Source: Spirochaetales bacterium (lineage in GTDB: Bacteria > Spirochaetota > Spirochaetia > JAFGDJ01). Taken from it: a stretch of DNA of 49,768 nt. Below the pieces are notes generated by a model, which made no database searches, had not been told where the DNA came from, and saw only the letters and a program-made list of their open reading frames with translations. Made by a program: the position numbers and the translations under genes. How positions within the stretch are numbered: the first letter of the stretch is position 1; each line of letters starts with the position of its first letter. The DNA lies in contig JAFGDJ010000077.1 of the NCBI GenBank assembly GCA_016932135.1, positions 1-49,768 on the forward strand. Direction: 5' to 3'. Positions 1 through 49,768 of the stretch are shown here, piece by piece.

Positions 1-458
1 ATCAGCAAAGAATTATGCGGCCTGGGGGAACATCGATAAAAAATTCTGCGATGCAAAGGCCTTATCCCGAACAAGGAAGGTAAGCCCTTCAGCGCCGATG
101 GTCTCCTATCAAGGGGAAGAACAGGCTGTTGCCAGGCTCTTTTTTGCCTTAAGCACAGATCAGTGCAGGCTAAATACTCACACTCACACTAATAAAACCA
201 ATCTTTGGACAGCTTGCGACTATTCTATAAAAAGGTACAGCCGGTATATTAAAATGGGAACCTCTGAAAACCGTGTTTTTTAGCGATGCGGTTATATTGG
301 GTGAATTGCATGTATCATTATTTCATAGTAATATAAAACATAGTTTTTATCCGATAGGTTCTCTTGTGGGCAAACAGTAAGGTAGAAACTCGTATATACG
401 AGTTCTTAGAGGCGCCCATATGATAGTAAATTAAATTTTGTATAAGGAAGAACTCTCA

Positions 459-1019
459 TTGAATAAAATAGTTCACATCATTGAAGAATGGATATCCATG
501 AGTGGTGATAACACAATCTGGTCATGGATTATAACACTGTTTTATCTCGGTACGATTGTGCTGGCTTTCTATTATATGCGTACTATCAGAAAAGAAAAGA
601 AGAATTTGTTATTATGGATATGTATAACCATTTTTACACTGATCATGGGTATAAATAAACAGCTTGATATTCAGATTCTTCTTATAATAACCGGAAAAAT
701 TTTCGTGGAACATATGGGGATGATGGAATACGCCGGTGCAATTTTTTGTCTGGTTGCTACGGGGCTCTTTCTTCTATTTCTGTCTGTGATGGTTTTCCTT
801 ATTGTTAAAGTTAGAAAACTTCTATTCCGGTCGATGATTGCTGTCTCAGGAGTAGTTATTTTGATGGTTTTTATTCTGTTCCGAGCCCTGTCTGTCCCCA
901 TAGTACACATTCATGGAATGGAGCTTCTGGGAGTTGGAGCTATATTCTTTCAACTGGTATTGCATATTCTAAAACTAAGGAAAGACAACACTCTAGGATA
1001 CATTTCGGAAGAGGAGTGA
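459..1019 (+). CDS. Hypothetical multi-pass membrane protein
   Basis: ORF 438..1019 with several hydrophobic helices; RBS-like aaggaag just upstream of an in-frame TTG at 459, so the start is uncertain (438, 459 or 498). Confidence 0.55.
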   Translation: MNKIVHIIEEWISMSGDNTIWSWIITLFYLGTIVLAFYYMRTIRKEKKNLLLWICITIFTLIMGINKQLDIQILLIITGKIFVEHMGMMEYAGAIFCLVATGLFLLFLSVMVFLIVKVRKLLFRSMIAVSGVVILMVFILFRALSVPIVHIHGMELLGVGAIFFQLVLHILKLRKDNTLGYISEEE

Positions 1020-1141
1020 AGATTTCTCATTTAGGAAAACCTAAAAGGCAGAGTTGCAAGAGAATACTTTTCCAGGGGTACTCTTGTAGTATTTTATCGA
1101 CTCATATTACACTGGGCTTGTGCATGAATAGGGAGTAAACC

Positions 1142-1954
1142 ATGAAGATAGAAGGTACTATTGCTATCCTAGGAACCGGAAACATCGGCAGTTCCATCGC
1201 CGAAGGGCTGCTTAGTTCCGGGGAATATAAGTCGGAAGATATTATCCTGACCCGCCGAAGAAGGGATCTGCTGAAAACGTATGAGCAACGGGGATTTCCC
1301 GTTACTGAAGATAACCTTGAGGCGGTTGAAAAGGCCGGCGTGGTTATTCTCGCCGTTCGCCCGCAGCAGGCGGAAACCCTGCTGGATCAGATCTCCGGGG
1401 TTTTATCCCGGGGAGAGAAAATTCTGGTCTCCGTGGTGACGGATATAGCCATCGCTGATATGAGAAAATATATTCCGGTGAATGTTCCGGTAATCCGGGT
1501 AATGCCGAACACCGCCATTGCCGTCCGGCAGTCCATGACCTGCCTCTGCGCCGAGGAAGCCTATAAGAAAGAACTGGAAAAGGTGCGACGGATTTTCGAG
1601 CATCTCGGGAGAACCGTGATTATCGAGGAAGAGCTTATGGATTCGGCCACGGTGCTGGCGGCCTGCGGAGTGGCTTTTTTCATGAGGGCGATCCGGGCCG
1701 CTTCCCAGGGAGGCATCCAGATAGGTTTTCATTCCGATGAAGCGCTGAAGATAGCCGCCCAGACAGCCCGGGGAGCGGCGGAGCTGCTGCTTTCCAAGGG
1801 CAGCCACCCGGAATCGGAGATTGACAACGTTACCACCCCCAAGGGCTGTACCATCGCCGGACTGAACGAGATGGAACACCAGGGGTTCAGTTCTGCCATC
1901 ATTAAGGGGATCATGGCTTCGTATGAAAAAGCCGGGAGTTTACACCAGGGGTAA
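1142..1954 (+). CDS. proC: Pyrroline-5-carboxylate reductase
   Basis: N-terminal Rossmann motif ILGTGNIGSSIAEGL; AVRPQQ, RVMPNTAIAVRQSMT and DNVTTPKGCTIAGLNEME motifs typical of ProC. Confidence 0.93.
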   Translation: MKIEGTIAILGTGNIGSSIAEGLLSSGEYKSEDIILTRRRRDLLKTYEQRGFPVTEDNLEAVEKAGVVILAVRPQQAETLLDQISGVLSRGEKILVSVVTDIAIADMRKYIPVNVPVIRVMPNTAIAVRQSMTCLCAEEAYKKELEKVRRIFEHLGRTVIIEEELMDSATVLAACGVAFFMRAIRAASQGGIQIGFHSDEALKIAAQTARGAAELLLSKGSHPESEIDNVTTPKGCTIAGLNEMEHQGFSSAIIKGIMASYEKAGSLHQG

Positions 1955-2028
1955 GACCCTTCCTTTTCCTGAAAAAGTAACCGAGAAGAAACTTGAAAAG
2001 AATACTGTGATCTTGTATCTTTTGGGCT

Positions 2029-2355
2029 ATGAAAAGAACACAACCCTTAAAAGTCATGGTTGATTCCTCGTTCCCCCTGGGGAAAGTAGTCGTTCATCCG
2101 AATGAAGGTTTTGATCTTGGCCTAATGAATACCTGCTATCCTGTGAAGGTGTACCTGAATATACCCCTGGCGGATTTCCAGCAGGAAAAAACCGAAGCGA
2201 TGCAGGGGCAGATTTTTCTTGAAAATACATGCCGAAAGGCGTATGCCGAGCTGTCCCAGAAAACCTGGAATAAGATGGGAAGCCCGGAGAACGTTATTCT
2301 GATTTATGAAAATGGTAAGCTGCTAATTCTCAGTGTGCCGAAAAGTAAAAGCTAA
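2029..2355 (+). CDS. Hypothetical protein
   Basis: 108-aa ORF between proC and mntP on the same strand; no recognised domain. Confidence 0.55.
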   Translation: MKRTQPLKVMVDSSFPLGKVVVHPNEGFDLGLMNTCYPVKVYLNIPLADFQQEKTEAMQGQIFLENTCRKAYAELSQKTWNKMGSPENVILIYENGKLLILSVPKSKS

Positions 2356-2393
2356 GGTTTTCAGGTTTGCCGTGGGAATTATCTTTGTAAACA

Positions 2394-2972
2394 ATGAATA
2401 GTCACCTGGACCTTATAACCCTTCTGGGCATCGCCGTGGCCGTATCCATGGACGCCCTGGTCGTTTCCATCGGCAACGGGTTTTTTATGAAGGAATTCCG
2501 TGTTTCCCGGGCCTTGCGGATAGCCTTTTCTTTCGGCTTTTTCCAGGCCTTGATGCCCTTGATCGGGTGGCTTGCCGGTTATAGTTTAGCGGAGTTTATT
2601 TGCGCCTGGGATCATTGGGTGGCTTTTGCCTTGCTGGTGACCATCGGTGTGAAGATGATCTGGGAGTGCCGAAAGGTATCCTCGGACACTGCGGTTCGGG
2701 ACTGTTCCGGTTTTTCAACCTTGCTGCTCCTTTCCATCGCCACCAGCATCGATGCCCTGGCTGTTGGGGTGAGTTTTGCCCTGCTGGATACCTCAATTTT
2801 CTACCCCATAACCGTAATCGGAATCGTAACGTTTATTGTTTGTTTCGCCGGTGTTCTGGCGGGGAGTAAAATGGTGCGATTTCACGGTGCCGGGTTGGAA
2901 TTAACGGGTGGGCTTATTCTTATCGCCATCGGAGTGAAAATCCTTTTGGAACACCTGATAAAGGGAATCTGA
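2394..2972 (+). CDS. mntP: Putative manganese efflux pump MntP
   Basis: Two-fold repeated SMDALVVSIGNG / SIDALAVGVSFA motifs and six-TM pattern typical of MntP/YebN. Confidence 0.9.
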   Translation: MNSHLDLITLLGIAVAVSMDALVVSIGNGFFMKEFRVSRALRIAFSFGFFQALMPLIGWLAGYSLAEFICAWDHWVAFALLVTIGVKMIWECRKVSSDTAVRDCSGFSTLLLLSIATSIDALAVGVSFALLDTSIFYPITVIGIVTFIVCFAGVLAGSKMVRFHGAGLELTGGLILIAIGVKILLEHLIKGI

Positions 2973-2978
2973 GCCGGC

Positions 2979-3006
2979 TTGACTTTCGCCTTCTTTATGG
3001 TATGCT
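2979..3006 (+). promoter_or_regulatory. Candidate sigma-70-like promoter (TTGACT-N16-TATGCT)
   Basis: TTGACT at 2979-2984 and TATGCT at 3001-3006, 16-bp spacer, just upstream of the lipoprotein start at 3022. Confidence 0.45.
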
Positions 3007-3021
3007 GAGGGCCGAGCTAGT

Positions 3022-3825
3022 ATGAAAAAACCTGGTGTCTTGAGTTTAACGAAAAGTATCCTTCTCGTTCTCCTTCTTTTTCTTCTCTGTACCGGATGCG
3101 AGACTACACCGAGTCCCTATTTTAACGCGAGGCAGGTACGGGTCACGGATGTTTTCGCCGGGGCCGGTTTATTCGATCTCATCGTCACCAGTATTTCCCT
3201 TTTCGATCCCGATATTCAGGAAGACCTGATCCGCTCTCTCCTGGTGGAGGTGAATGAAGATCCCGATTTAGTCATCTACTGGGTCCCTTCATCGAATCCT
3301 GACATTACGAACCTTTCCTATCAGACGGCCCTGCTGAACGGCTCCATTGTATTTTCCAAGTACGCCTTATTACGTTCCGCCGCCTCCATGAAGGGTTCCG
3401 CGAGAGCGGGAATGGCAGCCAAAACGGTAGAGGAAATGGAAGAAGAGGAAGACTATACCCTGACGGAGGAAGAGCAGGCAGCCTTGAAAGCCCGGGCCGC
3501 CGAATTATCCGATGAGGAGCGCTCAGAATTGAAACGCTGTTTTGTGTACCTTTCCTGTGCCGCCGCCGCCCTGGTCAAGGTGCCGGACACTTCTTTGGAG
3601 TTGGTAAAACAAACCGCCCTGTTTCTGCAGCAACCGGAAAGGCTGATGATCGATGTCTTCGCTTTACCCGCGACCATATCCCAGCTTTTTTCTGTCCGGG
3701 ATAACTTGAGCAGTGTGGGGCAGCAGTCCAAAGGGCTTTTGAAAAACGTCAACGCGAATATCGTGGTCCTCAAGGCCGTGTTGGAGGTCAACCGGGAGGC
3801 ACGGAAGGAAAGTCAGGATACTTGA
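3022..3825 (+). CDS. Putative lipoprotein
   Basis: Signal peptide with lipobox LLLFLLCTGC; no recognised domain; acidic segment EEMEEEEDYTLTEEEQ. Confidence 0.75.
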   Translation: MKKPGVLSLTKSILLVLLLFLLCTGCETTPSPYFNARQVRVTDVFAGAGLFDLIVTSISLFDPDIQEDLIRSLLVEVNEDPDLVIYWVPSSNPDITNLSYQTALLNGSIVFSKYALLRSAASMKGSARAGMAAKTVEEMEEEEDYTLTEEEQAALKARAAELSDEERSELKRCFVYLSCAAAALVKVPDTSLELVKQTALFLQQPERLMIDVFALPATISQLFSVRDNLSSVGQQSKGLLKNVNANIVVLKAVLEVNREARKESQDT

Positions 3826-3857
3826 GGCACGAGAAGAAACTCTGAGGGAGGAAGATT

Positions 3858-4802
3858 ATGAAACAGCTTTATGGAATACTGGGCGTTTTGATGATACTCG
3901 CTGCCTTTTTTGGTTGTGCCACCACGGAATCCTCAGGCGGGCAGACATCCGTGGAGGCACCGAAGGTTGACGTGAAAACCCGGGTAGATTCCTATGATTA
4001 TAAGGTGCTGGCCAAGGTCGATGAAGGAAAATTACCGAAATATGTTCTCGCCGTGGTAGGAGAAGCCGCGGTGCTGGACGAGGCGAAGATCGACCTGGGG
4101 GAAGTACTGCAGAACGAGATCAATAAAAGCGGAAAGGTGACCCTGGTGGACAGGAACAACCTGGCGGCTATCATCGAAGAGCAGAAATTCGCCCTTTCGG
4201 GAATGTCCGACGAAGGGAGTGTGCGGATAGGAGAACTGGCCGGGGCGGATTACCTGATTATCACCCAGCTGGTTTCATCCAGCCGGCAGAAGGTGGACAA
4301 GGTGGTGTATGACGCCATGGAGGCGGAAGTTACGCTGCAGGTGAAGCTGTTGGATGTCAGCACCGGGGAAGTTTTCGCCAGCGAAACAGCCGCGGGGAAA
4401 GCATCAACGAAGCTGGTGACTGATTCAGCGGGTAATCTGGTCACCGGGGCCGTGGATTTCAGTTCCCTCTACGCCCAGGCGGCCCTGGACGCCGTGGCCG
4501 GGATTATCCCTCCCTTCTTAGGAAAATTCCCTCTGCTGGGTTTTGTACTGAAAGCCGGTGATCTCACCTTGGAATGCGACCTGGGAACCGGTGCCGGGGC
4601 TTCTGTCGGTGACAGGATCGCTTTTATACGGAAGGGCTCTCCGGTGTACCACCCGGTAACCAAAAACCTCCTCTCTTACGATTACACCTATCTTGGCTAC
4701 GGCACCGTGACGGAAGCGAAGAGCGCCTCTTCATCGGTTGCGACGACGAATCTCCTGGACACGGTAAAACCTGCGGATATCGCGGTGTACATCGGGCCAT
4801 AA
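3858..4802 (+). CDS. CsgG/LpoB-like lipoprotein
   Basis: Lipobox (ILAAFFGC); CsgG-like core LQNEINKSGKVTLVDRNNLAAIIEEQKFALSGMSDEGSVRIGELAGADYLIITQLV. Confidence 0.8.
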   Translation: MKQLYGILGVLMILAAFFGCATTESSGGQTSVEAPKVDVKTRVDSYDYKVLAKVDEGKLPKYVLAVVGEAAVLDEAKIDLGEVLQNEINKSGKVTLVDRNNLAAIIEEQKFALSGMSDEGSVRIGELAGADYLIITQLVSSSRQKVDKVVYDAMEAEVTLQVKLLDVSTGEVFASETAAGKASTKLVTDSAGNLVTGAVDFSSLYAQAALDAVAGIIPPFLGKFPLLGFVLKAGDLTLECDLGTGAGASVGDRIAFIRKGSPVYHPVTKNLLSYDYTYLGYGTVTEAKSASSSVATTNLLDTVKPADIAVYIGP

Positions 4803-4874
4803 GAACCCTCTGGATGTATGGTATTCCAACGCCGGTAAGCCATGACCTTATGTCATTCAATGAAGGTCCTCGAG

Positions 4875-6365
4875 TTATCCCGTCTCCCCGGACGGAGTCT
4901 TCCGGACAGCTCTTGAAGAGCTGAAGGTATTGGGCTTGTTAAAAGCCGCGAAAATCTCCATCCTGGAATGAAGGTTGATCTTTTTGTATATTTTATAAAG
5001 GTGGGCGCTGACCGTTCTGATGGAAATGTCTAACGTATCGGCAATTTCATCATTGGATTGGCCGTCAATGATAAACCCCAGGATTTCCCGCTCTCTGGCT
5101 GAGAGTTTGAATGTGTGAATGAAGTTGTACCTTCTTGAGGAATAGGAGAGCTTGTTACTTGTATCTTTGAGTTCATGTATATGACGGCTTATAGTTTCAT
5201 CAAGTTCCAGATTCAGTGTTTCAGCCTTATTCCTGTCTTTCACTAAGTCCAGCCCGAAAACAATGTTAATGATTATGAGCATAAACGGGAGGCCTATCCC
5301 GCCCATCATGACTATGTATCCTTCGACTACATTGGTCAGGAACATGTCATGAAGGTAGAGCAGGCTTATGGGAATTAACGTGGTGATAAACAAACCCGCC
5401 CCTCGCCTTTTTTCAATACGGGCGCGAAAGGCTATATAGACGATATACAGGCACGGGATGCTCAGTGACATTTCAAACAGATTATAGAATCCATAGAATA
5501 CACTGTAGTTCACCTGAAGCAGGAAGGCTATCATCAGAAAAATCGATGGAATGAAAGAAATAGCAGTTACATAGGATTTCTTCTTTATATGAAAGAAGGA
5601 TCGGGTAAATCGAAGAAAACAATAGGTTGCTGCTATTTCAAGGATCCCAATCATTTTCATAAACGGTATATAGGATATCCGGGTATATTGAAATCCCGGC
5701 AAACTGGTGAGGAAGATACCTGCCTGGCTGAAGGCAAAAGAGATTGATACAAGGGAAAACCAGAATATCGCCTTCTCCTGTTTACGTTTGGAATATAGTA
5801 ATATGGAATTCAAGCCGAAAACGATCAGGAGAAAAGAGAAAAACAAATTGATCTGCCTGTGGAATAGACTGTTAACCGAGTATACATCGTCGATCTGATT
5901 CTTCGGTCCGATCTGGAGGTCGCCGGAGATGAGACCTGAGCGGTTAACGTATATTTTTAACAGCAGTTCGTTTTTACTGTCCCATCGAATAATGGAGGGA
6001 GGCACGTCGTAGCGACGATCCATGTTCCAGTCGTTAAACCACTCGGGAGGGAACCTTCCGGTCTCGCCTATCAGCTGACCATTCAGATACGCTTTGTCCG
6101 CGATTTCTATTCGCCCGAGAAAGAGAGAGAGCATCTGACCATTATAGGAAGCCGGGATGGAAAACTCCGTTTTTAAAAATAAGATACCCTCTCCATCATC
6201 CAGGTATCTAGGCAGGGATTTTATTGTGGAAACATCGAAGGGAGTATAGGCTCCGTTATCTTCTTCTGTTGAGAAGAACCAGTCGTTTTCCAGCAGATGA
6301 ACAGTGTCGTTATGCCCGCATGATAGAAACAGGAAAAGGAATAAAAGGGAACCAAAAACCTTCAT
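4875..6365 (-). CDS. 7TM-DISM-type membrane receptor fused to a LuxR-family DNA-binding domain
   Basis: Signal/lipobox-like MKVFGSLLFLFLFLSCG, jelly-roll-like extracytoplasmic domain, about 7 TM helices, C-terminal LSAREREILGFIIDGQSNDEIADTLDISIRTVSAHLYKIYKKI (GerE/LuxR HTH). The ORF extends to 6566; the start at 6365 is chosen because a signal peptide begins there. Confidence 0.8.
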   Translation of the reverse strand: MKVFGSLLFLFLFLSCGHNDTVHLLENDWFFSTEEDNGAYTPFDVSTIKSLPRYLDDGEGILFLKTEFSIPASYNGQMLSLFLGRIEIADKAYLNGQLIGETGRFPPEWFNDWNMDRRYDVPPSIIRWDSKNELLLKIYVNRSGLISGDLQIGPKNQIDDVYSVNSLFHRQINLFFSFLLIVFGLNSILLYSKRKQEKAIFWFSLVSISFAFSQAGIFLTSLPGFQYTRISYIPFMKMIGILEIAATYCFLRFTRSFFHIKKKSYVTAISFIPSIFLMIAFLLQVNYSVFYGFYNLFEMSLSIPCLYIVYIAFRARIEKRRGAGLFITTLIPISLLYLHDMFLTNVVEGYIVMMGGIGLPFMLIIINIVFGLDLVKDRNKAETLNLELDETISRHIHELKDTSNKLSYSSRRYNFIHTFKLSAREREILGFIIDGQSNDEIADTLDISIRTVSAHLYKIYKKINLHSRMEIFAAFNKPNTFSSSRAVRKTPSGETG

Positions 6366-6477
6366 GATCCTGTCAATAAAATCCATTTCTCTTTTTAACA
6401 TGAATAGGATTAAAATGAAAAGGAATATTTCCGGTAAGAAATTGAAGGGCTGAAAGAAATAGATCCAGTAAGCATTT

Positions 6478-6496
6478 ATACTTACAGCATAAGTAT
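6478..6496. promoter_or_regulatory. Perfect 7-bp inverted repeat in divergent intergenic region (candidate operator, or AT-rich hairpin followed by T8)
   Basis: ATACTTA-CAGCA-TAAGTAT, followed on + by a T-run, between the LuxR regulator and the GH127 gene. Confidence 0.4.
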
Positions 6497-6568
6497 TTTT
6501 TTTACCTTGACGATTTTCGGAATTGGTTCGACTATTACTTACCTTTTTTGAGTATTTCGGAGTCACAG

Positions 6569-8494
6569 ATGACGGTGCAATTGAAAGATAAATTCTGGTC
6601 AGACAGGATGGATCTCAACAGAACTGTAGCGCTGATGTACCAGTGGGAACAGTACAACGCCTGTGGTACAGTGGAAAATTTCCGCCTGATAGCGGATAAG
6701 AAACAGGGTAAAAGGAACGGGTACTTTTATACAGATTCGGATCTTCATAAGTGGACTGATGCCGTTTCCCGAGGGCTTGCCACTGTATCGGACGAAAAGC
6801 TCAAAGGACTTCTGGATGAGTACATAAGCCTGATGGGAAAAGCCCAGGATGCCGATGGATATCTGTTCACATGGAACCAGATCTACTTTCCGGGAACACG
6901 GTGGAAAAATATTCAGGTTGAACATGAACTCTATACAGCGGGGCATTTTATAGAGGCCGGAATTTCTCATTTCCAGGCCACCGGGGAAAAGACGCTTCTG
7001 AACATGGGGGTAAAGCTGGCGGATCTCATTGTCGGAGATTTTCGGAAGATTACCTCCTCCAACTGTCCCGGTCACCAGGAGATTGAGATTGCTCTGATCA
7101 AACTTTACCGGGTGACCGGGGATGATAAGTATATCAATACGGCGGAGCGGTTCCTTAGTAAGCGGGGACGAGGAAGGTTCTTCGGCCTTACCTTGCTCAG
7201 CCACGTGATCTCCCATGGTTTCAGGAGCAACAGGATAAAGAGGAAAGACAGGAATGAAGGCTCCAAGGAACTGGGATTCGAGTTCAGCGAAAACATTCAT
7301 TCCAGGGAACCCAGGTTTCTTGCCTTCAGAGCTTTTTTCGCCTTCATCAGCGGGAGCTACCAGCAGCAGCACAAATCGCTTTTGAAACAGACAGAACCAA
7401 AGGGTCATGCGGTTCGCTGGGCTTATATGATGTACGCCGCGACAATGCTCGCCCTGGAAAAGGGAGATGCCGATATCAGCCTGTTCCTATCGAAAAGCTG
7501 GGAGAACCTGGTAAGGAAGAAAATGTATATAACCGGGGGAATAGGGTCCCTTCCGGTAATCGAGGGTTTCGGCAGAAACTATGAGCTGAACAATGAGTTT
7601 TCCTACAGCGAAACATGTGCCGCCATCGGTTCCATTTTCTGGAACAATGAAATGCTGAAGCTCTCTCCCCAGGCTCGTTATGCCGACCTTGTCGAACGGC
7701 AGCTTTACAACGCCGCTTCCGTGGGGATCTCCCAGGACGGTAAGAAGTACTTCTACCGGAATCCCCTGGAATCCCATGGAGAGATAGAGCGTCAATCCTG
7801 GTTTAAAACCGCCTGTTGCCCCTCAAATATTTCCCGCCTTTGGGCCGACATACACACCTTCATCTACCATGAAGCCGCCGATGGGATCTATATAAACCAG
7901 TACCTAGGCAGCGTTGTTCGTTTTACAGAGAAGGATATCCATATTGAGCTCACCTCGGGCTTTCCCTGGGACGGACAGGTGGAGATCAGGGTTTCCTGTA
8001 CCAGGCCGGCAAAGCTTATGCTCCGAATCCCCGGCTGGGCCCTGTCGTGGACGATCCGGGTTAACGGTGATCTCTTTTATGAAGAATCCGTCGGCGGTAA
8101 AACAGGTCGTATCGAGACCGGTGAAACCAGCCGCCTTTATACGGATATTGCCGAGAGGGCCGACTACAGAGAGGTTAAACTCCCCCCGGGATCCGATCAT
8201 CGTATCGAAATGGAAATTCCCATGGAGATACTGGTGAATCGGGCGGACGACAGAGTGAAGGAAAACCGGGGAAAGATCGCTCTTTCCAGGGGACCCCTGG
8301 TGTACTGTATCGAGTCGGAGAAAGAGATCGATGAGCCGGTGAGCAGGTCGTCCCTCCGGTTTTACCGAGACGAACACAGCTTTTCTGAGAAAAGCGGGTA
8401 TATTTCCGATGGAAAAGTCTCTTTCATACCCTACTACCTGTGGGGCAACCGGGGGAAGAAGAAGATGAAAGTCTGGGTCGAGAGCAAGAACTGA
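6569..8494 (+). CDS. Glycoside hydrolase family 127 (DUF1680; beta-L-arabinofuranosidase-like)
   Basis: GRNYELNNEFSYSETCAAIGSIFWNNEML and KTACCPSNISRLWADI match the GH127 Zn/Cys catalytic motifs; no signal peptide. Start taken at internal ATG 6569 (ORF from 6548). Confidence 0.9.
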   Translation: MTVQLKDKFWSDRMDLNRTVALMYQWEQYNACGTVENFRLIADKKQGKRNGYFYTDSDLHKWTDAVSRGLATVSDEKLKGLLDEYISLMGKAQDADGYLFTWNQIYFPGTRWKNIQVEHELYTAGHFIEAGISHFQATGEKTLLNMGVKLADLIVGDFRKITSSNCPGHQEIEIALIKLYRVTGDDKYINTAERFLSKRGRGRFFGLTLLSHVISHGFRSNRIKRKDRNEGSKELGFEFSENIHSREPRFLAFRAFFAFISGSYQQQHKSLLKQTEPKGHAVRWAYMMYAATMLALEKGDADISLFLSKSWENLVRKKMYITGGIGSLPVIEGFGRNYELNNEFSYSETCAAIGSIFWNNEMLKLSPQARYADLVERQLYNAASVGISQDGKKYFYRNPLESHGEIERQSWFKTACCPSNISRLWADIHTFIYHEAADGIYINQYLGSVVRFTEKDIHIELTSGFPWDGQVEIRVSCTRPAKLMLRIPGWALSWTIRVNGDLFYEESVGGKTGRIETGETSRLYTDIAERADYREVKLPPGSDHRIEMEIPMEILVNRADDRVKENRGKIALSRGPLVYCIESEKEIDEPVSRSSLRFYRDEHSFSEKSGYISDGKVSFIPYYLWGNRGKKKMKVWVESKN

Positions 8495-8526
8495 TAATTT
8501 CAAAATACCGACAGGAGGAAGACCGG

Positions 8527-9924
8527 ATGGATGTGAAAGTAACGCAGTTGAACAAAGCCCGATGGTGGGAAATCGGTGGATTTTCCTTCAATAATGCGTC
8601 GACCAATGCAGTCTGGGCGCTGATTACCACCTACTATCTGGTGTATACCACGGAAATCTATGGGTTTCCCGCTGTTCTGGTTGGGGCAATTATGATGGGA
8701 ACCCGAATTTTCGATGCCTTCACCGATCCCATTATCGGGGTGCTGATAGACAGGACCCATTCCCGGTTTGGGCGTTTCCGGCCCTGGATCCTCGGTGGAG
8801 CCATATTATCTTCTTTAATGATCGTACTCATGTTCAGCGGGATCCGGACAGGCTCTTATCTAGGCGACCTGATTCTTGCCCTAGGGTTGTATTCAATCTG
8901 GGTACTGGGGTATACCGCCCAGACGGCCTGTACAAAGAGCGCCCAGAATATAATCTCCAGCGTTCCCAAACAGAGAAGTATCATCAATGCCCTGGGATCC
9001 TTGAACACCGTTCTTGTGCAACTGGCAGCCCTGGTTATTGTGCTGCCCGTGGTCAAAGCCATGGGAGGAACAAAAACACCCCTGGCCTGGGCTACGGCCG
9101 GATCGATTTTCGGCGGAATACAACTGCTGTATGCCGTTTTTTCCGTCTTGGGGTTGATGAAAAAAGATGTGCCCGAGCATTTACAAAAGGTAGAATCGAA
9201 AGGTTTTCCGAAATTTGCCGATTACGTGGCAATCTTCCGTTCCAATAAAGCCTTGCAGATGCTTATAGTAGCCGCGTCTTCCAATAAGATTACTCAGAGT
9301 ATGCAGTCCGGTCTCATTGTTCTCCTGTTCTATTATGTGGCAAGAAATCCCGACCTGCAGGGGATCGTAACCAGCATCACGGTCGGCCTGGGCGTAATAG
9401 CCATGTTGTTAATGATTAAACCGATTGAGCGTTTCGGAAGGAAGGAGGTGTTCACTCTTTCTTCCTGGGGCGGATTTCTCTATGGTATTGCGGCAATTTT
9501 CCTCGTTGCCCTGGCTCCGCAGAATCCCGTTTGGCTGATCATCGTTGCATCCGTCAATATGATCCTCATCGCGGGAACCGGTGAAATCAATATCATCTCG
9601 ATGGTCGGTGATGCCGCCGATTATGAGCATTACATCTCCGGACGGTTTATTCCGGGGATGATCGGAGCGTCATTCTCCCTTATCGATAAATTGATTAGCT
9701 CTTTTGGAAGCCTGATAATTGGAGCTATTCTGTCGGCTATCGGTTTTGTCTCAGTTTCTGAAACAGCTCCGTCGGATATCCTTTTCTGGGGAGTCCTGAT
9801 CATGTACTTCGGCTTTCCCGCCCTGGGTCACCTTTGTTCCATCCTGGCGATGAAATACTATCCCCTGGATAAAAAAACGCATTGGGAGATGCTGGAGGCC
9901 CTGGCCCGGGATGAGAAGCTGTAA
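8527..9924 (+). CDS. GPH-family (glycoside-pentoside-hexuronide:cation) sugar symporter, MFS superfamily
   Basis: 12-TM pattern; GTRIFDAFTDPIIGVLIDRTHSRFGRFRPWIL is the classic GPH/MelB-type motif. Start at 8527 after RBS aggagg. Confidence 0.9.
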   Translation: MDVKVTQLNKARWWEIGGFSFNNASTNAVWALITTYYLVYTTEIYGFPAVLVGAIMMGTRIFDAFTDPIIGVLIDRTHSRFGRFRPWILGGAILSSLMIVLMFSGIRTGSYLGDLILALGLYSIWVLGYTAQTACTKSAQNIISSVPKQRSIINALGSLNTVLVQLAALVIVLPVVKAMGGTKTPLAWATAGSIFGGIQLLYAVFSVLGLMKKDVPEHLQKVESKGFPKFADYVAIFRSNKALQMLIVAASSNKITQSMQSGLIVLLFYYVARNPDLQGIVTSITVGLGVIAMLLMIKPIERFGRKEVFTLSSWGGFLYGIAAIFLVALAPQNPVWLIIVASVNMILIAGTGEINIISMVGDAADYEHYISGRFIPGMIGASFSLIDKLISSFGSLIIGAILSAIGFVSVSETAPSDILFWGVLIMYFGFPALGHLCSILAMKYYPLDKKTHWEMLEALARDEKL

Positions 9925-10016
9925 TACATAAGAAAAGGCGGGTATCGCTGAAGAATCGATGCGCCGCAGAAATTATCTAGATTTCCCTTCGGTGCGGCAT
10001 GGATAAGGGAGTATCA

Positions 10017-11144
10017 ATGAAAAAACTTGTAGAAGAGTCCCTGGCCTATGCCATCGGTCAGTACGAAAAGATGATTGAGTCGATGAAGGCATATCGCGTC
10101 AGGTTTCCCCGGTCATGGGAAAACGGCCGGCTCAGAACCGCCGGCTCCTGGTGGTGGACCGCCGGTTTTTATCCCGCGAGTTTATGGCTGTTGTATGAGT
10201 ACAGCGGTGAGGCCTTTTTCCGGAAGGAAGCCCGCAGGCGGAGCAACTTGATGAAGATCCAGCGCTGGAACCGATTTACCCATGACCTGGGCTTTATGCT
10301 CTTTCTCCCATTAGGCGCTGCCTATCGTATCGAGGGGGATCCCGGCGATTCCCTGGTGCTCCTGGGGGGTGCTAAAACCCTTGTATCCCGCTATAAACCG
10401 GAGGTGGGACTTATCAGATCCTGGGATCATGGAAAATGGAAATATCCCGTGATTATCGATAACATGATGAACCTGAATTACCTGTTCTGGGCTTCGGAGT
10501 TCAGCGGTAATGAGTTTTTCAGAACCGTTGCCACCAGCCACGCAGACCATACGATAAAGAATCATTTTCGAAGCGACGGCAGTACGTATCATGTGGTTGA
10601 TTATGATCCCCGGACAGGTGAGGTCCGGTCACAGGGAACATGTCAGGGATACTCGGATGATTCCGTATGGAGTCGAGGTCAGGGATGGGCTGTGTACGGG
10701 TTTACGGAAATGTACCGCCATACGAAGAATCGGACATATCTCCGGCAGGCCTGTACTGCCGCAGATTTTATTGTACATCATCCTGATTTCCCCGCCGATG
10801 GAATACCTTATTGGGATTTTAACGATCCCGGTATTCCGGAAGCCTACCGGGATGTTTCAGCCGCAACGATTCTGGCGTCGGGACTTCTCGAACTGAAGGA
10901 TTATGTCGGTGAGATAGAGGCTGAGACATATCTGTCGGTGGTGGACAGGATACTGAAAAGTCTTTCGGGGACGGAGTACAAATCACCGAAGAAGGAAACC
11001 GGCAGTTTTATTCTTGGTGGCAGTGTGGGCAATCTTCCGTCAAAGGATGAAGTCGATGTGCCGTTGAGTTACGCGGACTATTATTATATCGAAGCCTTAT
11101 TGCGGCGCCTGAAACTGGCGGAAAAAACGGAAAAGGAACAATAA
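10017..11144 (+). CDS. Glycoside hydrolase family 88 (unsaturated glucuronyl hydrolase-like)
   Basis: THDLGFMLFLP, IIDNMMNLNYLFWAS and DDSVWSRGQGWAVYGFTEMYR motifs; the Asp residues match the two catalytic Asp positions of UGL. Start chosen after RBS AAGGGAG (ORF from 9999). Confidence 0.85.
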   Translation: MKKLVEESLAYAIGQYEKMIESMKAYRVRFPRSWENGRLRTAGSWWWTAGFYPASLWLLYEYSGEAFFRKEARRRSNLMKIQRWNRFTHDLGFMLFLPLGAAYRIEGDPGDSLVLLGGAKTLVSRYKPEVGLIRSWDHGKWKYPVIIDNMMNLNYLFWASEFSGNEFFRTVATSHADHTIKNHFRSDGSTYHVVDYDPRTGEVRSQGTCQGYSDDSVWSRGQGWAVYGFTEMYRHTKNRTYLRQACTAADFIVHHPDFPADGIPYWDFNDPGIPEAYRDVSAATILASGLLELKDYVGEIEAETYLSVVDRILKSLSGTEYKSPKKETGSFILGGSVGNLPSKDEVDVPLSYADYYYIEALLRRLKLAEKTEKEQ

Positions 11145-11145
11145 A

Positions 11146-12360
11146 TTGGTGCAGGAACCTGCAGAAGATCATATTATTTCGACTTCCTCTCAAGAGGGAA
11201 AGGAAGATCGGCGATTCTGGCTTCAAACCCTCTGTTTCATTGCGGAACCGGTTTTGGAGGCGTTAAGCCGGGGTGAACTTAAGGAACGGATGCCGGTCGA
11301 ATGTGTCCGCAGACCTGGGTACGGAGACAGAAAGAAGGTTTCCCATCTGGAGGCTTTCGGTCGTCTGATGGCAGGCATGGCTCCATGGCTTGAACTGGGC
11401 GCTTTAAAGGCGGATCCTCTGGAAGATCCGGCGGAGACCTTGACGAGAATTCGTTTCACCGAACTGTATCAGAAAGCTGTAACCCGGGCAGTGGATCCCC
11501 ATTCTCCCGATTTCATGAATTTCTGCAGATATAAGCAACCCCTGGTCGACACGGCCTATCTCGCGCAGGCTCTTATCAGGGCTCCCGAAATTCTGTACCG
11601 TTCCCTCCCCGGGGAAACTCAGAGGCAGCTGATAGATGCCCTGAGGTCTTCCAGGAGAATCATACCATGGAAGAACAATTGGCTGCTTTTCTCAGCGATG
11701 GTCGAGGCGGCCCTGTTCAAGTATACCGGGACGTGCGATATGAAGCCGGTGAAGTATGCCTTAAAAAAACTTTCCCAGTGGTACGTCGGGGACGGCACCT
11801 ATGGTGACGGGTCCGAATTCCATTGGGACTATTACAATAGTTTTGTGATTCATCCCATGCTTCTGGACATTACCCGGGTATTTAAAGGCAACCCCCTGCT
11901 TCCGCTGCAGTATCAGAAAGTACTCCGCCGGGCAAAGCGTTATTGCGTTGTTATGGAACGGCTGATATCCCCGGAGGGAACCTTTCCACCCATCGGCCGT
12001 TCCTTGCCGTACCGATTCGGGGCGTTTCATCTGCCGGCACAGCTTGCCCTGGGGAACGAACTTCCCGATGAAATATCTCCACCTCAACTCCGATCAGCCC
12101 TTACCGCGGTAATACGTCGAATCATGGAGGCTCCGGAAACCTTTGATGAATCGGGATGGCTTCGTGTCGGGTTCTATGGTTCCGGTCCGGAATTAGCGGA
12201 GCCCTATCTGTCTACCGGCAGCATGTACCTCTGTTCGGTCGGGCTGTTGCCCCTGGGATTGGGAGCCTCCGATCCGTTCTGGTCTCTGCCGGGAGAACCC
12301 TGGACCTCAAAGAAACTCTGGTCAGGCCGAAAGATCGGCAGAGACAAGGCGTTAAAATAG
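11146..12360 (+). CDS. DUF2264-domain protein (GH154-like, putative beta-glucuronidase)
   Basis: DUF2264-like motifs NNWLLFSAMVEAALF, YGDGSEFHWDYYNSFVIHPMLLDI and DPFWSLPGEPWTSKKLWSG; in the same operon as GH88 and GH127. ORF begins directly after the GH88 stop; start codon non-ATG. Confidence 0.75.
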   Translation: MVQEPAEDHIISTSSQEGKEDRRFWLQTLCFIAEPVLEALSRGELKERMPVECVRRPGYGDRKKVSHLEAFGRLMAGMAPWLELGALKADPLEDPAETLTRIRFTELYQKAVTRAVDPHSPDFMNFCRYKQPLVDTAYLAQALIRAPEILYRSLPGETQRQLIDALRSSRRIIPWKNNWLLFSAMVEAALFKYTGTCDMKPVKYALKKLSQWYVGDGTYGDGSEFHWDYYNSFVIHPMLLDITRVFKGNPLLPLQYQKVLRRAKRYCVVMERLISPEGTFPPIGRSLPYRFGAFHLPAQLALGNELPDEISPPQLRSALTAVIRRIMEAPETFDESGWLRVGFYGSGPELAEPYLSTGSMYLCSVGLLPLGLGASDPFWSLPGEPWTSKKLWSGRKIGRDKALK

Positions 12361-12416
12361 AGAATGAGGGCGCGGGAAAATTCTTCCGCTTACTGTATTA
12401 CGACCTGGTTTCGAAG

Positions 12417-13358
12417 CTAGTCTGTCCTGACAATTTCCCCATCCGCCAGTAACTTGATCAAAAGGGATGACAGCATCCGGTTTTTCTCTTCGGCACGCAG
12501 CTGCCGGGAAATGTCATCTTTAACGTCTTCATAGAGAGCAACAGTCTCCGCCCTCCGGTCCGTGACTCTGAGGATGCGATAGTTGCCGTCAGTTCCCCGA
12601 AAGGGCTCGCTTGTATCTCCCGTCTCCAGGGATTCTACGATTTCCCGGGTGGCCGCGGGCAACGATTCGATCGCGTAGTACCCCAGGTCCCCGCCTTTAC
12701 TGCTGCTTACCGATATCGAACAATCGGCAGCTAATCTCTCGAAGGATTCTCCCCGTTCCAGCTTCCCATAGACCGTTTCGATCTCCTCCTTGTCTCTTAC
12801 CACAATCTCGCTGATGCGGTACAGCGCCGGTTCGGAGAATTCGGATATGTTGTCCCTGTAGATGGATCTGCACGCCGCCTCCGTAACCCGGAACCCTTCC
12901 TCTTCCAGCAGCATGTCGGTGAGCCTGTCTATCAGGAGTGAATTGTGAATCTCCTCCTTCAGCCTGTCCGGGCTGGTACCGCTGTCTTCAAGAAACCGGA
13001 AAAATGCCGTTTCATCTTCAAACCGGTTTTTAAGAATTTCAAGGTGAATATCGATGCTGTGCTTTTCGACCGTGATCTCCCGTCTTTCGCATTCCTGGAG
13101 GAGGAGACGGGTATGTATCATGGTCTGGATAACCCGTTCACGCAGGGCTTCGAAGTCGCTGTAGTCCAGTGGCGTCCGGCTGCGGCTTCCACTCAGCATG
13201 GCCTGTTCCTCGAGCTGCCGCAGCTGATAGTACAGTTCCTGTTCGTAGATCGGTTCTCCGTTCACCAGGGCTATGACTGAAGCTTCGTCGGCGTCGGAGA
13301 AGAGCATCCCCTGGGGAGTGAGAAGAAGGAGTAAACAGAGAATTATCACACGCAGCAT
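12417..13358 (-). CDS. SurA/PrsA-like parvulin peptidyl-prolyl isomerase
   Basis: Signal peptide, SurA_N-like segment (ALVNGEPIYEQELYYQLRQLEEQ), parvulin-type YRISEIVV..SFERLAADCSISVSSSKGGDLGYYAIESLPAA. Confidence 0.85.
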   Translation of the reverse strand: MLRVIILCLLLLLTPQGMLFSDADEASVIALVNGEPIYEQELYYQLRQLEEQAMLSGSRSRTPLDYSDFEALRERVIQTMIHTRLLLQECERREITVEKHSIDIHLEILKNRFEDETAFFRFLEDSGTSPDRLKEEIHNSLLIDRLTDMLLEEEGFRVTEAACRSIYRDNISEFSEPALYRISEIVVRDKEEIETVYGKLERGESFERLAADCSISVSSSKGGDLGYYAIESLPAATREIVESLETGDTSEPFRGTDGNYRILRVTDRRAETVALYEDVKDDISRQLRAEEKNRMLSSLLIKLLADGEIVRTD

Positions 13359-13564
13359 AGCGCCTCCCGGTGTAGGGTGTTTGTTATCCTACCGGGCAAA
13401 ATTCAAACCGTCAAGAAAAACCTTGCGACGACCCGGCTTTCAAGAAAAAACCGACAGGTCTTTCGGTAAAAACGAACAGGGGACTCTTTCCGCAGGGATT
13501 CGGGAAATTCGCAACTGCCTTCCCGGTATAGAGTTATATAAAATAAATGTTTCACCTTCACGGT

Positions 13565-13580
13565 TGGAACACATATTGCA
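13565..13580 (+). promoter_or_regulatory. Predicted sigma-54 (-24/-12) promoter
   Basis: TGGAACACATATTGCA versus consensus TGGCACRNNNNTTGCW: 1 mismatch outside the N positions, exact GG-to-GC spacing of 12; about 37 bp upstream of the ATG at 13617. Confidence 0.75.
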
Positions 13581-13616
13581 TATAGAGTTGCATAATCATT
13601 TTCTAAGGAGTGCGTT

Positions 13617-14255
13617 ATGGCTGTACACGATATCAAACTGGAGCGTCTGCGCGATATAAGCATGAAGGAGTTTTCCAAGTTCGGGAGAATCATCGGAAGG
13701 GATGAGGATACCGAAGAAGGAAAATACAACCTGCATCCCATCGACGCTAAAGCCGCTGTCGACAATGACATGATTAAAGCCTATTGGGATCTTCTTCCCT
13801 TCGAGGTAACGGACCAGGAAAGGTTTTCCATGGGGATGCTTTTCCTGAAATCCAAGAAACCCGGCGAGCCCATCGACTGGACCGAATGTCACCGTCAGAC
13901 TTACGAATTTTTCTTCCCCCTGGGCGGCAAGCAGCTCGTCTTCATCCTCTGTCCCCCCATGGAAGAGCCCGATCCGGCTCAAACCAGGGCGTTTCTTGTC
14001 GGTCCCGACGAAGGTGTTCTTCTCGATAAGGGAACCTGGCACTATCCTCCCTTCGCTGTTAACGGCATCACACCATGTCTGATGCCCAGATATGGTAAGC
14101 TCGCGCCCCGGAAAGGAAAAGTTACGACTGCTTATGGTCGGGACTGGCCCACCGAAGGACCTGGATGGATAGAAGGTACACTTCACGCGTTGGATACCAT
14201 CTTTTACGGGGGCGAACATACCGACGACGAATATAACATTCGGGTTGTCTTTTAA
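13617..14255 (+). CDS. AllA-like (ureidoglycolate lyase-like) cupin protein
   Basis: CHRQTYEFFFPLGGKQLVFILCPP...TRAFLVGPDEGVLLDKGTWHYPPFAV resembles AllA-superfamily core motifs; RBS aaggag. Confidence 0.7.
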   Translation: MAVHDIKLERLRDISMKEFSKFGRIIGRDEDTEEGKYNLHPIDAKAAVDNDMIKAYWDLLPFEVTDQERFSMGMLFLKSKKPGEPIDWTECHRQTYEFFFPLGGKQLVFILCPPMEEPDPAQTRAFLVGPDEGVLLDKGTWHYPPFAVNGITPCLMPRYGKLAPRKGKVTTAYGRDWPTEGPGWIEGTLHALDTIFYGGEHTDDEYNIRVVF

Positions 14256-14304
14256 TTACGGCGTGTAAAAACGAAACGTACATAAACCATAAGGAGGCTT
14301 ACTA

Positions 14305-15618
14305 ATGTACGAAAAGAAGTCCAAAATCTTTTTTCTTTTCATTGCGTGTGTCTTGATTGTTTCAGGACCGTCTCTGTTTGCCGGTGGTGAACAAGAGGCT
14401 GAGGCTGCGGAAGGACCGGAACAAATGGTTACTACGTATGCAACCATGGCGAACGATTTCTTCCTCACGTTTGATCAGGGGGCAAGAGAAGCTGTGGAAG
14501 CTCTCGGTAATGAGTATATTGCAGCGACCGACGACAGAAAGCCGGAAAAGTTCATCTCCAGTATGTCATCCTACGCCGCTGCCGGCGTAACCATGATGTC
14601 CGGTTATTCACCGACAATAGGTTCGGTTGTAGAGGCAACAAAACTTGTAAACAGGGAAAAGGTCTATTATTCCAATGTTCTCGAGATTGCCGACTGGTGG
14701 ACACCCCTGGATGCCGGACCCTACTGGGGTATGTTTCACTTTCCCGATGCCCGGGCGATCGGCCTGCAGGGTGGTGAAGTAATGGCTGAAGCCCTCGGCG
14801 GTGAAGGAAAGACCTTGTTGCTTCTTGGTTTCCCCGGTTCTAAAGCCGGTAACGACAGGGGCCTTGGATTCAAGCAGACCCTGGAAAAGTACCCCGGCAT
14901 GGAAATTCTTGCTGAAGAATACGGCGATTTCGTCCGTGACAAGGGCTACAAGATTACCGCCGACTGGATTATCAAATACGGTGACGAGATTAGCGGTATT
15001 TATTGTACCAACACCAGCATGGCTGTCGGCGCTGCCGTTGCCTGTAAAGAAGCCGGTATGAAGGACGTGATCATCATCGGAACCGATGCCAACAAGGAAA
15101 ACATGGATTATCTCAAGGATGGAAGCATCTACGCTATCTGCGGTATCTATGGACCTTGGCTTGCAGGACACGCTGCGGTTGTAGCTTATGACCTGCGCCA
15201 CGGCTGGGAGCCGACGGTTGCCGAAACCATGATGTCTACCGGTTTTATTCTTCTTACCGAGGACAACTGTCAGTGGTATATCGATACCTTCTGCGGCGAT
15301 AAACTGCCCTACGACTGGAAAAAGATGTCCAGGACACTCAATCCTGACAACTGGGATCCGCAGAACCTGATGATACCGATTTATCCTCCCACTTTTACAA
15401 ACTGGGAATTCGTAGAGAAACCAAAGGGATATGAAGTCCCGGAGGAGTATACCGAAGCGTTGGAAGCTGGCCAGTATGATGAAATACGTGATTTGTATCG
15501 AGCACACTTTGTGGATCATACGGTCATTCCTCCCAGTGCATCGGCTCCTTACGATAAAGTCTACTGCTCCGACAATACATCCGGAGGGGCAGCAGTAGTT
15601 TCTACCATTTCGAAATAA
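14305..15618 (+). CDS. Sugar ABC transporter substrate-binding protein (RbsB-like, type 1 periplasmic fold)
   Basis: Signal peptide; GEVMAEALGGEGKTLLLLGFPGSKAGNDRGLGFKQTLEKYPGMEILAE; ISGIYCTNTSMAVGAAVACKEAGMKDVIIIGTDA; followed by two RbsC-like permeases and an RbsA-like ATPase. Confidence 0.88.
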   Translation: MYEKKSKIFFLFIACVLIVSGPSLFAGGEQEAEAAEGPEQMVTTYATMANDFFLTFDQGAREAVEALGNEYIAATDDRKPEKFISSMSSYAAAGVTMMSGYSPTIGSVVEATKLVNREKVYYSNVLEIADWWTPLDAGPYWGMFHFPDARAIGLQGGEVMAEALGGEGKTLLLLGFPGSKAGNDRGLGFKQTLEKYPGMEILAEEYGDFVRDKGYKITADWIIKYGDEISGIYCTNTSMAVGAAVACKEAGMKDVIIIGTDANKENMDYLKDGSIYAICGIYGPWLAGHAAVVAYDLRHGWEPTVAETMMSTGFILLTEDNCQWYIDTFCGDKLPYDWKKMSRTLNPDNWDPQNLMIPIYPPTFTNWEFVEKPKGYEVPEEYTEALEAGQYDEIRDLYRAHFVDHTVIPPSASAPYDKVYCSDNTSGGAAVVSTISK

Positions 15619-15630
15619 CGCACAATCTGT

Positions 15631-15659
15631 ATGGGTGGGTGCCTTGTGTATCCACCCAT
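15631..15659 (+). other. Intercistronic stem-loop between binding-protein and permease genes
   Basis: ATGGGTGG (15631-15638) pairs with CCACCCAT (15652-15659), 8-bp perfect stem, 13-nt loop, 12 bp after the binding-protein stop. Confidence 0.65.
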
Positions 15660-15687
15660 GCTTTTCTGTGCGGGGAAGGATACAAGA

Positions 15688-16662
15688 GTGGCATCCATAA
15701 CGCCCTTTCAACCAAAGAAGATACAACTTGAAACCTTTGTAAGGTATGTTCCGCTGTTATTGATACTCCTGTTGTTCATTATTTTTTCTTTAACATCCAC
15801 TGCTTTTATAAAATTCCGTAATTTAGTTGAGATCCTGCAGCTTTCATCCATTTATCTGTTGTTGGCTGCCGGAGAGACCTTCCCGGTTCTTATGGGCAGT
15901 ATCGACCTTTCAATCGGCGGTATTATTGTAGCGTCAGGCGTGATAGCGGCTACAATTGCTCCCTATGGCGGAATCGGGACCGTTGTGCTGATCCTGGTTA
16001 TAGCCCTTTTGCTCGGGATGCTGAACGGATTGATTGTAGCTTTTTTAAAGCTGCCTTCTTTTATTGTGACCCTGGCAACATGGTTTATCTATGCCGGTAT
16101 AGCAATAGCTCTTACCGAAGGGTACAACATAAATATCAGAAGCAACCAGTTCAGCAACATTTCAAACGGCAGGTTTATTCCCGGTATACCAAATCTGATT
16201 CTCTGGGCTCTTCTCATATATTTCCTCTTTGTGTTTTTAAGTGAAAAAACAAAAATGGGTCGTTATATCTTTGCCATTGGCGGGAAAGAAGATGTGGCTG
16301 CCCGAATGGGTATAAATGTAGGCAAATATAAAATAATTGCTTTCAGCATCTGTGGGCTTCTGGTTGGAGCGGGAACACTTCTGCTTTCATCACGATTGGG
16401 AATGGCTTCGGCCCGTCTTGGTTCTTCGTACCTTTTTAACGCTCTTATCGCGGTTGTTCTGGGGGGGACTGCCCTGTCCGGAGGAGTCGGGGGGGTGCGA
16501 AAAACAATTCTGGGCGTTTTGATTATTACAATGATGGAAAATGGAATGAATCTTTCCGGAGTGGATATACGAGTGCAGTATATCGTAAAAGCGGCGATCC
16601 TCATCGCCGGGGTCTATGTCATATCTATTCCGGACAGATCCAAGCAGACCATCATGAAATAG
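15688..16662 (+). CDS. Sugar ABC transporter permease (RbsC-like)
   Basis: VLMGSIDLSIGGIIVASGVIAA and VVLGGTALSGGVGGVRKTILGVLI motifs. Start revised to in-frame GTG at 15688 with RBS ggggaagg; the ORF-track ATG at 15631 lies inside a hairpin. Confidence 0.88.
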   Translation: MASITPFQPKKIQLETFVRYVPLLLILLLFIIFSLTSTAFIKFRNLVEILQLSSIYLLLAAGETFPVLMGSIDLSIGGIIVASGVIAATIAPYGGIGTVVLILVIALLLGMLNGLIVAFLKLPSFIVTLATWFIYAGIAIALTEGYNINIRSNQFSNISNGRFIPGIPNLILWALLIYFLFVFLSEKTKMGRYIFAIGGKEDVAARMGINVGKYKIIAFSICGLLVGAGTLLLSSRLGMASARLGSSYLFNALIAVVLGGTALSGGVGGVRKTILGVLIITMMENGMNLSGVDIRVQYIVKAAILIAGVYVISIPDRSKQTIMK

Positions 16663-16684
16663 AGTAAAGAAGAAAGGCGTTGAC

Positions 16685-17635
16685 ATGGCATCGACATCAA
16701 ATACAAATAACAGGTTAGTTAAGTATCTGCCGTTTATTCTGCTGATCGCAGTCAGTGTATTCTTCGGAATATTGTACCCTACATTCTTCTCGATTAAGAA
16801 TGTGTTTAATCTCATAAGGCAAATGTCATTCCTGATGATCGTATCCATGGGAATGACATTTATTATTCTTATGGGAAGCATTGATGCTTCGGTAGGGGCG
16901 AATGTCACCTTCTCCGGGGTTATCGCTGCACTGCTTGGTCCTGTATTCGGCGTCTGGGCTGTTCTGTTCGGTGTTCTTGCCGGAGCGCTGGTCGGGCTCC
17001 TGAACGGCGCCTTAGTCATTAAGGTTAAAGTACCTTCATTTCTGGTTACCCTGGCAATAATGGGGGCCCTCGATGGCGCGGCATTGCTGCTCATGAATAG
17101 TTCTCCCATAAATATACATGATGAAGGTCTTTTGAATTTTTCGAACGGAACACTTCTCGGAAATTTTCCGAATGTCTGCTTAATACCAATTATTATTGTT
17201 CTTGTCAGCTACTTTATTATTTCCCAAACCGCTTTCGGAAGATCACTGTATGCCATCGGCGGAAACGAACAGGCGACACTTTACTCGGGGATAAACGTCC
17301 GGTTCATGCAGCTTATTGCGTTTGTGATTTCCGGGGCAACAGCCGGACTTGCCGGGTGTCTCCAGGCGTCCATGTTTGAAGCTGCATGTCCTTATATGGG
17401 AGAAGATATCCTTATGAATGCCATAGCGGCGGTGGTTATCGGCGGTACGCAGCTTAGCGGGGGTGTCGGAGGCCCGTTGCGGACCGTCTTCGGAGTAGTC
17501 CTTATAGCGGTGATATCAAGTGGAATGAATTTCATGGGTCTTGAGCCGGCAACGCGACAGATTGTTACCGGCATTATTATGATTCTTGCCGTTTCTGTGA
17601 ACATTGATCGTTCCAAGATGGCTTATGTGAAATAA
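16685..17635 (+). CDS. Sugar ABC transporter permease (RbsC-like)
   Basis: FIILMGSIDASVGANVTFSGVIAA and AVVIGGTQLSGGVGGPLRTVFGVVLI motifs; paralogous to the preceding permease. Confidence 0.9.
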   Translation: MASTSNTNNRLVKYLPFILLIAVSVFFGILYPTFFSIKNVFNLIRQMSFLMIVSMGMTFIILMGSIDASVGANVTFSGVIAALLGPVFGVWAVLFGVLAGALVGLLNGALVIKVKVPSFLVTLAIMGALDGAALLLMNSSPINIHDEGLLNFSNGTLLGNFPNVCLIPIIIVLVSYFIISQTAFGRSLYAIGGNEQATLYSGINVRFMQLIAFVISGATAGLAGCLQASMFEAACPYMGEDILMNAIAAVVIGGTQLSGGVGGPLRTVFGVVLIAVISSGMNFMGLEPATRQIVTGIIMILAVSVNIDRSKMAYVK

Positions 17636-17663
17636 CAGAGGGACAGGATCGGAGCACCATATC

Positions 17664-19196
17664 ATGAGTAACAAAGGTGAAATATTTTTTGAGATTGAGA
17701 ATGTCAGTAAACAATTCCCGGGTGTACAAGCCCTGGAGAATGTAGACATTAAGATTAAGAAGAATGAAATTCTCGGGCTTGCAGGGGAGAATGGAGCAGG
17801 CAAATCCACGATGATGAAAATAATCGCCGGAGTCTATTACCGGGATAACGGGTACATGCGCTTCAACGGCGAAGACTATAACCCGAAGAATTATCGGGAA
17901 GCCACCTCCATGGGAATATCAATGGTTTTTCAGGAACAGAACCTGGTCCCAAACCTCTTTGGATATGAGAACATATTTTTATCCCATGAGGAACATTTTA
18001 TCGGTAAAAACCGGGTGTTGAATAAAAAGAAGATGATCGAAAGGACACATCATCATTTCGATCAATTCGGTCTTGACGCCAATCCGACAAAACCGGTCGC
18101 ATCCTATTCTTTTCATCAGCGGCAGCTGTTGGAAATTCTTCGCGCTTTCATTATTTCCGAATTGTATGGAATAGATTCACCCCTGATACTTCTGGACGAA
18201 CCAACCGCGGCATTATCGGAAAAAGAAAGGGAACTCCTTTTCTCAAAAATAGCTGAATACTCGAGCCGTGCGACTTTCTGTCTTATTTCTCACCGGCTTT
18301 CGGAAATGATGACTCATTGCGACAGAATTGTCGTGTTGAAAGACGGAAGGAACGCCGGAGAAGTTGATCCCAGGGAAGCCTCGGTAAAAGACCTGCACTC
18401 AATGATGGTCGGAAGGGAGTTCAGCGGTGACACGTACCAGGTATCTGTCCAGAAAGACGAGCTCTCTGAAAAAAACGCCTTGGCGGTCGAGAATCTGAAT
18501 CATGCCGGACGGTATGAGGATGTTTCCTTTTCACTCAAGCGGGGAGAGATCCTGGGAATCGGGGGACTTGTTGGATGCGGGAAAAAGGAACTGGGTAAGG
18601 ATGTTTACGGGATTGAAGAATTCGATTCGGGGAGGGTCTATGTCGGTGACAGTCCCGTTGATAAAGTGACGATTCCGAGCATGGTTAAACGAAAGATTGG
18701 ATATATACCGGCCGAACGGAAGGGCTTTGGAATTATCGAATACCTCCCCGTGGGCTGGAACCTGACGCTTCCCAGTATTTTTATACTAAAGAGCCGTATC
18801 GGAACCCTGAGTAAGGAAAAAGAAAAGAGGATGATCGAAAAGTATATTGATGAATTCAGTATAAAGGCAAAGGCGGGGGATATGTGTTTTTCCCTGAGCG
18901 GCGGAAATCAGCAGAAGGTCGTCCTCGCCAAGTGGATTGCCCGAAAGCTGGATATCCTCATTTTGGATAATCCCACCCGGGGAATAGATGTGGGTGCAAA
19001 GGAAGAGATCTATTCCCTCATGCGGGCCATTGTCAGGGAGGGTGTTTCTATCATTATGATTACCGATGACCTCCTGGAGCTCATCGGGCTCAGCAACAGG
19101 ATTATCATTATGAAGGAAGGGAAGATCACAAATCAGCGGGAAGCCGGTAAAGACAATAAGCCGACAGAAAAAGAACTGGTTCAGTATATGGTCTAA
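17664..19196 (+). CDS. Sugar ABC transporter ATP-binding protein (RbsA/MglA-like, duplicated NBD)
   Basis: Walker A GENGAGKSTMMK, LLDEPTAALS, second-domain LSGGNQQKVVLAKWIARKLDILILDNPTRGIDVGAKEEIY. Confidence 0.94.
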   Translation: MSNKGEIFFEIENVSKQFPGVQALENVDIKIKKNEILGLAGENGAGKSTMMKIIAGVYYRDNGYMRFNGEDYNPKNYREATSMGISMVFQEQNLVPNLFGYENIFLSHEEHFIGKNRVLNKKKMIERTHHHFDQFGLDANPTKPVASYSFHQRQLLEILRAFIISELYGIDSPLILLDEPTAALSEKERELLFSKIAEYSSRATFCLISHRLSEMMTHCDRIVVLKDGRNAGEVDPREASVKDLHSMMVGREFSGDTYQVSVQKDELSEKNALAVENLNHAGRYEDVSFSLKRGEILGIGGLVGCGKKELGKDVYGIEEFDSGRVYVGDSPVDKVTIPSMVKRKIGYIPAERKGFGIIEYLPVGWNLTLPSIFILKSRIGTLSKEKEKRMIEKYIDEFSIKAKAGDMCFSLSGGNQQKVVLAKWIARKLDILILDNPTRGIDVGAKEEIYSLMRAIVREGVSIIMITDDLLELIGLSNRIIIMKEGKITNQREAGKDNKPTEKELVQYMV

Positions 19197-19227
19197 GGGG
19201 AAACATAATTTAGAAGGAAGGACAGGT

Positions 19228-20223
19228 ATGAAAAAAATAATCAACAAGCCGGAGACGGTAGTAGATGAAATGTGTGAAGGAATCGTATCGGCGTTCCCCG
19301 GTCTGCTGCAGCTGGATGCGGAAAACCGTATTATTAGTAGAAAAGATATCGATGCAGCCAAAGTCAACCTGATCAGCGGAGGTGGTAGTGGACATGAACC
19401 TTCTCATGCCGGATTCGTCGGAACCGGCATGCTTGACGCTGCGGTGTGCGGAGATGTGTTTGCAGCGCCTTCGGTGATACAGATCCTTGAAGCAATAAAA
19501 CTCGTACGGTCGAATAAGGGTGTATTGCTGGTTGTAAAAAACTACTCGGGTGATGTCATGAATTTCGACGGGGCCGCAGAGATGGCCGAGGAGGATGAGG
19601 ACATTCGCGTAGAGAAGGTCTATGTCAACGACGATGTGGCGGTTACCAATAGTTTATACACCGTCGGAAGAAGGGGTGTTGCCGGCACTGTCTTCGTGCA
19701 TAAGATTGCCGGCGCCCTGGCGGAAGAAGGAGCGGACCTGGCCGCCGTTAAGGCGATGGCTGAAGATGTTATTGCCAATGTCCGCAGCATGGGAGTCGCC
19801 CTGACTTCGTGCACTGTTCCCGCCAAGGGGGAGCCTACCTTCGATATCACGGAAGGCGATATGGAATTCGGAGTCGGGATACACGGTGAGCCCGGGGTGT
19901 CGAGGGAAGAGACCGTCAATGCCGAAATTCTGGCAAAGCGAATCACTGATAGAATTATTGCCGACATCCCCTTCAAGGCCGGAGACGAGGTTGCTCTCCT
20001 GGTGAACGGTCTCGGAGGAACACCGGCCATGGAGCTGTTTATCCTGAACAAAGAAGTACAAAAGATTCTCGATAAGGCCGGTATCGGTGTGTACCGCACC
20101 TTTGTCGGTAATTACATGACCTCCCTCGATATGGCCGGTGCCTCGATAACATTGCTCAGGCTGAGTGGGGAGATGAAGCGGCTTCTGGATGCCCCGGCGC
20201 GTACGGCGGCCCTTACTATTTAA
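19228..20223 (+). CDS. dhaK: Dihydroxyacetone kinase subunit DhaK (or DhaK-like ketose kinase)
   Basis: LISGGGSGHEPSHAGFVGTGMLDAAVCGDVFAAPS; FGVGIHGEPG contains the substrate-binding His; VNGLGGTPAMELFI. Confidence 0.92.
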   Translation: MKKIINKPETVVDEMCEGIVSAFPGLLQLDAENRIISRKDIDAAKVNLISGGGSGHEPSHAGFVGTGMLDAAVCGDVFAAPSVIQILEAIKLVRSNKGVLLVVKNYSGDVMNFDGAAEMAEEDEDIRVEKVYVNDDVAVTNSLYTVGRRGVAGTVFVHKIAGALAEEGADLAAVKAMAEDVIANVRSMGVALTSCTVPAKGEPTFDITEGDMEFGVGIHGEPGVSREETVNAEILAKRITDRIIADIPFKAGDEVALLVNGLGGTPAMELFILNKEVQKILDKAGIGVYRTFVGNYMTSLDMAGASITLLRLSGEMKRLLDAPARTAALTI

Positions 20224-20259
20224 CAGGCATTTTCAGCAGGATCAAGGGAGACCAATGTA

Positions 20260-20901
20260 ATGGAAAAACTGAAAACAACGGACGTAAAGAAAATTCTAGA
20301 TGTTATGGCAGATACCGCCATAGAGAACGAGCAGTATTTCTGTAAACTCGATGCCGCCGCCGGTGACGGAGACTTCGGATCTACCCTGGCGAAGGGATTT
20401 AAAATAATCAAGGAGAACCTCGAAGAAAATTCAAAATACGATATCGGTGAACTATTGAAATCTTCGGGCATGTTGATAATGAAAAGCTGCGGCGGCGCTA
20501 CCGGGTCGCTGTGGGGAAGCGCATTCCGCAGTGCCGGCAAAAGTGCAAAAGGCAAGGCGGAACTCACGGCGGTGGAATGCCGGGAGGTCTTGAACGATTT
20601 CTGCGGTGGCATGAAAAAAGTCGGTGGCGCCGAGGTTGGAGACAAGACCCTCATAGACGCGCTGGATCCGGCTATTAAGGCCATGGAACGATCTATAGAA
20701 AAGGGAGTAAAGGATATCGATACCTTGCTTGAGGAAGCTGAGAAAGCTGCTGCAGACGGTGCTGAAAGGACGAAGGAAATTATAGCGAAAAAGGGGAGAG
20801 CAACGTACCTTGGTAAACGCAGCATAGGTTACCCCGATGCCGGGGCGGTGGCAGTCAGCATGATGTTTAAAGATGTGAACAACAAGCTGTTTCGTTCGTA
20901 A
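20260..20901 (+). CDS. dhaL: Dihydroxyacetone kinase subunit DhaL
   Basis: LDAAAGDGDFGSTLAKGF has the three Mg/nucleotide-binding Asp residues; SCGGATGSLWGSAFRSAGK; GKRSIGYPDAGAVAVSMMF. Confidence 0.92.
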   Translation: MEKLKTTDVKKILDVMADTAIENEQYFCKLDAAAGDGDFGSTLAKGFKIIKENLEENSKYDIGELLKSSGMLIMKSCGGATGSLWGSAFRSAGKSAKGKAELTAVECREVLNDFCGGMKKVGGAEVGDKTLIDALDPAIKAMERSIEKGVKDIDTLLEEAEKAAADGAERTKEIIAKKGRATYLGKRSIGYPDAGAVAVSMMFKDVNNKLFRS

Positions 20902-20909
20902 TATTTTCA

Positions 20910-22985
20910 TTGAGTTTATCGTTGCTTGCTGATAGGATGGTTACTGAGGCTCAGCACAATATGCAGGAAGATTTTTCCATATACGATCTTCTCGATCCGG
21001 ACTTCCTACAACGGATACAGGACGACTTCGCCGTTATTTCCGGTGTAGGTAGTATTATATTCGATCTGAAAGGTACACCCATCACCAGGCCGTCTAATTT
21101 TACCGGATACTGCAATCTTATACGAAGCACAAAAAAGGGCTTCGAGAATTGTATTAATTCCGATGCCGTTCTATCGAGAAACGCTAAGCTCAATTCCGGG
21201 GCGGCCGCCCTGGTCTGCCGAAGCGGAAGACTCATTGACGGGATGGCCCCGATTATCGTCGAAGACAGAAGAATCGCCAGCTGGGGCATTGGCCAGGTCA
21301 TCCTGGAAGAATTGGATGAAGACTGGATACGCTGGTACGCCGGAAATATCGGTGTTTCGGGCAACGAACTCGTGGGGGAGTATAAAAAACTCAACAGGAC
21401 CGATGAGGATACGTTTTTAAAGACGATCAAGTACTTAACGACTCTCAGCCGGGAAGTATCGGAAATAGCCCTGAAAAATTATCGCCTTCTCGAGGAGATC
21501 AAAAAGCGCAGAAAGTCCGAAGAACGGTACCGTTCCATAGTCCAGAATGTACTTGTGGGAATATGCGAAGTAAGCAACGAAGGGAATATGGAATATGCGA
21601 ACGACCAGATGACGGAGCTCTCGGGATACTCCCGGGACGAACTGATCGGCATGAATATTAAAACAATCCTCAGCTCCAATCGGGATTTCCAGTCCTATTT
21701 CAACGGAATTGCAGACTACTCTTCGAATAAATCATCCGCAGGGCTCGGATACGATTTCAACGGGTATATTTGCAACATGAATAGAGACATCAGGATCCCG
21801 TGCCGTGTCTGCATGACCCCCCAGAAAAACCTTTCAAACCAGGTTGTCAAGTCCTCCGTCGTCATTATAGACACCTCGGCGGAACGAAGGGCTCTTTCAA
21901 AACTGGAAGAACGCAACAAGGAGTTATTCGAGAGCAAGAAGCAGATCGATCTCTTTTTCGATAACAGTGTTAACGGCCTGTGTATTCTCAACCAGTCGAT
22001 GAACAGGGTAAAATACAATCCTGCGTACATGAAGTTCATACGGGAGACAGGTAAGATCGAGGAGTTTCAGAAAGATAGCGTTTGTGTGTACTTCAACGAT
22101 ACTATTCTGAAAGAAATCATGAACGGTGAACTGGAAGAGATCGAGGTTAAAAAAGACTACGGGCTGCAGCTCTATTCAATCCGTGCCAATCCCGTGCGGG
22201 ACTGTACGGGCAGTGTTTCACAGATTCTTATTACCGTGGAAGATATCACGGACTATCAGGTGATGATGGAGAATGCCCTGTTTGCTGAAAAGCTGACCGG
22301 TGTCGGTATGCTGGCTTCAGGCATAGCCCATGACCTGAAAAATGTGTTTGCCATCCTCGGCAATTCTGAACATACGATAAAGCAACTGTTGACGGAGGGG
22401 GATTCGAACCTGCACAAGGAAAAAATGGAAAAGAGCCTTCTTGTTCAGGAAAGCGGACTTATAAGCGGAAGAAAGCTGCTGAACCAACTTTTCTCTTTTT
22501 CCGGCAAGGGAACCATAACCAAGGAACGGTTTGTCCTGCGGGATTCGGTGGAAATGATAGTCAGAATCTATAACAGCAGAATACTGGAGAAGAATGTCGA
22601 GATCGTCTTGTATATAAGGGACACGGTTATTATTGAAAGTCTTGAATCGAAGTTTATACAGATTATTATGAACCTTCTGTCCAACGCCGTCGATGCCGTA
22701 GATATGAACGGCCGAATAGTTATCAGCGAGGAAGTGGTGCCGGGTGAATTATTGTTTATCATGGAAGACAACGGTATCGGTATCGCGGAGGAAGCAAGTG
22801 ACCAGATATTCAAGGCCTTTTATTCCATGAAAACCGACGGCACAGGTCTCGGACTGTTTTCAGTTAAAAATATTATCGAGGAATTCGGCGGTTCCATACG
22901 TTTTGAATCGGAGGTCGGAAGGGGAACCCGGTTCATCATCCAGATAAAGGACAACGATCAGGTGAAGACATGGATTCGGGAGTAA
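20910..22985 (+). CDS. Soluble PocR-PAS sensor histidine kinase
   Basis: PocR-like GYCNLIRSTKKGFENCINSD...AALVCRSGRLIDGMAPIIV; PAS repeats; ASGIAHDLKNVFAILGN H-box; MNLLSNAVDAV...DNGIGI...GTGLGLFSVKNI HATPase. No TM segments. TTG start. Confidence 0.88.
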   Translation: MSLSLLADRMVTEAQHNMQEDFSIYDLLDPDFLQRIQDDFAVISGVGSIIFDLKGTPITRPSNFTGYCNLIRSTKKGFENCINSDAVLSRNAKLNSGAAALVCRSGRLIDGMAPIIVEDRRIASWGIGQVILEELDEDWIRWYAGNIGVSGNELVGEYKKLNRTDEDTFLKTIKYLTTLSREVSEIALKNYRLLEEIKKRRKSEERYRSIVQNVLVGICEVSNEGNMEYANDQMTELSGYSRDELIGMNIKTILSSNRDFQSYFNGIADYSSNKSSAGLGYDFNGYICNMNRDIRIPCRVCMTPQKNLSNQVVKSSVVIIDTSAERRALSKLEERNKELFESKKQIDLFFDNSVNGLCILNQSMNRVKYNPAYMKFIRETGKIEEFQKDSVCVYFNDTILKEIMNGELEEIEVKKDYGLQLYSIRANPVRDCTGSVSQILITVEDITDYQVMMENALFAEKLTGVGMLASGIAHDLKNVFAILGNSEHTIKQLLTEGDSNLHKEKMEKSLLVQESGLISGRKLLNQLFSFSGKGTITKERFVLRDSVEMIVRIYNSRILEKNVEIVLYIRDTVIIESLESKFIQIIMNLLSNAVDAVDMNGRIVISEEVVPGELLFIMEDNGIGIAEEASDQIFKAFYSMKTDGTGLGLFSVKNIIEEFGGSIRFESEVGRGTRFIIQIKDNDQVKTWIRE

Positions 22986-24400
22986 CGGGTACGGAAAGTT
23001 CATTCAGCATCATGGTGGTTGATAACGAGAAGCTGGTCGTCCAGAGCCTGGTGAATATGCTGGAGATGAAAGGGTATGAAGTGTACCCTTTTTTTAGCGG
23101 TACAGAGGCTTTGAATGCTCTCTCCCATGAGCGGGCCAGCGTCGACCTTATTATTACGGATATCAACATGCCCAGTATGGACGGGTATACGCTGATAGAA
23201 AAAATTCGGTCAGCCGGGTTCTCCGATAAAAAAATCCTTGTTTTGACCGGATACGGTTCCATCGACAGCGCCGTCCGGGCGATAAAACTCGGAGCGGACG
23301 GTTATTTCGAGAAAGACAGAGAACCGGAACTCCTTCTCTTCGAGATAAAGAAAATGGTAAAGCAGATCGAACTCCAGAGGAAGATGCTCAGTCTTCAGAA
23401 GCAGATAAACACCCGGAACATGTATCTTTTCAGTTCCAAAAATGCTTCGGTGAGAAGAACTTTTGAGAGTGCGGAGAAAATTGCCCCCAGGGATGTCAAT
23501 GTCCTTATCTGTGGAGAGAGCGGAACGGGCAAGGAGATCCTTGCCAGGTTTATTCACCAGCACAGCAGGAGAAGTAATAAAGGTTTCGTATCGGTCAACT
23601 GCAGTGCCATACCGGACACCCTTTTTGAGAGCGCCATGTTTGGACATGTGAAAGGAGCCTTTACGGGAGCGGAGACGGACACGCCCGGGTTTTTTGACCA
23701 GGCCCATGGAGGAACCTTGATGCTCGATGAGATTGGAGAAATGCCGCCGCAGAACCAGGCAAAGCTGTTGAAAGTAATTGAAGAGATGACCTTCTTTCCC
23801 GTGGGTAGCACCAAAAACCGTCACGCTGACTGCAGGATTATTTCCGCGACGAACAAGGATCTCTTCGAACAGGTCCAAAATAAAGAGTTCCGTTCCGATT
23901 TTCTTTATCGTATAAATACCGTTTTCCTGGAACTGATCCCCCTGAGGAAGCGCAAGGAGGATATTCCCGATTTAGTCGATCTTTTTATTCAATTTTACTC
24001 CCGGAAATACCAGACGGATGCCTATCCCCTGGAAGATGACGCCCGGGAACTTCTCCTGTCATACAACTGGCCGGGAAACATCAGGGAACTGAAACAGGTT
24101 ATCGAACGGTGTATCCTGTTTGCGAATAACGACCGTATCGATAAACAGGTAGTTATAACCCACGGACTCGGAAAACAACCGCGGTCTACTGACGGCCTGT
24201 ATCAGAATCTCAAGAAACCTTATAAAGAGGCAAAACACGATTTTGAAAGGCTTTATTTTCAGTCCCTGCTGGAGGCGGAACATCACAATGTCCATAATGT
24301 CTCCCGGATATCGGAAATGAACCGAACCTATATTTATCAGAAGATAAAAGAGCTGGGGCTCGATATTCATAGTCCGGACAATGAATATCCCGCGCAATAG
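22970..24400 (+). CDS. Sigma-54-dependent response regulator (NtrC family)
   Basis: Receiver with DLIITDINMPSMDGY; GESGTGKEI Walker A; GAFTGA sigma-54 contact motif intact; C-terminal Fis-like HTH. Overlaps the kinase ORF by 16 bp. Confidence 0.94.
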   Translation: MDSGVTGTESSFSIMVVDNEKLVVQSLVNMLEMKGYEVYPFFSGTEALNALSHERASVDLIITDINMPSMDGYTLIEKIRSAGFSDKKILVLTGYGSIDSAVRAIKLGADGYFEKDREPELLLFEIKKMVKQIELQRKMLSLQKQINTRNMYLFSSKNASVRRTFESAEKIAPRDVNVLICGESGTGKEILARFIHQHSRRSNKGFVSVNCSAIPDTLFESAMFGHVKGAFTGAETDTPGFFDQAHGGTLMLDEIGEMPPQNQAKLLKVIEEMTFFPVGSTKNRHADCRIISATNKDLFEQVQNKEFRSDFLYRINTVFLELIPLRKRKEDIPDLVDLFIQFYSRKYQTDAYPLEDDARELLLSYNWPGNIRELKQVIERCILFANNDRIDKQVVITHGLGKQPRSTDGLYQNLKKPYKEAKHDFERLYFQSLLEAEHHNVHNVSRISEMNRTYIYQKIKELGLDIHSPDNEYPAQ

Positions 24401-24613
24401 CAGGCTGGTGAAAGATGCCTGAAAGGTGGCGGGCTTTCCTGAGCTTCGGGGCGGGGAATCTGGTGGACCGGTTCTTTTCCGATAGCATGATCCTCGATTT
24501 TATTCTATTTTACCTCGGCCCGTTTCGAAAGGTGATCTTGAATATCACCGATCTGTCAATTACTGCCGGGTGTATTCTCCCGGGCTTCACCTTTCGTCCT
24601 CGAAAGAGGGGTT

Positions 24614-24955
24614 TTATATCTTCTCCTGGTGACGGTAGAGAATAACCCGTACATCTTCCAGGGTAACCAAGCCTTCTTCCACGGTGTCATCCAGGAAGGG
24701 GAGGAGCTTATCGATGTTCTCCTTCTCATCCACAATTTCAATAATAATCGGAAGGTCTTCCGACAGGCTCAGGAGTTTTGCCGAATGAATACGGGAATGG
24801 GCGCCGAACCCGAGGACTCCCCGGCTTACGGTGACTCCGGCCAGATTCAGCTGTCGGGCTTTCATGACAATTTGTTCGTACAGAGGCTTCCCGTGGAGGG
24901 TGTCGCTCTCGCCGATGAAGATTCTCAACAGTACTCCCTGTTCCGATAATTTCAT
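24614..24955 (-). CDS. DUF190-family protein (PII-like fold)
   Basis: LLRIFIGESDTLHGKPLYEQIVMKARQLNLAGVTVSRGVLGFGAHSRIH is the DUF190 signature. Confidence 0.87.
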   Translation of the reverse strand: MKLSEQGVLLRIFIGESDTLHGKPLYEQIVMKARQLNLAGVTVSRGVLGFGAHSRIHSAKLLSLSEDLPIIIEIVDEKENIDKLLPFLDDTVEEGLVTLEDVRVILYRHQEKI

Positions 24956-24974
24956 GGCCTGGTACCTCCTTAGG

Positions 24975-25355
24975 TTAACCTTTTATCAGCGCCTTGGCGG
25001 CAAGACTGCCTAAAAAGATGAAAAGAAGTCCCAAAATTACGCTCCCCCCAAGGTTTAAGACCGCGTAAAAATAGTCCTTGTCTTTGAGAAAAGACGCGCC
25101 CTCGAACATCAGGGTGGAGAAGGTAGTAAATGAACCGAACAGCCCGATGAGCAGAAACCCTCGAACCTCCCGGGATACCAGGTATTCGGCGAAGAGGGTT
25201 GCAAAGAACCCTAACAGCAGAGAACCGGCAAGGTTGACGAACATGGTCCCCCAGGGAAAGAGGGATCCCGTCATTCTCTGAGCCGCCAGGGAACAGCCGT
25301 AGCGCATCAGGGCACCGGCGGCTCCTCCCGCGGCGATGGCAAGTAACAGCACCAT
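24975..25355 (-). CDS. crcB: Fluoride efflux channel CrcB/FluC
   Basis: GGAAGALMRYGCS, PWGTMFVNLAGSLLLGF, GLFGSFTTFSTLMFE motifs. Confidence 0.93.
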   Translation of the reverse strand: MVLLLAIAAGGAAGALMRYGCSLAAQRMTGSLFPWGTMFVNLAGSLLLGFFATLFAEYLVSREVRGFLLIGLFGSFTTFSTLMFEGASFLKDKDYFYAVLNLGGSVILGLLFIFLGSLAAKALIKG

Positions 25356-25491
25356 ATCGCTCCTGAAGGTAAACTACAGCCATTGTTATACGAATTTTCC
25401 TGGGGGGTCTATAGGTTGTTCCGAGGTCTTCAGGGAAGCCCGGCTCTCTTTTTTTCTTGTTTTCTCAGCCCGGGTTTACTATCCTTTTTTT

Positions 25492-26484
25492 ATGCGATTC
25501 AAGAATCACAGAACCCAAATAATCCTTGGCTTTTTTTTATGTGTGGCGACGCTGCTCCCCGTTTATCTCCCTGCTGAAGAAGCGGCGGCTGTGGACCATC
25601 CCCGGCTGGAGGAATACCTCATACTGAACGAACAGGAAGAACGGCTGGCCGAGTACGCCGACGATAAGGCCATGCTCAATCTCAAACTGTATCAGCTCGA
25701 CCTGATAAACGAAAGCCGCCGCCGCGCCGGGGTGGGGCCGGTGGAACTGGATATCCTGGCCTGCAGGACGGCCAACCGTATGGCTCGGGAAGCGGCGGCG
25801 GAGGGGTTCATGGGGCACTGGAACACCCGGGGCGAGAAACCCTATCACCGCTGGGCTTTTGCCGGCGGAAGGGATCACGTCATGGAAAACGCCGCCGCCC
25901 GCTGGAGTTCGGCGCCTTTGCCCGGCGGGCCGGAAGCGATAGAAACCTATATGCGGGAGGCTCACATCGCCTTTATGAACGAGCTGCCCCCCAACGACGG
26001 GCATCGGCAAAACTGCGTCGATCCGCTGCATACCCATGTGGGGCTGGGAGTCGCTTTACAGGGGCAGGAGTTTCGTTACTACGAGGAGTTCCTGGACCGA
26101 TACCTGGATTTCGCCGAAGCGCCGTCCCGGGCGGCGGTAAGTGAAGAGTTCATCCTGCATGTTCGGCCGCTGGAAGAAGCTTACAATATCTACGCCCTGG
26201 TGGCGTTTTATGAAGATTATCCCCGTCCCATGACGGTGCAGATGATAAATCGCCGGGGTTCCTATCCCGACTATACCGATTCCCGGGTCCTGGCCCTCTG
26301 GCCCTGGGATCTTCAGCCGATGAGGGATCAGGAGAGCCGGTGGTCCGCCATCCCCCTGAATTTTACCAGGCCAGGGCTCTACTATGTGCATATCTACCTC
26401 ACCCGGGGGGAACTCCCGCGAAGCGGTAGCGTGTCCACCCGGGGGAAGATTCAGGCTTCGGGTTATGTGGTGGAGGTGAAGTGA
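25492..26484 (+). CDS. CAP-domain (SCP/PR-1-like) secreted protein
   Basis: Signal peptide; LDLINESRRRAGVGPVELDILACRTANRMAREAAAEGFMGHWNTRGEKPYHRWAFAGG..MENAA. Start at 25492 (ORF track begins at 25336). Confidence 0.78.
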   Translation: MRFKNHRTQIILGFFLCVATLLPVYLPAEEAAAVDHPRLEEYLILNEQEERLAEYADDKAMLNLKLYQLDLINESRRRAGVGPVELDILACRTANRMAREAAAEGFMGHWNTRGEKPYHRWAFAGGRDHVMENAAARWSSAPLPGGPEAIETYMREAHIAFMNELPPNDGHRQNCVDPLHTHVGLGVALQGQEFRYYEEFLDRYLDFAEAPSRAAVSEEFILHVRPLEEAYNIYALVAFYEDYPRPMTVQMINRRGSYPDYTDSRVLALWPWDLQPMRDQESRWSAIPLNFTRPGLYYVHIYLTRGELPRSGSVSTRGKIQASGYVVEVK

Positions 26485-27452
26485 TGCTGAAAGTATTCCG
26501 ACCGGAGGTGTTCCAGGGGAATCTCCGAAAAAAGGGTTACTTCGAAGGGTGGTACTTCAAGCATGTTTCGGCGGATCTGTCCAGGGTGCTGGCTTTCATC
26601 CCCGGGGTGTCTCTTTCCGGGGAAGATCCCCACGCCTTTATCCAGGTTATCGACGGGGTGAGCGGAGAAACCTGGTACAGCCGGTTCCCCTTACAGGATT
26701 TTCATTGGACCCGGGAGCCTTTTTCCGTAACCCTGGGAGAAAACCGCTTTTCTCTCCAGGGTTCTTCGGTCCATCTGCGGCAAGAAGACCTAACCCTGGA
26801 TGCGGAGATCACCTATGACGCCGCGTCCCCCTTTCCCCGGAGCCTCCGGTGGCCCGGCATCATGGGGCCCTATTCCTTTGTCCCCTTCATGGAGTGTAAT
26901 CACGGGGTGGTTTCCATGGATCACCGGGTGAGCGGTAAGGTTGAGCTGAACGACCGGCCCGTGAATTTCGCCGGCGGCCGGGGCTACATCGAAAAGGATT
27001 GGGGCTCCTCCTTTCCGGAAGCCTGGATCTGGCTGCAGTGCAACAACTTCGAGAATTCTCCCGGCACATCCTTTATGCTGTCCCTGGCCAAGATACCCTG
27101 GCTGGGGAAGTCTTTTCTAGGGTTTCTTTCCTTTTTGTATTATCAGGGCAGGGTGTACCGTTTCGCCACCTACAACGGTTCCCGTTACTCCGACGTGCGT
27201 TTCGACGGACTGAACCTGGAACTCACCCTCTCCGGCGGCGACGGAAACCTGGAAGTGCGGGCACTGATGAGCCGAGCGGGAGAACTGAAAGCCCCTTCCC
27301 GGGGTTCCATGGCCCGGCGCATCAAGGAGAGCATCGATTCGGAAGTGACTCTGCGTTTCAGCGCGACCAAAGAGAAAGAAGTTTTTCTCGGACCGGGCAG
27401 ACGGGCCGGTCTGGAGATCATTGATCCGATAGTGGAGATGCTGAAGCGGTGA
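26484..27452 (+). CDS. Tocopherol cyclase-like family protein
   Basis: KKGYFEGWYFKHVSADLSRVLAFIPGVSL..AFIQVI and GRGYIEKDWGSSFPEAWIWLQCNNF match the tocopherol_cycl-type family; TGATG overlap with the upstream gene. Confidence 0.75.
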   Translation: MLKVFRPEVFQGNLRKKGYFEGWYFKHVSADLSRVLAFIPGVSLSGEDPHAFIQVIDGVSGETWYSRFPLQDFHWTREPFSVTLGENRFSLQGSSVHLRQEDLTLDAEITYDAASPFPRSLRWPGIMGPYSFVPFMECNHGVVSMDHRVSGKVELNDRPVNFAGGRGYIEKDWGSSFPEAWIWLQCNNFENSPGTSFMLSLAKIPWLGKSFLGFLSFLYYQGRVYRFATYNGSRYSDVRFDGLNLELTLSGGDGNLEVRALMSRAGELKAPSRGSMARRIKESIDSEVTLRFSATKEKEVFLGPGRRAGLEIIDPIVEMLKR

Positions 27453-27551
27453 AAAACGCGACTTCTGACTGAAACTTTTCGGCATCCTGCAATACTCTTT
27501 GTTGAATTATCTTATCTGTGCTATATTTCCTCCAGAGGAACAGAAACAGTC

Positions 27552-29729
27552 ATGAAAAAACCGATCTTATCAGTGCTTCTGGTGTGTGTATTTTTTCCCG
27601 TCGGCCTGGTGGCGGAAGAAGCCGGAAAAATAAATTACGACGAATATTACCGTTTCCCTTTTTCCATGGCGGTGGAGTATCAGAGCCTTTCTCCTTTTGA
27701 TGATTATGGTGCCCGGTTTAACATTTTTGAAGTATCCGGCACCGGTAGAATACCCTTTCCGAAAACGCCCTCCTTTCAAGCCCAGGTTAACGCAGGATAT
27801 CTCCGTTTTGATTCCTGGGATGAGGACCATCCGGATCGTTGGGATCACTACCATTTGTTTGGAGGCGCCGGGCTTGCTTTTTCTTCCCGCTTTACCCGGG
27901 ATTTTGAGATTGGGACGGATATCATCGCCGGTTTTTCCGAAGCGGTGTTCCCCTTTCTCAGTTCCCTGGAAACAGCAGGAGCCCCGTATTTCTTTGCCTC
28001 TCTGGGAGGCCACATTGCCCTGGATCCATCCTACAATATCAGTGTAAACCTTCATCCCCGGCTCAGATACCAATATTGCTTGTTGAAGGATGTGGATTTC
28101 AGTGATTTTGACGGGTTTGCCCTGTCTCTCGGAGCGGCAATTCATTATCGCTTTGGAGATGATCCCGACTCCTCCCGGGGTATCATCCGCAGTATCGCTT
28201 TCCAGGACATCTCCATCTCGCCCATGTTTGCCGCTATGCAGAGTTATTACAATGCTCATCCCTTTGGTTCGGTCAAATTAAAAAACACCGAGAAGGTTAG
28301 AATTGAGGATGTGTCGGTGAGCTTTTTTCAGGCGGGGATGATGGACGCACCCACGAATTGTTGTTCCTTCGGTTTCCTCGAGCCCGGTGAAACCGTCACT
28401 GCAAACCTCTTGGCAGCGTATAACCAGGAAGTCTTCCGGACGGAAGGAATCACCCCGATGACGGGAGAAATTATCGTTCATTATACCATGAGAGGCCGCC
28501 CGGCCGAACAGCGCCAGAGTATTTCCTATGATCTTTATGATAAGACAGCCCTTACCTGGGATGACGATGCCAAGGCGGCAGCCTTTATTACACCCGCGGA
28601 CAGTGCCCTGCGAAACTATATGACTTTTATAAAAAATGCCGCCCGAGAGTATAGTCTGACAACCTGGAGCGAACCGGTCCAAACGGCCATGCAGGTTTAC
28701 CATGCCCTGGCGGAACTGGGGCTGGTTTATCAGGTCGATCCTACTTCTCCTTTCAGTGTGGCAAAAGGAGATCCTTTCGTGGTGGATTCCATAAGTCTGC
28801 CCCGGGATACGCTGAAAAGAACATCCGGCGACTGCGACGACCTGACGGTTCTTTTTGCCAGCATGCTGGAATGTGTCGGCATACCCAGCGGTTATATCAC
28901 CGTGCCGGGGCATATCTTTCCTGTGTTTGACACAGGCATTCCGATAAGGGATTACCGAAATCTAAATCCTCAGCGTGACATGAGCATTTCCCTAGGTAAC
29001 ACGCTCTGGCTGCCGGTGGAAATTACTTTGGTGGGACAAGGAAATTTTCTTGAGGCCTGGAGGAAGGCCTGTGAAGCCTGGAACGCCTGGAGCGAAGAAC
29101 CGGATAAACGACATTTTCTCAGGACTGCCGAGGCAAGGGAGATATATCGGCCGGTGGGGTTGAGGGAGGCCGACCTGGGGCTGCAATACGGCGATCCGGA
29201 AGCCCTGGCGGCATCCTTTGCCGCGGATTTTACCGTTTTACAAGACCTGATCCTTTCCGATTATCTGGAGACCGCCAGGGTCAAGAACCGGAAACAAGAT
29301 TTCAACGCCCTGGGGGTTATGTATTCCCTCTTCGGACGATACAAAGAATCGGAAGAAGCTTTTACCCGGGCTCTGCGGCTGGACAAAAATTATGTAGCGG
29401 CCAAGGTAAACAGAGGAAATGTGGCTTTTCTGGCGGGGGATTATCCCGAAGCCATCAGGCAATATAATCAGGTTCTTAATGACCTTGAAGACCCGGCGGG
29501 AAAAAATAAAAACATGACGGTTCTGCTCATGCTGAATTTATCAAAGTCCTATTACGGCGCGGAAAATTTTACCGAAGCGAAAAACTATTTCGACAGGGCT
29601 AAGGAAATTGATCCTGAAGCGGTCAAGGGGTATGGGTATCTGGGGGGAACGGATGGAGGAGACGGCACCAGGTCTTCCGACGCCAGGTCCACGGGATTGA
29701 TCATGTTTGCCCCGGGGGAGGAGGAATAA
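27552..29729 (+). CDS. Secreted protein with transglutaminase-like and TPR domains
   Basis: Signal peptide; KRTSGDCDDLTVLFASMLECVGIPSGYITVPGHIFPVFDTG (transglutaminase-like Cys...His); C-terminal TPRs (FGRYKESEEAFTRALRLDKNYVAAKVNRGNVAFLAGDYPEAIRQYNQVL). Confidence 0.75.
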   Translation: MKKPILSVLLVCVFFPVGLVAEEAGKINYDEYYRFPFSMAVEYQSLSPFDDYGARFNIFEVSGTGRIPFPKTPSFQAQVNAGYLRFDSWDEDHPDRWDHYHLFGGAGLAFSSRFTRDFEIGTDIIAGFSEAVFPFLSSLETAGAPYFFASLGGHIALDPSYNISVNLHPRLRYQYCLLKDVDFSDFDGFALSLGAAIHYRFGDDPDSSRGIIRSIAFQDISISPMFAAMQSYYNAHPFGSVKLKNTEKVRIEDVSVSFFQAGMMDAPTNCCSFGFLEPGETVTANLLAAYNQEVFRTEGITPMTGEIIVHYTMRGRPAEQRQSISYDLYDKTALTWDDDAKAAAFITPADSALRNYMTFIKNAAREYSLTTWSEPVQTAMQVYHALAELGLVYQVDPTSPFSVAKGDPFVVDSISLPRDTLKRTSGDCDDLTVLFASMLECVGIPSGYITVPGHIFPVFDTGIPIRDYRNLNPQRDMSISLGNTLWLPVEITLVGQGNFLEAWRKACEAWNAWSEEPDKRHFLRTAEAREIYRPVGLREADLGLQYGDPEALAASFAADFTVLQDLILSDYLETARVKNRKQDFNALGVMYSLFGRYKESEEAFTRALRLDKNYVAAKVNRGNVAFLAGDYPEAIRQYNQVLNDLEDPAGKNKNMTVLLMLNLSKSYYGAENFTEAKNYFDRAKEIDPEAVKGYGYLGGTDGGDGTRSSDARSTGLIMFAPGEEE

Positions 29730-32575
29730 TGAAAACGAGTAAAAGCTCTTTGTATACAGTCTTCATTGTCCTCTCTCTTTTTTTAACTGCCTGTCCGTCC
29801 CCGGTGGGACAGAACATCCTGGACAAAGTACGGGATACAGGTCTTCCTTCGGTGACCATTACCGATCCCCTGCACGGTGCCGTCTACACCCAGCATCAGT
29901 CCGTCGCCGGTATTGTCTCCGATGAAGGCGGCGAGATTCTCCGGGTGGACTGGGACGTATCCGGCCCCTTCGGCAGCCTGTCCTCCGGTTCCCTTACCGG
30001 CGACGAAATCGGGACGGACGGATCCTTTGATTTCTCTTTCTATACCACCGATTTTTCTTCCGACATCGTAGTCTCTGTAAACGCGGTGGACTGGAATAAC
30101 AATACAAACCGGACGGCAATTACACTGATATACCCCGGCAGTTCAATACCCTCCTTTGCCGCCGCGGCGGGAAACAAAGCGGTATCCCTGTCCTGGGAAG
30201 AGGTTCCCGGAGCATCGAGTTATACCGTCTACTACACCACCGACGGTAACACACCCCAGGCGGGCTACGGGGAGCAGATCGGCCCGCTGGAGAACGCCTG
30301 CGGCGAAGATGCACCCTGCGTGCTGACGGGGTTGGAGAACGGTGCCCTCCACGCCTTTCTCCTCACGGCGGCCTCCGCCGACGGAGAGAGCACCTGGTCC
30401 AGCGCCGTGATCCATGTGGTGCCTCTTTCGCGTTTCACCCTTTCACCTATCATACGCCCCGAGGAAGGCCGCATACGGATCGAATGGCCTTATCCGTCCG
30501 ACGGGTACGATTACATCGTCTACCGCGCCGAGTCGGAAGACGGACCCTTTTCCAACATCTCCGGCCCCTTGCATACCTGGTATTTCTACGATTCCGCGGC
30601 TCAGGAAGATACGGCCTATTGGTACGCCCTGGCCCCGGCTTTGCCCGGGGCGGTGATGAGCTACCCTGAGCCCGGGGAAGTGTTCCCCTTCGTGGAAACC
30701 GCCGACAGGGCTCTCTCCTTTGCCGACACACCGGACAGTGCGGAGGATGTGTTTATTTCCGGAACCTACGCCTATGTGGCCGACCGGACGAGTCTTGAGG
30801 TGCTGGATATCTCCGACCCGGGCCGCCCGGTGCGCCTGGCGGACCGGAGGATAGAATACCCTTCGAATATGCTCGGTCCGGTGGATTTCTGTGACGCCGG
30901 AGGCGGCTTGCTCCTGGCCGCTTCCGCGGCCATGGAACTGCGGATCTACGACATCTCCACCCCCGGAATACCGACGGAGGTGCAAACCTGTAATATCGAA
31001 GGAAGCAGTGATGCCGTTACCTATGCCGACGGCTGGGCTTACTGCGCCGTGGACAACTATGGCATTTACGGCGCCTCCCTGGCCGATCCCGAAAACGCAG
31101 AGCTGATAACAACACCTCTGGAGCCAATCGGGGGTACTTGGTTATCCGACAGGATAATCTGCCGGGATAGTACCATTTATATGCATTATCGGATATCCGG
31201 TTCCGACTCCCGTATCAGAATATACAATATTACCTCCCCGGGTTCCGCTCTATCCTTTGATTCCGATATACTGATGGGCTCCATATCCTTTGAGGATATG
31301 GTTCTCCATGAATCCGGCGGGGTTCTCTATGCCTTCCTGGCGTGTTCTTCTCTGGGGGTTCGGGTGGTAAACCTGGATACGGGAACGGTAGAAGCCACCC
31401 CGGCGGCTTTCAGTTCCCTGCCCAATGCGTCGAAGTTGGAGATTGTCGGTTCAACCCTCTATGTGGTGGGGGGCGTGATTACCGCCTTCGATGTCGCCGA
31501 TCCCCTGAATCCGGTAAAACTTTTCGTCACGCCTCCGGCAGGCGGGTCTCTCGCTGTTTCCGGGCTTTTCGGCTATACGGCGTCGGCCTTCGGCGGGGTG
31601 AAGGCCTACGATCTTTCTCCGCCGCCGAGGCTGACTGAACGGGGCTCCTGGAGCGGGTCCGTCGGTTCGGAAGATTCGGCCTGCCTCCTTCGGGGAGAGA
31701 CCGCCTATGTGGCATCTTCCCTTTCTTCGGCCCCCTATATTTCGATTTTTCACGTCGATGAATCCGCCGGAACCGTCACCCTGGCGGGCCAGACGGCTGA
31801 AAACGGGTACGGCCAGGGCCTCGCCCTTCGGGGAAACTACGCCTTTATCCATGCCAGACCGTCAGCCGATCCGGATTATTATTTCCAGGTCTGGGACCTT
31901 TCCGACCCGGCGTCCCCGGAGCTTGTCGCGTCCCTGGAAACGCCGGCCCAGGCCCATGATTTGGCGGTCTATGGTGATCATGTCTACCTCGCTTTAGGCA
32001 CCCAGGGTCTGATGATTATCGATATATCCGATCCCGAAAGCCCTCAACCGGTGTCCATGTATCCTTTCAGCGGCGCGGTTTACGATGTGGACCTGCAGGG
32101 AGGGTATGCCTATGTAGGCAGCGCGAGCGGGGGCGTTACCGTACTGGATGTTTCCTCACCCCAGACTCCCAGGTATCGTACCGCGGTCTCCGACGGCACG
32201 GTATACCGGATTGCCCTGGGAGACGGAATCCTCGCGGTAGCGGATATGGAATCATCCCTGGGGAGATTGTTGACCCTGGATCTGTCGGACCTGGATTCGC
32301 CGGCTCTTCTCTCCACAATAGTTGCCGGCGGAGAAGATAACAAGCCCGCCGGGCTGTGTATCCGGGGGAATTATATATTTCACGGATGCTGGGCCGAGGG
32401 ATCCTTACCGGAGGAAGCGGGAATTCGCATCATCGACTCTTCAACGGCCAACAATCCCTTTGTCCTGGACCATGATAATCTTGGCGGTACCACCGATTCC
32501 TGGACCCTGACGGTTTCCGGTAACCGGCTTATTTCCGTGGAGGGTTACAGAGTCGTTCTTTACACCCTGAAATAG
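29729..32575 (+). CDS. LVIVD-repeat beta-propeller lipoprotein with FN3-like domains
   Basis: Lipobox LFLTACPSP; FN3-like modules (KAVSLSWEEVPGASSYTVYYTTDG); about a dozen repeats of the type AYVADRTSLEVLDISDPGRPV / VYLALGTQGLMIIDISDPESPQPV. TAATG overlap with upstream gene. Confidence 0.8.
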   Translation: MKTSKSSLYTVFIVLSLFLTACPSPVGQNILDKVRDTGLPSVTITDPLHGAVYTQHQSVAGIVSDEGGEILRVDWDVSGPFGSLSSGSLTGDEIGTDGSFDFSFYTTDFSSDIVVSVNAVDWNNNTNRTAITLIYPGSSIPSFAAAAGNKAVSLSWEEVPGASSYTVYYTTDGNTPQAGYGEQIGPLENACGEDAPCVLTGLENGALHAFLLTAASADGESTWSSAVIHVVPLSRFTLSPIIRPEEGRIRIEWPYPSDGYDYIVYRAESEDGPFSNISGPLHTWYFYDSAAQEDTAYWYALAPALPGAVMSYPEPGEVFPFVETADRALSFADTPDSAEDVFISGTYAYVADRTSLEVLDISDPGRPVRLADRRIEYPSNMLGPVDFCDAGGGLLLAASAAMELRIYDISTPGIPTEVQTCNIEGSSDAVTYADGWAYCAVDNYGIYGASLADPENAELITTPLEPIGGTWLSDRIICRDSTIYMHYRISGSDSRIRIYNITSPGSALSFDSDILMGSISFEDMVLHESGGVLYAFLACSSLGVRVVNLDTGTVEATPAAFSSLPNASKLEIVGSTLYVVGGVITAFDVADPLNPVKLFVTPPAGGSLAVSGLFGYTASAFGGVKAYDLSPPPRLTERGSWSGSVGSEDSACLLRGETAYVASSLSSAPYISIFHVDESAGTVTLAGQTAENGYGQGLALRGNYAFIHARPSADPDYYFQVWDLSDPASPELVASLETPAQAHDLAVYGDHVYLALGTQGLMIIDISDPESPQPVSMYPFSGAVYDVDLQGGYAYVGSASGGVTVLDVSSPQTPRYRTAVSDGTVYRIALGDGILAVADMESSLGRLLTLDLSDLDSPALLSTIVAGGEDNKPAGLCIRGNYIFHGCWAEGSLPEEAGIRIIDSSTANNPFVLDHDNLGGTTDSWTLTVSGNRLISVEGYRVVLYTLK

Positions 32576-32585
32576 GGGAGGTTTC

Positions 32586-33518
32586 TTACAGCCTCCCCTT
32601 CATCCATTCGGCGATATCCCGGTACACCTCGTCCCGGTTGGTTTCGTTGAGAATCTCGTGACGGGCTCCGTGATAAAATTTCATGGTGACATCACCGATT
32701 CCGGCGGCTTTAAAGCCTTGGGCTACCTTCTTCACTCCCTCCGTGTTGTCCCCCACGGGGTCCTGCTCCCCGGAAACCAGCAGGATCGGCAGGTCCTTTC
32801 GGATCTCCTCGATATGTTCCGGTTTGGCGATGAACTTGACTCCTGTGATCAGGTCCCGGTAGAAGGAACAGGTAAACACGGCGCCGCAATAGGGGTCGGC
32901 GATATAGGCGTCCACCGTCTTTTCGTCCCGGGTAAGCCAGTCGAAGGCCGTGCGCCCCGGTTCGAAGGGCTTGTTGAAGGCGCCGAAGGTGAGATTGTGG
33001 TGCAGTTTGCTGGGATGTTTTGGTCCCTTGAAGGCGGTCTGCAGGGCGGCGATAAGAAGCCCAACGTCCTCCAGGGCCCCTTTTCCCGCGCTGGTTCCCG
33101 AGAGAATCAGACCGGCCAGGTCGTCTTTATACTTCATCGCGAAGGTCCGGGCCATAAGGCTGCCCATGCTGTGGCCGAAGAGAAAGAAGGGGATATCCTT
33201 CTGTTCCTCCCTGATCAGGGCACCGAGAATTCGCAGGTCTTCCACGGCTTCTATCCAGCCGTCTTTTTCCGCGAAGAAGCCCTGGTTTTCCACCCCGCCG
33301 GCGCTCATCCCGTGTCCCCGGACGTCGTGGATATACACGGCGAATCCCTCTCCTGTAAGGAATTCCGCAAAGCCTTTGTATCGTTCTTTATGTTCCGCCA
33401 TACCGTGAACTAGCTGGACAACCCCCCGGGTTCGCAAAAGCCCCGACGGGACCCACCGCAGGGCGTGGAGTTCCAGGCCGTCCCGGGAAGAAAACGTAAA
33501 GCTGTGTTCTTTCATCAT
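32586..33518 (-). CDS. Alpha/beta hydrolase, monoglyceride lipase/lysophospholipase-like
   Basis: VQLVHGMAEHKERY, DVRGHGMSAG, FLFGHSMGSLMAR nucleophile elbow. Confidence 0.88.
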   Translation of the reverse strand: MMKEHSFTFSSRDGLELHALRWVPSGLLRTRGVVQLVHGMAEHKERYKGFAEFLTGEGFAVYIHDVRGHGMSAGGVENQGFFAEKDGWIEAVEDLRILGALIREEQKDIPFFLFGHSMGSLMARTFAMKYKDDLAGLILSGTSAGKGALEDVGLLIAALQTAFKGPKHPSKLHHNLTFGAFNKPFEPGRTAFDWLTRDEKTVDAYIADPYCGAVFTCSFYRDLITGVKFIAKPEHIEEIRKDLPILLVSGEQDPVGDNTEGVKKVAQGFKAAGIGDVTMKFYHGARHEILNETNRDEVYRDIAEWMKGRL

Positions 33519-33603
33519 GGTTTTTCCCTCTTTTCAGTGTTATGTTCTCATCATAGCACAGATGAAACCGCCGTGGTGTAAAAAATCGCCGGCTCCGCTC
33601 GAT

Positions 33604-33632
33604 TTGACTTGCCGATTATCGATACATATAAT
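33604..33632 (+). promoter_or_regulatory. Candidate sigma-70-like promoter (TTGACT-N17-TATAAT)
   Basis: TTGACT 33604-33609, TATAAT 33627-33632, 17-bp spacer; 19 bp upstream of the ORF at 33651. Confidence 0.6.
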
Positions 33633-33650
33633 TCATCTTAAAAGGATACT

Positions 33651-34019
33651 ATGAATAAAACAGGACTATTGTACATCGATGATGAATACATGAATCTTCT
33701 TGCCTTTGAAGCGCAGTTCAGAAGAGCCTACCGGGTTTTTTGTTTCGGCAAGGTTGCCGAAGCCTTTGAATGTCTCGAGAAGAACGAGATTCAGTTTGTT
33801 TTCTCCGATCAACGGATGCCCAAGACTCTGGGGACCGAATTCCTTTCCCAGGTGCGGGAGCGGTTTCCGACTGTCCACAGGGCTGTTATTTCAGGGTTCA
33901 CCGAGGACGGAGCCATTAAGAAGGGAATAGAGGCGGGAACGGTAGAGGCGGCTTTTGAGAAACCCTATAGAATAAAGGAAATCGAGGCTTATATTCGGGA
34001 GGTCTCGAGTGGACACTGA
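33651..34019 (+). CDS. Stand-alone response regulator receiver domain protein
   Basis: [36 protein letters not shown]; no output domain. Confidence 0.85.
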
Positions 34020-36327
34020 TTTTAAAAACCCTTTCTGCCTTGTTTTCTTTCTTCTATTTATTCTACCAATGATGGTCTTCGGCCAGGGAAACGACCTTAT
34101 CCGGGTGGGAGTGTACGAAAACCCGCCGAAAATCTACACCGACGATACCGGACGGGTCACCGGTTTTCACGGGGAGCTCATCCGGGTCATTGCCGACCGG
34201 AACGGATGGAAGCTTCAATTCGTCCATGGATCCTGGGAAGAGCTTCTCGACAAAACCGAGGCCGGGGAGATCGACATCATGATGGATGTGGCTTTTTCCC
34301 TGGAGCGCCTCGAACGATTCGAATTCAACAGCGAAAGTGTCTTTATCAACTGGGCCGCCGTGTACAGCCGCCGGGGCTTCACGCCCCAGAGTTTTTTCGA
34401 CCTGGAAGGAAAGCGTATCGCCGGTATGGAAGGAGGCATCCACACCGACGGCGATATGGGCATCGTCAATCTCTGCCGGTCCTTCAATATTTCCATCGAC
34501 CTGGTCCCGGTGCCGGACTACGAAGCCGCCTTCCGGCTGCTTGATGCCGGAGAAGTGGACGCCGCGGTGGTGAACCGCCTCTTCGGCACCCTTTACGGAA
34601 AAGATTACGATATCAACAGAACGCCGATTATCTTTAATCCGATCTCCATCCATTTTGCCTTTCCCAAACAAAGCGGCCGGACCCCCCGGCTCATGGCCGA
34701 GATCGACGATTCATTGAAAAACCTGAAAGAGGACAACGGCAGTGTCTATTACCGGCTGTTGGATGAGTATCTCTCCGACTATGTGGATCGCGACGCGGCG
34801 ATTCCCCTGTGGCTTTTACTGACCTTGTCGGGTATTTCCCTGCTCCTGGTGATTTTAGTAGTTCTTTTCGTAAGATTAAAGCTGGAGACAAAACGGCGTT
34901 TTCAGACCGAGGCAGCCCTGCTGGAAGCGAAAAAGGACGCTGAAGCGGCCAACCGGGCCAAGAGTCTCTTTCTGGCCAATATGACCCATGAAATCAGGAC
35001 CCCCATGAACGCCATCCTCGGATATTCGGAGTTGCTGCAGCGGGACCCCAAGGTCTCGGAGGAACAGCGGAAAAACCTGGAGATTATCAACACCAGCGGC
35101 GAACAGCTTTTATCGTTGATCAACGATGTCCTCGATATGTCCAGGATCGAAGCGGATAAGATCTCCTATGATGAGGCAAATTTCTCTTTTCCCGCTATGG
35201 TTGAGCAGACCGTCTCCCTTTTACGACCCCTGGCTCAGAAGAAGGGAATCGATTTTATCTCCGAAGTGGATGAAAAACTCCCGGAGTTCATGAAAAGCGA
35301 CGAACAGAAGATCCGGCAGATTCTCCTGAACCTGGTGAGCAACGCGGTAAAGTACTCCGATTCAGGGACTATCCGGGTGGAGGGAACCCTTTCCCCGGAG
35401 CGGGAAGACCTTTGTGTAGTCACGGTCAGAGATTCGGGCTTAGGCATCGCCGAGGAGGACCGGGGAAGAATCTACCAGCCCTTTGAAAGAGCTACACTAA
35501 ATATTTCCGATAAAGGGGGAACGGGGCTGGGGCTTTCCATCAGCAAGAAATACGCCCAGTTTCTGGGGGGGGATTCCTGGCTTCAGGGAAGCGGCCCCGA
35601 GGGCAGCACCTTTTGTTTCAGTTTCACCTTCCGGGAAGGGGAGTCGGTAACACCGCCTGCAATCAGACCCCAAAGCAGGATCAAGCGGGTGGCGGCAAAG
35701 AATCTGCCGGTAAGAATTCTCATTGCCGACGACCGCTATAACAACCGGGATATTCTGGAAAAACTGCTTACCACCCTGGGGTTTTCGGTTAAGACCGCCA
35801 GGAACGGTCGGGAAGCCCTGGAAGTTTTTACATCCTGGCGCCCTCAGGGTATCCTGATGGATGTGGTGATGCCCGAAATGGACGGCCGGCAGGCAGTAGA
35901 AGCGATCCGTCGGGACCCTGAAGGTTCTCGGGTGAAGATCATCGCCCTGACGGCCAGCGCCCTGGAAGAGGATAAACAGGGAATTCTCGACGCCGGGGCT
36001 GATCTTTTTATGTACAAGCCCTACAAGGAAGAGAAACTCTTAGGAGCCCTGGGGAACCTTCTGGAAATCGACTATGAATACGATGAAGATTTTTCGGATA
36101 TACCGGAGGAACCGGCGGCGGTGGAAAACCTTCCCGAGGCCCTTAAGGAAGAGTTGTTGAAGGCCGTAAAAATCGGCAGCCGGGCGGAAATCCTGGAGTT
36201 GCTGGAAAGGCAGGGGGTTCCGGAAGGCCTGAAAAAGAAGATTGTTTCCCTGGCTCAAGGGTATCAATTCAATGAAATTCTTACGCTTCTCGGCGAGACG
36301 GCGAAGGAGGGTCCCCATGACCGGTGA
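34009..36327 (+). CDS. Hybrid sensor histidine kinase with periplasmic SBP_bac_3-type domain and C-terminal receiver
   Basis: Signal peptide, SBP3-like [33 protein letters not shown], one [23 protein letters not shown]-box, HATPase, receiver with [16 protein letters not shown] start overlapping the previous gene. Confidence 0.9.
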
Positions 36328-37555
36328 TGAAAAGAGAACGATATTTATCGTCGACGACAACCCGCAGAATCTGAACATTCTGTCGGATATGCTGGAAGCG
36401 GAAGGGTACCGGACCCGGGCTTCCTTGAGCGGCCTGGACATGTTTGAGAGCATCAGTCTGGAAAAGCCCGATCTCATCATCCTTGATATCCATATGCCCA
36501 AGATGGACGGGTACGAGGTCTGTGAGACCCTGAAAGCGGCTCCGGAGTTCAAGGATATTCCTGTCATTTTCTGCAGCGCCCTGGGGGAGACCTATAATAT
36601 CGTCAAGGCCTTCGAGATAGGGGGGGTGGATTACATCACCAAGCCCTTTAAGAGCCAGGAGGTGCTGGCCAGGGTGCGGACCCATATCGAGCTGAAGAAA
36701 AAGAAAGATGAGCTGGAGCAGGCCCTGGAGTCCCTGAAGAAAGCCCAGGCCCACCTGATCCAGATAGAAAAGATGACCAGCATCGGCACCCTGGTGGCGG
36801 GGATCGGGCATGAGATCAACAATCCGGTGAATTACATCATCAATTCACTGCTGGGTTTTAAAACCGACTATCAGGATCTCTGTCGTCTGCTGGATTTTTA
36901 CGAGACCAAAGAGAACAACCCCGATTGTCCCTTCGGCGGCGAAGTCAAGGCGTTGAAGCAGGAGGTGGAATACCGGGTGCTGCGCAAGGAAATGACCAGG
37001 CTCCTGGACGGGATGTACGAGGGAATCGTGAAGGTCCATGAGGTGGTTAAATCCCTGAAGCTTCTGCATATCGGGGTGGACGACGAAAAGACCGAAGTGG
37101 ATGTGGCCTTGGAAATCGAAGGGGCCCTGTCCCTGGTGCGGCATCTTTTCGATGAAAACCTCCTGTTGGAAAAGGATATCCGTGATTTGCCGAAAATCCG
37201 CCGGTATCCCGGGCGGATAAGCCAGGTGATCCTGCAGCTGGTAAGGAACGCCGTGGACGCCGTTCGGCGGAAGGAAGAGCCGGGAGAGAAAGAAAAGGTT
37301 ACCCTCACCGCCCGGCGGGAGCACACCGACGGCAGCGACACTATTGTGATAACTGTGGCCGACACAGGCAGGGGGATGGATCAGCGGGAATTGAAACAGG
37401 TTTATGACCCCTTTTATACCACCAAGGACATCGGAGACGGGGTCGGACTGGGACTGACCACCTGTTATTACATCCTCCGGCAGATGGACGGCAGTCTGGA
37501 AATAAACAGCCTGCCGGGAAAAGGCACGGAGATTATCCTCCGGATTCCCGTGTAA
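36317..37555 (+). CDS. Response regulator-histidine kinase fusion (receiver-HisKA-HATPase)
   Basis: [87 protein letters not shown]. Start moved to ATG 36317 from the ORF-track start 36242. Confidence 0.9.
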
Positions 37556-37652
37556 CTTTTTTTATAAACAAAAGTGGCAATTTAACCAAAGATGGTATAT
37601 TATATATTTCAAAAGATACTAGGAACTTCGTGTTTGCCAAGGAGAAGAAGGT

Positions 37653-39188
37653 GTGAATAAAAGGTTCTTTATAAAAACACTTCTGCTGTTGATGCTATTC
37701 CTGGTGACTGTCTTGTCCCCCCTGTCCGCCCAGGACAAACCGATGATCACGGTCCTGCCGTTCTCTTCCATTGAAGTGCCGGCCTACGTGTCCCAGATCA
37801 TCAGCCAGCTCTTTGAAACCCACCTGGTAAACACCCAGAGTTACGACGTTTTGAGCCAGAATGAACGGGACCAGATCCTGGCAGCCCAGGCGGAGTCCCT
37901 GGCAGGGTGTACCGATGAGTCCTGTGCCATCGAGATAGGGCGAATGCTGGCCGCCGAGCAGGTTATTCTCGGCACCGTGGCGGCCCTGGGGACCAAGTAC
38001 ATCATCAACGCCAAGATCATCGACGTTACCACCAGTAAAACCTTGGGGGCCGACATGATCAGCGCCGCCAGCGTAGAAGACCTGGACAGCGCGTGTCAGA
38101 CCCTGACGATTTCACTGGTAAAGAAAGCCCGGCCGGACATCCAGGTAGCCGCAGCTCCGTCCCCGGAGCAAACACCGGAACCCGAACCGGAGCCGGAACC
38201 GGAACCCGAGGTAGCGGAAACCCCGCCCCCGGCGCCGAAACCCAAGCCTCAGCCGGTATCGGGAAGCCCGGTACCGAAGATTCTCTCCGCCGGAGGGGCG
38301 CTTCTTCAGACCGTCGGCAACATCACGGGGGCGGTATCCTATACCTACCTGGTGGACAGCTACCGGGCCTATCGAACCTATATGGAAGTCGATGTTAACC
38401 CGGGGGCGTTCTACGAAAACAGCGATACCGGCAACAGCTACAGCGATCTGTACGATTCCTATGCAGGAACATCCTACACCTCCCTCGGCCTCACCGGTCT
38501 CGGCGGAGTCGCCCTGGGCGCGTATCCCTTTCTCCAGGGCGGCCTGTCCATGTCGACCCTGGGAAAGGTTCTCCATGCGGCGGGTTTAACCGCCCTGGCC
38601 ACGGGGAACCTCTTCGGCACTATGGCCGTGGGGGGCTACACCCTGGCGGACGGATACTACGACGATTACATGGCCGCCGAATACGGTACGGGGAAACTCT
38701 GGGAGCGGTATGAAAACGCCTATTCTGAACAGTATGGAATTCCCCGGTATACCAGCTTCGGTCTATGGGGTTCAGCCGCCGCCATGATGGCCGCTTCGGT
38801 TTTCCTTCCCGGGGACGGTACCCCGGCTACGGAAGGCATCCTCAATAAAATTCTCTACGCCGCCGGTTCCCTGATGCTCACCGGCGGAAACGTCACCGCC
38901 ATGATGAGCCGGAGCGCCCTGACCGATTCTCGTATTGCCTACGAAGACTACCAAGCGGCAACCATGGGCATGGCTTCCCTCTGGGAAACCTATGAGAATA
39001 TCCACGACGACTACGAGGTGCTGACCTACACCTCCTACGGCCTGTGGTTCGGCGGCGCAATCCTGGCTGCCGTGTCGCTCTTCATCCCCGGACCCTCCGG
39101 GGCGGAGGTGGCCGAACTGCCCTTCGGTCTTGAAATTCTCCCCGCGCCCGTCGGATACGGCGCGGAAATCCATATTCTTACGAGGTAA
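37653..39188 (+). CDS. CsgG/LpoB-like secreted protein with Pro/Glu linker and about three C-terminal repeated domains
   Basis: Signal peptide; MITVLPFSSIEVPAYVSQIISQLFETHLVNTQSYDVLSQNERDQIL..CAIEIGRMLAAEQVILGTVAALGTKYIINAKIIDV; PEPEPEPEPE linker; repeated ~90-aa units with YTSxGLWxxxAxxAAxSxFxPG. GTG start. Confidence 0.75.
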   Translation: MNKRFFIKTLLLLMLFLVTVLSPLSAQDKPMITVLPFSSIEVPAYVSQIISQLFETHLVNTQSYDVLSQNERDQILAAQAESLAGCTDESCAIEIGRMLAAEQVILGTVAALGTKYIINAKIIDVTTSKTLGADMISAASVEDLDSACQTLTISLVKKARPDIQVAAAPSPEQTPEPEPEPEPEPEVAETPPPAPKPKPQPVSGSPVPKILSAGGALLQTVGNITGAVSYTYLVDSYRAYRTYMEVDVNPGAFYENSDTGNSYSDLYDSYAGTSYTSLGLTGLGGVALGAYPFLQGGLSMSTLGKVLHAAGLTALATGNLFGTMAVGGYTLADGYYDDYMAAEYGTGKLWERYENAYSEQYGIPRYTSFGLWGSAAAMMAASVFLPGDGTPATEGILNKILYAAGSLMLTGGNVTAMMSRSALTDSRIAYEDYQAATMGMASLWETYENIHDDYEVLTYTSYGLWFGGAILAAVSLFIPGPSGAEVAELPFGLEILPAPVGYGAEIHILTR

Positions 39189-39193
39189 GATCC

Positions 39194-40243
39194 ATGAAAC
39201 TGAAAGCAATCATTTTAGGAATTCTTGTGGCGGTGCTCCTTACCGCCTGTTACCCCCTGGTGTCCCCCCTGCAGCCGAGAACGAACCCCAGCGACGAGAA
39301 CAGTATACTGCCGGTAGCTACCGGTTTTACGGCGAGCTACAATAGTAATGATAACGTGGTTAACCTGAGCTGGATTACAAAAAATCCTGATTATCAATAC
39401 TATCGAGACGGCTACATTGTTATCAGAAAAGCAGGCTCCCCTCCAACCAACGTACTGGACGGAAAGTATGCCGGCCTCTTTGGTCCTGATGATGATGGAT
39501 CGGGGTATTCTGATCCTGTGGACGATGGCAGTGATGGAGATTTCGATGAGGGTATCGAGGGGGGGTGTGTCTATTATTACGGCCTCTTTGCTTATTACAC
39601 CGAAGAGGATGACCCGCCTGCGGTCAACAATCGGGATGACAACGGCAACCTGGTAGATACCGATTATTATATCTTCGCCGGACCGGTGGTAGCCGATGTG
39701 GGGGTGCCTGGAATGATACAACTTGTGGTTCAAGACGACCGATCCGTTGACAGCGGAAATGTTTGGTCGCCCGCCGATGAGGGCACCTTATATACCGGAA
39801 CGAATGCTTCTTCTGATCCGAATCGTTTAAGCCTCATTGTGTTTAATGTCGACCCGATTCAGGATTTGAACATCTATAGCGCATCCCTGACAATCATGAA
39901 TATGGGTGATCTTACTCATCAGGAAAGTCCCACGGTGTCTCGAAAGACGACTGGTTGGTCACCAGGTGATTCATGGGCAATGCTTACTATGGCAGGTTCT
40001 TTTAGTGTAACGGAACAATTTTTATTTCCTACCCTGGCTACGGGAGACGGTGATGTAAACACTTATGCTGACGAGAGCGGAGAGGTGTTGACCTCTATTG
40101 TTCAAAGCTGGGCGGAGGGGGAAGATAATTTTGGTTTGATGATGATGTATGAATATATCTCTTATCTGGATGTTGACAATCGTTTTCAATCCAAGGAATC
40201 GGGCCACGGCCCGGTGTTAAAGGTTTATTACATGGCCGAATAA
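39194..40243 (+). CDS. Putative lipoprotein, FN3-like N-terminus and DNRLRE/CBM96-like C-terminal part
   Basis: Lipobox VLLTACYPL; VVNLSWITKNPDYQYYRDGYIVIRKAG; C-terminus EVLTSIVQSWAEGEDNFGLMMMYE..KESGHGPVLKVYYM resembles DNRLRE-type domains. Confidence 0.6.
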   Translation: MKLKAIILGILVAVLLTACYPLVSPLQPRTNPSDENSILPVATGFTASYNSNDNVVNLSWITKNPDYQYYRDGYIVIRKAGSPPTNVLDGKYAGLFGPDDDGSGYSDPVDDGSDGDFDEGIEGGCVYYYGLFAYYTEEDDPPAVNNRDDNGNLVDTDYYIFAGPVVADVGVPGMIQLVVQDDRSVDSGNVWSPADEGTLYTGTNASSDPNRLSLIVFNVDPIQDLNIYSASLTIMNMGDLTHQESPTVSRKTTGWSPGDSWAMLTMAGSFSVTEQFLFPTLATGDGDVNTYADESGEVLTSIVQSWAEGEDNFGLMMMYEYISYLDVDNRFQSKESGHGPVLKVYYMAE

Positions 40244-40268
40244 GCATGTCAAAACAGATGATTTTCTT

Positions 40269-40305
40269 AAAAGCCGGGGGTACCACACCTCCGGCTTTTG
40301 TTTTA
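40269..40305 (+). terminator. Rho-independent terminator
   Basis: AAAAGCCGG...CCGGCTTTT stem (40269-40277 / 40291-40299) followed by GTTTT, 25 bp after the lipoprotein stop. Confidence 0.85.
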
Positions 40306-40327
40306 TACTGTTTTCAAGGAGGTTCCC

Positions 40328-40672
40328 ATGCCCTATATAAAGATCCAGACCAACCGCACGGTGAATGAAGAACTGAAGGAAAAACTTCTTCTCGGCGCCT
40401 CGTCCCTGGCCTCAGGTATCCTCGGCAAGCCGGAACGCTACGTCATGACGGCCCTGGAAGCTGAGGTGCCCATGACCTTTGCCGGTACCGCCGAGCCTTG
40501 CGCCTTTATCGAGTGCAAGAGTGTCGGTCTGCCGGAATCGAAAACCCGGGAACTCTCAGCCGGGCTCACCGGCCTGGTCACCGAGGAACTGGATATCCTC
40601 CCCGACCGGGTGTACATCGAGTTCGCCGACTCACGAGGGTCTATGTGGGGCTGGGACGGGGGAACCTTTTAG
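40328..40672 (+). CDS. MIF-family (macrophage migration inhibitory factor-like) tautomerase
   Basis: MPYIKIQTN start with N-terminal Pro; LGKPERYVMTALEAEVPMTFAGTAEPCAFIECKSVG; LDILPDRVYIEFADSRGSMWGWDGGTF, closely paralleling metazoan MIF. Confidence 0.92.
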   Translation: MPYIKIQTNRTVNEELKEKLLLGASSLASGILGKPERYVMTALEAEVPMTFAGTAEPCAFIECKSVGLPESKTRELSAGLTGLVTEELDILPDRVYIEFADSRGSMWGWDGGTF

Positions 40673-40675
40673 ACT

Positions 40676-40939
40676 ATGAGCAGAGAAACCTTTCGCCGGG
40701 CCCTCTTCGACACCGTGGAATACATCACCGAGCAGACCCTGCGGACCTCCTCCAAGGTACTGCTGCTGAACCATTTCAACTCCATTGCCGGGGAAACCTC
40801 CAAGGAAAAAGCCTTAAGGACGGTGATGCACTACGCCTGCGTGGATTTCAGCAATATCGAGGCAAACCCCGACCGGCAGCTGAAGAACCTCCTCTACCGC
40901 CTCATGCTGGAAGCCGAGGCCTGGGATCACGCGGAATAA
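40676..40939 (+). CDS. Hypothetical protein
   Basis: 87-aa ORF starting 4 bp after the MIF gene stop; no recognised domain. Confidence 0.6.
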   Translation: MSRETFRRALFDTVEYITEQTLRTSSKVLLLNHFNSIAGETSKEKALRTVMHYACVDFSNIEANPDRQLKNLLYRLMLEAEAWDHAE

Positions 40940-40988
40940 GATTAAAGTCGGAGATGTTTATTCGATGCCAGGTGTGAGGGATCAGGGA

Positions 40989-41018
40989 TCAGTGTGAGCA
41001 TGTTTTACCTCACACTGA
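40989..41018. repeat. Intergenic inverted repeat between convergent genes
   Basis: TCAGTGTGAG (40989-40998) / CTCACACTGA (41009-41018), 10-bp perfect stem and 10-nt loop, preceded by tandem GGGATCAGGGATCAG. Confidence 0.7.
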
Positions 41019-41033
41019 AACCTCACAGTCCCA

Positions 41034-41228
41034 CTATCCTTTATATCTCTCTTCGATATCCCCCAGGGCTTCAATGATGAGATCAAGGCGCTTTTCTTCC
41101 TTGAGGATTTTCAGTAGCATGGGTTCGGGGATTCCTTTATCCAGACATTTTTTGTACAGATCTCCGCCGAAGACGCTCACCATGGAATGGACGTGGTAGT
41201 AGATTTCCTTTGCTTCTTCATAGGTCAT
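41034..41228 (-). CDS. Small hypothetical protein
   Basis: 64-aa ORF with plausible helical composition, located between genes rather than antisense to one; no recognised domain. Confidence 0.5.
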   Translation of the reverse strand: MTYEEAKEIYYHVHSMVSVFGGDLYKKCLDKGIPEPMLLKILKEEKRLDLIIEALGDIEERYKG

Positions 41229-41329
41229 AACTGTACCGGTAAGGATAATAACACATATTTTTCATCTTTGTCAGATTGTAAAAACAGAAAAAGTATATTA
41301 TAGTACTGCGTTTAAAAGCGGAGGGAAGA

Positions 41330-43420
41330 ATGGAACATCTCAAACCAGTCATCGGTGTGGATCCGGAAAAATGCGTTAACTGCTATAAATGTATTCTGGT
41401 GTGCCCCGTAAAATTCTGTATGGATGCCGGCGGCGATACGGTTTCCATCAATCATGACCGCTGTATCGGCTGCGGGAACTGCATCGACGCGTGCAGCCAC
41501 GACGCCCGTTTTTCCGTGGATGACTGGAACGCCTTTATGGAAGATCGCCGGGCGGGTAAGAACATCCTGGTCCTGGTGGCTCCTTCCGCCGCAGCCTCCT
41601 TCGGTGAGGACATCCTCCGGGTCAACGGTGCATTGGCGGATCTGGGAGTGAAGGCCTTCTTCGACGTCAGTTTCGGCGCCGAACTGACGGTGAAAAGCTA
41701 CCTGGAATATATCAAGGCGGAGAATCCCGAAACGGTCATCGCCCAGCCCTGTCCGGCGGTGGTGTCGTATATCGAGCTGTACAAGCCGGAACTGCTGCCC
41801 CATCTGGCTCCGGCGGACAGCCCCATGCTTCATACCGTCAAGATGATCCGGGAATTCTACGGGGAATACCGGGGCTATACCATGGTCGTGCTTTCTCCGT
41901 GTCTGGCCAAGCGGAGGGAATTCGACGACACCTGCCCGGAGCTTTTAAACATCAGTTTTGCGTCCCTGGAAAAGCATCTTTCCGCGGAGGGTAAAAAGAT
42001 CACCGACTTTCCGGAGGTTCCCTTTACCTCTTCCGAAGCCGAGCGGGCAGTGTTGTTTTCCACCCCCGGGGGGCTCATGGCCACCTTGCGGCGGGATAAC
42101 CCTGAGGCGGCGGAACGGGTGAGAAAGATCGAAGGGCCGGAGTACTTGTACCCCTATTTTAAGGAGCTTCCCAAGGCGATACGCTCCGGAGAGGCCCCCC
42201 TGCTGGTGGATTGCCTGAACTGCGAAAAGGGCTGCAACGGAGGCACCGGCACCTCCGTCCGCTCAGAGAGCCAGGATATTATCGATTCCCGGGTGCGGGA
42301 GAGAGCGGAACAGGCGAAGAGATCCTACGGTTCGAAAGATATACCTAAAAAGGACAGCCGTAAAGTGGCTTCCGTTTTAAAAAAATACTGGAAACCGGGA
42401 CTTTACCATCGACATTACCGGGACAGATCGGCCGACGCCGCCATCCGGCGGCCGACGGATAAGGAGAAATGGGATATTTTCCACAGCATGGAGAAGCACG
42501 CGGAGGGAGATATCTACAACTGTTCCTCCTGCGGCTATGACACCTGCGACGATATGGCGGCGGCCATCCATAATGGACTGAATAAGCGGGAGAACTGCCA
42601 CCATTTCCAACTGGCTCTCATGGAAAAGGTTCGACGAACCACTAAATCCATATCCACCCGTCTGCACGAAGAAATCGTCACCACCGGTACGGAGGTGGTC
42701 CGGCGGACCGCCGGCCTGGTGGGGAATCTTATGAAGGGCACGGAGCTTCAGCATCGCTCAGTGGAAGAATCCTCCGCCGTGGTGGAAGAACTCCTGGCAT
42801 CCGTCCGGAATGTCTCGGATATGTCTTCTCACCGGAAAACGGAAATCGACGGGCTGATCGACCAGGCCTCCCAGGGTATTCTGCAGTTAAATAAAACCGT
42901 CCAGGGTGTCCGGGACATCCTGAAACACCTCGCGGGGATCCAGGAAATGAACGAACTCATTTCCCACGTCTCTTCCAGCACCAATCTGCTGGCCATGAAC
43001 GCCGCCATTGAAGCGGCCCACGCTGGGCAGGCGGGCAGGGGCTTCGCGGTGGTGGCCGACGAGATCAGAAAGCTGGCGGAAACCTCTTCTCATCATGTTC
43101 ACGGTATCTCGGAAAACCTGAAAGGTATTACCCGGCAGGTTAAGGACACCGCCGATATCTCGGAGAACACGGGAAAGGACCTGGAAGCCATGATCACCCG
43201 CTTCCAGGGTGTGGCGGGAAGTTTTGTGGAGCTCATCGGCACCATGGAAGAAATGTCCGCCGGCGGCAGCGTGGTGAACGAATCCCTGGTGGTCTTGAAT
43301 GATACCGCCCGGGACGTTCAGGGCTTCTGCACCCGGATGGAGGGCATCAGTACGGAGCTGGCGACGCTTTTTTCCTCTATCCAGGGGCTTTCGGAAGAGA
43401 ACCTGCAGGCTTTCAACTGA
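41330..43420 (+). CDS. Chemoreceptor-like fusion: 2x[4Fe-4S] ferredoxin, [FeFe]-hydrogenase H-cluster domain, FeS domain, MCP signalling domain
   Basis: [12 protein letters not shown] and [12 protein letters not shown]-cluster motifs [56 protein letters not shown] hairpin [33 protein letters not shown]. No TM segment. Confidence 0.92.
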
Positions 43421-43470
43421 ACAAGGTTGATTCATTCCACTGATTTTTCACTATCTTCCTCCATCTTTCC

Positions 43471-43499
43471 TTGAAAAAAAAAGTTATCCCCTGTATGGT
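43471..43499 (+). promoter_or_regulatory. Candidate sigma-70-like promoter (TTGAAA-N17-TATGGT)
   Basis: TTGAAA 43471-43476, TATGGT 43494-43499, 17-bp spacer, upstream of the first hppA. Confidence 0.4.
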
Positions 43500-43576
43500 A
43501 CTATTGTTCGTATAGGTGCACAATTATGAAAAAATTTACTATCATATAATCATCTTAAACGAAACCGGGAGGAATC

Positions 43577-45646
43577 GTGGATAGTAGTTTTGTTTTGTAT
43601 ACCGCCCTGGGCGGCAGCCTTCTTGCCCTGGGGTTCGCCTTTGTGAAGACCCGGTGGATTTACCGTCGGAAGGTGGACGACAGCGCTCTGGTAAAGATAG
43701 CCGGCTACGTGCAGGAAGGAGCCATGGCCTTTCTTTCCAGGGAATACAGAACCCTTCTTCCCTTCGTGGCCCTGGTGGCGGTTTTCCTGGTCCTGGCAAA
43801 CAAGGGATTTATGAAATTTCAGGCGGTGGCCTTTCTTCTCGGTGCCTTCTGTTCGGCTCTGGCGGGGTTTATCGGCATGCGGGTGGCCACGGCCTCCAAT
43901 TCCCGGACCACCTTCGCGGCGAAAACCGGCATCAACAGCGCCCTGAAGGTGGCTTTTTCCGGCGGCACCGTCATGGGAATGAGCGTGGTGGGCCTTTCCC
44001 TGCTGGGTATCTTTGCTGTCCTGGCCGTTTTTATCCCCCTGTCCGGCGGCGGCGTGGAACAGCTCCGTTCGCTGGTTTTACCCGTCCTGTCGGGCTTTTC
44101 CCTGGGAGCTTCCACCATCGCCCTTTTTTCCCGGGTGGGCGGCGGTATTTTCACCAAGGCGGCGGATGTGGGAGCCGACCTGGTGGGCAAGGTGGAAGCG
44201 GGAATTCCGGAGGACGACCCGCGAAACCCGGCTACCATCGCCGACAACGTGGGGGATAACGTGGGGGATGTGGCCGGCATGGGGGCGGATCTCTTCGAAT
44301 CCTACGTGGGCTCCATCGTGGGAGCCATGATTTTAGGGCTTTCCGTCCGGGGATCCGACGCCCTGCGGCTGAAGCTTGCCGGGATACCCCTGCTGCTGGC
44401 GGTAACCGGCCTGGCGGCTTCGGTTATCGGCGTGTTCTTTGTCAGGACAAAACCGGGCAAATCCCCCCAGCGAGCTCTGAACACCGGCACCTTTGGAGCG
44501 GCGATCCTTTCAGCGGTTTTTTCCTTTTTTCTGTTCAGATATTACCTGGGAAACGAAACCTTCAACGGCTCCGTCGGATATATGGCGGTTTTCGGCTCCA
44601 CCGTCATCGGCCTGGTTACCGGGGTGATTATCGGCCTGGTTACCGAATATTACACCGGCACGGATAAACGGCCGGTCCTTCATATCGTGAAATCCAGTGA
44701 ATCGGGAACCGCCACCAACCTCATTACGGGTATCGGCGTGGGCATGATGTCCACCTTCCCGGTGGTTCTTCTCATCGGCGGCGCGATGCTTTTAAGCAAT
44801 TTCCTGGCGGGGCTCTACGGCATCGCCGTGGCCGCCGTAGGCATGCTGGTTACCCTGGGGATTCAGCTGGCCGTGGACGCCTATGGTCCCATCGCCGACA
44901 ACGCCGGCGGTCTGGCGGAAATGGCGGAATTCCCCCATGACGTGCGGCAGGTTACCGATACCCTGGACGCCGTGGGAAACACCACCGCCGCCATCGGAAA
45001 AGGCTTTGCCATCGGCTCCGCCGCTTTGACGGCCATCATTCTCTTTTCATCTTTCAAGGAACAACTGGGTATTGAAACCATCGACATCACCCGGGTCCCC
45101 GTGCTGGTGGGTCTGCTCATCGGGGCGGTGGTTCCTTTTCTCTTTTCCTCTCTGGCCATGGATGCCGTGGGTAAGGCGGCCTTCAAGATGATCGAGGAAG
45201 TCCGCCGGCAGTTCAGGGAACATCCCGGCATCCTGCAGGACCGGGATGAACCGGATTACAAGAAATGTGTCGACATAAGCACCTCGTCGGCCTTGAAACT
45301 CATGCTGCTTCCCGGGGTGATAGCGGTGCTTTTGCCGATTCTGGTGGGTTTCCTGGCGGGAATAGAGATGCTCATCGGCCTTCTTACCGGGGTGACCGCT
45401 TCGGGGGTTATTCTGGCGATCTTTATGTCCAACGCCGGAGGAGCCTGGGATAACGCCAAGAAGATGATCGAAGGCGGCCTCCTGGGCGGAAAGGGATCGG
45501 ACGCCCACAAGGCTTCCGTGGTGGGGGATACGGTGGGGGATCCTTTCAAGGATACCGCCGGACCTTCCTTGAATATTCTGATCAAGTTGATGTCGGTAGT
45601 TTCCCTGGTTATCGCGCCGATGTTGAAATCTTTTCACGGTTTCTAG
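43577..45646 (+). CDS. hppA: Membrane-bound ion-translocating pyrophosphatase (copy 1)
   Basis: [105 protein letters not shown] start. Confidence 0.94.
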
Positions 45647-45684
45647 GAAAACCGGATGTAATTTTTTCTAAGGAGAAAATACCT

Positions 45685-47880
45685 ATGCTAAGCAGTTTGT
45701 TCTGGATTGTGCCTGCCTGCGCGGTTCTCGCCCTGGTTTTCGCTTTTTCCTTTTATCGACAGATGAAAAAGAAGAGCGAAGGAACCGAACAAATGATGAA
45801 AATCGCCTCCTATGTGCGGCAGGGGGCCATGGCCTATTTGAAGCAGCAATATAAAGTCGTCCTTCTGGTCTTCGCCGTTCTGACGGTGTTCTTTTCCCTG
45901 CTGGCCTATGTGTTCAAGGTGCAGAACCCCTGGGTCCCCGGGGCTTTTCTGACCGGCGGTTTCTTTTCCGCCCTGGCGGGGTTTTTCGGGATGAAGACCG
46001 CCACCCATGCTTCCGCCAGAACCGCTAACGCGGCCCGGGACTCGCTGAACAGCGGTTTGCAGGTGGCTTTTCGCAGCGGAGCGGTGATGGGCCTGGTGGT
46101 GGTGGGTCTCGGTCTTCTGGACATCTCCATCTGGTTTGTCATTCTTAACGTCGCCTATCCGGTGGCGGAACACGGAACCCATGGGCTGGTGATCATCACC
46201 ACCACCATGCTGACCTTCGGCATGGGTGCCTCTACCCAGGCCCTCTTCGCCAGGGTCGGCGGGGGGATCTTTACCAAGGCCGCCGACGTGGGGGCCGACC
46301 TGGTGGGCAAGGTTGAGGCGGGGATTCCCGAAGACGACCAAAGGAACCCGGCGACCATCGCGGACAACGTGGGAGACAACGTGGGGGACGTGGCCGGCAT
46401 GGGCGCCGACCTTTACGAATCTTACTGCGGTTCCGTTTTAGCCACCGCCGCCCTGGGGGCCGCCGCCTTTACCGGCAGTGTGGACATCCAGTTCAAGGCG
46501 GTCATCGCGCCGATGATCATCGCCGCCTTCGGAACGGTGCTGTCGATCCTGGGGATCTTCGCCGTAAAAACAAGGGAAAACGCGGATCAGCGCCTGCTCC
46601 TCAAGGCCTTGAACCGGGGCATCAACCTGAGCTCGGTGCTTATCATCCTTGTATCCTTTTTCGTGCTCCGCTTCCTGGGAATCCCCAACTCCCTGGGTAT
46701 CTGGGGGTCCATCGTTACCGGCCTGCTGGTGGGTATCGGGATCGGCAAGGTGACCGAGTATTACACCTCGTCATCCTACAAACCGACCCAGGAGATTTCC
46801 CGGAACGCCCAGACAGGACCTGCTACGGTTATCATCGCCGGCCTCGGTACGGGGATGCTTTCCACCGCCTTTCCGGTTCTCTTTATCGTCGTAGGCACCA
46901 TTTTCGCCTATCTGTTCTCGGCGGGTTTCGACATGAGCAATATGAGCATGGGGCTCTACGGCATCGGCATTGCCGCCGTGGGGATGCTTTCAACCCTGGG
47001 CATTACCCTGGCCACCGACGCCTACGGTCCCATCGCCGATAACGCCGGCGGGAACGCCGAGATGTCCGGCCTGGGTAAAGAGGTCCGAACCCGGACCGAC
47101 GCCCTGGACTCCCTGGGCAACACCACCGCCGCCACGGGAAAAGGCTTTGCCATCGGATCGGCGGCCTTAACGGCCCTGGCCCTTCTGGCTTCGTATATTG
47201 AAGAGATCAAGATCGGCCTGGTGAGGATCGGCCGTACCGTCCTTGAGTTCGAGGACGGTCACACCATAGAAACGGTGAAGGCGACCCTGACGGATTTCAT
47301 GAATTATTACGACGTCAACCTGATGAATCCTAAAGTGCTGGTGGGAATGTTTACCGGATCCATGCTGGCCTTTCTGTTCTGCGGTCTTACCATGAACGCC
47401 GTGGGCGCTGCGGCGGGTAAGATGGTGGAAGAAGTCCGTCGTCAGTTCAGAACCATCGCCGGTATCCTGGAAGGGGAGGCCGAACCGGACTACGCCCGAT
47501 GTGTCGCCATTTCCACCAAGGGCGCCCAGACCGCCATGATCGTACCGTCGCTGCTGGCCATCATCGCTCCCATCGTTATGGGGGTGATCTTCGGAGTCGC
47601 CGGTGTCATGGGGATTCTTACCGGCGGGCTCGCCGCAGGTTTCGTCCTGGCGGTTTTTATGGCCAACTCGGGCGGAGCCTGGGACAACGCCAAGAAGTAT
47701 ATCGAGGAAGGAAACTTCGGAGGAAAGAACTCCGATTCTCATAAAGCGGCGATCATCGGTGATACCGTGGGCGATCCCTTTAAGGACACCTCGGGACCGT
47801 CCCTGAATATCCTGATAAAGCTCATGACCATGGTTTCCATCGTGATGGCCGGTCTTACCGTTGCCTTCTCCATCCTTTAA
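45685..47880 (+). CDS. hppA: Membrane-bound ion-translocating pyrophosphatase (copy 2)
   Basis: [88 protein letters not shown]. Confidence 0.95.
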
Positions 47881-47907
47881 AGGGTATACTGAAAAGCAGA
47901 AGGAGGA

Positions 47908-48699
47908 ATGCTCATGCAGTACCAGAACCACCTTTATATGATTCTTCACCCCAATCCGGCCCTGGTGGGGTCCCAATATAATCCCGAAGATTTCGCCGTT
48001 CATTACATGTCCGGTTCAACCCGGCACTACAGCGGGAAGGTGATCTTCGCGGAGATCGACGTCAATTACAGAAACGATTATCTGAAGATAGAAAAAGGAC
48101 TGGAAGGGCTGGTTCCCCACGATGACGGCAGCCCCAAGGCCACGAAGTTCATATCCACCTACCGGGTCCTGGAGCATATGGACTTTGACGCCATTGAAAA
48201 GCTCTATCTTACCACGCCGTCGGCCATGGTACTGGGGCTAGACCCGGCTCCCTATACCGCGGTCCACCAGCCGGATTTCATCCGGATCTTCGCGGAAATA
48301 ACCCCCATGCGGATGCTGGTGCTCACCAAGCTCAATTTTCCCGAGTTCGGCCAGTACATTACCCACCCGGATAATCCCAAGGGGGTGCCGAAGATTTTTT
48401 ACACCCAGATCGATTTCGACATCGATTTTTTCATGAACGAAATTGAGAGAAATCCCTTCATGAACACTCCCCTGCCCAGCGTCCATTCATCCAAGCTTCG
48501 GGATGCCGTGCTGGAATTGCGGAACAACCCGGACAAGCGGACCAAGGGCTTGAGCCTGGACAGCGATATGAACCGAAAATCCTATAAATACTTGAAGCAT
48601 GGTTTCATGTTTGCTTCCCCGAAGGGACACAAGTTCTTTCCGATCCCCCCGGCGGATAAGATCGAAGAGATCAATTTTAAATTCTGGAAGCAAATGTAA
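47908..48699 (+). CDS. Uncharacterised protein
   Basis: 263-aa ORF with good RBS (agaaggagg); no recognised domain. Confidence 0.75.
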   Translation: MLMQYQNHLYMILHPNPALVGSQYNPEDFAVHYMSGSTRHYSGKVIFAEIDVNYRNDYLKIEKGLEGLVPHDDGSPKATKFISTYRVLEHMDFDAIEKLYLTTPSAMVLGLDPAPYTAVHQPDFIRIFAEITPMRMLVLTKLNFPEFGQYITHPDNPKGVPKIFYTQIDFDIDFFMNEIERNPFMNTPLPSVHSSKLRDAVLELRNNPDKRTKGLSLDSDMNRKSYKYLKHGFMFASPKGHKFFPIPPADKIEEINFKFWKQM

Positions 48700-48718
48700 G
48701 GGCTTCTTCACCTGTTCA

Positions 48719-48743
48719 CCCCGGTTTTCTCTAACCGGGGTTT
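48719..48743 (+). terminator. Rho-independent terminator-like hairpin
   Basis: CCCCGGTT-TTCTCT-AACCGGGG followed by TTT. Confidence 0.7.
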
Positions 48744-48769
48744 GACAGGGGCTTGATTTTATGTAGAAT
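48742..48769 (+). promoter_or_regulatory. Candidate sigma-70-like promoter (TTGACA-N16-TAGAAT)
   Basis: TTGACA 48742-48747, TAGAAT 48764-48769; 18 bp upstream of the ATG at 48787. Confidence 0.6.
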
Positions 48770-48786
48770 ACAGCAGAGGATACATT

Positions 48787-49047
48787 ATGAGGAAAAGAAG
48801 TGTTTTTACCATCCTTGGCGTTATTCTGATGATAGCCGGGGTCGCCGCGTTAGTATATGGCCTGACAACCTACAACGCTCTTCAGAACGACATCGCCAAC
48901 CGTTTCACCAAGGCTATCGCCGGTTCCAGTGAAAAGGAGAACCAGGCTCTTTACGTGTCCATCGTGGGCGGAGTGGGAGTCCTGGCGGGGCTCGTCCTGG
49001 TGTTCGCTAATATGAAAAAGGCCACCAGGAAGAAGAGGAGACGCTGA
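48787..49047 (+). CDS. Small two-TM membrane protein (DUF3185-like)
   Basis: Two hydrophobic segments flanking NRFTKAIAGSSEKENQALYVSIVGG, resembling DUF3185. Confidence 0.65.
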   Translation: MRKRSVFTILGVILMIAGVAALVYGLTTYNALQNDIANRFTKAIAGSSEKENQALYVSIVGGVGVLAGLVLVFANMKKATRKKRRR

Positions 49048-49061
49048 CAAAGCCGTCCAAG

Positions 49062-49619
49062 ATGAGAAAAAGGAACCTGACCGTACTTTTTCTCCTGTTT
49101 ATCGGGTTTTTTCCTTTGTCCGCTGCGGACAAAGAACCCGGGGCTTTCTCCTGTGACATCGACGGGGGAACCCATCTGATTATCCCCGAAGCATCCTGTA
49201 TTCTCAGCGTGACCTTTCCTTTAGGAACTTCCGGCCTGTATCTGTCAGGCCAGACCGGTTTCACCTATCTGTTCAACCTCTGGGATGATGTCCACGCCGG
49301 GAACATCTATTTCCCCGCGGGGGTGGAGCTCCTTCACAAACCCATGGGTCTCGGTCTCTCCGCCAGGTATTATCTTTCCCTCAGCGATATAACCGGGGAA
49401 GGAATTTTTGAGACCCTTCTGCTGGCGTATCTTCCCCTGGTGGAAAAACCGAGGTTCCGGTTCAGTACGTTATTTTCCCTGGGAGTGGCCATGTTCCGGC
49501 AATACGGCGATTCGGCGGTATTCCCCGTAACGGCGAAGATAGGCTTTCGTTTCACCATCCCTTTCCGGGCGATAGAGCCCCAGGCCCAGGAAGAACAGAT
49601 ACCGGGTTTTCAGTATTGA
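49062..49619 (+). CDS. Hypothetical exported protein
   Basis: Signal peptide LTVLFLLFIGFFPLSAADK; outer-membrane-like alternating beta pattern; no recognised family. Confidence 0.6.
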   Translation: MRKRNLTVLFLLFIGFFPLSAADKEPGAFSCDIDGGTHLIIPEASCILSVTFPLGTSGLYLSGQTGFTYLFNLWDDVHAGNIYFPAGVELLHKPMGLGLSARYYLSLSDITGEGIFETLLLAYLPLVEKPRFRFSTLFSLGVAMFRQYGDSAVFPVTAKIGFRFTIPFRAIEPQAQEEQIPGFQY

Positions 49620-49679
49620 TGTTTTCAGCTTGACAGCTTTTTTTAAATGGGATACATTACTCCCGTTTCCAAGAGGTCC

Positions 49680-49764
49680 GCTGCAGTGGTGGAATTGGTA
49701 GACACGCTAGCTTGAGGGGCTAGTGGGCATTGCGCCTGTGGAGGTTCAAGTCCTCTCTGCAGCA
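49680..49764 (+). tRNA. tRNA-Leu(GAG)
   Basis: Acceptor GCTGCAG/CTGCAGC, anticodon stem CTAGC-TTGAGGG-GCTAG giving anticodon GAG, long variable arm TGGGCATTGCGCCTGT, T arm GGAGG-TTCAAGT-CCTCT; CCA not encoded. Confidence 0.93.
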
Positions 49765-49768
49765 AAAA

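Follow-up and report, generated by a model that had tools for sequence, protein, structure and literature searches.

The window, by which we mean the whole 49,768-nucleotide stretch of Spirochaetales DNA analyzed here, carries at positions 40328-40672 of the forward strand a gene for a predicted tautomerase of 114 amino acids. The open reading frame starts with an ATG at 40328, shortly downstream of a Shine-Dalgarno-like AGGAGG, and ends with a stop codon at 40670-40672; it is a real gene. Between it and the upstream gene lies a hairpin resembling an intrinsic terminator (40268-40300, forward strand), with a 14-bp stem followed by a T-rich stretch. A simple scan for such hairpins yields a number near chance (1 found, 1.1 expected); support for this one comes from its predicted fold (-25.4 kcal/mol, z-score -3.0). 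A second open reading frame (40676-40939) begins on the same strand three bases after the stop codon of the first. It encodes a protein of 87 amino acids, helical by prediction and outside known families, and is probably co-transcribed with the tautomerase gene here. Homologues with 27-42% identity occur in 18 further genomes of our sample of the window's phylum, all outside the window's class; this second frame is therefore also a real gene.

Do the two genes form a functional unit? The initial annotation had described a two-gene unit, and their adjacency bears this out. The conservation of the pairing does not. A two-gene module, in which the 87-residue protein regulates or partners the tautomerase, is suggested by the three-base gap, the shared strand and the terminator-like hairpin 5' of the pair, but the other genomes speak against it. 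No homologue of the small protein appears in any of their tautomerase loci examined, and no tautomerase homologue in any of their loci for the small protein. Seven genomes that carry relatives of the tautomerase lack the small protein, the neighbors of its gene vary from genome to genome, and in the phylum sample no genome but the window's is on both lists of matches. Since the two genes are not paired in the other loci examined, the pairing is local, and we consider such a module improbable. Slightly more doubtful still is cooperation confined to the window's lineage, in which the helical protein might, for example, bind the tautomerase trimer and set its substrate or activity. As for the small protein itself, Leu29, Asn35, Ala46, Tyr53, Leu69 and Trp83 are invariant across its family, which matches no Pfam or NCBIfam model and has no convincing relative in the PDB. 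A single-sequence prediction gives four helices (pLDDT 75) with no fold match below an E-value of 0.001. We take the family to be real and, going by this model, probably helical.

The 114-residue protein, in contrast to its neighbor, is readily placed. Its translation, MPYIKIQTNRTVN...WGWDGGTF, matches the Pfam MIF family (PF01187) from end to end, with residues 2-114 aligned to positions 1-113 of the 114-position profile (E = 7.4e-20; 71.8 bits against a curated cut-off of 22). Among solved structures the best match is 2xcz, the MIF of Prochlorococcus marinus (1.9e-24), followed by Arabidopsis MDL2 (8ap3) and then by vertebrate MIFs. No NCBIfam model matches. Judged by sequence, the agreement with PF01187 and 2xcz lies far beyond chance. 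The predicted fold points the same way: an AlphaFold2 monomer model built from a 28-row alignment has the expected order of elements (pLDDT 88.8), and Foldseek returns 2xcz as its top match (4.3e-12), as expected of a MIF fold. The final 14 residues of the model are of low confidence, which would be expected if this segment packs in the trimer, since the model is of a monomer. The protein, encoded by a single copy in the window's genome, very probably belongs, as a bacterial member, to the MIF family within the tautomerase superfamily.

The motifs named in the initial annotation (Pro2, GKP, AEPCA, ILPDRVYIEF, WGWDGGTF and CAFI) are all present as quoted. In an alignment of 68 bacterial sequences, the window protein included, the proline directly after the initiator methionine (codon 40331-40333) is found in all 68 and is the predicted catalytic base. 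Lys34 (40427-40429), which aligns with human MIF Lys-33 when Met1 is counted, is likewise present in 68 of 68, so that the tautomerase-site proline and lysine are retained as stated earlier. The active-site Tyr96 (40613-40615) is shared by 67 sequences, and Trp107 by every one.

The second cysteine of the CXXC motif is lacking, as had been noted: where vertebrate MIF has CALC, the window protein has CAFI (40499-40510). This is not a peculiarity of the window protein, since none of the 68 bacterial sequences has CXXC at the vertebrate position (57-60, human numbering), the motif that thiol-protein oxidoreductase function calls for. In sequence terms, its absence is the norm among bacterial MIFs. 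Among the groups examined in a published comparison, the only consensus to show the motif is that of the animal-parasitic nematodes (PMC6826473). Cys58 is present in 5 of the 47 sequences closest to the window protein. Glu98, where vertebrate MIF has asparagine, occurs in 44 of these 47 and so marks the near bacterial group. Because Val66 and Glu98 replace Ile65 and Asn98 of the human protein, the range of substrates may differ from that of vertebrate MIF.

Comparison with known MIFs shows where the likeness is greatest. Prochlorococcus MIF matches over its full length and shares Pro2, the active-site lysine and tyrosine, the WGW(N/D)G(S/G)TF end and the lack of CXXC; structural alignment gives 43% identity, and 2xcz has glycine in place of Glu98. 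Arabidopsis MDL1 and MDL2 (8dq6, 8ap3) share the fold and the GKPE-YVM stretch at 35-37% identity, and MDL2 also lacks CXXC. Vertebrate MIFs (rat 1fim, human 1ca7) have the fold, the active-site lysine and tyrosine and the DPCA/EPCA stretch in common with the window protein but differ at CXXC and at position 98; identity to human MIF is about 31%.

Scanning species genomes gave 42 loci homologous to the window gene. The closest homologues (49-59% identity) belong to Gammaproteobacteria, Halanaerobium and Spirochaetota, with cyanobacterial sequences at 42-49%; across the range of 40-59%, Zetaproteobacteria join these groups. Relatives this similar in several bacterial groups indicate that the nearest kin are bacterial and not metazoan. 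In the phylum sample, 32 of 393 genomes have a PF01187 match, which in many cases is of a more distant type (identity about 27-35%). This second, divergent type comes mostly from one genus of the window's class and has Gly-Ala instead of Cys-Ala in the EPCA stretch.

The phylogeny called for by the initial annotation places the window protein in an unresolved 37-row group (support 95/73) that includes Spirochaetota and proteobacterial sequences; the cyanobacterial MIFs fall elsewhere. The tree, built on 115 columns, has long branches and leaves many forks open, and so does not fix the protein's exact sister. Animal and plant MIFs form one long branch inside this group, near gammaproteobacterial sequences, with weak support (84/52); their joining to the group may be a false, long-branch effect. 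The window protein does not stand beside any animal MIF, and recent transfer from an animal to a bacterium is thus not suggested. The parallel with metazoan MIF drawn earlier is sound as to family membership, but its metazoan emphasis misleads: the window protein is closest to bacterial MIFs, which are a known group, represented by 2xcz and used as an outgroup in PMC6826473.

What does the protein do? Its most likely role is that of a keto-enol tautomerase of the phenylpyruvate type, acting as a homotrimer in the cytosol. The initiator methionine would be removed and three subunits would assemble; the N-terminal proline would then serve as the general base when phenylpyruvate-like 2-oxo acids are tautomerized there. 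A passage of PMC6826473, citing Wasiel et al. 2010, mentions tautomerase activity for a bacterial MIF. In the literature we found no natural substrate reported for any bacterial MIF.

Two other readings are very unlikely. MIF is secreted by some parasites and modulates their hosts (PMC6826473), and the family resemblance might suggest that the window protein is a secreted cytokine mimic acting on an animal or protist host. Yet free-living cyanobacteria, Halanaerobium and sediment Gammaproteobacteria all have close relatives of the protein. Its N-terminus (MPYIK) shows no evident signal peptide and carries Pro2, the predicted catalytic residue, and outside the tautomerase site other groups show poor conservation of the motifs of human MIF (PMC6826473). 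We see no sign of a cytokine role. Hardly more credible is a 4-oxalocrotonate tautomerase or CHMI-type enzyme merely resembling MIF, the placement that the initial annotation named as grounds for giving up its reading: the PF01361 match (2.6e-4) covers only residues 69-111 and at 21.3 bits falls below the cut-off of 22, whereas the match to PF01187 runs the full length and every one of the best solved relatives is a MIF.

The window gene is an ordinary bacterial MIF-family gene, of a type already known and crystallized from a cyanobacterium (2xcz, released in 2010; Wasiel et al. 2010, cited in PMC6826473), and holds no surprise. The locus adds one bacterial MIF to a group that spans several phyla, here without pathway context. 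Neighboring genes follow lineage and indicate no common pathway: DUF4124, acetolactate synthase, ketol-acid reductoisomerase and prolyl-tRNA synthetase genes recur in Gammaproteobacteria, a CorA gene in Halanaerobium and a tetrapyrrole-methylase gene in cyanobacteria. We rejected them as a guide to the pathway because they differ in this way. Nor did we see a link to a tautomerase among the gene's other neighbors in the window, an iron-hydrogenase-like/MCP fusion and two membrane pyrophosphatases.

Some features of these neighbors deserve mention. Between the convergent genes for the 87-residue protein and a 64-residue protein, a perfect 9-bp inverted repeat, CAGTGTGAG...CTCACACTG, was noticed by eye at 40980-41030; no T-run accompanies it. 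In the fusion protein (41330-43420; 696 residues), a methyl-accepting chemotaxis signaling domain is combined with 4Fe-4S ferredoxin motifs, an FeS domain and an iron-only-hydrogenase C-terminal-type domain. From this composition, it may act in chemotaxis as a cytosolic sensor of redox state or H2. The two membrane-bound pyrophosphatases, of the H_PPase family, are encoded as a tandem pair on one strand, at 43577-45646 and 45685-47880.
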